Below are positions 1 through 45,935 of a stretch of 45,935 nucleotides of DNA, in pieces. This stretch comes from a virus. Both the position numbers and the translations under genes were made by a program. A model generated the notes under the pieces. That model ran no database searches, was not told where the DNA came from, and was given only the letters and a program-made list of their open reading frames with translations. How positions within the stretch are numbered: position 1 is the stretch's first letter; each line of letters opens with the position of its first letter. The stretch is taken from positions 1 through 45,935 of the IMG/VR virus record IMGVR_UViG_3300001920_000015; one strand, given 5' to 3'.

Positions 1-1344
1 TCATGCCACCGCCCCAGCCGTCGGGCGGGCCTCGGCGGCGAGCGTGCCGATCCCGCCGGGTCGGAGTCGCAGTTCCAGGTTCGTCGGCGTGACGATGACC
101 CCTTCGACCAGCAGCCGGACCAGACGCTGCTGCTCGGCCGGGAAGAGTTGCTCCCATACCCGGTCAACCTGCGTCATCGCGACCGTGACCTGCGCTTCGT
201 CCAGGGTCGGGTCAAGCGCCACCGCCTGCGGGATCATCGCCTCGATCATCTCGGGTGCCCGCAATACCCGCCGTAGTTGCGCGACCACCGCTTTCTCCAG
301 TTCCCCGGCCGGCAGGCGCGGCAGGCCCGAGGCGCCCGGCCCCTCGTGCATGTCGCGGGTGCTCAGGTAGTAGCGATAGGTGCGGCCGTTGGGCTTGGTC
401 GTGTGCCACGGCGACAGGGCGCGGCCATCCGGGCCGGTCAGCAGACCCTTCAGCAGGAACTCCACCTTGCCCCGGCGGGAGGCACCTGCCCGGAGCCGGC
501 CGTTGACCTGCAGGAGGGCGTGCGCCTCGTCCCACAGGACGCGCTCGATGATCGGCGCATGCGTGTTCTCGAAATACTGGTCGCGGTGCTTCATTTCGCC
601 GAGGTAGGTCCGGCAGTGCAGAATCTTGTGGACCGAACTCTTGTCGTGGAGCTGGCCCGCTAGCGTTCTGCCCGCTTTGGTCGTCCACGTCTTGTTGCAC
701 CAGCCGTGCGCGCGGATCTCCTGCACGACCTTCAGGATCGAACCCAGCGCGACGAAGCGGCGGAAGATCGTGCGGACCTGTTCCGCCTCGGCTTCGTTGA
801 TCGCCAATCGGCGATCGACAACGTCGTATCCCAGCGGCGGGATACCATGCATCCACAGCCCCTTCTTCTTGCTGGCGACGAACTTGTCGCGGATGCGCTC
901 GGCGGTCAATTCACGTTCGAACTGTGCGAAGGTCAACAGGATGTTCAGCAGCATCCGGCCCATCGCATCGGTGGTGTTGAACTGCTGGGTCACCGACACG
1001 AAGGTCACGCCGTGCCGGTCGAAGACCTTGACCAGTTCGGCGAAGTCGAACAGCGAGCGGCTCAGACGGTCGATCTTGTAGGCGACGACGATGTCGATCA
1101 GGCCCGCTTCGATGTCGGCGATCAACCTTTGCAGGGCAGGGCGCTCCAAGGTGCCGCCTGAAAAGCCGCCATCGTCGTAGTCGTTGGCGACCGGAATCCA
1201 GCCGTCGGCGCGGCGGCTGGCGATGCAGGCGGCGCCCGCGTCGCGCTGCGCATCGATGGAGGTGTACTCCTGATCCAGTCCTTCTTCCGTGGACTTGCGC
1301 GTGTAGACCGCGCAGCGGAGGCGCCTGGGTGCAATCGCGCTCAT
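1..1344 (-). CDS. Large serine recombinase (phage integrase-type)
   Basis: This 447-residue protein is a site-specific DNA recombinase that forms a covalent serine-DNA intermediate, and it is the probable integrase of the element. The N-terminal resolvase domain (about residues 8-155) has the YTRKS motif with the catalytic serine at residue 18, followed by YKIDRLSR and a GRMLLNILLTFAQFERE-type helix. The Recombinase domain follows (GIPPLGYDV onward, about 170-290), then a shorter C-terminal region. The ATG at 1344 is chosen because AAAGGAGG lies just upstream and because it overlaps the DUF2924 stop as ATGA, which implies translational coupling. The frame remains open upstream, but that stretch duplicates DUF2924 coding DNA. 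The stop codon falls on the first bases of the window, so the gene is complete. An integration role is inferred; no att sites were found. Confidence 0.9.
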   Translation of the reverse strand: MSAIAPRRLRCAVYTRKSTEEGLDQEYTSIDAQRDAGAACIASRRADGWIPVANDYDDGGFSGGTLERPALQRLIADIEAGLIDIVVAYKIDRLSRSLFDFAELVKVFDRHGVTFVSVTQQFNTTDAMGRMLLNILLTFAQFERELTAERIRDKFVASKKKGLWMHGIPPLGYDVVDRRLAINEAEAEQVRTIFRRFVALGSILKVVQEIRAHGWCNKTWTTKAGRTLAGQLHDKSSVHKILHCRTYLGEMKHRDQYFENTHAPIIERVLWDEAHALLQVNGRLRAGASRRGKVEFLLKGLLTGPDGRALSPWHTTKPNGRTYRYYLSTRDMHEGPGASGLPRLPAGELEKAVVAQLRRVLRAPEMIEAMIPQAVALDPTLDEAQVTVAMTQVDRVWEQLFPAEQQRLVRLLVEGVIVTPTNLELRLRPGGIGTLAAEARPTAGAVA

Positions 1345-1811
1345 CGGCGGCCTCCTTTGCGTAGGCCGAAGAACGCCGGCCCGGACCACTGCGTCCCCGT
1401 GATCTTGCGGGCGATCATTGACAGACTCCGGTAGCGGGAGCCCGCGTACTCGAACTCGCCGTCGGCGAGGACGTGGACGCGATGTTCGACACCAGCGTAG
1501 AGGCGCACCAGCTCGGTGCCGGCGACGGGCACCGCGCCGACCCGCTGTCGAGTCAGCGTGCCAGTCGCGACCAACTCGTCGATGCGGCGGTGGTTGCGTT
1601 CGAGCAGGTCCCGATCGGTCTTGGCAAACTCGACCTCCTGCCAGCGGTGCGCGATGCGCTTCTCGACGAAGCGGCGATTCGCGACGGGCGGCTTTGTGCC
1701 GAACAGTCGATGCCACTCATTCGAGAGGTCGCTCCAAGACCAGTCGGCCAGGCCCGCGATGCGTGCTGCCATCGAAGCGGTCGTTGCCGTAGGGGAGGGT
1801 GCTTGGGTCAT
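1341..1811 (-). CDS. DUF2924 domain protein
   Basis: This 156-residue protein matches the DUF2924 family, which is typically found next to large serine recombinases in phage-like elements. Visible signatures are LSNEWHRLFGTKPP near residue 30, the helix NRRFVEKRIAHRWQEVEF, and the C-terminal segment with GAVPVAGTELVRLY and a helix-turn-helix-like stretch ending in ITGTQWSGPAFFGLR. The molecular role is not established; an accessory role for the recombinase is inferred from the invariant pairing. It overlaps the small gene upstream and the recombinase downstream by four bases each (ATGA). Its ribosome binding site GGAG lies in the 3' arm of a hairpin (1818-1838), and a conserved promoter-like element (1841-1869) sits 29 nt upstream of the ATG. 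Confidence 0.85.
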   Translation of the reverse strand: MTQAPSPTATTASMAARIAGLADWSWSDLSNEWHRLFGTKPPVANRRFVEKRIAHRWQEVEFAKTDRDLLERNHRRIDELVATGTLTRQRVGAVPVAGTELVRLYAGVEHRVHVLADGEFEYAGSRYRSLSMIARKITGTQWSGPAFFGLRKGGRR

Positions 1812-2023
1812 GCCTGTGGACTCCGGTTGGTGGAGTCCGCATGGACGCGCTGTGCCGCGACAAAGCCAAGTCCAGAGCCGGCGGGAGCAGGCGCGGCGAC
1901 GGCAGTCGTGTGCGCGTCGCCGCCGCGCAGGCGGTGCAGGCCCAGGGCCAAGAGCGCGGCGGCCTCCGCGCGCCGCTGTGCCGGCGTCATGCGCGCCGGG
2001 TCGTGAAGGTTGGAGGGTATCAA
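1808..2023 (-). CDS. Small protein of the DUF2924-recombinase unit
   Basis: This 71-residue protein begins MIPSNLHDPARMTPAQRRAE and contains a short amphipathic helix (EAAALLALGLHRLRGG) followed by an alanine- and proline-rich tail. Small proteins with a MTPAQRR-type start are common first members of DUF2924-recombinase units, so I take it as a real gene; its function is unknown. An internal ATG at residue 12 is a possible alternative start. Its stop overlaps the DUF2924 start as ATGA. The 3' end of the gene carries the promoter-like element and hairpin that precede DUF2924, so the coding and regulatory signals overlap. Confidence 0.6.
   Translation of the reverse strand: MIPSNLHDPARMTPAQRRAEAAALLALGLHRLRGGDAHTTAVAAPAPAGSGLGFVAAQRVHADSTNRSPQA
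1818..1838 (-). promoter_or_regulatory. Hairpin enclosing the DUF2924 ribosome binding site
   Basis: A perfect 7-bp inverted repeat (GGACTCC / GGAGTCC, 7-nt loop) lies directly upstream of the DUF2924 start codon at 1811. In the mRNA sense the 3' arm contains GGAG, about 9 nt before the ATG, so the folded leader would hide the ribosome binding site. Each arm contains a GGA trinucleotide, the core of CsrA-type RNA sites. Regulation by RNA structure or a CsrA-like protein is inferred. Confidence 0.5.
1841..1869 (-). promoter_or_regulatory. Conserved bipartite promoter-like element, copy 1 (before DUF2924-recombinase)
   Basis: On the minus strand this reads TTGGCT, 17 bp, GTCCAT, with ACAGCGC abutting the second box. 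It shares this architecture with five other copies in the window. Its downstream end lies 29 nt before the DUF2924 ATG. It sits inside the 3' end of the small upstream gene, so it would drive DUF2924 and the recombinase separately. Confidence 0.6.
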
Positions 2024-2149
2024 GGGGGTTCCGCTGGAGTGTCAAACCAGCGGGAAGTGTCCCAAGCCGATCCCGCTGTTGTATCGCAGCCTGGCGTAGG
2101 CTGCGCAACCCGGACGGGGTCGACCGTCGAACGACCATGGTTGAATCAG

Positions 2150-3034
2150 ATGATATTTGCCTTGCTGTGCATGCTTCTTGCCACTTGGATCGCTCGTATC
2201 ATCCGTCGCCCATCTTCCGCGCAGCGATCCAAAGCTCGCAGGCATGCCAAACGTGAAGCGCAATCGGTATCGACGCAAGCCAGCGACATGCGTCACCATC
2301 GTGCAAAACCAGCCGCGGTTCGCGAAGTGCTGTTCACAATAGCGCTCGAAGCTCCCGACGCCAGTTGCCGCATGATCGCGGATCGGTTCAACCGCGATCA
2401 CGTCGAACAGGGATGGTCGGTCGGTAAGACCTACGTGTCGGAGTTCCTGCGCGATTTCAGACAATGGCGGGCATCGCCCAAGCGCCACCTGCATTCCATC
2501 GATACCGCCGGCGCGGTCAATCAGGTCTGGGCCATCGATCTCACCGAGCATCGGATCGAACCACGGACGCGACAACCATTGCTCGGAATTCTCGACCACG
2601 GCAGTCGGCGCATGCTGACGTTGGACGCCCTGCGCGAGCGTACATCGATCGCCATCCTGCGACTGTTGCTGGATGCCATCGAACACTACGGCAAGCCGAA
2701 GGCGATTCGCACCGACAACGAAGCCATGTTCACCTCCTAGGTCTTCGCCTTCGCGCTGCAGTGGCTGGGCATCCGCCACCAGCGGACGTTACCTCACTGC
2801 ACCTGGATGAATGGCCGCATCGAGCGGGGCTGGTCCACGTTCAAGCAAGTGCTCCGAGTCTGCAATATCCCAAGAGAAGCGGAGCTGCAGGCAACGTTGA
2901 ACTTCCTGCGCAGCGTCTACAACCAAGAGCGGCCGCATCAGTCGCTGAGCGGGCACACGCCCGACGAAGCGTGGCGCATCCTCATCGAGCGGAAGCGCAA
3001 GGCCAAGCGGCGCGACCGCCCCCGGCGACGATAG
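2150..3034 (+). pseudogene. DDE (integrase-core) transposase broken by an amber codon
   Basis: The frame from the ATG at 2150 encodes an integrase-core transposase of the stand-alone IS3/IS481-like type. It has a short hydrophobic N-terminus, a helix-turn-helix-like region (CRMIADRFNRDH ... VGKTYVSEFLRDF), the first catalytic Asp in VWAIDLTEHR and the second in RTDNEAMFTS. A TAG codon then occurs in frame at 2738-2740. The same frame continues with the usual motifs LGIRHQRTLPH, CTWMNGRIERGWSTFKQ (third catalytic Glu) and YNQERPHQSL to a stop at 3034. A single TGG-to-TAG change would explain it. The truncated product lacks the third catalytic residue, so the gene is probably dead unless the amber is suppressed. 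No convincing terminal inverted repeats were identified. Confidence 0.8.
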
Positions 3035-3286
3035 TCGGCGAAGACAACGTGGCCAAGACGACCGGGCAGACACTGTCCGCGACGGCGCTTGATCCGAGTC
3101 CAGAAAACTGTGTCGGACACCCGTTCTCGGCGCAAACTGCTGGCAATCCGATGACCTCCGGGTCCGCTTTCTGCTGCCTCCGCGCGTCGAAACTTCATCG
3201 AAATTGCGTTCCGCAAGCCGCGGGAGCGGCTTTGAGGACAACGGACAGCACGCCGCCGTACAGGCTGCAGCGCGCGGGGGCGATAC

Positions 3287-3658
3287 TTAAGCTCCTCTGT
3301 AAATGGCTAGTAGCTTGTAGCTGCCTTTTTCAATGTATAAGCACACGTCTCCTCCGAGCACAGGCTGTTTAGGCCGCATGCAAACTTCATCGTAATCCTT
3401 ATTTTCAAGCAAGCGGCGAAATCTGATTGCGTAATCATCCTTCCTGCTTGAGTCAAAAACTGAAGTCTTGCCATTTCCGAAACTAGCTATTGAATCAACT
3501 CTCAGAGAATCTATTTCGATACCTTCTTCTTCAGCGTAACATTTTGCAGAAATTGCTGAATCCTGATGGTGGCTTAAATTCAAACAAGAATTCTTGCTGC
3601 AACCGAGCAGGCAAAGTGCAGCCATGGGCAGCATGAGAATTAACTTGCAGTTTGACAT
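3287..3658 (-). CDS. Small lipoprotein, second of a paralogous pair (putative immunity)
   Basis: This 123-residue protein has a lipoprotein signal peptide (MSNCKLILMLPMAALCLLGC, lipobox LLGC with Cys20). The mature part has two sites matching the neighbour at 3765-4130: a CYAEEEGIEID-type motif after the lipobox region, and a C-terminal VCLYIEKGSYKLLAI strand pattern matching ICIYIDKKDRKLILI. It therefore looks like a diverged duplicate. It lies downstream of the Rhs toxin gene and first lipoprotein on the same strand. Base composition is visibly AT-richer than the phage genes, as is common for exchanged toxin-tip and immunity cassettes. The immunity role is inferred from position only; no characterised family is recognised. 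Confidence 0.65.
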   Translation of the reverse strand: MSNCKLILMLPMAALCLLGCSKNSCLNLSHHQDSAISAKCYAEEEGIEIDSLRVDSIASFGNGKTSVFDSSRKDDYAIRFRRLLENKDYDEVCMRPKQPVLGGDVCLYIEKGSYKLLAIYRGA

Positions 3659-3764
3659 GATCTTTACTCCATTTTTTTGACGGCATCACCGCGAACAATG
3701 CACTCAGAGAAAAGAGACAGTCACGCCAAGGGGGGTGGGCATGGCAAGAATTTGATAAACGCGC

Positions 3765-4130
3765 TCAAACACCAAAATTAATTAATATTAACTTCCTGTC
3801 TTTTTTGTCTATATATATGCAGATTCTATCCGCAGCGCCCGTCTGGGCATGGTCATAGCAAACCTCGAAATACCTTCTTCCCTGTAACGGGGATAATGCG
3901 TCCTTGGAATATTCATCATTCTTCAGATTGGCCGACGTAATTTCTCCGTTCATCATGGACTTTATCTGCCCGGGCTCAAAGGCGGACAAGTCGATATCAC
4001 TTTCATGTGCATAGCAATTGGCAGCCCCTAAAACATCATCGATCTTTTCACAATTTGCATTGCGATCGCATGATGCACTGAGTATTGTGGCCAAAGAAAT
4101 AAAAATTATTTTATATTTTTGACATTTCAT
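3765..4130 (-). CDS. Small lipoprotein coupled to the Rhs toxin (putative immunity)
   Basis: This 121-residue protein has a signal peptide ending in a lipobox-like ILSASC, so it is probably lipid-anchored facing the periplasm. Two further Cys residues (NCYAHESDID and FEVCYDH) recur at matching places in the paralogue downstream. Its ATG overlaps the Rhs stop as ATGA, with GGAG in the 3' end of the Rhs coding region, so translation is coupled to the toxin. Direct coupling to a polymorphic toxin's C-terminus is the usual position of a cognate immunity gene, and the membrane anchor suggests protection at the envelope. The family is not recognised, and the function is inferred from context. Confidence 0.7.
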   Translation of the reverse strand: MKCQKYKIIFISLATILSASCDRNANCEKIDDVLGAANCYAHESDIDLSAFEPGQIKSMMNGEITSANLKNDEYSKDALSPLQGRRYFEVCYDHAQTGAADRICIYIDKKDRKLILINFGV

Positions 4131-7100
4131 AGCAGGGCTCCTGGGCTGTACTGCTGCCCTCTAATTTTCCATAGGTAGTTTCGCAAGTCACCATTCGGTG
4201 TACCGAGATAAACATTAACTTTTTCAGCATCTCCGTACCCCTTATCGTCCTTAGAAAAATGCTCTGAATCGTACCCGAACCAAGCATCTGGAAGGTACCA
4301 TTCTGGCCGAGAAGAATTTGGATGGGTATGCCAAGCAGCCCATCTTTTCGCGCAAGACGGGCAGTTTCCAGAGCCACCGAAGACATCGCCTATTTTCGGA
4401 TCGCATCTATCAATTATTCCGACAACAGGCCCCGTCCAAAAAAACTTCTTGTTCTCATCCTGACAGATATTCCCACAAAATTCGATATTTCTTCTCATGC
4501 TCACCGGGCGCATTTTCTTTAAAATATTGATCGCAGCGTCTCTTGAGTTGTCGAAGCGCGGAGCCCCTGGCGCACATTTGCTCCCACATTCCGAAAGGAG
4601 GCCAAATCTATCCCTCCTGTTGAGCCCATTGGCAGCGGAGTATAAGTATGTGCTTACTCCGCCAAATAAACCAACGGGGTCGCTCTGAGTGTAGCGGCCA
4701 ACATCTGCGTCGTAGTCCCTATAATAATTTTGAATAAATCCACTAGAAGAGTCATTCCTTTGCCCAGGGAAACGCATATCCAATACAAACTGCTCTCCGT
4801 TGTCATCAGGATCCTGATTCGGCACGCCATTTCCGAAAGCCTCGTCCATCAGCTCCCAATGCCAGACAGCCCTGCTGGTCACCGGGTCGAGCGCAACACG
4901 CGGCGTTTCCAGCATATCCGTTTGGAGATAGTAGAGTTTTTGGCTCGCTCCACTGCCCACCAATATGCCAACCGGCATATTGCCAAGCCAGATGGCTTGC
5001 TGCGTGGGATTCCCAGTGACACTATCGTAGTCTCCAATCCAACGACCAGACTCGTCGTAGACAGTGACGATACGCTTAGTACTGTTGAATTTGAGCACCT
5101 GCTCGCCGTTGCCGTTGTATCGATATTGCATCGAGGTCGTGCCGTTGTGCCTGACCTCCGACATGCGATTGGCGGCGTTGTAACTGAAGTCGCGCACGAT
5201 TCCGGCTGAGACGGCTTTGCCTGTGATGCCACTGCCCCATGCGGGGCGTGCGACCATTTTTGACGGCGGGGGTGCCGACCCGGATGGCACGGCACTGGGC
5301 GTGCTGGCGCCCTGCTCAGGCTGACGCCACTGCCAGAATGCACGGGAGCGCTCCTGTCTCTCTTCGCGCCGCGCACGCAAGTCCCGCAGACGCGCGCGCA
5401 TGCCAGCACGGGCGGTGCCCGGCGGCTGCCATTGGGCGTAGGGATCGGCACCGGCTTGGGTGTCGACGCGCGGGGGCACGCGCGTACTCGCGTTGCGCAT
5501 ATCACCCGCCAGCTGTCGGAGTTCAGCCTGCCCATCACTTGGGGACTGCCTCCACAGCGGAGACGTTGGCCTTGCTGATGCCTGCCGCTGCAATGCAGTC
5601 TGCGCCACACCGCCGATGCGGGTCGTATTGCCCACAGCGTCGTAGCTGCGGTTCTGGGAGCCCACAGCGGTCAATCGATGGCTGGTTCCAGCGTATGCAT
5701 AGGCCGTGGTCGTGCTGCCTTCGGTCTTGCTCATCCGGTTGCCCGTGGCGTCGTAGGCGTAGCCTTGCAGGAGCAGACCGTTCCCGCCCTCACGCACGGC
5801 GGTGAGCCGGTCGAGGCCGTCGTAATCGTAGGTCCGCATCGGCGGATCGGCTTGGTCGCCTTTTCGTAGCGCCGTCAGATTCCCTGCTGCATCGAACTGG
5901 TAGCCCACGCTCAGACTGCTCGGATTGGGGACAAGATTGTTGCCCACCTCGGTACCGGTCTGGATGATGCCGGGGCGGTGGTTGCGGTCGACCGTGCGCC
6001 GGTGAACGAGGCCGTTGCCGTAGGTCCACCCGGCGATAGTGCCAAAGGGGTGATAGCGCGCCTGGGTGAGCAGTCGTTGCTTGCGGCCATCGGCCATGAT
6101 CACATCGATTTGGAACACTCGGCCTTCGCGATCCTGACTCACTCGCACCTCAGCGCCGTCCGGGTAGCGCCAGCCATAGAACCGGCCACGGCCGGGGCGC
6201 GGAATGATGCGATAGTCCTGGCCCTGCGGCACGGGCGGCGGAGTCCACAGATAGCGCAGAGCATATGCGCGGTTGTCGGTGCGCTGTAGCTTCTGGGTGA
6301 GTTGGCCGTAGCGGTCGTAGCACCAGGTGGTACTGCCGCTGGCATCGGTCATCCGCGCCAGACGGCCGGTGAGGTAGCGCTCGCCCGCGGCGCAGTCGCT
6401 TTGGGCCGTATCGTAGATGAAGCCGACGCTTTGAGTCGGATCGCTCGGATAATCGATGGTGGTTGGGCGGTTCAGGGCGTCATAGGCGACCTGGGTCGTG
6501 ACGCCGCGGGCATCGGTGCTGGTGACCTGATTGCCGGCTGCGTCGTAGCCGTACGTGGTGACGCCGGTATCGGGGCTGTCCAGCCGCGTACGCTCGCCGA
6601 ACGCATTGTAGGCATAGTCGGTGTACAGGTTCTTGGGGTCGGTCACGCGGGTGAGGCGGTCCAACGTATCGTAGGAGTACAGGATCTGTGCGCGGTCGCT
6701 GGCGCCTGCTGGAGCGGTGGCGTTGCCGATGCTGGCAGTCATGCGGCCCAACGGGTCGTAGGCCGAGCCGTTGGCGCGCAGCAGCGGATCGGTGCTGCCC
6801 ACCTGGTTGCCCTCGGCGTCGTAAGCGAACACGGTTGCGGCATTGTTCGCGTCGACGATGCGTGCCAGACGCCCCAACGTGTCGAACTCCCGCGACAGTT
6901 CACGGGTCAGATTGCCAGTGGCGTCGAAGGTATGCTCGGCGATGCGCTCGCCGGCCGCATTCAGGGTGTAGACGATGGCGTTGCCGTCGCTGTCCGCGAC
7001 GGTGGTAAGGCGCTGACCGTCGTCGTAGCCGAACAAGACGATGCTGCGGTCGGGCTTGACCAGCTTGCGCACCAGGCCCTCGGCGGTGTACTCGGTGCGG

Positions 7101-9526
7101 GTGATGACATCGTCGAAGTCCCAGAAATCGTCTGCGCCCAGCGTGATGCGCGCAGTCAGCCACCCGCGAGCGTCGTACTCGAAGTTGCTGACGATGCCGT
7201 GCGGGTCCTTCAGCGACTTGACCCGCCCGGCGCCATCGTAGGTCAGCACTTCCGTGGTCTGACCCAGCGCGTTCGCGATCTTCCAGAGGTCGCCCTTTCG
7301 GTAGGCGCACGCTGTCGGCGCCGCAGCACAGTCCGGATGGTCGCTCTGGCGATAGATGATGCTGGTCGTATCGGCCACGTCGCTGCGTGGGCCATCGACG
7401 GACTTCACAAGGCCGACGAATGGACAGCTGCCGGCGGTCACATCGGCCTGCTCGCAATACAGGGTAGTGGTGGTACGAGTGGCGCCGGCCGCAGGGTCAT
7501 GGATGGTGACCGTGGTCGATTGGCCGCGCGCGTTGTACGCATAAACGCTACGTGCGACTAGGACACTCCCGGCATCCTTCGTGCGCATCTCCAGCACGCG
7601 CTGAGTCACAGGATCGCGGTCGACCTCCAGTCGCCGCTGCTGCGGGGTTCCGACTGCTTCGATGGTGGCACTTCGGTGGCCTGCGGTGTATTCGTACTGC
7701 GTGATCACACCGCGCTTGTCGGTGCTCTGCACGATACGACCGGTGGCGTCATACTGCTGCGACAGACTGCTCCCCGCCTCGCTGATACCCGTGATGCGCC
7801 GGTACAACCCGGACTGGAAGGTATAGGTGCGCTGCAGACCGTTGGGCGTAGTCACGGCCCCCTGTGTATCGCTGTCGAAGGAGACGGTGGTGACCTCATT
7901 GGGGCTCCCCAGGACCCGGCTTTCCACGGCACGCCCCTGCGCGTCGTAGCGGAAGCTGGCGTAGCGAATCCCGCTCTCCGCAGTGATCCCGGTCAGATGG
8001 TGTCGTTGACTGGCATCGCCGATCAAGCCGGACTCGGCGTAGTGGTACTGCTTGATACGGCCAAGGCCATAGTCCACCGAGACCAGATTGTCGTTGTTGT
8101 CGTAGCCGTACTTCACCTCGCTGCCGTCCGGCTTGACGATCCGAGAGAGCAATCCGTTCTGGCCGTATTCGAAGCGCAGCTGCCGGCCCTGGGCGTCGGT
8201 GGCCGTCGCCAGCCAACCAACCGCCGCCAGAACGCCCTGCGTTGCGCTCTGGGCATTGATATAGGTGAAGCTCATGTCGCGCAGCGGATCGTCCGGGCGG
8301 CGAAGGGCGATCAGTCGGCCGGCGGCGTCGAATTCGCGGATCTCCCCGTCCGGCTCGCGCAGCCGCAGAAACAGGGGAAAGGCGTTGTTGACCTGTTCGA
8401 GAATGCGATCGGGGGAGTTCTCGGCACGATAACGGCCATTGCCGATCGCCACGAAGGTCTCGTAGTAGCCGGATGCGCTCACCAGAGTCGGCAGGCCAGA
8501 GGTCGGGCCGTCGATGCGTTCAAGAAAGCTGTGGGTCCAGCCAGGGGCCATCCCTTGACCAGCGCTGAGCTGGTTCAACGAGTGATAGGTGCGCGTGAAG
8601 CTGCGGCCGGCAAACTCGAAATCGGTCTCGAACCGTGCCTTGTTGCCGGTGGCTGGGTAGCAGGGGTTTCCGTTGGCCGGACAGCTGGCCACCTGTAGCA
8701 TCGGGCCGTCGATGTAGCGCTTGCGTGTATTGCGGCAGAGGTTGGGCAGCTGGATGTCGTCCTTGCCATCGCCATAGCCGCTGTTGGAGCTGTCGTTCCG
8801 CCCGATGGAGTCGGCAGGGCAGGAGAAACTGGCCCGCTTGCGCAATACGAACTGCAACACGGTGTTGGTGGAGGGGCCACCGTTGTTGCCCGGGCAGGTC
8901 ATCGTGGTCTCGTAGACCTTTCGCCCGTAACCGACTTCGCCATGACGACCATTGGTCGCGGTCGTGAAGCCACTCACGAAATCGTAGACGGGCTCCCAGT
9001 CGTTCAGCGCGGACGCGTTGCTGAAAGAGCACTCCGGGCGCCAGCCCCGGTATCCGCCCATCATCGAGCCGACGATCCCGTCCTCATCCGCGCACCAGCC
9101 AGGAAAGTAGCTGTCGGACGTCACGGCGCATGGCGGCAGGCTGCCTTGCCAGCCATCGCGTTGAGCGATGAGGTAGCTTGGGGAATACAGTGGCTCGGCA
9201 GGGTGGTCGGGAATCGAGTAGAGGAATTGCCGCCTGCCATACACGGATGAAGTCAGCAACGCCTCGCCACGCCGCCACTGCACAACACGCCCCGTCGCCA
9301 GCGGTTCGGCGCGTAGCACGGCTTCCGCCTTAGCCTGGGAGTCATAACACTGCTGACCACCGGCCGGGTAACAGAACTGGGGTGGGGTCGGCGCACTCTG
9401 GGCCTGTGGAGCCGACTGCGGGAGCATGCTCGCACCAGCGAGCAGCGTGACCCATGCCAGAGCACTCACCCACACCTTGCGACCAATCGGCCATCTCCCG
9501 TCAATCTGCATTCTTCCACTCGCCAT
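4127..9526 (-). CDS. Secreted Rhs/YD-repeat polymorphic toxin with JAMM-like tip
   Basis: This protein of about 1,799 residues begins with a signal peptide (RKVWVSALAWVTLLAGASM, then an Ala/Gln/Pro-rich stretch). A DUF6531-like region follows (ATGNKARFETDFEFAGRSF), then dozens of YD/Rhs repeats (YDAAGNQVTSTD, YDALNRPTTIDY and similar). A low-complexity Arg/Gln/Pro linker precedes the Rhs core ending YYRDYDADVGRYTQSDPVGL ... DRFGL. The last 156 residues or so (4127-4597) form the variable tip. It has AWHTHP, FSKDD and VYLGTPNGDLRNY, resembling DUF4329 and the JAMM pattern HxHP...SxxD, so a metallopeptidase-like activity is plausible but unproven. The ATG at 9526 is favoured by AGGGGTGAG just upstream; in-frame ATGs at 9577 and 9556 are alternatives. 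The tip is AT-richer than the repeats, consistent with exchange. Confidence 0.88.
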   Translation of the reverse strand: MASGRMQIDGRWPIGRKVWVSALAWVTLLAGASMLPQSAPQAQSAPTPPQFCYPAGGQQCYDSQAKAEAVLRAEPLATGRVVQWRRGEALLTSSVYGRRQFLYSIPDHPAEPLYSPSYLIAQRDGWQGSLPPCAVTSDSYFPGWCADEDGIVGSMMGGYRGWRPECSFSNASALNDWEPVYDFVSGFTTATNGRHGEVGYGRKVYETTMTCPGNNGGPSTNTVLQFVLRKRASFSCPADSIGRNDSSNSGYGDGKDDIQLPNLCRNTRKRYIDGPMLQVASCPANGNPCYPATGNKARFETDFEFAGRSFTRTYHSLNQLSAGQGMAPGWTHSFLERIDGPTSGLPTLVSASGYYETFVAIGNGRYRAENSPDRILEQVNNAFPLFLRLREPDGEIREFDAAGRLIALRRPDDPLRDMSFTYINAQSATQGVLAAVGWLATATDAQGRQLRFEYGQNGLLSRIVKPDGSEVKYGYDNNDNLVSVDYGLGRIKQYHYAESGLIGDASQRHHLTGITAESGIRYASFRYDAQGRAVESRVLGSPNEVTTVSFDSDTQGAVTTPNGLQRTYTFQSGLYRRITGISEAGSSLSQQYDATGRIVQSTDKRGVITQYEYTAGHRSATIEAVGTPQQRRLEVDRDPVTQRVLEMRTKDAGSVLVARSVYAYNARGQSTTVTIHDPAAGATRTTTTLYCEQADVTAGSCPFVGLVKSVDGPRSDVADTTSIIYRQSDHPDCAAAPTACAYRKGDLWKIANALGQTTEVLTYDGAGRVKSLKDPHGIVSNFEYDARGWLTARITLGADDFWDFDDVITRTEYTAEGLVRKLVKPDRSIVLFGYDDGQRLTTVADSDGNAIVYTLNAAGERIAEHTFDATGNLTRELSREFDTLGRLARIVDANNAATVFAYDAEGNQVGSTDPLLRANGSAYDPLGRMTASIGNATAPAGASDRAQILYSYDTLDRLTRVTDPKNLYTDYAYNAFGERTRLDSPDTGVTTYGYDAAGNQVTSTDARGVTTQVAYDALNRPTTIDYPSDPTQSVGFIYDTAQSDCAAGERYLTGRLARMTDASGSTTWCYDRYGQLTQKLQRTDNRAYALRYLWTPPPVPQGQDYRIIPRPGRGRFYGWRYPDGAEVRVSQDREGRVFQIDVIMADGRKQRLLTQARYHPFGTIAGWTYGNGLVHRRTVDRNHRPGIIQTGTEVGNNLVPNPSSLSVGYQFDAAGNLTALRKGDQADPPMRTYDYDGLDRLTAVREGGNGLLLQGYAYDATGNRMSKTEGSTTTAYAYAGTSHRLTAVGSQNRSYDAVGNTTRIGGVAQTALQRQASARPTSPLWRQSPSDGQAELRQLAGDMRNASTRVPPRVDTQAGADPYAQWQPPGTARAGMRARLRDLRARREERQERSRAFWQWRQPEQGASTPSAVPSGSAPPPSKMVARPAWGSGITGKAVSAGIVRDFSYNAANRMSEVRHNGTTSMQYRYNGNGEQVLKFNSTKRIVTVYDESGRWIGDYDSVTGNPTQQAIWLGNMPVGILVGSGASQKLYYLQTDMLETPRVALDPVTSRAVWHWELMDEAFGNGVPNQDPDDNGEQFVLDMRFPGQRNDSSSGFIQNYYRDYDADVGRYTQSDPVGLFGGVSTYLYSAANGLNRRDRFGLLSECGSKCAPGAPRFDNSRDAAINILKKMRPVSMRRNIEFCGNICQDENKKFFWTGPVVGIIDRCDPKIGDVFGGSGNCPSCAKRWAAWHTHPNSSRPEWYLPDAWFGYDSEHFSKDDKGYGDAEKVNVYLGTPNGDLRNYLWKIRGQQYSPGALL

Positions 9527-9740
9527 CGTCTCACCCCTGTTCTTTTTCACGTCCATACCACACTCCAGACTTGTCATGCTAGCTCATCCGGGTCTCGTCT
9601 CATGCGATCCGAGGCCGTTTCCACATGTGTCAAGAAAACCCGTACATCAGCAGCCCCAGCAGCACCCGGCAGACCGTAACGACGCGGTCTTGCCAGCCCA
9701 GCTGCGGCGTACCTCGGCGCGCGATGGATCGTTTGCACAA

Positions 9741-10148
9741 TCAAGCGGCCTCCCGGCGCGCGGCATCGCCGCACGCGGTGCCGGCTTCTACTGCCAGCGT
9801 TGTATTTTCCGGTTCTGCACGGCGGACGCGCAGGGCCGGCGGTGCATCGATCGAGATGCGCAATTGACGCTGTCCACCACGCTCCACGGGCCTACGCTTC
9901 TCCGCTGCTCCGAGACGCACCTCAGCCTCACCGACCCGCATGCACTCGCCGCAGAGAATCCAGTGGAGATACCAGCACAGTGGTCGCGGTGCCCCGGCGG
10001 CTTCGGCCGGCATACCGCCGATCTCGACCGGCGTGCCTGCTGGCACCAGCAGGGAGACCAGCACCAGCTCGCCGCGACGGTCGCGCAGGGTGAGGGCGGC
10101 ATCGCCAACCCATAGCGTCTCGCCGATCCGGCGCGTCAGGACCAGCAT
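9741..10148 (-). CDS. Tandem (double) CsrA-like protein, operon gene 4
   Basis: This 135-residue protein starts with a near-canonical CsrA strand, MLVLTRRIGETLWVGD. It continues through LVLVSLLVPAGTPVEI, which parallels CsrA QVRIGVNAPKEVAVH. A second unit follows: WILCGECMRVGEAEVRL, then LRISIDAPPALRVRRAE, again the CsrA order of strands, ending with Arg at the place of the RNA-binding VHREE arginine. CsrA is normally about 60 residues and homodimeric, so this reads as a fused dimer. It overlaps the preceding gene by 13 bases and is the last of four similar genes. The first repeat is convincing; the second is inferred by eye. The likely role is RNA-binding post-transcriptional control. Confidence 0.7.
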   Translation of the reverse strand: MLVLTRRIGETLWVGDAALTLRDRRGELVLVSLLVPAGTPVEIGGMPAEAAGAPRPLCWYLHWILCGECMRVGEAEVRLGAAEKRRPVERGGQRQLRISIDAPPALRVRRAEPENTTLAVEAGTACGDAARREAA

Positions 10149-10648
10149 GCAACCCCCGATACCCTGGGCCGACGCCTCACGCCCGACAGGCGGGGCGAGC
10201 GACGGATGCCCATGCTCTGTGGCGCATCGATGCAGACCCAGGCGGCGCGCAGCGCGTGGGCAGGCTCTGATGGAGATCGCGCGTCACGCAGGCACAGACG
10301 CACTGGGCCGATGTCGGCGAAGTCGCCATCGCCCAGCACCAGCACATGCGCGTTCCAGCCGAAGTCGCAGGGCGCGCTGGCGCGATAGCCGTTCGCGACC
10401 TCCAGGCACTGTTCCCAGGTGGCTTCCACGAACAGGTGCCAGCGCTGTTGCCAGTGGCTGGTGAGGTGCAGGCGGATGTGTTCGCCAATGGCGAGCGACT
10501 CGCCGGGCGACAGTGGCAGCTCGGGCATGCGAATCTCGCGTGTGGGGGTGCCGGCTTCCGCCGCCGGGGACGAATCGGGGGAAAGCCACGACAGCGGCGG
10601 AAGCAGGCTTAGCAGGAAGGAATGAAGAACAGGCGCGGCCAGGCTCAT
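10136..10648 (-). CDS. Divergent tandem CsrA-like protein, operon gene 3
   Basis: This 170-residue protein has an extra N-terminal hydrophobic and Pro/Ser-rich extension (LHSFLLSLLPPLSWL) before two CsrA-like units. Unit one reads LPLSPGESLAIGEHIRLHL then WHLFVEATWEQCLEV. Unit two reads HVLVLGDGDFADIGPVRL then AWVCIDAPQSMGIRRS. The first unit has lost the MLxLTRR strand, so taken alone it would hardly be recognised. Assignment rests on the shared layout with its neighbours (IGEHI, CIDAP, Arg near the end). The start at 10648 overlaps the previous stop as ATGA. The extension could be a signal anchor or a mis-assigned start, since an internal ATG before PELPLSPG is possible. Confidence 0.55.
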   Translation of the reverse strand: MSLAAPVLHSFLLSLLPPLSWLSPDSSPAAEAGTPTREIRMPELPLSPGESLAIGEHIRLHLTSHWQQRWHLFVEATWEQCLEVANGYRASAPCDFGWNAHVLVLGDGDFADIGPVRLCLRDARSPSEPAHALRAAWVCIDAPQSMGIRRSPRLSGVRRRPRVSGVACWS

Positions 10649-11088
10649 GCGGCCGACTCCCATGCGAGACGGTCCACGTCGGCGCATTCGGTTTCGGCGC
10701 CATCTTGCGGAACGGATTCGACGGGCCGGGAAGCCCGGATGCGCGCCAGCACTTCCTCGCGATGCACTGCGACATCAAGCGGAGCGCCCACGCCGAAGCG
10801 CACGGCGCGCTCGCGGTAGCGGCGGGCGCCGGGGCCGGTGTCGAACCAGACCCGCACCAGCGCATCGCCAACGCGGAAGGGGTCGCCGCTCAGCAGCGGG
10901 ATGAGGCTCATCCCCCCGCCCTGCGGCAGCCGCGCGTGGCGCAGCGGGCGGTCATCCCACTCCACCGGCAGCTCCAGCGGCGCCAGTACGGCGACCACGG
11001 CGTGGAAGCGGGTCTTGTCGCGCAGGCGGATGCGGACGTGTTCACCGATATGGATGGCTTGGCCGATCCTGCGGGTAAGTACCAGCAT
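10645..11088 (-). CDS. Tandem (double) CsrA-like protein, operon gene 2
   Basis: This 147-residue protein is the clearest of the set. Unit one is MLVLTRRIGQAIHIGEHV ... HAVVAVLAPLELPVEW, aligning over a full CsrA. Unit two is MSLIPLLSGDPFRVGDALV ... VRFGVGAPLDVAVHREEV, ending with an essentially canonical CsrA C-terminal strand and helix (VAVHREEVLARI). The canonical first strand is thus in unit one and the canonical last strand in unit two, the pair that forms one RNA-binding face in the CsrA dimer. An acidic tail follows. The ATG at 11088 lies 7 nt after the previous stop. Expected action is binding GGA-containing leaders of phage or host mRNAs. Confidence 0.8.
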   Translation of the reverse strand: MLVLTRRIGQAIHIGEHVRIRLRDKTRFHAVVAVLAPLELPVEWDDRPLRHARLPQGGGMSLIPLLSGDPFRVGDALVRVWFDTGPGARRYRERAVRFGVGAPLDVAVHREEVLARIRASRPVESVPQDGAETECADVDRLAWESAA

Positions 11089-11095
11089 GGCCGCC

Positions 11096-11482
11096 TCAGC
11101 CCTGCGCGCGCTTGCGCGCCATGGCATGGGCGCCGCGGTGAGCGCCGGAATCGCGGGTGACCGCACACCCCGGGGGTGCGTCGATATGCAACAGGCGGTC
11201 GCGCAGCGGGGTGGCGCCGAGGTCGGGCAGCCGATAGTCCTCCAGACGCACCGACACTCCGCCGATGTCGAAGTGCTCACCCGAGCATAGGGACAGGATG
11301 TGCGATGTGCGTTTGCTGTCGGCGGGGGCACTGCGGGCCGGGTGAGCCAAAGCTCCCAGAGCCGCCCCGTTCGGCGCAGTCACCAGCAGCAACGTCAGGT
11401 CGTCCAGACGGCTGGTGACGAAAATCCGGATGTTCCGGCCCACCCAGATCACATCCTTGGGGCCGCATTCGACGGTCTGCAC
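11096..11482 (-). CDS. Divergent tandem CsrA-like protein, operon gene 1
   Basis: This 128-residue protein starts with GTG, preceded by AGGGAG. The first unit (VECGPKDVIWVGRNIRIFV ... LTLLLVTAPNGAAL) keeps the IxVGxxI and APxG pattern but not the MLxLTRR strand. The second unit (ILSLCSGEHFDIGGVSVRL ... RLLHIDAPPGCAVTRDS) parallels the second units of the three following genes, with Arg in the VHREE position. It is the first gene after the divergent promoter region, so it heads the operon. Without its neighbours I would call it hypothetical, and the CsrA relationship is inferred from the shared pattern. Confidence 0.55.
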   Translation of the reverse strand: MQTVECGPKDVIWVGRNIRIFVTSRLDDLTLLLVTAPNGAALGALAHPARSAPADSKRTSHILSLCSGEHFDIGGVSVRLEDYRLPDLGATPLRDRLLHIDAPPGCAVTRDSGAHRGAHAMARKRAQG

Positions 11483-11528
11483 GTCCCTACTCCCTGTGCA
11501 ATTGGCCTCGTATCGGCCGGGAGCAAAT

Positions 11529-11557
11529 AATTAAGCATTGCTAAATTAGTTTGTCAA
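11529..11557 (-). promoter_or_regulatory. Promoter of the CsrA-like operon
   Basis: On the minus strand there is a consensus -35 box TTGACA (11552-11557), a 17-bp spacer and TTAATT as -10 (11529-11534). It lies about 47 bp upstream of the GTG start at 11482. This AT-rich patch stands out from its GC-rich surroundings. Confidence 0.7.
11531..11545. promoter_or_regulatory. Candidate repressor operator (imperfect dyad)
   Basis: TTAAGCATTGCTAAA is an imperfect dyad (TTA.GCA / TGCTAA) overlapping the -10 of the CsrA-operon promoter and the possible -35 of the repressor promoter. Its position between a repressor and a divergent operon suggests an operator. Only one copy was seen, so this is tentative. 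Confidence 0.4.
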
Positions 11558-11566
11558 CAGGCTTAT
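11538..11566 (+). promoter_or_regulatory. Possible promoter of the repressor gene
   Basis: TTGCTA, a 17-bp spacer and GCTTAT form a weak sigma70-like pair facing the repressor start at 11609. It overlaps the divergent promoter, so the two would compete and share the dyad. Neither box is a close consensus match. Confidence 0.3.
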
Positions 11567-11608
11567 GCATGGCTTTCCATCCATCTCGGTTGCACGTACG
11601 ATCCGCCC

Positions 11609-12259
11609 ATGGACAAGTACGCCCGCAACCTCAAAGAAGCGATGGAGTCATCCGCCGTCCGCACCTCCGTCTTGGCGCGCAAGGTGGGCGTCATCGATGC
11701 CTATGTTTCGCAATGGCGAAGCGGGAAGCGACCTGTGCCGGTCGAACGCGCACCAAAGGTCGGCGAAGTCCTGAACGTTCCTCCGGAGAGGATCAGCGAG
11801 GCCTATGACCGGCTGCTGAGGTCAGGCTGCATCGAACGGGATGGTGTATCGGCGGGCTCCGTGCCGAAAGGCCATATCGCCCTCGACCGACTGCAGGGGT
11901 TCGACTACGGCGATGGCCCCTCCTTCCTCCTGATGCCGGAATTCCTGATCCGACAGAAGATCGGGCTGACACCGATCGAAGAGGTACGCTGGACACTCCA
12001 ACCGACTGACGCGATGTCCCCGCAGATTCAGCGCGACGAGATGGTGCTGGTCGATGTCCGGGTCGCAAGTCAGGGCCGGGTGGTGGACGGCGCGCTACAC
12101 GCCTTCACGCTCTACGATCGCCCCCATATCAGGAGAATCCTGGCTCGCGGGGACAACTGGGAACTTTGCGGGTACGATGACGAAAGAGACCGCATCCTGG
12201 TCCCGCAGGCGGATCTGCCGAAGCTGGAGATTCGTGGGCTGGTGGTCGCGTGGCTCTGA
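11609..12259 (+). CDS. Phage repressor, HTH plus inactive S24-like domain
   Basis: This 216-residue protein has an N-terminal helix-turn-helix (residues 1-65; VLARKVGVIDAYVSQWRSGK is the recognition region) and a C-terminal LexA/CI-like S24 fold (about 120-216). It probably represses the divergent CsrA-like operon and maintains lysogeny. In S24 proteins the catalytic serine lies in a G-[DN]-S-M motif and the lysine in a VKRL-type strand. Here the matching segments read PTDAMSPQIQRDEMVLVDV and PHIRRIL, so Ser is replaced by Ala and Lys by Arg. RecA-stimulated self-cleavage is therefore not expected, and induction would need an antirepressor or other signal. No strong ribosome binding site precedes the ATG. 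Confidence 0.82.
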   Translation: MDKYARNLKEAMESSAVRTSVLARKVGVIDAYVSQWRSGKRPVPVERAPKVGEVLNVPPERISEAYDRLLRSGCIERDGVSAGSVPKGHIALDRLQGFDYGDGPSFLLMPEFLIRQKIGLTPIEEVRWTLQPTDAMSPQIQRDEMVLVDVRVASQGRVVDGALHAFTLYDRPHIRRILARGDNWELCGYDDERDRILVPQADLPKLEIRGLVVAWL

Positions 12260-12367
12260 GTTCGATCAGTGAGCGTCGCAGTCACTGAGCGACCCAAGCG
12301 CCGAACAGAAGAAGACTGCGGGCCACAGGCGGATTGAGCTGCAGCACATGGAATGCAAGGAGCAGGT

Positions 12368-13948
12368 ATGGGGGCTCAATCGTGGAAGCGGTCGATACAG
12401 GGAGTCGCCATCAGCGCGAGTTACTGCTTCACGTTCCTGTTTCTCTGGAGATTTTCACTCGACCAGTGGTACCTGCCTGCAGGATTGAGGCTTGCTTGTG
12501 TCCTACTGTTGCCCTCGAGATTCTGGCCCTATGTAGCGGCAGGAGATGCGGCAGCGCTGTTGGTGCTGAGGGTGCCCAAGGCTGAACAGTACAGCGTCCA
12601 ATGGGCCTATTTGAGTCCATTCCTTTTCATGCCGCTGTACTCACTGGCTCCTCTGGCGATCCGCACATGGCTGAAGACCACGGACAGGATGTCATCCTGG
12701 CTACCGGCCATCGCTGTGGTCGTCGTCTGCTGGTCGACGACATGGTCGATGCTCCTCAATTTCGTGCTGGCAGGCCCTAAAAGCGAAGTGACGCTTCAAA
12801 ACTTCGCTCGTTTTTCTGCGGGCGACTTCCTCGGCATCATGATGATCCTGCTGCCTTGTATCCTGTGGATCAGGCGTAGCGAATGGAAAGGCGCTGCAAA
12901 CGAGATAGCGACGAACACCGCGCTCGCGACTCTGATGGTCGCGGCGCTGTTTGCGACTTCGATGATTGGGGGCCAAACGGGATCGGCAGTGCAACTCATG
13001 CCGCTTGTCTTCATGGTACTTCCGGTCTTCTTCCTGACGGTCATGCACGGATGGCATGGAGCTGCAGTGGGCATGGTGCTGGTCAATCTGGCTGTGGCGC
13101 TGGCGCTTCCGCGAACGAATGCGCCTGGGGCGTTCAGCGAGATCATTCTCGTCGCACAAGTTGCACTAGCGGCCTTGAACGTAGGGCTTCTGTTCGTCGG
13201 GGATCGGATTTCCAAGCTCTTCCGGATGTCCAGCGAAAGGATGATGTCCGAACTCTCGCTGATTCAGGAGTTGCGAAACAGGAGCTCGGCATCGTCATTC
13301 AATAGCGGGGCGCTACAGGCATTGCTCCGTTCAACGGAGTTGCGATTCCGCGAGAATGCGTTGCTTATCGCGGCGGCGCGTCGCGACCTCGACAGCTATC
13401 GACATGACGTAGTCAAGACGTTGAAAGAGGAAGAACAGTACGATCGCGCATTCAAAGCGCAGACGATCGGCATGGAGGCAGCGAAGTCACTGGACCTGCA
13501 TCGAGACTATCTTTACCCGCTCGAGATCGAGTCACATGGGCTCTACGCCGCCTTGATGGCCCCAGCGTTTCTGGACGTATGGCAGCGACGCGCGCGCATC
13601 TATCAGGTTCTGCGCGGCAATCAAGGCTTCATAACCCTTCCGCTTCGACTTTCGACTTACCGTGGAATCATCGCAGCGATGGAGTCGATGCGGGATTGCA
13701 GTCCAAGCGACTACGATGTTCGCGTCCGAGTCTGGCGTCGGTCAGGGAGAAGCGGTACGAGCGTGCTGATCATATGCACACCCACAGCGGAACCTGGCAA
13801 GCCCAACGAGCAGGCGTGTGATGCGCTGGATGAGTTGCGGGCGCGCGTGATCGCGTTCGACGGCGCACTGAAGCAGCGTCATCCCCACCGCATTCGGTTT
13901 CTCATGTCGGAAGTTGCCCCGTCAACACCGGCCGAGAGCCCTCAGTAA
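12368..13948 (+). CDS. MASE1-like membrane sensor with degenerate kinase-like C-terminus
   Basis: This 526-residue protein has about eight hydrophobic segments in residues 10-290 (for example LPAIAVVVVCWSTTWSMLL and LVFMVLPVFFLTVMHGW), with the spacing of a MASE1 sensor. A cytoplasmic helical region follows (about 300-380), then an alpha/beta region ending SGTSVLIICTP. The usual histidine-kinase H-box and the N, G1 and G2 boxes of an ATPase domain are not visible, and neither is a GGDEF motif. It may be a sensor lacking enzymatic output or a rapidly diverged kinase. The ATG at 12368 is chosen over 12353 because AAGGAG precedes it at good distance. It lies 108 bp after the repressor on the same strand; whether it belongs to the phage is unclear. 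Confidence 0.6.
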   Translation: MGAQSWKRSIQGVAISASYCFTFLFLWRFSLDQWYLPAGLRLACVLLLPSRFWPYVAAGDAAALLVLRVPKAEQYSVQWAYLSPFLFMPLYSLAPLAIRTWLKTTDRMSSWLPAIAVVVVCWSTTWSMLLNFVLAGPKSEVTLQNFARFSAGDFLGIMMILLPCILWIRRSEWKGAANEIATNTALATLMVAALFATSMIGGQTGSAVQLMPLVFMVLPVFFLTVMHGWHGAAVGMVLVNLAVALALPRTNAPGAFSEIILVAQVALAALNVGLLFVGDRISKLFRMSSERMMSELSLIQELRNRSSASSFNSGALQALLRSTELRFRENALLIAAARRDLDSYRHDVVKTLKEEEQYDRAFKAQTIGMEAAKSLDLHRDYLYPLEIESHGLYAALMAPAFLDVWQRRARIYQVLRGNQGFITLPLRLSTYRGIIAAMESMRDCSPSDYDVRVRVWRRSGRSGTSVLIICTPTAEPGKPNEQACDALDELRARVIAFDGALKQRHPHRIRFLMSEVAPSTPAESPQ

Positions 13949-13984
13949 GAGAGCCCTCGGCGCGGACAGGTAGGCAACGACAGA

Positions 13985-14431
13985 TCAGTTGCCGGACGGC
14001 GGGCGGACCAACCATTGAGGTTGCGCGCCGCCCTCGATCAAGACGACCTCAACGTCCACCCCTCGATAGAGCACCCGCTGCGTGCCTGTCGGCACCGCAT
14101 CGCCGGGCAGCGAAACCTTTCCGGCATCCGTTCCGATCGGCATCACCCAAAAGGTGTTGGCGATGCGGCCCGCCGCGGCACGGACCTTGCCGGTCGCGTC
14201 ATTGACTTGCACATAGCGGACGCCATCGCGTTCGAATTCATACACTTGCCAGAGCGGATCGCCGGCAAGATCGGCGCTGGGCGGGTTGACATCTCCTAGT
14301 CCGGTTGCCGCTTTGGGTGCGGTGTGCCCGTCCGATGGGCAGCACGCCCAGCCGATTGCAGGAAGGGCGAGGAGCCAAGCTGCCAGCAGCGCATGCCACC
14401 GGGCCATTGTGCGTTTGCGAGTCACTTTCAT
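13985..14431 (-). CDS. Small secreted protein of unknown function
   Basis: This 148-residue protein starts MKVTRKRT and has a Sec signal peptide (HALLAAWLLALPAIGWA, cleavage near ACC). The mature protein has a Cys pair at its start (CCPSDG) and a C-terminal region with VYEFERDGVRYVQVND and GTQRVLYRGVDVEVVLIEGG, suggesting a small beta-rich periplasmic domain. The ATG at 14431 is preferred because GGAG lies upstream; an upstream in-frame ATG at 14443 overlaps that site. It converges with the MASE1-like gene, 36 bp away. No known family is recognised. Confidence 0.65.
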   Translation of the reverse strand: MKVTRKRTMARWHALLAAWLLALPAIGWACCPSDGHTAPKAATGLGDVNPPSADLAGDPLWQVYEFERDGVRYVQVNDATGKVRAAAGRIANTFWVMPIGTDAGKVSLPGDAVPTGTQRVLYRGVDVEVVLIEGGAQPQWLVRPPSGN

Positions 14432-14533
14432 ATCCGTCTCCATGTGTGCGAGGTGCAAGATTGGCGACCGCCAGCACGCGCACCATCCGTGGACGGACTG
14501 CGCGAGGAAGGCGGTCTTTCCAGCCTACGCGAA

Positions 14534-14551
14534 CAAATAGTTCGCTATTTG
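14534..14551. promoter_or_regulatory. Inverted repeat, possible operator
   Basis: CAAATAG-TTCG-CTATTTG is a perfect 7-bp dyad in a short AT-rich stretch about 100 bp upstream of the secreted-protein start at 14431. No T-run follows on either strand, so it is more likely a protein-binding site than a terminator. The binding protein is unknown. Confidence 0.35.
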
Positions 14552-14693
14552 TACACAAATCGAAGCGAAAATTTAGCGGCGTCACCCAGAAGTTTGAACG
14601 CGATGGAAGTCGCAGCTGGAAGGCGTCAGATCACGCTTCTGTGTAGTCGTCCCCTCCGCTTGGAGCAGCCGCTCGGTCTTTGCAAACGCAAAA

Positions 14694-14722
14694 AGCCCCG
14701 GCACGCATTGCGTGCCGGGGCT
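14694..14722 (-). terminator. Rho-independent terminator of the minus-strand phage operon
   Basis: A 13-bp perfect GC-rich stem (AGCCCCGGCACGC and its complement) with a 3-nt loop is followed, in minus-strand reading, by a run of five T. It lies about 210 bp beyond the last gene (14936), the right place to end the transcript that comes from the structural genes. Confidence 0.9.
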
Positions 14723-14935
14723 GAAAGTCTCCAGTTTGTCAGTCCGTCCTTACTGTGCCGGACGCGAGCTGTGTGGGTAGGTGTCGCCAGCCATTGGCCA
14801 GCATTCAGCTCAGGTGGCCGCTCGAGGTTGCCGTCGGATCATGCGACTGCACCGGTCCGCCCCGACCGACCGAAGCGCGCTCCGTGCCCCAGTCGGCAGA
14901 CTACTGCGACCTCCCTTACCCGTAAGGCAGGCCGC

Positions 14936-15211
14936 TCAATCCGTCGCCCGCGCCGCCGCCTTGCCGAGCGCCACCTGTGCGCCAGCGACCATGTCGAGGC
15001 GCATGTTGCTGCCCGTGGCGCCCGCAGCGTAGCCGATGGCCCAGTTGAGTACGCTGGCGCGGTCATTCAGCGTCTCAGCGTCGCGGTACCGCTGCTGGTA
15101 GTGCGCCAGTTCCTCTGCAGCGCGTTCGAACGCTCTGCGCAGGTTCTCGAGGGCGTCTGCCCCTTGCTCGATGGCGAGTTGCTCCAGCAGATGGTCGGCT
15201 CGACTGTCCAT
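14936..15211 (-). CDS. Small helical accessory protein
   Basis: This 91-residue protein is predicted to be almost entirely helical (HLLEQLAIEQGADALENLRR, HYQQRYRDAETLNDRASVLN) with a C-terminal GYAAGATGSN segment. It could be a small DNA- or protein-binding phage accessory factor; no family is recognised. The ATG at 15211 is preceded by GGAG. An element of the six-copy promoter-like family (15243-15271) lies 31 nt upstream. It is the last gene before the terminator. Confidence 0.6.
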   Translation of the reverse strand: MDSRADHLLEQLAIEQGADALENLRRAFERAAEELAHYQQRYRDAETLNDRASVLNWAIGYAAGATGSNMRLDMVAGAQVALGKAAARATD

Positions 15212-15242
15212 GCGTTTGCTCCGTTGTGGTGGGTGTGAACAC

Positions 15243-15271
15243 ATGAACGCGCTGTCTCGACTGGAAGCCAA
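15243..15271 (-). promoter_or_regulatory. Conserved bipartite promoter-like element, copy 2
   Basis: Minus strand TTGGCT, 17 bp, GTTCAT, with ACAGCGC before the second box. It is wholly intergenic, 31 nt upstream of the gene starting at 15211. Spacing matches the other copies exactly although the first part of the spacer differs. Confidence 0.7.
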
Positions 15272-15353
15272 GCCGAAAATCTGCTCCTGCCGATGGTAGA
15301 CAAGCGTGGTACAGCCAGTTGCCTCGTCGAGGCGCGAAGGGCAGATTCTGCGC

Positions 15354-15674
15354 TCACCACACGAAGCTCAGCGGATTGGCTGCAATCCGTGCCAGTAGCT
15401 GTTCCAGCGGCTCCACTTCAGCGCCATCGGCGATGGGCGCCAGCAGGGTTGTGCCGGTGTCGATCAGTTCGATCCGGATGACTTCGACGCCATCGCTGGC
15501 GTAGGCGATGTGCTTGCGCCCGGCGAGCTGGCGGTGCAATGCGTGTGGGGTCTTTGCGCGCAGCAGTTCCCGGCGCCACGCGTGGCGTCCGCGCTTGCCG
15601 GGAATCCGGACGAGCAATGAGGCGAGGAAGAATTCCTTGACGCGCTTGGCCTGTGTGGTCGGGACCTGCTTCAT
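15354..15674 (-). CDS. Small basic accessory protein
   Basis: This 106-residue protein has a basic N-terminal half (QAKRVKEFFLASLLVRIPGK, RHAWRRELLRAKTPHALHRQ) and a beta-rich second half (EVIRIELIDTGTTLLAPIAD) with a helical end. The family is not recognised. The basic half could bind nucleic acid, but no specific motif is seen. The ATG at 15674 was chosen because upstream in-frame ATGs overlap the promoter-like element (15704-15732) and the preceding gene. The ribosome binding site is weak. Confidence 0.55.
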   Translation of the reverse strand: MKQVPTTQAKRVKEFFLASLLVRIPGKRGRHAWRRELLRAKTPHALHRQLAGRKHIAYASDGVEVIRIELIDTGTTLLAPIADGAEVEPLEQLLARIAANPLSFVW

Positions 15675-15703
15675 GGGCGTTCGATGTCCGTGTCGGGGTG
15701 AGC

Positions 15704-15732
15704 ATGTACGCGCTGTTCGCGCTCGAAGCCAA
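15704..15732 (-). promoter_or_regulatory. Conserved bipartite promoter-like element, copy 3
   Basis: Minus strand TTGGCT, 17 bp, GTACAT, with ACAGCGC abutting the second box; 29 nt upstream of the start at 15674. It fills the short gap after the DUF6900-like gene. Confidence 0.65.
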
Positions 15733-15750
15733 GCGCGTACCGCAAAAAAA

Positions 15751-15948
15751 TCACCGGTCAGCCGACCTTCCGGTCGCGGCTTTTCGTTCATGCTCGATGC
15801 CCGCGCGATAGGCTGCTTCGAGCGCGTCTCGCAGGCGTTCGACGCAGACTTCATGGAAGTCCAGTCGGTCGGACCCACGGGTCTCCAGCGACTCGATCCC
15901 AAGGGTGACGCGGGCGATCCGCGCGATGGTGTTCTCGACTGCCTTCAT
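15751..15948 (-). CDS. DUF6900-like small phage protein
   Basis: This 65-residue protein reads as the DUF6900 type found in phages and plasmids. A short helix ENTIARIARVTLGIESLETR is followed by the signature GSDRLDFHEV and the helix ALEAAYRAGIEHE. Its function is not established. The ATG at 15948 is preceded by GGAGG. It has no promoter-like element of its own within the 92 bp before it, so it probably follows the 16041-16424 gene in the same transcript. Confidence 0.65.
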   Translation of the reverse strand: MKAVENTIARIARVTLGIESLETRGSDRLDFHEVCVERLRDALEAAYRAGIEHERKAATGRSADR

Positions 15949-16040
15949 GGCAAGTCCTCCGTGTGCGATGGGCGCATCGCCATTGCGGCGATGCGCGTGG
16001 GGATGGGCGGTAGCCGGTCGCTCCCGCCTGTCGTGTCTGG

Positions 16041-16424
16041 TCAGCCGAGCCTCGCGACATAGCGCGCGTAGTTGCCGCCGGCCGGATCGACATAGAGGTA
16101 GGGACGACCGGGCGCGAGCACTTCGACACACAGGCACCCGTCGGCGACATTTCCGCCTTTGCCCGACAGCCACGACTGGGGGCGGCTCAGGTCGGCGGTG
16201 AAAGCGTCGAACTCTGCAATCGTCAACTCGACCGTCTCGACGACGTAGATGCGGTGCTCGCCCGTGGCGCACATTTCGCGGAGCGACGTGGGCTTGCACG
16301 CGAAGGGAAGGCTGGCGCCGAGCTGCTCGACGCGAATCTTCCGACGGCCGAACCGCAGCACGCGTGGCGTTCGCACAATGCTGATGTTCATGGTGTAGGG
16401 CTCGGCGAGCGACATGGTGGGCAT
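16041..16424 (-). CDS. Conserved phage accessory protein
   Basis: This 127-residue protein has a positively charged N-terminal half (RVLRFGRRKIRVEQLGASLP) and a C-terminal half with IAEFDAFTADL, WLSGKGG and YLYVDPAGGNYARYVARLG. I believe the last pattern recurs in proteobacterial mobile elements, but I cannot name a family. AAGGAA precedes the ATG at 16424; an internal ATG (MNISIV) is an alternative. A promoter-like element (16464-16492) lies 39 nt upstream. It is probably co-transcribed with the DUF6900-like gene. Confidence 0.6.
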   Translation of the reverse strand: MPTMSLAEPYTMNISIVRTPRVLRFGRRKIRVEQLGASLPFACKPTSLREMCATGEHRIYVVETVELTIAEFDAFTADLSRPQSWLSGKGGNVADGCLCVEVLAPGRPYLYVDPAGGNYARYVARLG

Positions 16425-16463
16425 CGGTGGTTTCCTTGGGTGCGTCGGCAAGTCGACGAGGTC

Positions 16464-16492
16464 ATGAACGCGCTGTGTGCGGCAGGAGCCAA
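16464..16492 (-). promoter_or_regulatory. Conserved bipartite promoter-like element, copy 4
   Basis: Minus strand TTGGCT, 17 bp, GTTCAT, with ACAGCGC before the second box. It lies between the end of the tail-tip gene and the start at 16424, so it would give the accessory genes expression independent of the tail operon. Confidence 0.65.
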
Positions 16493-16569
16493 GCGTCGAT
16501 CGAGGTCGCAGCGCGACAACGGGACACCTCGCGTACAGGCTTCGATCAGACGTCGACTTCGCGCGCCGA

Positions 16570-19065
16570 CTAGGCCAAGCGGCGCAGACTGATGTGCTCG
16601 ATGCGCCCGGCGAACGTGGCGTCGGCCGCGATGCGCAGCGCGGTGTGCGCCCTCGCGGTCAGCGGTTCGACAAAGGTGCCGTTCGCATTCAGCGGCGTGC
16701 CGTCGATGGGCGTGGCGCCGGCGAGCCCGACCCGCAGCGTGCCGGCGGTGACCTGGGACAGCGTCAGTTCGACGCGGTACAGCGCACCATCGACAAAGGC
16801 GAACGGCTGCGCGAGATCGGAGGCGGTGCCTGCTACCTTGACCGCAGCGCCACCAGTGATCGACCAGCCCGGGCCGAGCGTCCACGCAGCCTGTGTGTCG
16901 AAGTTTGCGTTCGCGAGCTTCTCGCCGCACTCGCAGGCGATCGGCCACATGTGCCGCTGGCGCGAGGCGAGCGCGCCGCGCCGGCTCTCGACCTCGATCC
17001 GCAGGGACGCATCGTTCGCCAGCAGCAGCTCGACGCTGTGCTGCGTTCCGACGAGCCCGCTGGTCTCGTGCAGCACAGCGCCGCTGAGCGCATGCAGCAC
17101 GCGCACGGTCGTGGTCGTGCCCGGCTCGGGGCCGATGCTGCCGGCCTCGTGCTCCACCAGTCGGTCGCCCTGCAGCACACGGTCGCGATGCGCCCAGGCG
17201 AGGTCCAGGCGAGCGAAGGCCGTCGGCGGCCAGGCGGCGCCGTTGATCCGCAGCCGGCCGGGCGGATACGGCCGTGCGTGGCGGGCGTCGAGACGGACCC
17301 GCGCGGTGGGCGCGAGCGCGGGATCGAGCGTGCCCTGCTGGGTGCGGGTGAGAAGCTTCGCCTCGATGGTCTCCCCCGCCAGATGTTCGGTGGGATCGGC
17401 GCCCACGTAGGTGTCGGTGCACCACAGGCGTGCGCCCGGTGCGTGGGGTGCGGGTACCGTGTCCACGCAACCGCGTGCGATCGTCAGTGTGCCGGCGACG
17501 AGATCGATGGCGTCGATCCGCACCAGTTCCTCGTCGATCAGCGCCTCACTGCCGACGGTGACGAGATCCAGGTCGCGCGTGTCCGCCAGCGTCGCCACCG
17601 TATCGGTCGGCGCGAGCGCAGCTGCGAGCGTCGCTGTGGCCGAGAAGTCCCCGCCCGCCACCTCCACGAACGGACCTGCCCCCGCACCTGCGGTGCGCGC
17701 GGTCAGCGTGTAGCCGTAGGCCGGCCCGTTCGGTCGCGCACCCAATGCGACCACGAACCCGGCATCGTCCTCGACCTGCGCAAGATCGGCCGGGCGCAGT
17801 CGGCCAGCGAGATCGCGGTACGTGGCCTCGACCAGCCGCTGCGCGGGCAGCGGCAGCGGGCGCGTGTCCGGCGGCGTCCACGGCCCGATCACCGGCCGCA
17901 GGTAGGTGGTCGCGGCCATGCCGTCGATGTCCTGCACCAGCGTGAGCGCGAGTGCGCCGTCGGCGCGCGTCCCTTCGTCCACCTCAAGCACCCGGACCGG
18001 CATGCGCTGCACGCCCTTGCGCCGCCAGGACAGCGCGAGCACGTCGCCGCGCTTCACGCCCCACCAGCGACGGTCGACGGTGAGCTTGATCCGCGGCAGC
18101 AGGCTGCTGGCGGCGCTGGTTTCCCGTGCGGCGACGCGCTCGCACAGACTGCGGTTCCACAGACCTGGCAGTGTGCGCCGGTCGGCGACGACGCGGCCCT
18201 GCGCCTGCACGTTGGCCATGTTCTGGAAGGTCGCGGCGATCTCCAGATTGCTCACGCAGTCGCGTCCGAGCACGGTGACCTCGTTCACCGAACCATCGAG
18301 CAGCGGCGTCTGCCAGCTCTCCAGGGCCAGCACGCTGGTCTCATCGAGCAGCGGCAACGTCGCGACATCGTAGTCGGGCCGGAACAACCGGTAGACGAAC
18401 TGGCCGCGCATCGGATCGAAGGCCCACAGCCCACCGACGTGGGTGTTGACCGTCTGCAGGAAATTCCCGATCGAGTCGCCCCGCCGCCAGCCCAGGCACA
18501 GCCCGAACGCTTCGTCGTGCAACCGCTCGGCCGCGTGCAGAAAGCTCTCGCCATCGATCAAGGCGGGATCCAGACCGCAGCCCCACACCGTGTCGGTGAG
18601 GCACTGGTAGTGGATGTGCGCGGCGTTCATGCCGCGACCGATGCGCGCGAGCTGCGGCTGCCACACCGGCGTCGACCAGCCCTGCACGAAGCGCCCCCAG
18701 CGCTTGGCCCAGAGCTTCAGGTAGGGGTTCATCGCCCCGACCATTCCGCGGTAGAGCGTGGTGCACAGACCGCGCGCCGCCGGCCACGGCCCCGGCACCT
18801 GCTGCTGCAGATAGGGCACCGGCAGCTGGTCCGGCTCGCCCATGCGGATCTGCAGCGTGCCGACGAGGCCACCTTCCTTCTTGTCGCCGCCGAACAGCTG
18901 CGGGAGGTTGATGGCGAATGTGCCGCTGCCGGCGCGTTCGCCCTCGAACACGGTCAGACCGCCGACCTTCACCCCCGCGAGGTAGTCGTTCGGACCGATC
19001 GACTCGCCCATGTACAGGTACATGAAGTGGCGATAGCCGATGGTCGGCTTGCTCGACTTACCCAC
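16570..19065 (-). CDS. Phage tail tip / host-specificity (gpJ-like) protein
   Basis: This 831-residue protein is the probable central tail-tip protein, which contacts the host and closes the tail tube. Its N-terminus (MGKSSKPTIGYRHFMYLYMG) matches the usual start of siphophage tip proteins. A large mixed region follows with NPYLKLWAKRWGRF, DNA-free beta-rich domains and a C-terminal carbohydrate-binding-like beta region (about 690-831). A GTG start at 19065 is chosen because GGAGG lies just upstream and it gives the family-like N-terminus; an ATG at 19104 would lengthen the overlap with the upstream gene. It is the last gene of the structural operon. Confidence 0.8.
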   Translation of the reverse strand: MGKSSKPTIGYRHFMYLYMGESIGPNDYLAGVKVGGLTVFEGERAGSGTFAINLPQLFGGDKKEGGLVGTLQIRMGEPDQLPVPYLQQQVPGPWPAARGLCTTLYRGMVGAMNPYLKLWAKRWGRFVQGWSTPVWQPQLARIGRGMNAAHIHYQCLTDTVWGCGLDPALIDGESFLHAAERLHDEAFGLCLGWRRGDSIGNFLQTVNTHVGGLWAFDPMRGQFVYRLFRPDYDVATLPLLDETSVLALESWQTPLLDGSVNEVTVLGRDCVSNLEIAATFQNMANVQAQGRVVADRRTLPGLWNRSLCERVAARETSAASSLLPRIKLTVDRRWWGVKRGDVLALSWRRKGVQRMPVRVLEVDEGTRADGALALTLVQDIDGMAATTYLRPVIGPWTPPDTRPLPLPAQRLVEATYRDLAGRLRPADLAQVEDDAGFVVALGARPNGPAYGYTLTARTAGAGAGPFVEVAGGDFSATATLAAALAPTDTVATLADTRDLDLVTVGSEALIDEELVRIDAIDLVAGTLTIARGCVDTVPAPHAPGARLWCTDTYVGADPTEHLAGETIEAKLLTRTQQGTLDPALAPTARVRLDARHARPYPPGRLRINGAAWPPTAFARLDLAWAHRDRVLQGDRLVEHEAGSIGPEPGTTTTVRVLHALSGAVLHETSGLVGTQHSVELLLANDASLRIEVESRRGALASRQRHMWPIACECGEKLANANFDTQAAWTLGPGWSITGGAAVKVAGTASDLAQPFAFVDGALYRVELTLSQVTAGTLRVGLAGATPIDGTPLNANGTFVEPLTARAHTALRIAADATFAGRIEHISLRRLA

Positions 19066-19339
19066 GTCGGCGCCTCCAGGCACACAGGCGCTGTGCGAAG
19101 CCACGCCGCGGCGGCGAGACCACGACCGGGCGCAGCGTCGGAATCACGATCGGACGCCGCCGCCAGCGCCCGCGCAGCCTTGCAGGGACATCGAGCGCCC
19201 ACAACACGTGGAAGGCACCGGCGGCGATTCCGACCATGCCGAACGTGCGTTCGTCGGCCAACAACAGCGCCACGCCGGAGGCGATCGAGGCGAGTGCGGC
19301 GAGCGCGATCCAGAAGGCGTATAGGGTTCGATAGCTCAC
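19058..19339 (-). CDS. Small two-helix membrane protein in the tail operon (holin candidate)
   Basis: This 93-residue protein starts with GTG (overlapping the previous stop as GTGA). It has two membrane segments (LYAFWIALAALASIASGVAL and FGMVGIAAGAFHVLWAL), then a strongly basic tail (RLRGRWRRR ... RRGFAQRLCAWRRRRG). Two helices and a charged tail fit a class II holin, and no other holin is visible near the endolysin, but a tail-assembly membrane protein is equally possible. It overlaps the tail-tip gene by 8 bases. Confidence 0.5.
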   Translation of the reverse strand: MSYRTLYAFWIALAALASIASGVALLLADERTFGMVGIAAGAFHVLWALDVPARLRGRWRRRPIVIPTLRPVVVSPPRRGFAQRLCAWRRRRG

Positions 19340-19620
19340 GGTGGGTCCGCCCCGGACGGTGCCCCGGCGTCTGCGTGCGCCAGCGCGATCGCGCGTGCGA
19401 CGAAGGGATCGTCGTGCAGGTGGGGGTAGTCGTCGACGGCAATGCCGTCCGCGCACAGCGCGCGCAGATCGATGCCGTGCTGCCGGCACCAGACGCGAAT
19501 GCCCGGCGTACACAGCGGCCCGCTCGCCGGATCGATCGCGCGCACGTGGCGCAGGTGGATTCGCAGGCCGTGGTTCGACGACCGGCTGATCGAAAGCCCG
19601 CTGCTTGACGGCACGGTCAC
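19336..19620 (-). CDS. Small tail-operon protein
   Basis: This 94-residue protein starts with GTG, overlapping the previous stop (GTGA). It contains HLRHVRAI, a CTPGIRVWCRQHGIDLRAL segment and a C-terminal helix with VARAIALAHADAG. Small proteins with this CxPGxRxWxxxHGLD pattern occur beside tail-tip genes in siphophages. A tail-assembly role is inferred from place and overlap only. Confidence 0.6.
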   Translation of the reverse strand: MTVPSSSGLSISRSSNHGLRIHLRHVRAIDPASGPLCTPGIRVWCRQHGIDLRALCADGIAVDDYPHLHDDPFVARAIALAHADAGAPSGADPP

Positions 19621-19844
19621 TTGCCTCCGCTGGCCTTGATCGGCGTCGTGCGCAGATCGCCGTAAGCCAGGACGCTGGGATCGTCCACCCACACCTCGCC
19701 GAAGATCACCATGATCTCACGGCCTTCTTCGGCGGTCGGCACCGAGAAGTCGGCGAGCGACGGCGGCTTGGCCGATTGCGGTTTGGGGCGCATCGCGACG
19801 CTGAGCGCGATGGCGAGGATCAGCACAAAGACGTAGACCCACAT
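19617..19844 (-). CDS. Small membrane-anchored tail assembly protein
   Basis: This 75-residue protein has one N-terminal membrane segment (MWVYVFVLILAIALSVAM) and the motif LADFSVPTAEEGREIMVIFG followed by VWVDDPSVLAYGDL. The PTAEEGRxIxVxFG pattern is common at the start of phage tail-tip assembly proteins. It leads a chain of four overlapping genes that ends with the tail-tip protein. About 840 bp, with the inserted plus-strand gene, separate it from the preceding tail gene. Confidence 0.65.
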   Translation of the reverse strand: MWVYVFVLILAIALSVAMRPKPQSAKPPSLADFSVPTAEEGREIMVIFGEVWVDDPSVLAYGDLRTTPIKASGGK

Positions 19845-20060
19845 GTCAGGTAAGTGATTGAAGATGTTGAGGTGTACGCATGTAGGTCAGCACCGCGAAG
19901 AAGTAGCGCAATTAGGAAATGGGGTACGGAAGGCCTACTGTTCAGCGCAGTAATTGGATCAAACCCGAGTGCATCCAGTAGATGTGTGCGCTAAGCTAAG
20001 ACTCGCCCCCACTGGCATTGGTAGATGAGGTACTCATTTGTTGCCGCTCACGGAGGAAAC

Positions 20061-20507
20061 ATGGACGATCAAATGATTTTGTGGATAGTTATTATCGTTG
20101 TTGCCTTTGGCCTCACTTCGCTTTGGGCAACATGCAAATTTGGACACTCATTATTTGGACGATTCTTTGCAAGAGAATGGCCGGACTATCGATTAAGCAG
20201 GCATGGCCCATTCGAGATAAGTCAAAAGGCGTTCGTCGAATTGGTTATAGATTTTAGAGAGCGTCGAAATGATTTCTGGCTTTCGTATGGACAGATAGTA
20301 ATTGCGCTAATAATCGCCGTTCTCTTAACGGTCTTGCTTTTGACGAAGACAGTTGAGGCTGATGCGGGCCTTCCGATTCTCTCTGCAATTTCAGGCTTTG
20401 CGATAGCAAAAAGTACTTCCGCTGCTCGTAGCAGTGGTACAGATGAAGCCCCGAAGAATAGAAGCCCCGAAGAGAAGAATAGAAGCCCCGAACAATCGAA
20501 TCCATGA
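20061..20507 (+). CDS. Moron: small membrane protein inserted in the tail operon
   Basis: This 148-residue protein is encoded on the strand opposite to all surrounding tail genes and is AT-richer than they are. It has membrane segments near residues 5-27 (ILWIVIIVVAFGLTSLW) and 70-95 (IVIALIIAVLLTVLLL), a basic loop between them and a Ser/Glu-rich C-terminus with a KNRSPE repeat. GGAGGAAAC precedes the ATG at 20061. Opposite orientation, foreign composition and a trailing hairpin make it a typical prophage cargo gene. A role such as superinfection exclusion is possible but unsupported by any recognised domain. Confidence 0.65.
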   Translation: MDDQMILWIVIIVVAFGLTSLWATCKFGHSLFGRFFAREWPDYRLSRHGPFEISQKAFVELVIDFRERRNDFWLSYGQIVIALIIAVLLTVLLLTKTVEADAGLPILSAISGFAIAKSTSAARSSGTDEAPKNRSPEEKNRSPEQSNP

Positions 20508-20560
20508 TAAATGGACAAGGGGTAGCTAAATTCCAACGCATCAGAACAATTTCAATCAGA

Positions 20561-20596
20561 CGTCGCGGCAACACTTCCGTTCGTGTTGCCGCGACG
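20561..20596 (+). terminator. 14-bp perfect hairpin after the membrane moron
   Basis: CGTCGCGGCAACAC and its exact complement flank an 8-nt loop, 54 bp after the moron stop. On the plus strand TTTT follows only about 9 nt later, so it is an imperfect Rho-independent terminator, or a strong processing or pausing structure. It separates the moron from the convergent tail gene that ends at 20683. Confidence 0.6.
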
Positions 20597-20682
20597 GAAG
20601 GTGCTTTTCCGCGCTCGCGTGGCATCAAATAGTCATGCTGCTATCGTGCAAATTGTCGATCTTGAGATTCAATCTTTGTTAA

Positions 20683-21480
20683 TCAGAATACTGGGTCGTT
20701 GCCGAAGGGATTGCGCATCCCTTTCAGGGTCGGTTGGCCGCCGTAGTTGAGTTCGTTGCGGAATTTCGGGCAGCCGTTCTGCCCCAAGGTGCGGTCGCAG
20801 CCTGGGAACGCGATGACGTGACTATCTGCCGCGAGCGCGGCCGGGGTGAGCAGGCGCAGCGTCGTGCCGACGTGGCTGACGACGAAGCGGCGCTCGATGC
20901 CGAGCGTCGCCGTCCACTGCAAGACGCCGCCATCGAAGTGGCCGTCGTCGAACGCATCGAACGCTGCGGACATGACCGTGTAGCCGGTGGCGTCGCTGAG
21001 CACCGCCGGCACCGCATGCGCGTCCGGATCGGCGTTGCACAGGCCAGGCCCCTGGCTGTAGAGCACCAGCGGGCAGTTCGACTGCCAGCTGCGGCGCAGG
21101 CCGAGGGTCTCGACCGCGGCGGCAAGCGAGTTGCAGCGCAGTTTGGCGAGACTCTGCGTCTCGTCCAGGTCGGCCACGAAGCCGGTCCAGCCCAGGCGCA
21201 CCTGACCATCGCGGACCCGCACCCGCTTGAGGTCCAGGCGCAGGCGCAGCCCCGGCGGCACCGGCCGGAAGAGGTTCAGGAGCGGCAGGTCCAGCGGCGC
21301 GGTGATCTCCAGCGCATTCTTCGACTCCTCCGCCGACTGCGCGATGCGCCCGCGGGTGAGTGCGACCGGGGCGTAGCGCTGGCCTTCGACGATCGCTTCC
21401 CGCCCGGCATCGGTGTAGCGCCAGTGGTGCAGTCCGATCGAGAAGTCGTACAACTCGATCTCGCGCGAGAGCAGGGGCAT
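20683..21480 (-). CDS. BR0599/DUF2163-family phage tail protein
   Basis: This 265-residue protein matches the BR0599 family of siphophage and gene-transfer-agent tail proteins. It has an N-terminal beta-rich domain (REIELYDFSIGLHHWRYTDA) and the characteristic C-terminal Cys signature CDRTLGQNGCPKFRNELNYG, finishing MRNPFGNDPVF. Proteins of this family sit at the distal tail between hub and tip. The ATG at 21480 lies 11 bp after the preceding stop. The gene is complete. Confidence 0.85.
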   Translation of the reverse strand: MPLLSREIELYDFSIGLHHWRYTDAGREAIVEGQRYAPVALTRGRIAQSAEESKNALEITAPLDLPLLNLFRPVPPGLRLRLDLKRVRVRDGQVRLGWTGFVADLDETQSLAKLRCNSLAAAVETLGLRRSWQSNCPLVLYSQGPGLCNADPDAHAVPAVLSDATGYTVMSAAFDAFDDGHFDGGVLQWTATLGIERRFVVSHVGTTLRLLTPAALAADSHVIAFPGCDRTLGQNGCPKFRNELNYGGQPTLKGMRNPFGNDPVF

Positions 21481-21490
21481 GGGTACGGAC

Positions 21491-23206
21491 TCAGGGCTCT
21501 TCCGCCGGAATCCCGGCGAAGGACACGGCGCAGTCGAGCAGGCCGTCGCTGTCGGCGTGGTGGCGCAGCTCGACCGTATCGCCCGCGAGCGTAACCAGCG
21601 CGAGCCAGCAGACGATCCGGATGTGTTCGGGGACGACAACGCGGCCTAGCGCGATGTCGATGCGCAATCGTTCGGCGTCATCGCCGTTGGCGCGTGTGAT
21701 CTCTGAAGATGCTTCGACGGCGCGGTAGAACACCTCGCCATCGGTCAGTTCGATGCGGACGTGGCGACGGCCCGCCTGCTGACGCAGGTTGCGGGTGACG
21801 CCGCAGGCCGCGACGGTGAGAGTGAGCGCGGTCTCGCCGATGGTCTCGATGACTTCCAGATCGTCGGTCCAGGTCGGCAGCCACAGCGCCTCGGCCCGGC
21901 CCTGCAACCCGTAGAGCAGGCTGCGGTGTGCGGCGCGTTCCGCGCGGCCGAACAGCCGCCACGCATGCGACTGCGTTGTCCACGCCAGCCCCGACAGATC
22001 ATCGGCCTGCGTGCGCCCCACCTCGCCGTCGAGCAGATCGAAGCGCCTGGCGAAGCGCGCGACCGGATCGGTTCGCTCCTCGCCGCGGTGCTCCAGCACC
22101 GGGAAGCCCCGGTAGCGTGTGGGCGGCAGTGCGGGCGGCCAGTCGCAGGGCTCAGTGGCTTCGAAGCGCAGTTGCGAGGACACCAGACTGTCGGTGTGGC
22201 GCCGCAGCTCCGGCGCGTCGGTCAGACGTGCGGTGCGACAGGGCATGAGGCGGGTGCCGATGGGCCACGCGCGGCGCGTCGGCGCACGCAAGGACACACG
22301 ACCGTTCCCGATCTGCACGATTTCGATCAATTCGTAGGTCGCGATATCACGCCAGAGCATGGCGAGGCTGCCGACTGCGAAGTCCAGGCCCGTGGTGTCG
22401 ACTGGGATCTCGACCGCGCCCACGACCAGTGTCGCACCAAGCCGCGTCGTATCGACGAACACCGGCAGCGCCCACGCGCGCGCCGTCCAGTCGAACAGCG
22501 CGTGTTCCACCCAGCGGCGTTCGACGCGATCGGCGAGCACCGCGAACTCCCACGAGCGCCTGGGCGCTTCGCGCAGCGGTGTGCGGGTGACGGTGCCGGC
22601 GACGGCGATCTGGACATCGGTGAGCCAGGCGAGCGTTTCGGTCAGCGGCTCGGACCAGTTGGGCGCCAGCGTCCATGCGTTCAGGCGCAGGCCGTCGATC
22701 CGGATCGACCGCGTCGCGCCATCGGCGAACGTCAGCACCGCGACCGCGTCGATCACCGGCGGGCCGTCGAGGCCGACCGTCAAGGTCAGCACCCGCTCCT
22801 GCAGCGGACGCAGCAACACGGGCAGTGCAGCAGGCGCTGTCAGGGTGCTGCCCGCATCGCCCTCCAGGCGCAGCGCGGCCAGCGTCTGCGGGTGGCTGCG
22901 CCAGGCATTCCACACCGCGAGATCGCGGGTGAGCTCGGAGACGACGTTGCCGAGCGAGAGCACGGTCGGGGTAAGGTGGATGCGATCAAAATAGTCCTCG
23001 GCGAAGCGGTGCGCGAGTCGCCCGGTCGCGGGCCAGCGCAGCGCGGCCGGCGCACGAAAGGCCCCCGCGAGGGCAGTGAGACGCACGCCGTGGTACGCGG
23101 CCGGTGAGAACGCGGCCTCGCCGAGCGCATTCAATTCGGGCGAGAGCGCGGGATTGGTCGCACCGAACAGGCGCGGTGTAGGCGCGATGCCGGTCAAGGC
23201 GGCCAT
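21491..23206 (-). CDS. Large distal tail protein
   Basis: This 571-residue protein has no family I can name. Its first third is mixed and its second half is beta-rich, with WLPTWTDDLEVIETIG followed by TLTVAACGVTRNLR, and HVRIELTDGEVFYRAVEASS. This resembles the central part of siphophage distal tail proteins that shape the baseplate. The start overlaps the previous stop as TGATG. Its position between the tape measure group and the BR0599 gene supports a tail-hub role. Confidence 0.65.
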   Translation of the reverse strand: MAALTGIAPTPRLFGATNPALSPELNALGEAAFSPAAYHGVRLTALAGAFRAPAALRWPATGRLAHRFAEDYFDRIHLTPTVLSLGNVVSELTRDLAVWNAWRSHPQTLAALRLEGDAGSTLTAPAALPVLLRPLQERVLTLTVGLDGPPVIDAVAVLTFADGATRSIRIDGLRLNAWTLAPNWSEPLTETLAWLTDVQIAVAGTVTRTPLREAPRRSWEFAVLADRVERRWVEHALFDWTARAWALPVFVDTTRLGATLVVGAVEIPVDTTGLDFAVGSLAMLWRDIATYELIEIVQIGNGRVSLRAPTRRAWPIGTRLMPCRTARLTDAPELRRHTDSLVSSQLRFEATEPCDWPPALPPTRYRGFPVLEHRGEERTDPVARFARRFDLLDGEVGRTQADDLSGLAWTTQSHAWRLFGRAERAAHRSLLYGLQGRAEALWLPTWTDDLEVIETIGETALTLTVAACGVTRNLRQQAGRRHVRIELTDGEVFYRAVEASSEITRANGDDAERLRIDIALGRVVVPEHIRIVCWLALVTLAGDTVELRHHADSDGLLDCAVSFAGIPAEEP

Positions 23207-24126
23207 CAGGGCAGATCCCGCAGGGCGACGCCGAAGCTGCCGGAATGCTGCGCCCCCGTCGGCCAGCCGGCGCCGTTGCGCTGCACCGGGTTGACCGCGT
23301 GCAGCGGATAGGCGCGCCAGCGCTCGGGGCCGTAGAGCAGCGGCTGGCTCAGGTCGAGGTGATCGAGCCGGCAGTAGCGCGCGTGGGCGAGGGTGGCGAC
23401 GATCGTCTGGCCCTGCGCCTGTCGCGCCATCAGCACGTCGATCGGCAGCAGCACGGTCGCCTGGTTGAACTGCGACGGCAGCGCATGCAGCAGGCCGGCC
23501 TTGTGCGAGACGCCGAGCAGATCGCCCGGATTGCCGCCATAGGTCGTGCGCCAGCCCGCGGCGCCTTCGAGACCGCAGTGAATGACACTGCTCTGATAGG
23601 TCCCGGCAGAGCTCGCGAAGAAGAAGCCGAGCCCGGGGCCGTCGTAGGGCAGCGCACCGAGATCGGTGCCGCTGTTGGCGGCGATGAACACCCGGCAGTT
23701 CGCCGAGGTGCCGACGACATCGCCACGGAACGCGCCCGAGGCCCACAGGCCGGTGCCGCCGATCTGCGGCATCGTCGAGACGCCGAAGTTCAGGTGCTGG
23801 TGACGATCGACGTTGTAGCGCAGGACGGCGTAGACCTCGTCCGGCGTGTCGAAGACATGCAGCACGGCCTCCGCCGGCCACTGGATCGGCGCATTGCTGA
23901 AACTCATGACCTTGACCGCATGCGGGCAGGCGCCTGTCAGCGCAGCGCCGGTCTGGCCGGTACCCGCCTGCAGACGCAGTTCGTTCGCGCTGGCAGTGAG
24001 CTGCACGAAAGCGACGCCGCGACGAAGAATGCCGTTCGCAAGCGTCCAGCCGCGCGCGGTGAGCGTCGTTTCGATCAAGGTCTTCAGCGCCGCGAAACCC
24101 GCGACCTGGCCAGTGACGGTCGCCAT
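23206..24126 (-). CDS. Tail/baseplate protein of unknown family
   Basis: This 306-residue protein starts MATVTGQVAGFAALKTLIET, continues with beta-rich segments (VYAVLRYNVDRHQHLNFGVS, LHVFDTPDEVYAVL) and ends GSFGVALRDLP. Its N-terminal part resembles that of the next upstream gene (TLIETTLTARGW versus DVLRALAEAAGW, YNVDRHQHLNFGV versus FKAYQNAAADYYN), suggesting a duplicated virion-protein fold. It overlaps both neighbours by one base (TGATG), the sign of a tightly coupled tail operon. Confidence 0.6.
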   Translation of the reverse strand: MATVTGQVAGFAALKTLIETTLTARGWTLANGILRRGVAFVQLTASANELRLQAGTGQTGAALTGACPHAVKVMSFSNAPIQWPAEAVLHVFDTPDEVYAVLRYNVDRHQHLNFGVSTMPQIGGTGLWASGAFRGDVVGTSANCRVFIAANSGTDLGALPYDGPGLGFFFASSAGTYQSSVIHCGLEGAAGWRTTYGGNPGDLLGVSHKAGLLHALPSQFNQATVLLPIDVLMARQAQGQTIVATLAHARYCRLDHLDLSQPLLYGPERWRAYPLHAVNPVQRNGAGWPTGAQHSGSFGVALRDLP

Positions 24127-25151
24127 CAGCTCATCTCCACGGCGACGTAATCGCGCCAGGTCGTGCGCGCGCCGTCCTGCAGGACGACGAAGGCGCGACC
24201 GCCGACGGCGCGGATCGCATCGACCGCCTGGCGCACGGACATGCCGGTCTGGTCGACCACCGCGCTGCCCTCCAGCTGCAGCACATTTTCGGAAGCGTTG
24301 TTGTAGCCGGAGACGAAGCTCACGCCATCGAGCAGGCCGTAAATGTTGCCGCTGCTGGGATAGGTGCGGGTTTCGGCGTCGTAGGCGCCGAAGCTCATGT
24401 CGTACAGCTCCAGCGGCTGCGGTTGGTGGAGGGTGCCGGCCGGCACCAGACAGCGGTTCCCTGTGCCGCTGCGGCCGACGTACTCCCCCGCAAGGCCGGC
24501 GTAGGTGGTGTCGGTCGCCTGGCCGTTGCCGAACGGCGAGATCTGCACCTTCCTCCAGGCGCCGCCGGCATCGCGCAGGAACAGGAACCCGTCGTTGTAG
24601 CCGGCCTCGCTGCTGCCGCGCCGGCCCTTGTACGGGAACCAGTGCGGGTCGCTGTAGCGCCGCGCATCGCGGCCGTCGAAGTGCCCGGCGACGATCAAGG
24701 GCGACGGAAACTCCCTCGGCCGGGCGTACGCCAGCGCCTTGCCGACGTAGACGTGCGCGTAGATCGGCGAGCCGACCTTGAGGGCGCCGACGATCCGGCG
24801 CGGACTGGCGGTCAGGAAGACCGAGATCGCCTGGTTGTGGCAGGGCACGCCGCTGGTCTTGATGCCCGGCTGCGCCTCGAACGGCGCTGCCGGCACATAG
24901 CCGATCATGGTCGCGGCCAGCAGGTTGTAGTAATCCGCCGCGGCATTTTGGTACGCCTTGAAGCCGACGGTGATCTCCTCTTCCCCGGTGGTGCCGGTGG
25001 AGCGCAGGATCAGTTCGCGCTCCGGAATCGAGGCATCGAAGCGCAGCGTCGTCCAGCCAGCAGCTTCGGCGAGCGCGCGCAGCACATCCAGCAGTTGCAG
25101 GTGTGCATCCGGGCCGGCGCCCTTGACCACCGTGTCGATCAGGTACGCCAT
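24126..25151 (-). CDS. Tail/virion surface protein of unknown family
   Basis: This 341-residue protein has VLRALAEAAGWTTLRF, EEITVGFKAYQNAAADYYN, HWFPYKGRRGSSEAGYND and a C-terminal domain with RAFVVLQDGARTTWRDYVAVEMS. The AxxYYN...GY segments recall phage surface proteins that package short tail-tip domains, but I cannot name the family. It overlaps the tape measure stop as TGATG. Confidence 0.6.
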   Translation of the reverse strand: MAYLIDTVVKGAGPDAHLQLLDVLRALAEAAGWTTLRFDASIPERELILRSTGTTGEEEITVGFKAYQNAAADYYNLLAATMIGYVPAAPFEAQPGIKTSGVPCHNQAISVFLTASPRRIVGALKVGSPIYAHVYVGKALAYARPREFPSPLIVAGHFDGRDARRYSDPHWFPYKGRRGSSEAGYNDGFLFLRDAGGAWRKVQISPFGNGQATDTTYAGLAGEYVGRSGTGNRCLVPAGTLHQPQPLELYDMSFGAYDAETRTYPSSGNIYGLLDGVSFVSGYNNASENVLQLEGSAVVDQTGMSVRQAVDAIRAVGGRAFVVLQDGARTTWRDYVAVEMS

Positions 25152-28100
25152 CAGCCACCGATCCTTTGACGCAGGAAGCTGCCGTTACGGTCGATCACGT
25201 TGAGGATGGTCTGCTCCAGGCCCCGGCTCTGTGCCATCGACTCGGCGAGCGCATCGGTGTTGATCGCGTTGATCAGGCGCAGGTTGAGCTGCGGGTTCAG
25301 GCCCGATGCCGCACGGGCGAGGCCACCTTCGGCGAAGTTGACGCGCGGCGCGCGGGGCAGCGAGACGGCTGGCAGCGATGCGCGCGCGAACCGGCGCGCA
25401 TGCCAGGCCTCCAGCGCCGGCATGCCGCGGCGGTTGAAGTCCTCCAGAAACGGCAGCGCGCCGGGCTGGCGCACGACGGCGGCGCGCGTGACGAATTCGA
25501 AATCCGACAGCCACGCCGGGATGCTGTCGCTGGTCGCCGTGCCCGGTCCGCGCACATGGCCGCCGGTGGCGTACCCGCCTCCGCCATTGAAGGTCGCCTG
25601 CGCGATCAGGCCGGCGATGGTCGCACCCTGTGCGATGGCGCCCGCGATGAACGGAATGTTCTGTGGGAAGCCGACCTTGCTCGCTTCGGCGACGTTGTTG
25701 GCAAGCGCGAGCGCCGCCTGGACGATGGCGAACGCCTTCGACAGCGCGAACAAGGCGCGGTAGGTCGCGCTCTGCTCGCCGCCGAAGGATTTGGCGATGT
25801 CGGCAAGCTGGCCGAAGGTGGCGGACGCACCCGCGAGCAGCACCTGCGTCTGTGCCGATTGCAGTTGCGCCAGCGCGGCCTGGTGCTGGCGCTCGATCGT
25901 TTCTTCCTGCGCGTCCCACTGCGCATTCAGATCGGCGCGCTGCGAACGGAACTGCGCGAGCAGCGCGAGCTGCTCGGCGTACCAGGCTTCGAGCCGCGTG
26001 CGAGACTGTTCGATCTGCGCGAGTTCGCCGCCGGTCTGGCCGAGATCCGGCGTCGCGCCGGGCACGCGGTCGAGCGCCGCATCGGGTTTGCGAAAGCTCG
26101 TCTGCACCACGCGCGCCATCGCGGCGTCGAACGCGGTCTTGGTCGCGATTCCATCGCGCAGCGCGTCATTCAGGAGCGCGACCTGTACCCGCGCCTCTTC
26201 CAGCGCGACTTCGGTCGGTGTGCGCAGGCTGGCGCGCAGGGTCTCGTAGGCGCGCGTGGTCTTCTCGAGTTCGGCCTTGCGTTCGCGTTCGGCGTCCGCA
26301 GCGGCGCGCGCGGTGTCGAGGGCTTCGGCCTCGGCGACGAGTTGCGCCTTCAGCGCAGGCGCAATCGCCTTCAGCGCGCCCTGCGTGGTCTCGTAACGGA
26401 GGCGCGCGGCCTCGCCGGCACGGGTCTGCCCGGCTTCGACCTCACCGAGCAGCGCGACCTCGCGGCGCAGGGACTCCAGTTCGCGCTCGGCGGACTCGCG
26501 GGCGCGATCGGCGTCGGTTGCCTTCGGCTTCGGCGCGCGCGGCCCCTTCGGCGCCTTGAACTGTTCTTCGATCTGCGCGCGGCGCGTCTTCTCGAAGGCT
26601 GCGAGCGATACGCCCTCGACCTGGGCGACGCCACCGGCGCGCAACGCCGCGATGTCGCGTTCCAGCTCGCGCAACTGCTGCGCCTTGGCGACGGCGCGAT
26701 CCTGACCGAGCGCGGCCTGCGCACGACCGAGGGCGTTGATTGCATTGGTCTGCCTGGCCTGCGTCGCCGCCTGCGCGTCGGCTCTCGCCTGTTCGGCGTT
26801 GGCCTCGCGCTGCAGGGCCGCCTGCTCTTGGCGCAGCGAACGGATGCGTTGCTTGGTGTCGACATCGACCTCGGGGCTGGCCAGCACCGCATCAAGCGAG
26901 TTGATGCCACCGAGTTCGCGCCACTCGTTGCCGATGCGATCGAGCTCGTCGGTGGTCTTCGCCAGCCGGAACGCGAGATCCTCGCGGCCGATGTTGCGGA
27001 TCGTCTGCCAGACCCCGCCGATGACCTTGCCGAGCGCGATCCACGCGCGCTCGAGCGAGCCGGCGCGGGCGTAGGCTTCCTGCACGCGCTGCTCATGGAC
27101 CTGAGCGAATGTCTCGATCGCCAGACGCGCGGCGTCGTGCGCGCGCCCCTGCGCTTCGAGCGCGCGAACATGCTGGTAGACCTCGACCGAGAGGAAGCGG
27201 TACTGTTGGTTCAGTTCGATCAGCTGCGCGGACGGCGCGCGCGCCAGCGCGATGACCTTCCGGGTGGTGTCCTCGATCGACGCCCGGTAAGGGTCGAGAG
27301 ATCGACCGCAGCGCGTGCCGCGGCTTCGAGCGTGTCGCCTGCGACGGTGCCTGCGGCGGCCAGCGCGGTCAGCGCGGCCTCGGCATTGCCGTACTCGCCG
27401 GTCGCGCCGCCGACGCTGTCCTTCACCACGCGCAGCTGGCCGGCGGTGGTCGCAGCCGCATTGCCGCTGGCGATCAGCGCACGCTCGTAGGCCTGCGTCT
27501 CGCGGTAGCCGGAGAGTGTCGCGACCGCGACGCTGCCGATCACCGCCGCGACCAGGGCGAGGCCCGCGACCATCGGCGTGATCGCGCCGAGCAACGCGCG
27601 GGCGGCGGGCACGATGCCGCCGAAAGAGTCCTTCAACTGCCCGCCCTGCTGGATCGCGACCAGCCACGGCTTCTGGCCTCCGGCCAGGGACGTGAAGATG
27701 TCGGTGATCTGCGCTGGCAGCTGACGCATCGCCTGCCGGGTCTGGCCGACCGAGATCCCGTACTGGTCCACCGCCCGGCGACCGACGTCGGTCGCGCGCG
27801 CGGCGGTGGCGGTCGCGGTGGCGAGCCCGGTGCGGGTTGTCGCCAGGCGCGCTTCGAGCGCGTCGGCACGACGATTGATCTCCAGCATCCGCAGTTCGGC
27901 GTCGCGGCGCAGGGCCTGCGCTTGACCCAGGGCCGCGGTGCGTTCGGCTGGCGTGCGCAGTTCCTCCAGGTTCGCGGCGCTGAACACGGCCGTGGACGCG
28001 GCGCGGCGTTCGGCGATGCGCGCCTGCTCGGTCGCCTGCTGGCGCAGGGCGGCGGCATTGCGGGCCGCCGCCTCGGCCTCAAGGCGCGTGCGTCGCTCGA

Positions 28101-28296
28101 CTTCGGCGGTGATCGCGCGCTGCGCGGCAAGGACGGGCGCCGCCTGCGCATCGACGGTCACGGCCCGGCCGGCGGCGCGCACCTGGCCCAAGGCACGATC
28201 GACCTGGGCCAGTGCGGTCTGCAGTCGACCGAGACTGGTCTCGGCCTGCGCGGAGTCGCCGCGGACCTTCAGGTTGAGGACGAAATCCTGGTTCAT
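25151..28296 (-). pseudogene. Tape measure protein, split by one frameshift
   Basis: The two parts together make a tail-length tape measure protein of about 1,048 residues. The N-terminal part (from 28296) has a TMP_2-like region: LPAQITDIFTSLAGGQKPWL, then hydrophobic segments PMVAGLALVAAVIGSVAVA. It ends in frame as AVDLSTLTG, after which the reading changes to SIEDTTRKVIALARAP in another frame and continues in long coiled coils to 25151. The break lies at a GGG run (27283-27285 on the plus strand). A single missing G, or a -1 slip there, would give the expected LTGASIEDT. Hence the gene is a decayed copy, a sequence error, or (less likely) a programmed slip. The tape measure sets tail length and spans the tail tube. 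Confidence 0.85.
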
Positions 28297-28334
28297 GAGG
28301 ACGTCTTCATCGGGATCGATTCACGGCACCTGGA

Positions 28335-28484
28335 TCACAGTCCGCCGCGCAGAGACTTCACGCGTGCCTCAGCGGCGTCCCCGCCCCACACGGCCGTGGC
28401 CACGTCCTCGATGAAGTCCGCGCGACGCTGACGTTCGCCCCGGTCGACGGCCTCGAAGGTCGCGAGGAGCTGGCGCTCGGTCAT
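28335..28484 (-). CDS. Tail assembly chaperone, second small protein (gpT-like position)
   Basis: This 49-residue ORF (MTERQLLATFEAVDRGERQR ... VKSLRGGL) lies directly between the gpG-like chaperone and the tape measure gene. In lambda-like phages this site holds the gpT extension, usually made by a -1 frameshift; here it has its own ATG, overlapping the gpG-like stop as ATGA. The protein is mostly helical. The role is inferred from position and coupling, and no domain is recognised. Confidence 0.65.
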   Translation of the reverse strand: MTERQLLATFEAVDRGERQRRADFIEDVATAVWGGDAAEARVKSLRGGL

Positions 28485-28987
28485 GCAGCCGAGTCGGGCG
28501 AGGTCGCCGCAGCCGGCGGCGGCGAGTCGGGCGAAGAGATCGCCCCAGCGGAGGCGCCGGCCGCGAGCAGCTGGACCTCGCGCAGCTGTGCCTCGCGAAG
28601 TTCCGCCAGCACCTCGCGCACGAAAAAAGCCGCGTTCACCGCGAACCAGGTCGCGAGATACAGCTCCAGTTCGTCCGGCGGCAGTGCTTCGAACCAGGCG
28701 ACTTCGACATCGCCCGCCTGCGCCGCGATCGCGGGAATCACCGCGCGGTGACGTCCGAACATCCGGCGCACCTGCGCATACCGCAGCGCGCCGTCGGAGC
28801 TTGCGGCAACCAGGTCGGCGATGAAGGCCGAGGCACGGTCTGCGATGTCCAGACCCTCGAAGAAACCGTACTCGCGCAGGACGACCGTGCGACCGCCGAG
28901 AACCAGGGTGCGGTCCGGATGCAGGATTGCGAGATCGTCCGCGGCGGCAGTCTCAGGCGCAGGCGCGACGGGCAGTTTCGTGGCCAT
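28481..28987 (-). CDS. Tail assembly chaperone (gpG-like, DUF6631-like)
   Basis: This 168-residue protein has LHPDRTLVLGGRTVVLREYG and FFEGLDIADRASAFIADLV, then a helical region (ELYLATWFAVNAAFFVREVL) and a Ser/Pro/Ala-rich tail. The LHPDRTLxLxGRxLxxREYGF pattern is, I believe, that of DUF6631 phage proteins that precede tape measure genes. It is expected to chaperone the tape measure and tail tube. It overlaps the tail tube gene as TGATG and the gpT-like gene as ATGA. Confidence 0.75.
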   Translation of the reverse strand: MATKLPVAPAPETAAADDLAILHPDRTLVLGGRTVVLREYGFFEGLDIADRASAFIADLVAASSDGALRYAQVRRMFGRHRAVIPAIAAQAGDVEVAWFEALPPDELELYLATWFAVNAAFFVREVLAELREAQLREVQLLAAGASAGAISSPDSPPPAAATSPDSAA

Positions 28988-29742
28988 CAGACCACCTCCG
29001 GCAGATCGAGCCGACCGAAGCCGCCGAGCAGCGGGTCGGCGGCGGCCTCGGCATCGAACAGCACCGATGCGCTCAGCTCGAACTGGCCGAACGACTCGTG
29101 GATCAGGCCGAGGTTGGAGACCGGATTGAACTGCACCCGGTAGAGGCGCACCTGCACCGGCGCGTTGTCGAGCGAGTTGGTGCCGTCCAGATACAGGAAG
29201 CGTTCGGGCGCCGGGGTGGTGAGCATCGCCACACTGGTGCGCGCGCCATAGCGGTAAGCCGCACGCAACGGCTGGGTGAACGTCGCGAGATTCAGCAGCT
29301 TGATCAGGCCCGCACGCACGCTCTCGATGCGGTAGTGGGTGTTCGCCACCAGCGTCGCGGGCGCGGCATTGCCATCGGTGAGCACGAACTGGCTGATGGT
29401 GGTGTGATCGAGCGCGATCACATCGTTCGCGGCGAGCCCGGACGGGAAGGCCTCGCCGGTGACCGTGCCGGCGGCGATCGTCGCCTTGCTCGCGTAAAGG
29501 CCGAGCAGCAGGTTATCGATGTCGGCCCAGTTGATCGCGACGGTGAGTTCCGCCTCCTTGCCCTTTTGCAGTACCGCCGAGGTCAGACGGTTGCCCGAGT
29601 AGGACTCCTTGCGGGTCTCGGTCTCGGTCTTGAGGGTGAGATCGCACTTGGGGGCATCGCCCACCCAGCGCAGCGCGCCGGGGCGACCGCCAGGCAGGCG
29701 AGTGCCCAGATAGAGTTTTCCCTGGAACGAAAAGTCCTGCAT
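28987..29742 (-). CDS. Major tail tube protein
   Basis: This 251-residue protein has the alternating beta structure of a siphophage tail tube subunit, with MQDFSFQGKLYLGTRLPGG at the start, ETETRKESYSGNRLTSAVLQ in the middle and FGQFELSASVLFDAEA near the end. It polymerises around the tape measure. It sits immediately upstream of the tail assembly chaperones, as in most siphophages, and starts at a TGATG overlap. Confidence 0.85.
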   Translation of the reverse strand: MQDFSFQGKLYLGTRLPGGRPGALRWVGDAPKCDLTLKTETETRKESYSGNRLTSAVLQKGKEAELTVAINWADIDNLLLGLYASKATIAAGTVTGEAFPSGLAANDVIALDHTTISQFVLTDGNAAPATLVANTHYRIESVRAGLIKLLNLATFTQPLRAAYRYGARTSVAMLTTPAPERFLYLDGTNSLDNAPVQVRLYRVQFNPVSNLGLIHESFGQFELSASVLFDAEAAADPLLGGFGRLDLPEVV

Positions 29743-30071
29743 CAGACGCTCCTGGCCGATGTGTCGACGGCCGGTTCGGTGGAGGTGGGATCGGCCGTGG
29801 CGCGCGCGCGGCGGTCAGTGGCCTTCGTCATGTGTGTGTGCGCCGGGGGCGCATCGACCGCCACCGCATCGGGGAGGCGCTCGTCAGCGACAGGCGCCTC
29901 CAAAGCGGGTGCGGACGTTGCGTCCCCGATGACGGGCGGCGGCGCGATCAGGCCCCACGCCTCGAGCAGGGCGGCATCGGGGTCGTTGACGCTGAGTTCG
30001 ATCCCTTCCGGCGGCGGGTTGTAGGCGATGCCTTCGTGGGTGTGGGGGTGGTAGAGGCGAATGGTTTTCAT
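29742..30071 (-). CDS. Small head-tail region protein (DUF7210-like)
   Basis: This 109-residue protein starts MKTIRLYHPHTHEGIAYNPP with a GIELSVNDPDAALLEAWGLI pattern, the hallmark of short phage proteins placed next to tail genes (DUF7210-like). The rest is a proline- and alanine-rich low-complexity tail. Its start overlaps the minor tail protein Z stop (ATGA), and its stop overlaps the tail tube start (TGATG). Function is not known. Confidence 0.6.
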   Translation of the reverse strand: MKTIRLYHPHTHEGIAYNPPPEGIELSVNDPDAALLEAWGLIAPPPVIGDATSAPALEAPVADERLPDAVAVDAPPAHTHMTKATDRRARATADPTSTEPAVDTSARSV

Positions 30072-30691
30072 GTGCGTGGTGCGTCGGGGGAAGGTGGGGC
30101 GGACGCTCCGGCGGCGAGCCGCAGGAGACGTTCGGACTCGGCGGCGAGCACGCCGCGGGCGTAGTCGACCAATCGCTCGGGACGGCGGCCTTTGGCGAGC
30201 ATTTGCGCGGCGGTGGCGCCGTACTCGGCCACCAGCGGCTGGCGTCGTTTGCCGGCATAGCGGCCTTGCTGCATCGGGCGCTTGGGGCCTTCGCGGCGGA
30301 ACACCTGTGCGTTGCGATTCACGCCCACGCCCAGAAAGGCGTGCTCGCGCAGGCTGCGTTTGCCGCGGATGATGGTGGCGGTGACGCCACGCTTAGTGGG
30401 ACGTGCGGCGAAATTCCGCAGGCCGATGCCGCGGAAGCGGCCGACCAGACGCACGCCCTCGTCGGTGGTGCGCGATGACAGGTCTTGCGTGATGCGGCGC
30501 GCACCAATCTGGTACTCGGCCTGGATATCGCGACGCGCCTGGACCGGAAGACGCCGGGACAATGTGCCGATTGCGCGCGTGTGCAGGGTCGGCAGGCGCG
30601 ACGCCAGCAGGCTCAGATTGCGAGAGGCGGACAGCAGGCCGTCGAGATCGGCGTGTAGGAACGCGCCGTCTTGCGGGGCGCGCGCGCTCAC
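30068..30691 (-). CDS. Minor tail protein Z
   Basis: This 207-residue protein resembles the prophage minor tail protein Z family, which takes part in joining tail to head. Visible segments are RLPVQARRDIQAEYQIGAR, RGVTATIIRGKRSLREHAFL and a basic central stretch, with the FRGIGLRNFAAR motif. The GTG start at 30691 follows about 2 kb of inserted plus-strand cargo, so the tail operon is interrupted between the head-tail completion genes and this one. Confidence 0.75.
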   Translation of the reverse strand: MSARAPQDGAFLHADLDGLLSASRNLSLLASRLPTLHTRAIGTLSRRLPVQARRDIQAEYQIGARRITQDLSSRTTDEGVRLVGRFRGIGLRNFAARPTKRGVTATIIRGKRSLREHAFLGVGVNRNAQVFRREGPKRPMQQGRYAGKRRQPLVAEYGATAAQMLAKGRRPERLVDYARGVLAAESERLLRLAAGASAPPSPDAPRT

Positions 30692-30779
30692 GGCCGCCCC
30701 GTCACGAAAATGGGCATAGGATGTTGATGTGTTGGGAAAAGAGCGTGATGGCCAAGACCACGGCGGTCACTCGTAGCTG

Positions 30780-30974
30780 GTGCTAGAAATGCGAGACAAA
30801 TTCATCGCTGCAGTCGACACCGAGCGTCACCCGGACTACGAAGCGTTCTTGAAGGGCAAGGTCAGTCGCGCCCGCACGCAGGCAACTGAGGGCAGGCATG
30901 TCTCGAACGAGGACATTGAGGCAGAATTCTCGAAACGTCGCGATGCGGTGCGGCGTGAGCAGGGCAGGCGCTGA
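30780..30974 (+). CDS. Antitoxin-like small protein (possibly frameshifted)
   Basis: This 64-residue reading frame (EMRDKFIAAVDTERHPDYEA ... SNEDIEAEFSKRRDAVRREQ) resembles the C-terminal part of type II antitoxins. It has no good ribosome binding site. An ATG at 30748 with AAGAG upstream opens MAKTTAVTRS in another frame and stops at 30786. Joining the two by one base change would give MAKTTAVTRS-VLEMRDKF and so on, about 74 residues, a more natural antitoxin length. No toxin partner is visible nearby. It is on the plus strand inside a minus-strand operon, so it is cargo. Confidence 0.45.
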   Translation: MLEMRDKFIAAVDTERHPDYEAFLKGKVSRARTQATEGRHVSNEDIEAEFSKRRDAVRREQGRR

Positions 30975-31083
30975 CCTAGGCTAGCTACACCTTCCAGACA
31001 CCCCTACCGCTTGTCGGAAAGTGTTAGCAGCAAGCCAAATGGAGCCTGTTTTGCGCTAGATTCGGCTGAAATGGGGGGTGCCT

Positions 31084-32505
31084 ATGGACGGGAAAAGACT
31101 GTTGCCTGCTGTTCTTGCAGGCTTTTGCATGCTCGCAGCCGGTTGCGGCGCAAATAGACATGCGATCTACCGATATCAGTCCCTCGACGGCAGCAAGAGC
31201 AACGTTGTCGTAACGGATGCCAAACAGAGATATCTGCTGGTTTCCCCCAAGAAAGTAAAGGTCAATGGGCAAGAAGTGTCCATTCCGGCATTTTGCTCCG
31301 AACCCAGCCCGGATGTGTTTTCAGTCGTAGCGCAAGCAGTCTCTGCCAGCGGAACGTTTGGCCAACGACCAGACCCGAAGGCGATTGAGGCAGGACTGAG
31401 TGCTGCCTTCAGTTCAGCCGAACAGGGTTCGACGATCCCTCGCACGCAAACCATCAACCTGCTGAAGGAACTGATGTTTCGCACGTGCGAGCGATATCTC
31501 AATGGGGCCTATGACGATCTGGAAGTAAAGATACAGGCAGCGCGCGATCAGCGACTGATCGTCTCCATTCTGGCTATCGAATCTCTCACCGGCGCAGTCA
31601 CTCCTAAGCCGGTCGTTATCGGCGCTTCTGCTGAAGCGAGTGGCGGCGCATCAGCGGGAGAGGCCGTCGTCAGACTTGACAATGCCTACAAAGACCTACA
31701 ATCCAAGTCTTCAGCGCAACAGTCCCGACAAAACGAATACAACGAAATCACAACAGACAAGAAGCATTGCGAACAAATCGCAGACGCGGTCGCCAAGAAG
31801 GAAGAAGACAAGCTCCCTCAAGAGCTGAAAGACAAAAAGGCGAAATGTGAAACCGCGACCGCGGCACTTTCTTCAGCAAAGAAAGCTGCTTCGGAAGCCT
31901 CTGCCTACTACACCACCCTAAAAGAAGTAGCAACTTCTGGCGGCATACCAGTTTCAACTGCAGCGACACTAATGGATCCCAAATCGGCAGGCGGCCTGGA
32001 CCGTGCGCATAGCGAGTCGATCGCAGTCGTTACCGACGCAGTTAAGCAGATCGTTTCTTGGAACATGGGTCAGGACGAAGTTCTGTTTTTCTGCCTGAAG
32101 CTAATGGGCAACAATATTGATCAGAGGACCAGAGAGGCTGCCTTCCAAAACAACGCTATTACCGAGTGCTTCAAATACATTAACTCCACTCTTGATCTCG
32201 AGCGCAGTAAGAACGAAAGAGCCGCTAAAATCCAAAGAGAAATGCAGGAATCATCCATTGAGAACCAGCGACAGGTGGACCTGCAATTCGAATCTTTCTG
32301 GAAAGCGATCTCTGATGACAAAGACCCCTCCCGTGTGTCTACAAGCAAGCTCGCCATGGTCAGCGCCAAAGTTGCGAAGATGACGCCAAAAATCTCATGG
32401 CCACAATGCTTTGGGACTTCAAGCCTTAAAGGTGACTTCAAAAAGTGCTTCGAAAGTATTGATCGCGCCAATGACAAAAGGGTTTTGTCTGAAATTGGGA
32501 GCTGA
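31084..32505 (+). CDS. Moron: lipoprotein with coiled-coil core
   Basis: This 473-residue protein has a lipoprotein signal (LLPAVLAGFCMLAAGC, lipobox AAGC). A folded N-terminal part (VVVTDAKQRYLLVSPKKVKV) is followed by a Lys/Glu/Ala-rich coiled coil (about residues 200-290) and a second helical half (LERSKNERAAKIQREMQESS). It is AT-richer than the phage genes and on the opposite strand. GGGGGGTGCC precedes the ATG at 31084. An envelope protein carried by the prophage is likely; superinfection exclusion or defence is inferred only from context. The next gene follows after 2 bases. Confidence 0.7.
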   Translation: MDGKRLLPAVLAGFCMLAAGCGANRHAIYRYQSLDGSKSNVVVTDAKQRYLLVSPKKVKVNGQEVSIPAFCSEPSPDVFSVVAQAVSASGTFGQRPDPKAIEAGLSAAFSSAEQGSTIPRTQTINLLKELMFRTCERYLNGAYDDLEVKIQAARDQRLIVSILAIESLTGAVTPKPVVIGASAEASGGASAGEAVVRLDNAYKDLQSKSSAQQSRQNEYNEITTDKKHCEQIADAVAKKEEDKLPQELKDKKAKCETATAALSSAKKAASEASAYYTTLKEVATSGGIPVSTAATLMDPKSAGGLDRAHSESIAVVTDAVKQIVSWNMGQDEVLFFCLKLMGNNIDQRTREAAFQNNAITECFKYINSTLDLERSKNERAAKIQREMQESSIENQRQVDLQFESFWKAISDDKDPSRVSTSKLAMVSAKVAKMTPKISWPQCFGTSSLKGDFKKCFESIDRANDKRVLSEIGS

Positions 32506-32507
32506 AT

Positions 32508-32708
32508 ATGAGGCAATATCGAGTGATAATTTCGAAAACAGAAGGTGGATTAGATCAGGTTGCAAAAAGTGGTAACTGGACAATTCTTCAAAGCACGGTC
32601 CGTGAGTTCGCGGGCCTGGATAGCAACGACGACAACAGCCTGGGCAACATTGGCGGAATTGTTGTCGATCAGAAGGGGTTCGTAGCACTGGCGTTCAAGG
32701 AAACCTGA
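32508..32708 (+). CDS. Small partner of the lipoprotein moron
   Basis: This 66-residue protein (MRQYRVIISKTEGGLDQVAK ... GIVVDQKGFVALAFKET) starts 2 bases after the lipoprotein gene, so both are co-transcribed and probably work together. It is a compact alpha/beta protein without a signal peptide, so the pair would be one envelope and one cytoplasmic component. Its end overlaps the 3' end of the convergent phage gene by 14 bp, showing how closely the cargo was inserted. No family is recognised. Confidence 0.6.
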   Translation: MRQYRVIISKTEGGLDQVAKSGNWTILQSTVREFAGLDSNDDNSLGNIGGIVVDQKGFVALAFKET

Positions 32709-33150
32709 AGCGCCCTTTTTCTGCCCGCCGATACCGCGTCCCGAACAGCACCTGCCCCGCCATCGCCGCAACGCCATCGGGACGATCGAGCAGCACTGAT
32801 TCCTGGAACTGCAGCGGGAGCGCGAGTGGCGCCTGCGCGTAGCCGTCCAGCGCATCCTCGATGTCGGCTATCGTCTCGACGATGCGCTGCTGCGCGTTGT
32901 CGATGCGCACCGGCACGAGCGCCTCGACGACGAAGGTGAACCCACGCTCGCCCGCACTGCGCGCATCGTCGGGAAAGATCGAGGTCAGCGGATAGAGCGT
33001 GATGCGGGCGGCATCGCCCGGATCGAACGGCGCGGATTCGAGGCGGACATCGCGACCAGCGTCGGTGCGATAGTCGTTCGCCCGGCGCACCGTGCGCAAT
33101 CGCGTCTGCACCAGTTCGAGGATCGCCCACGGGATCGGTGCGTCACCCAT
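32695..33150 (-). CDS. Tail completion / terminator-like protein (gpU position)
   Basis: This 151-residue protein has a helical N-terminal motif (WAILELVQTRLRTV), a beta region (ITLYPLTSIF, GFTFVVEALVPVRIDNAQQ) and a C-terminal VLFGTRYRR. Size and place, between the head-tail joining protein and minor tail protein Z, fit the tail terminator of lambda-like phages. It starts at 33150 with a short overlap of the gpFII-like gene, and its 3' end meets the cargo gene. Confidence 0.6.
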   Translation of the reverse strand: MGDAPIPWAILELVQTRLRTVRRANDYRTDAGRDVRLESAPFDPGDAARITLYPLTSIFPDDARSAGERGFTFVVEALVPVRIDNAQQRIVETIADIEDALDGYAQAPLALPLQFQESVLLDRPDGVAAMAGQVLFGTRYRRAEKGRFRFP

Positions 33151-33448
33151 GCAGCACCGTTTCGGTCACTAAGCCGTCGTCGACCACGATGCGATCGATC
33201 CGGAACCGCCCGCCGGGCACGTGCAGCGCATCGCCCGCACGTGGCCGCCACTCGGTGTTGCGGAACTTCACGGTGGTGACCCGCGCGAAGCCCTGGCTGT
33301 AGTCGCCTAGTTCGGCGACGTTGTAGGTGATCACCACGCGCACCGCGACCGGCGGGCGGCGCCCCCGGCGCACGATGGCCGGCTCGCCGAACACCGCGAA
33401 CAACGCGTCGTGCGCGGCCTCGAAGGCCGGATCGAGCGGGCTGCTCAC
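33143..33448 (-). CDS. Head-tail joining protein (gpFII-like)
   Basis: This 101-residue protein has FEAAHDALFAVFGEPAIVRR, VVITYNVAELGDYSQGF and GRFRIDRIVVDDGLVTETVL, the arrangement of gpFII-like phage attachment proteins that seal the connector. It starts with GTG, overlapping the endolysin stop as GTGA, and ends overlapping the next gene by 8 bases. This dense packing is typical of the head-tail segment. Confidence 0.75.
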   Translation of the reverse strand: MSSPLDPAFEAAHDALFAVFGEPAIVRRGRRPPVAVRVVITYNVAELGDYSQGFARVTTVKFRNTEWRPRAGDALHVPGGRFRIDRIVVDDGLVTETVLHG

Positions 33449-33969
33449 GCGAGATCCCGCGCGGCGTAGCGCAGGTTCTCGGCGATCCGCCGCGTCCAGC
33501 CGCGACCGAACACGGCGAAGCGGTCGTGCTCGGCATACAGGTCGAGCCTCAGTGCGAGGAGCCGCTCGATCAGCGACGCCTCATCGGCCGAACGCAGGGC
33601 CGCCAGCGTCACCGGCCCGAGCTGCCCGTCGATCCGCACGCCCGCCAGCCGCTGCAGCCAGCGAACCGTGCGTCCGGCGCCGTGATTGACCGCGGCATCG
33701 AGCGCCTGGAACGCGAGCGCGGGCGGCAACGCATCGCCCTGCAGCGGAATCCAGAAGTCGCGCCGGTATAGTGCGATCGCCTCCGTCCGTGTGAGCCGAC
33801 GGATGTCGAGCGTCGGATAGGTGCGCTGGCTGATGCCACAACGTGTGCGCCCGCCGGGATCGCGCGGATCGTCGGCATCGCCGCCCTCGTGGATCAGCAC
33901 CCGCTCGATCGCGCGGGCAAAGCGATCCCCGGCCGACGGCATTGCCGCTAGCCCATCGTGTGTGGTCAT
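33445..33969 (-). CDS. Endolysin, GH108-type lysozyme
   Basis: This 174-residue protein is a peptidoglycan muramidase of the GH108 type. The motif VLIHEGGDADDPRDPGGRT holds the catalytic Glu in the EGG signature, followed by CGISQRTYP. The C-terminal part (FQALDAAVNHGAGRTVRWLQ, then LGPVTLAALRS) is the peptidoglycan-binding segment of the family. No signal peptide is visible, so export needs a holin; the only candidate seen is at 19058-19339. It is unusual that the lysis gene sits in the middle of the head genes, between capsid and head-tail joining. Confidence 0.88.
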   Translation of the reverse strand: MTTHDGLAAMPSAGDRFARAIERVLIHEGGDADDPRDPGGRTRCGISQRTYPTLDIRRLTRTEAIALYRRDFWIPLQGDALPPALAFQALDAAVNHGAGRTVRWLQRLAGVRIDGQLGPVTLAALRSADEASLIERLLALRLDLYAEHDRFAVFGRGWTRRIAENLRYAARDLA

Positions 33970-33979
33970 GGGGGACTCC

Positions 33980-34990
33980 TCAGTTGATCGAGAGCTTGAC
34001 CAGCACGCTCGGCCGCAGGCACATCGGCAGCGGATTGGACTGCGTGTGCAGGTCGGTGCCGCGCTCGAACTTGCGCGGATCGAGCTTGGCGTACACCGGC
34101 CGGCCGAGCGTGTTGACCGTCTCGTTGAAGTCGGCCGGCGCGTTGTAGGTGCCGAAGGTGTTGAGCGTTCCGATCGGGAAAGCGTGCGCTTCGCCCGGCG
34201 CGATGAACCGGCGCACGGTACCCTCCAGATCGGACGCTTTGCCGCGGTACTCCTCGAACACCAGACCGCCGAAGCTGAAGCCCTTGCGCACGTCGTTGAT
34301 CAGCACCGCGCCCTGCTGCCACTGCGCGTAGGCCGTCTTGACGTCCTTGTGCGAGGTGAGCCCCGCGAAGAACTCCTGCGAGCACAGCACGCGCGCGCCG
34401 GTCATGAACTCGCCGAGCAGGCCCTCCTCGATCAGCGCCAAGGTCTCGATGCACTTCTGCTTGACGTCGGTGCCGTTGTTCGGGTTGTCGATCTGGAAGG
34501 GCACGTGCTGCTGCGCGATCCGGAACTCCTCGAACAGGTCGTAGAGCACGCTGCCGTCCGAATCGAGGATCTGGCCCTTGAGCGCGCCCATACGCAGGTG
34601 TTCGAGGGTGATCGCATGCTTGTTGCGCATGGTCTCCAGGCGCTCGGCGATCACGCCTGCGACCGATTCGAGTTCGGTCTCCGAGCCGAAGGCGCGCAGG
34701 CCGGAGACTTCCTCGGGCAGGACCACGTCGTCGTGCGGAATGTGCGGCGCGACGAACGAGCGCACGCGGCGCTTGTCGTGCGCGGCGAGCGTGCCGGGCG
34801 AGCCCGGGGGCCGGGTCGGCAGCAGGGTCAGCACACCGGCCTTCTCCTCGACGAGGATCTGGCGCGAGCGCACCGGCTTCTCGGGGAACAGGTCCAATTC
34901 CTGCAGCCGGCCGTAGCGGTTCGGAATCAGGTTGATGGCAGCGGTGAGCGCGGCCATCGAGAATGCGGGGTTAGCGAAGGGATTCAGCAT
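33980..34990 (-). CDS. Major capsid protein (gpE family)
   Basis: This 336-residue protein matches the lambda gpE capsid family. It has NPAFSMAALTAAINLIPNRY at the start, the LTLLPTRPPGSPG and RSFVAPHIPHDDVVLPEEV segments, and LGRPVYAKLDPRKFERGTDL near the end. It forms the procapsid shell after scaffold-directed assembly. Its start overlaps the decoration gene by 20 bp, indicating coupled translation. Confidence 0.92.
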   Translation of the reverse strand: MLNPFANPAFSMAALTAAINLIPNRYGRLQELDLFPEKPVRSRQILVEEKAGVLTLLPTRPPGSPGTLAAHDKRRVRSFVAPHIPHDDVVLPEEVSGLRAFGSETELESVAGVIAERLETMRNKHAITLEHLRMGALKGQILDSDGSVLYDLFEEFRIAQQHVPFQIDNPNNGTDVKQKCIETLALIEEGLLGEFMTGARVLCSQEFFAGLTSHKDVKTAYAQWQQGAVLINDVRKGFSFGGLVFEEYRGKASDLEGTVRRFIAPGEAHAFPIGTLNTFGTYNAPADFNETVNTLGRPVYAKLDPRKFERGTDLHTQSNPLPMCLRPSVLVKLSIN

Positions 34991-35378
34991 GGGTCCTACT
35001 CTGCGGGAACTGGCGGACGAGGACGCCGAGCGCCGCCAGCTGCGCGAGGGCAGCAGCGGTCTGTTCGGCGGTGAGGGTAGTGGCGAAGACCAGCGCGCCG
35101 CCGAAGACGATTGCGTGACGCGAGACGATCACGCTGCGGCGGCGTTCGGTCACGCCGGTGGTGATCGCTTCGATCAAGACACCGGCGGCGATCTCGCGGC
35201 CGTCCTCTGCACCGGGGTCGAAGGCGGCGATCTCGCGGGTCGCGGTGAGGCGACCGACGACAGCGCCGAGCGCCAGGGTCTGGCCCGCGGCGACGACGAC
35301 CTCGTCGCGGGAGTAGAGGTTCGGCGCCTCGTACTTGAGCAGGTCGCCAAGGTTGGCGGATTCGTGAAGGACCGGCAT
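34971..35378 (-). CDS. Head decoration protein (gpD family)
   Basis: This 135-residue protein has NLGDLLKYEAPNLYSRDEVV, then AGQTLALGAVVGRLT and AAFDPGAEDGREIAAGVLI, the gpD decoration fold that trimerises on expanded capsids. Its neighbours (protease/scaffold before, major capsid after) are as in lambda. The C-terminal region is longer than the common gpD, and its 3' end overlaps the capsid start. Confidence 0.9.
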   Translation of the reverse strand: MPVLHESANLGDLLKYEAPNLYSRDEVVVAAGQTLALGAVVGRLTATREIAAFDPGAEDGREIAAGVLIEAITTGVTERRRSVIVSRHAIVFGGALVFATTLTAEQTAAALAQLAALGVLVRQFPQSRTHAESLR

Positions 35379-35381
35379 GGC

Positions 35382-35759
35382 TCAGGCTCCTGGCGGGGTG
35401 GTGGACCCGATGCGCTTGCGCACCGCATCGAGGACCGGGTTGGTGGTGGTCGCCGCCGCAGGCGCCGCGTTCGCGAGGTGGTGCGAGGCGATCTCGACCT
35501 GGTCGGCGCGGGCCTGGAGCAACACCTGGCGGACCTGGGCCGCGCTCATGCGCGCGGCGAGGAACTCGGTGGTGCGTTCGGGGCAACCGGCGAGCAGGCA
35601 CAGTTCGGCGATGGCGACGGCCTCGCCTTGCGGATCGGTCGCAGGCGGTGCGACGGACGCGGTCGGCATCGCCAGGGCGGCGGGTGCGACCGTCGGCGCG
35701 GCGGCCGGCGCGGCAGGGGGCGTGGACGGCGCGGGCGCCGTCGCAGTGGGTTCGGTCAT
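35382..35759 (-). CDS. Scaffold protein from internal in-frame start (Nu3-like)
   Basis: An ATG at 35759 lies in the protease frame, preceded by GGAG at a good distance, giving a 125-residue protein with an Ala/Pro linker and a helical C-terminal part. In lambda the scaffold Nu3 is produced the same way from within gpC. I infer that the same nested gene exists here; separate translation is not shown by sequence alone. Confidence 0.6.
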   Translation of the reverse strand: MTEPTATAPAPSTPPAAPAAAPTVAPAALAMPTASVAPPATDPQGEAVAIAELCLLAGCPERTTEFLAARMSAAQVRQVLLQARADQVEIASHHLANAAPAAATTTNPVLDAVRKRIGSTTPPGA

Positions 35760-36686
35760 GGACAACTCCGTGGGGGGTGGCAGCGCAAGACGCGCGGGAC
35801 GAGCGAGCGGTGTGTGGACACCGGACGAAGGCCCGTTGGAACCGGGCGAACGCCCGAGGGCGGTGGCGAAGTCGGCGAGCGTGGTGTCGAGCGACGCGAC
35901 GCCATCGGCGAGGCCGGCGGCGAGCGCGTTCTCGCCGAAGTACAGCGCCGCCTCGGTCGCACGCACGGCGGCGGCATCGAGCCCGCGCATCGCGGCGACG
36001 TGGTCGACGAACAAGGCGTAGAGGCGGTCGATCTCGGTCTGCAGCGCGTCGGTCGCCTGTGGCGTCAGCGGCGCATGCGGGGTGGCGTCGTTCTTGTGCG
36101 CACCGGCATAGAGCGCGGTCATGCTCAGTCCGTTCTGCGCGTTGCGCACAGACTGGTCGATGTGCAGCGCGATCACGCCGATCGAGCCGACGCCGCCGGT
36201 GGTCGAGAGCGTCACACGCTGTGCGGCGCAGGCCAGGGCGTAGCCCGCGGAGAATGCGCTGTCGCCGGCATGCGCCCACACCGGCTTGGCGGCGTTCGCC
36301 GCTCGTATCCGCGCACTCAACTCGAATACTCCGCCCGCTTCGCCGCCGGGCGAGTCGATGTCGAGCAAAATGCCGGCGACCTCTGGGGCCGCGAGCGCCG
36401 CGTCGAGGTCCGCCGCGATGCGCGCGTAGGATGTGAGGCCCGAGGCGGTATCAAGCCCGATCGCGCGGCGCACCAGCGTGCCGTGGATCGGGATGATCGC
36501 GATGCCGGGCGCGGTAGGGCCGGGTTCTGGTTCCGCTGCGGCCGGTACGACGACCGGCAACGCCAGTTCGGTCGGCGCCAGTCCGATGCGCGGACCGAGC
36601 ACGGCAAGGATCGTGTCGAGTTTCGCGCGCGCGATCAGCAGCGGCGTCCCGTACAGACGGGACGCCAGGTGGACAAGAGCAGTCAT
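35382..36686 (-). CDS. S49-family head maturation protease with scaffold C-terminus
   Basis: This 434-residue protein is the SppA-like protease that processes the head (lambda gpC equivalent). The S49 domain spans about residues 50-300, with IIPIHGTLVRR, DIDSPGGEAGGVFEL, the catalytic serine in AGDSAFSAGYALACAA and the lysine in YAGAHKNDATP. The last 125 residues are Pro/Ala-rich, then helical (LAARMSAAQVRQVLLQARAD), matching an Nu3-type scaffold that can also be made separately from 35759. It starts at the portal stop (TGATG). Confidence 0.9.
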   Translation of the reverse strand: MTALVHLASRLYGTPLLIARAKLDTILAVLGPRIGLAPTELALPVVVPAAAEPEPGPTAPGIAIIPIHGTLVRRAIGLDTASGLTSYARIAADLDAALAAPEVAGILLDIDSPGGEAGGVFELSARIRAANAAKPVWAHAGDSAFSAGYALACAAQRVTLSTTGGVGSIGVIALHIDQSVRNAQNGLSMTALYAGAHKNDATPHAPLTPQATDALQTEIDRLYALFVDHVAAMRGLDAAAVRATEAALYFGENALAAGLADGVASLDTTLADFATALGRSPGSNGPSSGVHTPLARPARLALPPPTELSMTEPTATAPAPSTPPAAPAAAPTVAPAALAMPTASVAPPATDPQGEAVAIAELCLLAGCPERTTEFLAARMSAAQVRQVLLQARADQVEIASHHLANAAPAAATTTNPVLDAVRKRIGSTTPPGA

Positions 36687-38159
36687 CAGGACGCCTGGGA
36701 AGAAGGAGTCGCCGCCGCTTGCGCGGGGTGGTCGTAGCGGGGGTCGGAGTCGAAGCGCAGCCCAAGCGCATCGGCGCGGGCGTTGTCGGCGGCGATCTCG
36801 CGATCGATGTCCTCGGCGTCGTAGCCGAAGCTGGAGATCGCCTCCGAGCGGGAGAGCAGGCCTCCGCGGATCGCCGCGATCATCGCGTCGAACTCCTTCT
36901 TCGGATCGACCCACTGCCAGCCCTGCGCGATCCACTTCACCGCGAGGTATTGGCCGACACCACCGCGCGCGTAACCGGGCAACGCCAGCGCGCCTTCGAG
37001 CACGGCCTGCGTCATCCACGCGCGCCACAGCGGGCGGCACAGCTGGTGGACGATCACGCTGTGCTGGATCGCCTCGCAGCGGCGCCGGAACTCGAGCAGG
37101 CCCGCGCGGATGGAGGAGTAGTTCACCTGCGTCAGGTCGCCGGTGAGCATCTCGTAGGTGATGCCCATCGCGGCGGCGACCGCGCGGAACTGCTGGCGCA
37201 TGAACTCGGCGTAGCTCGAACCGACGTCCGCCGGCTGCGAGAACTTCACGTCCTCGCCCGGCTCCAGGAACTGCATCGTTCCCGGCTCCAGGCTCGCCAT
37301 CGCGACGCCCTGCGCGTCCGCTTCGCCCTCGCCGAGCAAGGGGTCTTCCGGACCACCGCGGGTGATGAAGCCCGCGAACATCGCCGCGGTCTTCTTGCGC
37401 ACGAGTTCCGCATCGTCGTACTGGTCGAGTTCGTGCAGCTTCACCCAGCGCCCGCGCCAGCCATGGCTCGCCGCGAATCTGACCGGGGCGCAACGGGCGG
37501 AACAGGTGCAGGATTTCGTTCGCCGGCACGCGCACCGTGTCCAGCCCGCCATGCGCAGACATCGGCGCGAGCATCCCGTCGCCGGGATGGCTCTTGTACA
37601 GGTGATAGGCGACGCGCACGCCGATGCCGTTGAACTCGATGCCGGCGCGGATCACGTTGCCGTTGGGCAATTCGCGATTCAACGTCGCCGGCAGGTGTTC
37701 GGGTTCAAGCAGCTGCAACTGCAGGCCGACGCAGAGCCGATCCTCCGGCCGCCGGTAGCGCAGCCGCACAAGGCACTCGCCGCCTTCGAGCATCGCCCGG
37801 CAGGCCAGCGCCTGCAGGCCGTAGAGGTCGGTCAGACCCGCCGCGTCCGCCTCCTCACACCAGTCGCGCCACAGCGCCTGCACTCCCTCGCGCTGGGCGA
37901 GATCAGCGAGCATCGACTGCGGCTTGATCCCGGTGCCAATGGCGTTGGCCACGAACGCCTCGACGCCGGTCGCCGCCCAAGCGTTGCGGCGGACCAGGTC
38001 TCGGCTCTTGGCGCGCAGCTCGTCCTGCGCATAGGCGAGCGCCGCGACCGCACCGGGATTGCCGACCTGCCAGAAGCGGGCGCGACGCCCGCCGCCGACG
38101 CCGTCGTACGTCGACGACGCGCCAAACAGCCGGGCGCGCAGCCGCGACCACCAGCTCAT
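36686..38159 (-). pseudogene. Portal protein (lambda family), frameshifted
   Basis: The portal forms the DNA-entry ring of the head. The first part (MSWWSRLRARLF ... ILHLFRPLRPGQIRGEPWLA) and the second (VKLHELDQYDDAELVRKKTA ... GYDAEDIDREIAADNARAD) lie in different frames. They join exactly if one G is removed from a GGG run at 37444-37446 (plus-strand ccc). Without that the first frame reads on into unrelated sequence. The total length, about 491 residues, fits the lambda portal family. A one-base insertion in a run could be a mutation or a sequencing error. The 3' end overlaps the protease start (TGATG). Confidence 0.88.
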
Positions 38160-38163
38160 GCGA

Positions 38164-38385
38164 TCACGTCGCCTTGTCGGTGTTCACGACGAGGCGGCGC
38201 GGACGACGACGCACAGTCCCTGCCGCAACGGCCTGATCTTCGAGATCGCGTCGTACGACGCCGATCGCCGCGATCAGGTCATCGACCGAGCGGTACTCGA
38301 CGGTGCGATCGCCGAAGGTCACGCGCTGTTCGCCGGTCGCGAGCGCGCGTTCGAGTGCGGTGAGGTGTTCGGGGGTGTAGCTCAT
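38164..38385 (-). CDS. Head-tail joining protein gpW
   Basis: This 73-residue protein has the gpW pattern, YTPEHLTALERALATGEQRV then TVEYRSVDDLIAAIGVVRRD, a helical hairpin around a short beta pair. gpW completes the connector after DNA packaging. It lies between terminase and portal as in lambda, 22 bp after the terminase stop and 4 bp before the portal start. Confidence 0.88.
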   Translation of the reverse strand: MSYTPEHLTALERALATGEQRVTFGDRTVEYRSVDDLIAAIGVVRRDLEDQAVAAGTVRRRPRRLVVNTDKAT

Positions 38386-38406
38386 CGGGCTTCGACTCGG
38401 TGTGAT

Positions 38407-40355
38407 TCAGCGGTGGAGCCAGCGGCTCTTGACCACGCGCCGACGATTCGGGCGCGCAGGTCCGGAAAGGCCGCCGTCGCCGGTGGCCTCCTCGGGTCCG
38501 GTGGTGGTGGCGATGGGCGGTGAATCGTTCGTCCGGGCAATGCCGAGCGAGCGTTCCAGTTCACGCCAGTGACGATCCTCGAAACGATCCAGTCCGGCCG
38601 CCGCCGCTGCGGCGCGCGCGTACACGTAACAATCAAGCGCTTCGTTGCGCTCGCGCAGCTTCTGCCACTCGCGAACCGCATAACCGCTGCGGTCCCGCCG
38701 CGTGATCAACTGCTCCGCGCACAACTGCTGCAGGAACTCGGCGTCGATCTTCGGCAGGTGGATGAAGCCCGCCGGATACACCGGCGTCAGGCCGTCCTCC
38801 GCCACATCGGCATGCAGGCGCAGATGCTGATACAGCTCCTGCTTCGCGATACCGACCACCACCGTGTACACCTTCACGCCGCGGCGCAGCTTTCTGCCGG
38901 CGACGGTGATGTCCACCGCCGTCGGCGTCCCGATGAGAGCGGCGCCACGAGCCGCGCCCTTGACCGCCATCACCCGTGAATCGCGGGACGCGCGCACGAA
39001 CGCATAGACCTCCTGCGTCGCGAAACCGGTATCGATGGCGAAGCGCGCCAGCGGCAACTGCACCCCGCCCGCGTGCGTCCAGGTCTCCGCGAGCAGTGCG
39101 CGCAACTGCGTCCACACCGCGTCGCGCGCGGTGTCGCCCATCAGCACGCGGTGTTCGACGAGCCACGCGGTCTTGCCGCGACCGAAGGCCCACACCGAGA
39201 CCTCGATGCGGTCTTTCTGCACGTCCGCGCCGCCGACCAGCAGCAGGCCGCCGCGCGGCACGCTGCCGATCCGGTAGTCGCCGTTCGAGTAACTGCTGCC
39301 AGTCCGGCGCCTCGCCCTCCTCGACCCAGGTCTCGCCCAGCTCGGTGTTCTTGAAGGTCTTGATCGCCGACGCCGAGCCCGTGACCTTGTCGACCGCGCT
39401 CTCCCAGGCCGCCGCGATCTCGCGCCAGCTGCGCCAGCCCACCGGGCTGTACAGCGACGACAGGTGAAACCCGGCGGTCCGGCCGTTGCCCGGTGCGGTC
39501 GCCCCGGTCGCCCGCCACTGCCCGTGTTCGAGCATCCACGTCTTGTGGTGCTCGGCGATCGGCGTCTCGCAGGACTCGCAGACATAGACCGCGGTCTCCG
39601 GTCGGCCGCGCTCCCAGCGCAACTGCTCGAACCGGAACCACTGCGCATGCGCGCAGTGCGGGCACGGCACGAAGTAGCGACGTTGATCGCTCGCCTCGTA
39701 CTCGCGCTCGATGCTGCTAGCGCCCGCAATCGTCGGCGTCGAGACGATGAAGATCTTGCGGCGGGTGAAGGTGCGCGTGCGCGCCTCCGCCAGCGAGATC
39801 GCATCGCCCTCGCCCTCGACGTCGAGCGGGTAGCCGTCGACCTCGTCGAGGAACAGATACCGCACCGGCATCGAGCGCAGGCCGACCGCGCTGTTGGCGC
39901 CGGTCATCACCAGCACGCCGCCACGGAACTCCTTGGCGAGGATGGTGTTGCCCGCATCGCGCGAGCGCGCCGGTGCGATCAACGCCGCCAGCACCGGCGA
40001 CTCCTCGATCAGCGGATCGATCCGCTGTTTCGAGTTGCGCTTGGCCATCTCCACGGATCGGGCCGGGCGCGTGGTGGATCACGTAGCCGATCCAGCAACT
40101 GCCGCACTCGGTACCGCCGACCTGCGCGCCCTTCATGAAGACCACACGCTCGGTCGGCGAGGCCGGCGAGAGGCAGTCCATGATCTCGCGCAGATACGGC
40201 GTGCGTACGGTGCGCCAGCGGCCGGGTTCGGCCGAGGCCTTGCTGGAGAGCATCCGGTGCTGGTCGGCCCAAGCGGAGACCGACAGTAGCGGATCGGGCG
40301 TCAGGCCCTCGTGCCAGGCGCGCTCGATTTCGTGCGCGCCTTCGTAGTCGAACAT
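38407..40355 (-). pseudogene. terL: Terminase large subunit (gpA family), two reading-frame breaks
   Basis: This is the packaging ATPase and nuclease. Walker A (VVFMKGAQVGGTECGSCWIG), Walker B (YLFLDEVDGYP) and the nuclease region (GADVQKDRIEVSVWAFGRGK, FAIDTGFATQEVYAFV) are all present, but in three different frames. Break one near 40054: GYVIHHAPGP is followed directly by VEMAKRNSKQRIDP, where the family has about six more residues, so about 17 bases seem missing. Break two near 39275-39283: GEAPDWQQLLERR joins YRIGSVPRGG with a small indel. The gene cannot make a full protein as written, so packaging is impaired unless the sequence is in error. It starts 4 bp after the small subunit. Confidence 0.9.
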
Positions 40356-40359
40356 CCGA

Positions 40360-40911
40360 TCAGTCCACCTTCACCCGCACTTCGCCCAACTCGGCGAGGT
40401 GCGCGCGCACCGCCGCTTCCAGCGCCAGATGCATCGCGTGCGGATCGACTTCCAGCGTCGCCGCCATCTGCGCCGACACCCGCGCCGGCCAGTTCAGCCA
40501 CGCATCGCGCTCGTCGCGCGCGAGCTTGAAGACGTGCGCAACTACTTGCGAACGCTCGACTAGCTCGCCCTTCAGGCGCGCGAGGCGGACCTTGTTGGTC
40601 TGCGCCTTCACCACTTCGTTGACCGTGCGAGCCTGCAGCAGCGAGGCGCCACCTGCCGGGAGCGCCGCCGCCCCTGCGTCGCGCCCGGACTCGCGGCCCA
40701 TGTCGGCCGCCTCCGGCACCGTCACACGCGGTGCGCGCGCCTGCGTGCCGCTGCGGGCCGGTGCGGAATTGCGCGCCCACTCCGCATCGGCCTTCACCGC
40801 ATCGATGGTGCCGTCGGCCTCCGGGGTGACGCGCCCGGCACGGATCGCCTTGTGGACCGCGGTATCGGTGACGCCGCGATGGCGCGCATAGGCGCGGATC
40901 GAAATTCCCAT
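40360..40911 (-). CDS. terS: Terminase small subunit (Nu1-like)
   Basis: This 183-residue protein has an N-terminal helix-turn-helix (SIRAYARHRGVTDTAVHKAI), a long low-complexity linker and a helical C-terminal half with LARLKGELVERSQVVAHVFK and LARDERDAWLNWPARVSAQM, the usual form of Nu1-like packaging proteins. It recognises the packaging site and recruits TerL. The ATG at 40911 gives the family-like start; an upstream in-frame ATG at 40941 exists, and neither has a strong ribosome binding site. It starts the structural operon, divergent from the DUF3489 gene. Confidence 0.8.
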   Translation of the reverse strand: MGISIRAYARHRGVTDTAVHKAIRAGRVTPEADGTIDAVKADAEWARNSAPARSGTQARAPRVTVPEAADMGRESGRDAGAAALPAGGASLLQARTVNEVVKAQTNKVRLARLKGELVERSQVVAHVFKLARDERDAWLNWPARVSAQMAATLEVDPHAMHLALEAAVRAHLAELGEVRVKVD

Positions 40912-41012
40912 CCGAATGCTTGATCGAGGACTTGACTTCATGCGCGCACAGCGCACCAGGCGACGGCATCCCGTCCGTTGGCTTAACCACACGCGGAACC
41001 GGAAATGACCGC

Positions 41013-41041
41013 TTGGCTTCGGTGGGGAACAGCGCGTTCAT
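41013..41041 (+). promoter_or_regulatory. Conserved bipartite promoter-like element, copy 5
   Basis: Plus strand TTGGCT, 17 bp, GTTCAT, with ACAGCGC abutting the second box; 50 nt upstream of the DUF3489 start at 41092. It is in the gap between the divergent terminase small subunit and DUF3489 genes. Confidence 0.7.
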
Positions 41042-41091
41042 CCCATCGCGCCAACCAAACCCAAACACCACACGCCAACAGGAGCACCGCA

Positions 41092-41667
41092 ATGAACACC
41101 GACACCACCGCCAAGCCGATCACGCTCAACGGCACCCAGACCGCCGTGCTGACTCATGCCATCGACCACACGCAGGGCAGGGTCGAATGGCTCCCCGACA
41201 CCATCAAGGGCGGCGCGCGGAAGAAGGTCATCGAAGGACTCTTCACCCGCGCGATGATCATCGGTAGCAACGGCGATTGGATCGTCACCGACGCCGCCTA
41301 CGATGCGCTGGGCCGCCCGCGCCCCGACCAGACCGCCGCCGAAACGGCGACGCCGGCCGGCAAGCGGGCCGAGAAGGCCGCACGCAAGGCCAAGGCCGCG
41401 CAGAAGGACACCGCCACCGGCAATGGCGAGCAGGCCGCACCGCGCACCCGCGAGAACAGCAAGCAGGCGCAGGTGATCGCGATGCTCAGGCGGCCCGAGG
41501 GCGCCACCATCGCACAGGTCTGCGAGGCGACGAACTGGCAGGCGCATACGGTGCGCGGCACCTTCGCCGGGGCCTTCAAGAAAAAGCTCGGCCTGACCAT
41601 CACCTCCGACAAGGCCGAAGGCGGCGTGCGCGTTTATCGCATTGCCGAGTCTGCACCGACGGCGTGA
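41092..41667 (+). CDS. DUF3489 domain protein
   Basis: This 191-residue protein has a DUF3489 domain in its C-terminal half (SKQAQVIAMLRRPEGATIAQ, then TNWQAHTVRGTFAGAFKKKL and VRVYRIAE), a winged-helix-like fold found in phage and genomic-island proteins. The N-terminal half (LNGTQTAVLTHAIDHTQGRV ... FTRAMIIGSNGDWIVTDAAY) looks like a second small helical domain, joined by an Ala/Lys-rich linker. AGGAG precedes the ATG at 41092. It is likely a DNA-binding accessory protein; target unknown. Confidence 0.8.
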   Translation: MNTDTTAKPITLNGTQTAVLTHAIDHTQGRVEWLPDTIKGGARKKVIEGLFTRAMIIGSNGDWIVTDAAYDALGRPRPDQTAAETATPAGKRAEKAARKAKAAQKDTATGNGEQAAPRTRENSKQAQVIAMLRRPEGATIAQVCEATNWQAHTVRGTFAGAFKKKLGLTITSDKAEGGVRVYRIAESAPTA

Positions 41668-41690
41668 TGTCGCAGCGCAACGCAGCCTGA

Positions 41691-41720
41691 CGCAACGCCG
41701 GGCGAACGCGCGGCGTTGCG
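41691..41720. repeat. 10-bp inverted repeat after DUF3489
   Basis: CGCAACGCCG and CGGCGTTGCG form a perfect 10-bp stem with a 10-nt loop, 24 bp after the DUF3489 stop. No T-run follows, so it may be a Rho-dependent or weak terminator, or an mRNA end structure. Adjacent sequence carries GCAGCGCAACGC, seen again near 42404. Confidence 0.45.
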
Positions 41721-41820
41721 CATCGAGAATCCACCCTCGGACAACGCCCGCTGAGCGGGATGCCGCGATTTGGCCCCGGCCAATTGATCGCAAAAAACCT
41801 CGAAAACAAGCTGAAAACGC

Positions 41821-41849
41821 TTGGCTTCCCGGTCGAACAGCGCGTTCAT
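41821..41849 (+). promoter_or_regulatory. Conserved bipartite promoter-like element, copy 6
   Basis: Plus strand TTGGCT, 17 bp, GTTCAT, with ACAGCGC abutting the second box; 34 nt upstream of the start at 41884. Sequence after the box (CACACACCCACCACGACA) resembles that after copy 2 (CACACCCACCACAACGG), so the similarity extends into the leader. Confidence 0.7.
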
Positions 41850-41883
41850 GTCCACACACCCACCACGACACAGGACCCCAGAC

Positions 41884-42255
41884 ATGAGCACCTGCACGGA
41901 CACCAGCCTCCCCTCCACCCGCAACGAAAGCTGGGGGTTCTGGGGAACCATGGGAGGGTACGCAAGCGTCGCGTGGCCCTTGGCAATGACCGCCATCGCC
42001 GACGCAACCGGCCAGCCGCTGGAGGATGTGCGCGCCTTTCTCGACAGCCGGTTCGGACGCCACTTTGCCGACGAAGTCCGCAACGGACAGCATCACGGCC
42101 AGACGCTCGCCGACGCGGTCAAGCAGGCCACCGCCGACTGGACGCGACGTAAAGCCAGCGGGAGGATCGCCCGGGACTACGGCATCCCGCGCGGCGAATC
42201 CCATCTGCTGGGATTCGTGGTCGTCGCCGCAAGCTGCGAAGACTACGAAGGCTGA
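41884..42255 (+). CDS. Small conserved accessory protein
   Basis: This 123-residue protein has SWGFWGTMGGYASVAWPLAM, DVRAFLDSRFGRHFADEVRN and a helical middle (LADAVKQATADWTRRK), ending in GFVVVAASCEDYEG. Proteins with NESWGFWGTM are, as far as I know, seen in other mobile elements of this type, without a known function. The ATG at 41884 is preceded by AGGA. It is controlled by its own copy of the promoter-like element rather than by DUF3489. Confidence 0.65.
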   Translation: MSTCTDTSLPSTRNESWGFWGTMGGYASVAWPLAMTAIADATGQPLEDVRAFLDSRFGRHFADEVRNGQHHGQTLADAVKQATADWTRRKASGRIARDYGIPRGESHLLGFVVVAASCEDYEG

Positions 42256-42487
42256 AGCCACGCGGGAGCGCGCGGCACTTGGCGTCCGGCGACTCCGCCG
42301 GGCGCGCAACCACCAACCACGGACGACGGGATGGCATCGACAGGACTGCCCGATCTACGCCCGCCGTCGCCGAAACGCGCATGCCAGCACGGCAACGCAG
42401 CGCAAAGCAGCGCAACGCGGTTGCATGAGAAGGCGTCGCTGCGCATGACGACAATCCGACTTTCACCAACCGACTCAGGAGAACACC

Positions 42488-42703
42488 ATGCCCGCCCACA
42501 CCGACTTCTATCTCGATCAGCTGCAACCGCTTGTCGGCGCTACCGTACTGGCACTGGCACGTACCGGAGAGAGCGACGACCCCCTCGACGAGGAGCTGTA
42601 CGGCCTCGTCCTCCGGTGTCGCGACGGCAAGGAGCGCACATTGCTCCTGCTCAGCGACGACGAAGGCAACGGCCCCGGCAGCTTCATGTTCGCCGATGAG
42701 TGA
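42488..42703 (+). CDS. Small acidic hypothetical protein
   Basis: This 71-residue protein (MPAHTDFYLDQLQPLVGATV ... LLLSDDEGNGPGSFMFADE) is acidic and compact and follows a good ribosome binding site (AGGAG). It has no recognised domain. The upstream 232 bp contain GC-rich short repeats but no exact copy of the promoter-like element. It is followed by the convergent methyltransferase genes. Confidence 0.6.
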   Translation: MPAHTDFYLDQLQPLVGATVLALARTGESDDPLDEELYGLVLRCRDGKERTLLLLSDDEGNGPGSFMFADE

Positions 42704-42764
42704 GGAAGGGCGCCCGGTCTCGACTGGGCGCTCATCCGGCCGACAGCCGACCCTGACTCATGGA

Positions 42765-43682
42765 TCAGTCGTCCCGCAGCGCGCGGAGGATTTCCGCAGC
42801 GAGCTGCGGGACGATCGCGTTGCCTGCGGCGCGCAATCGAGGCATGCGCGCGGGTACCCCATGAGCCAGAAGACGAACGCCGGATCCAGGGACCCGGCGG
42901 AGCTTTCCATCGTGGCAGACGATCCATCGGTGTTCGTCCCACGCTCCCGGAGCACGTCCAACGCGATTCGGCGAATCGCGACCAGTCCCGCGGAGTTGCC
43001 CGCCGCGTTGTAGCCGCCCACCGCAGGCGCGAGACTCGTCGGCGTCGGCCACATCGCCCTCATCGTCGCGTACACCTGCCGTGGAAGCAGGTCCGTGCGC
43101 GATGCCCCGTCCTGCCGCGGCGCCAGCGACATGCCCGGCGTGTCCTTGTAGTCGCGCGTCGTCGGTGTGAGCCACAAACCACAGGCGATCTCGGCGATGG
43201 GGCGCGTTGACGGCACAAGCCGGGAGTACGACCGCCCGGCAGGCGTAGTCGAGACTCGCCAGGTCAGCGAACACTCGATCGAGCCAATGCTGGCCAACCG
43301 CTGCCGCAACCTGCTCTCCCACCAGCACAGCGGGCCGTCGGGCACGGACGAGCCGAAACACGTCGGGCCATAGGTGCCGAGGATCGTGGGTCCCGGCGCG
43401 CTTGCCGGCGAGCGAGAACGGCTGACACGGACACGAGGCGCTCCACAATTCGACCTCGTCCGGCCAGCCGGCGAGGCGGGCGGCGTAGGCCCAGCCGCCG
43501 ACGCCCGCGAACAGATGGACTTGTCGGTGGCCCGCGAGGTCGTTCGGGTCGAGGTCACGGATGTCCCGCCCATCGACGCGCCCCGGCGCAATGAGGCCGG
43601 CGGCGATCTGATTGTTCAGCCATGCGCAGAGGTAGGGTTCGATTTCGTTGTAGAAGGCCGGCGCGTGCAGTGCCGGGTTCAT
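42765..43682 (-). CDS. DNA cytosine-5 methyltransferase
   Basis: This 305-residue protein is a C5-cytosine DNA methyltransferase. Visible motifs are VHLFAGVGGWAYAARL (motif I), SASCPCQPFS (motif IV with catalytic Cys), VLVGEQVAA (motif VI, ENV replaced by EQV), NAPHRRDRLWFVA (motif VIII) and AAGNAIVPQLAAEIL (motif X). The target-recognition region between VIII and X is short. There is no adjacent restriction endonuclease, so it probably protects phage DNA or alters host methylation. It overlaps the ParB-type methyltransferase upstream as ATGA. Confidence 0.88.
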   Translation of the reverse strand: MNPALHAPAFYNEIEPYLCAWLNNQIAAGLIAPGRVDGRDIRDLDPNDLAGHRQVHLFAGVGGWAYAARLAGWPDEVELWSASCPCQPFSLAGKRAGTHDPRHLWPDVFRLVRARRPAVLVGEQVAAAVGQHWLDRVFADLASLDYACRAVVLPACAVNAPHRRDRLWFVAHTDDARLQGHAGHVAGAAAGRGIAHGPASTAGVRDDEGDVADADESRACGGRLQRGGQLRGTGRDSPNRVGRAPGAWDEHRWIVCHDGKLRRVPGSGVRLLAHGVPARMPRLRAAGNAIVPQLAAEILRALRDD

Positions 43683-44929
43683 GCGAGTGCATCCTCGGCG
43701 TCGTCGAACGACACCCCGTCGTCTTCACGCATCGCGGATTCACCGCTCCAGGTCTGCCAGCGGCGCACGATCACGTCGACGTACTTCGGGTCGAGTTCCA
43801 TCAGTCGCGCGCGCCGGCCGCTCTTGTGCGCGGCGATCAGCGTCGTGCCCGATCCGCCGAAGCTGTCGAGGACCACATCGCCCGGTCGACTGGAGTTGCG
43901 GATGCACCGCTCCACAAGTTCCACGGGCTTCATCGTCGGATGCAGATCGTTGCGCTGCGGCTTCTTGATCTGCCACACATCGCCCTGGTCGCGATCGCCG
44001 CACCAGTGGCGCTGCGCGCCTTCCGGCCAGCCATAGAGGATCGGCTCGAACTGGCGCTGGTAGTCGGCGCGGCCGAGCGTGAAGGTGTTCTTCGCCCAGA
44101 TCACGAAGGTCGACCAGTGGCCGCCTGCGGCGCGGAACGTGGCCTGCAGCGTATCGAGTTCGCCCGAGGACATGGCGATGTAGATCGCACCGCGGCAGTG
44201 CGACACGATCGGCGTCAGCGCCGCGAGCAGGAAGTCGTGAAAGGCGGCGCCGAGATTGTCGTTGAGGATCGGACGCTGCGTGCCGCGCAGCTTGTCCTTC
44301 GCGCTGTTGGCGTAGTCGACGTTGTAGGGCGGATCGATGAAAACCATGTCGGCGCGTTCGCCGGGCAGCAGACGCGCATAGCTCTCCGGATCAGTGGCAT
44401 CTCCGCACAGCACGCGGTGCTCGCCCAGCACCCACAGGTCGCCAGGGCGGGACACCAGGGCGACCGTTTCTTCAGGCACGTCGTCGTCATCGACCTCACC
44501 GGCCTGGTCGGTCTCCTCACCCGCCAGTAACTCGGCGAGTGCGTCCGGATCGAAACCGGTCAGGTCCAGGTCGAAACCGTCGGCCTGCAGCGCCTCCAAC
44601 TCGGTGCGCAGCATCGCGTCGTCCCAACCTGCATTCTCGGCGATGCGGTTGTCCGCAAGCACCAGCGCGCGACGCTGGGTCTGAGACAGGTGATCGAGCA
44701 CGACGACGGGCACCGTGTCCAGGCCGAGCTTGCGCGCCGCCAGCAGGCGACCGTGACCGGCCACCAGCACGCCATCGGCACCGACGAGACACGGGTTCGT
44801 AAACCCGAATTCGACGATGCTGGCGGCGATCTGCGCGACCTGGTCGTCCGAGTGCGTGCGCGCGTTGCGCGCATAGGGCAACAGCCGCGCGAGCGGCCAG
44901 TGCTCGATCTTGTCCGCGACCCAGCTCAT
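43679..44929 (-). CDS. ParB-fused DNA methyltransferase
   Basis: This 416-residue protein joins an N-terminal ParB/Srx-type domain (PLARLLPYARNARTHSDDQV, ADGVLVAGHGRLLAARKLGL, ALVLADNRIAENAGWDD) to an adenine-type methyltransferase. The latter has VLCGDATDPESYARLLPGER, MVFIDPPYNVDY (motif IV, DPPY) and VVLDSFGGSGTTLIAAHKSG (motif I). The combination is frequent in phages and would modify DNA at short sites. It overlaps neighbours at both ends by ATGA, so the methyltransferases are one operon. Confidence 0.9.
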   Translation of the reverse strand: MSWVADKIEHWPLARLLPYARNARTHSDDQVAQIAASIVEFGFTNPCLVGADGVLVAGHGRLLAARKLGLDTVPVVVLDHLSQTQRRALVLADNRIAENAGWDDAMLRTELEALQADGFDLDLTGFDPDALAELLAGEETDQAGEVDDDDVPEETVALVSRPGDLWVLGEHRVLCGDATDPESYARLLPGERADMVFIDPPYNVDYANSAKDKLRGTQRPILNDNLGAAFHDFLLAALTPIVSHCRGAIYIAMSSGELDTLQATFRAAGGHWSTFVIWAKNTFTLGRADYQRQFEPILYGWPEGAQRHWCGDRDQGDVWQIKKPQRNDLHPTMKPVELVERCIRNSSRPGDVVLDSFGGSGTTLIAAHKSGRRARLMELDPKYVDVIVRRWQTWSGESAMREDDGVSFDDAEDALA

Positions 44930-45935
44930 GCCGCCTCCGACGTCGCGCCACGACGTTCGGCCGCGACCGCATCAAACGGTTGCCCGGTTGATTCGAGCGT
45001 GATCGGCAGGCCCGGCAATTGCTGGCGGATGCGTTCGATGGCGACATCGACGTATTCACCAGCGATCTCCACCGCGCGGCAGACGCGCCCGGTGCGCTCG
45101 CAGGCGATCAGCGTGCTGCCGCTGCCGCCGAAAGGTTCGTACACCACCTCACCCGCATCCGAGTACGCCTCGATCACGAACGTCGGCAGCGCGACCGGGA
45201 ACACCGCCGGATGGTCGATGCCCCGGCCGAGCTTGCCCTTGTGGCGCATGACGCAACAGAATCCGGGATACGCATGGCCTGTGTCGGCTGGTGTTCGTGC
45301 GACCACGCCAGTGCTCCGCCATCCCGGCCGCGCAGCGCGGTGGACGAGCCATCGGCGCGCAGGTGGATGTCCTGCCCGGCGAACTTGCAGGGCACGGTCT
45401 TGTTCGCCTTGCGGTTGTGGCGGTTGAAGTGGAAGACGAACTCGAAGCTGGGCGCGAGGCGTCCACGCCAGTCGCCCGGCAGGCCCGGCCCCTGGTCCCA
45501 GACGTACCAGCCGAACCGCCGCCAGCCCGACACGCGCATCCACGCGATCCAGGCGTCCCAATACGGCTGCACTTCATTGTCGTCGTGGACGAGGCCGAGA
45601 TTGACCAGCAGCTGCGCGTCGTCGCGCAATGCATCGTCGGCGGCAGCGAACACGCCGCGCATCAGCGCGTCCCAGTCGCCGATGGGGCTTGCGTAGTCGC
45701 GCTGGCGGGCGTAGGGCGGCGAGGTGATGCACAGGTGCGCGGTCTCGCCGCGCATCAGCGCCGCGACCACGGCCGGATCGGCGGCGTCGCCGCAAATCAG
45801 GCGGTGCGGTCCGATGATCCAGACATCGCCCGCGCGGGCGGGACACCGGTGCCATCGGCGGTGCGGGATCGGGATCGTGGTGGTCGTCGCGGTCTTCGCC
45901 ACCGTCTTCGTCGCCGTCATCAGGCGCGTCGGCAT
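44926..45935 (-). pseudogene. Second ParB-type DNA methyltransferase, frameshifted and cut by the window edge
   Basis: The C-terminal part (DHPAVFPVALPTFVIEAYSD, VVYEPFGGSGSTLIACERTG) and the central part (GDVWIIGPHRLICGDAADPA, LCITSPPYARQRDY, motif SPPY) belong to one N4- or N6-type methyltransferase. Two small indels, near 45251-45256 and near 45832-45841, separate the frames. Upstream to the window end the real frame is an acidic linker (DAPDDGDEDGGEDRDDHHDP) as found after ParB domains, so the N-terminal domain lies outside. As written it is non-functional, and the start is not in the window. Confidence 0.8.

What the first reader, a model, noticed from the sequence alone, without database searches (positions are those of the whole stretch)
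4127..4597. Rhs toxin tip with JAMM-like HxHP...SxxD pattern
Seen: the last 156 or so residues have AWHTHP and FSKDD followed by VYLGTPNGDLRNY, resembling DUF4329 and the metal site of JAMM/MPN+ peptidases; base composition shifts to AT-rich at the Rhs core end. Inference: a peptidase-like, possibly deconjugating, effector exchanged as a cassette.
Basis: partly seen in the sequence, partly recalled or inferred. Interest (0 to 1): 0.6.

Follow-up and report, generated by a model that had tools for sequence, protein, structure and literature searches.

The report
Rhs toxin tip with exported immunity
A bacterial Rhs toxin lying beside phage genes ends in a predicted zinc-peptidase (JAMM-like) domain that family databases already know but that published work labels a nuclease or RNase; its protector proteins, and those of nearly all relatives examined, carry export signals, so it probably attacks the cell envelope rather than DNA or RNA.

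Summary
The last ~155 residues of a 1,816-aa Rhs protein (window 4127-9577, minus) match Pfam DUF4329 (E=9e-21), which is Tox-JAB-2 of Zhang et al. 2012 (PMC3482391). All JAMM/MPN+ ligand positions are present (E1699, H1750-T-H1752, S1775-x-x-D1778); E and both H are invariant in 25 relatives. Profile comparisons align the family with JAMM proteins, but AlphaFold2 gave no usable model, so the fold is unproven here. The domain is known; the new point is where it acts. Published sources predict a nuclease or RNase. In 30 of 31 DUF4329 toxin loci the adjacent downstream gene carries a Sec or lipoprotein signal, against 0 of 11 nuclease-tipped loci and 9% of background ORFs. Sec-exported Rhs proteins with nuclease tips have non-exported partners, while E. 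coli RhsD-YbbC and RhsB-YhhH have exported ones. All 14 stand-alone alphaproteobacterial DUF4329 proteins are exported too. I conclude: a Rhs-delivered JAMM-type metallopeptidase acting in the envelope, neutralised by two paralogous lipoproteins. A published Salmonella DUF4329 pair, listed without a signal peptide on its immunity protein, is the main counter-example. Deconjugation of ubiquitin-like targets is unsupported.

The parts
4127..9526 (-). Rhs polymorphic toxin; probable start MASGRMQ at 9526 (an upstream in-frame ATG is at 9577, from which residues are numbered here); N-terminal Sec signal, YD/RHS repeats, RHS core, C-terminal toxin tip
   Evidence: RHS_repeat E=2.8e-64, Rhs_assc_core E=8e-13; Sec call
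4598..4681 (-). DPVG-x19-DRFGL, resembling the paired-Asp self-cleavage motif at the end of Rhs cores; predicted release point of the tip just downstream
   Evidence: positions; role from general knowledge of Rhs proteins
4127..4597 (-). toxin tip: DUF4329 / Tox-JAB-2 domain, predicted JAMM-type metal site E1699, H1750, H1752, S1775, D1778
3765..4130 (-). immunity candidate 1: 121-aa predicted lipoprotein (Cys right after the signal, SASC), start overlaps the toxin stop by 4 bases (ATGA)
3287..3658 (-). immunity candidate 2: 123-aa paralogous lipoprotein (lipobox LLGC), probably left from an earlier cassette
   Evidence: (paralogue E=6e-14)
3287..5132 (-). AT-rich exchange block (GC 0.46 against 0.65 in the Rhs core): last ~150 aa of the core, tip, both immunity genes

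Best explanation
The locus is a Rhs toxin-immunity cassette whose tip is a DUF4329/Tox-JAB-2 domain, a divergent JAMM-type zinc metallopeptidase. The Rhs protein leaves the producer through Sec; its tip is probably cut free at the end of the Rhs core and enters the periplasm of a neighbouring cell, where it hydrolyses an amide bond in an envelope substrate (an envelope protein or a peptide bond of the cell wall). The lipoprotein encoded directly downstream binds the tip in the periplasm of the producer and its kin. Shown here by computation: domain, metal-ligand conservation, export signals on toxin and immunity, and the link of exported immunity to this tip type rather than to the delivery protein. 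Inferred: metal binding, catalysis, substrate, release of the tip, and neutralisation.
For: Domain match E=9e-21. E, H, H, T, P, G invariant and S, D at 90% or more in 25 diverse relatives. Independent profile routes lead to JAMM: hmmsearch of the PDB with the family puts Sst2/AMSH, STAM-binding protein, JAMM1 and Mov34/PAD-1 chains among the weak top hits (E 0.03-2), Sst2 aligned with E and HTH in register, and hhalign against Prok-JAB scores 27.7 (P=4e-4) with E, HxH and S..D in register against a best of 16.1 in 100 column shuffles. Exported partner in 30/31 DUF4329 toxin loci versus 0/11 nuclease-tip loci, Fisher p=2.8e-9; background ORFs 8.9%. Delivery confound broken both ways: Sec-exported Rhs proteins with AHH and HNH-EHHH nuclease tips (L157, L160) have non-exported partners, while E. 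coli RhsD-YbbC (lipobox LFAC) and RhsB-YhhH have exported ones. All 14 stand-alone alphaproteobacterial DUF4329 proteins carry export signals. Six invariant Cys in the window's clade fit an oxidising compartment. Both window lipoproteins are homologous to the partners of the nearest tips. Precedent: VgrG2b, a periplasmic metallopeptidase toxin whose immunity protein needs its signal peptide (PMC6899460).
Against: No usable structure: AF2 pLDDT 34 and 45, no Foldseek match. JAMM profile matches are individually weak (PDB E>=0.03, equalled by an unrelated DUF1071 protein; hhalign probability 34%). A Salmonella table lists the immunity protein of RhsA-DUF4329 with no signal peptide and a CdiI domain (PMC10469887). 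Export calls use a simple rule, not SignalP; loci within the set are partly related, so the p-value overstates independence; the control set is small. The stand-alone proteins may have a non-toxic role. Cysteines could bind structural zinc instead of forming disulphides.
Confidence: 0.62

Rival explanations
1. The tip is a nuclease/RNase acting in the cytoplasm, as Zhang 2012 suggested for Tox-JAB and as later papers annotate DUF4329; the lipoproteins merely catch the toxin in transit or are unrelated neighbours.
For: Zhang 2012 argues from missing ubiquitin-tail residues and the RadC analogy; EHEC and Salmonella papers label DUF4329 an RNase; the Salmonella partner has no signal peptide.
Against: Exported partner in 30/31 DUF4329 loci against 0/11 nuclease-tip loci, including nuclease tips on the same kind of Sec-exported Rhs; the partner is homologous to those of related tips and overlaps the toxin stop; stand-alone members are exported. 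I found no experiment behind the RNase label in the held library; its cited source (Ma 2017) could not be read.
Confidence: 0.17
2. The tip is a JAMM isopeptidase that removes ubiquitin-like modifiers in the target cell.
For: JAMM signature and best JAMM matches in the PDB are AMSH-type deubiquitinases; an I-TASSER model of E. coli RhsB's tip matched a proteasome-lid chain (PMC7216683).
Against: Such targets are cytoplasmic, while immunity is exported; Zhang 2012 reports that the tunnel residues are not conserved and most host bacteria lack such modifiers.
Confidence: 0.06
3. The tip acts in the envelope but not as an enzyme, for example as a membrane-disrupting or binding domain with a degenerate JAMM fold.
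For: Exported immunity fits any envelope target; no activity has been tested.
Against: All ligand positions are retained at 90-100% over a highly diverged family, which is hard to explain without metal chemistry.
Confidence: 0.12

Closest known systems
Pfam PF14220 DUF4329 = Tox-JAB-2 (Zhang et al. 2012, PMC3482391)
   Same: profile match far over the cut-off, E / H[ST]H / S / D signature, C-terminal tip of a Rhs protein, downstream immunity gene
   Different: published prediction is nuclease, with Imm-NTF2-2 in E. coli only; here immunity is a Cys-bearing lipoprotein family with no Pfam or NCBIfam match and localisation points to the envelope
E. coli RhsD-YbbC and RhsB-YhhH
   Same: DUF4329 tip followed by an exported small protein
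   Different: YbbC is Imm-NTF2-2 (E=4e-26); the window's lipoproteins do not match that family; tip identity about 29-30%
Tox-JAB-1 with lipoprotein immunity Imm65 (Zhang 2012)
   Same: Rhs-linked JAB tip with a lipoprotein immunity protein
   Different: separate JAB clade, Bacteroidetes only; not compared by sequence here
VgrG2b C-terminal domain with PA0261 (PMC6899460)
   Same: works like it: metallopeptidase toxin of the periplasm, neutralised by a signal-peptide-bearing immunity protein
   Different: HEXXH zincin carried on a T6SS spike; the window tip has no HEXXH
AMSH/Sst2, JAMM1, Prok-JAB (JAMM/MPN+ peptidases)
   Same: ligand motif order and register
   Different: remote; ubiquitin-tail residues reported absent in toxin JABs

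Membership tests
DUF4329 / Tox-JAB-2 | profile score over curated cut-off (28.6 bits) | tested here: met
   74.4 bits
DUF4329 / Tox-JAB-2 | E, H[ST]H, S, D signature | tested here: met
   E1699, H1750-T-H1752, S1775, D1778
JAMM/MPN+ superfamily | Glu plus HxH plus SxxD metal site in order | tested here: met
JAMM/MPN+ superfamily | MPN fold with clustered metal site | tested here: inconclusive
   AF2 pLDDT 34/45, Foldseek no match
JAMM/MPN+ superfamily | zinc-dependent peptide or isopeptide hydrolysis | not testable with these tools
   needs purified protein
ubiquitin-like deconjugase | residues lining the tunnel for the modifier's tail | not tested
   reported absent in toxin JABs by Zhang 2012; not checked on this sequence
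cytoplasmic nuclease/RNase toxin | non-exported immunity, as in AHH, EndoU, GH-E, WHH and EHHH tips | tested here: not met
Rhs polymorphic toxin | YD repeats, RHS core, variable tip, adjacent immunity gene | tested here: met
VgrG2b-type zincin | HEXXH motif | tested here: not met
   absent from the tip sequence
Imm-NTF2-2 (immunity) | PF15631 match | tested here: not met
   no hit for either window lipoprotein; YbbC does hit

The most novel reading that the evidence does not exclude
Tox-JAB-2 tips are envelope-acting JAMM peptidases that cut an isopeptide-type bond in the periplasm, such as a peptidoglycan cross-link or a lipoprotein-peptidoglycan link: a use of the JAMM fold outside ubiquitin-like biology. 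It would include RhsB, found with YhhH in about half of complete E. coli genomes.
Probability: 0.2. Interest if true: 0.8.

Novelty: new member of a known kind. Interest (0 to 1): 0.5.

Why it matters
DUF4329 tips occur in E. coli RhsB/RhsD, Salmonella and Xanthomonadaceae toxins and are carried in papers as nucleases or RNases without an experiment that I could find. The export pattern of their immunity proteins is a simple, testable reason to move the family to envelope-acting metallopeptidases. An RhsB-YhhH segment like the one used here is in at least 2,681 of 5,426 complete E. coli genomes, so the test can be done in laboratory strains.

Tried and rejected
Viral-contig searches with the tip and two-to-three sub-family alignments found no relatives; searches with an E. 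coli tip and a phage DUF4329 protein gave three loci, which with the window made a 3-row alignment; AF2 on it still failed. Search of phage genomes: none. AHH in Lysobacteraceae: most hits are internal to large proteins, not tips, and were left out of the control; most GH-E hits there have about 170-500 further residues after the domain and were also left out. Considered and rejected: that immunity is exported merely because the toxin is. The first survey had strands wrong and was redone. The neighbours in L029, L031 and L034 are doubtful immunity genes; without them the count is 27 of 28.

Full report
Observation. The finding is correct. The minus-strand ORF 4127-9577 (1,816 aa; likely start at 9526, giving a Sec signal) is a Rhs protein. 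Its last ~155 residues match Pfam DUF4329 at E=9e-21. The motifs lie where stated. The AT-rich block begins at 5132, inside the Rhs core, and extends through the tip and two lipoprotein genes to ~3287; GC returns to 0.655 beyond. This is what cassette exchange by recombination within the core would leave.

What it is. DUF4329 is the Tox-JAB-2 domain of Zhang et al. 2012 (PMC3482391), whose signature is E, H[ST]H, S, D. I gathered relatives with the family profile: 31 of 395 genomes of the Lysobacteraceae-type family and 15 of 398 genomes of the phylum had a match. In a 25-member alignment the invariant columns are S21, E27, H78, H80, T121, P122 and G124 of the aligned tip, with S103 and D106 at 90% or more: the complete JAMM ligand set plus a family-specific T-P-x-G. 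The nearest relatives (L006, L028, L023) are 37-39% identical and share six invariant cysteines.

Is it JAMM? Two profile tests say yes, weakly but in register. An hmmsearch against PDB sequences puts AMSH-like Sst2, STAM-binding protein, AMSH-like protease, JAMM1 and a Mov34/PAD-1 protein among the 29 hits, at E 0.03-2 and alongside unrelated proteins. An hhalign comparison with six Prok-JAB proteins from the surveyed genomes scores 27.7, P=4e-4, aligning E, HxH and S..D, against at most 16.1 in 100 column shuffles. A published I-TASSER model of E. coli RhsB's tip matched a proteasome-lid chain (PMC7216683). My own structure test failed for lack of permitted alignment depth, so the fold remains inferred.

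Where does it act? The literature predicts a nuclease or annotates an RNase. Immunity proteins usually sit where their toxin acts; for VgrG2b the immunity protein fails without its signal peptide (PMC6899460). With one simple rule applied to all loci, an adjacent same-strand downstream ORF carries a Sec or lipoprotein signal in 30 of 31 DUF4329 toxin loci and in 0 of 11 loci with AHH, EndoU, GH-E, WHH or HNH-EHHH nuclease tips (Fisher p=2.8e-9). The single miss, L025, has a visible hydrophobic leader and a homologue (L027) that is called. The rate in 835 background ORFs is 8.9%. The loci are not fully independent, so the p-value is nominal.

Confound. Six of six DUF4329-tipped Rhs proteins whose start I fetched have Sec or lipoprotein signals, so exported immunity might only reflect exported toxin. 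It does not: Rhs proteins with Sec signals but AHH (L157) or HNH-EHHH (L160) tips have non-exported partners, and L160's N-terminus is of the window's type. Conversely E. coli RhsD and RhsB, to my knowledge without Sec-dependent N-termini, are followed by YbbC (lipobox) and YhhH (Sec signal). Several non-Rhs DUF4329 proteins (L008, L012-L015, L019, L020) also have exported partners, mostly with no visible signal of their own. In addition, 14 of 14 stand-alone alphaproteobacterial DUF4329 proteins are exported. The location follows the tip, not the carrier.

Immunity genes. imm1 starts inside the toxin stop (ATGA overlap), with the same offset as in L006, L023 and L028. imm1 and imm2 are paralogues (E=6e-14) and both resemble the partners of the nearest tips. 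They match no Pfam or NCBIfam family. In genome G140 the order is Rhs with tip A, immunity A, orphan tip B with an in-frame stop, immunity B: a direct view of how a second immunity gene can be left behind, and the likely origin of imm2.

Mechanism. Most likely: Sec export, release of the tip at the end of the Rhs core (DPVG-x19-DRFGL), entry into a neighbour's periplasm, metal-dependent hydrolysis of an envelope substrate, neutralisation by the lipoproteins. Substrate, release and catalysis are inference. A ubiquitin-like substrate is unlikely.

Against. A Salmonella study lists the RhsA-DUF4329 partner with no signal peptide and a CdiI domain (PMC10469887). Either that sub-family has a cytoplasmic target, or another toxin lies at the tip; I did not fetch it. 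The library did not include Ma et al. 2017, cited as the source of the RNase label.

Verdict. Known domain, new member, with a well-supported change in its likely site of action.

Noticed in passing
window 1-3034 and 11609-45935: The window is a virus record: serine integrase (1-1716), repressor (11609-12259), tail tape measure, major capsid protein E, portal/S49, terminase and DNA methyltransferases. The Rhs cassette and an rve-type transposase lie between integrase and phage genes, so the toxin may be prophage cargo or flanking host DNA.
   Followed up: partly
window 1799-3034 (+): An rve-domain (IS3-like) transposase split by an in-frame stop near 2740 lies directly beyond the lipoprotein genes.
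   Followed up: no
window 10645-11331 (-): ORF with two matching CsrA stretches in one protein, a possible tandem CsrA next to phage genes.
   Followed up: no
L155 (G140:C3), about 7540-8010 of its reverse complement: Orphan DUF4329 tip with an in-frame stop, followed by its own lipoprotein immunity gene, behind an intact Rhs-tip-immunity set.
   Followed up: yes
L036-L047, L050, L051: Stand-alone exported DUF4329 proteins in alphaproteobacteria without an obvious immunity gene; possibly a non-toxic envelope function of the domain.
   Followed up: partly
L145, L146 (about 5001-5453): Short phage-encoded DUF4329-like protein with HNH and SxxD, followed in its cellular copy L030 by an apparent phage structural gene.
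   Followed up: no
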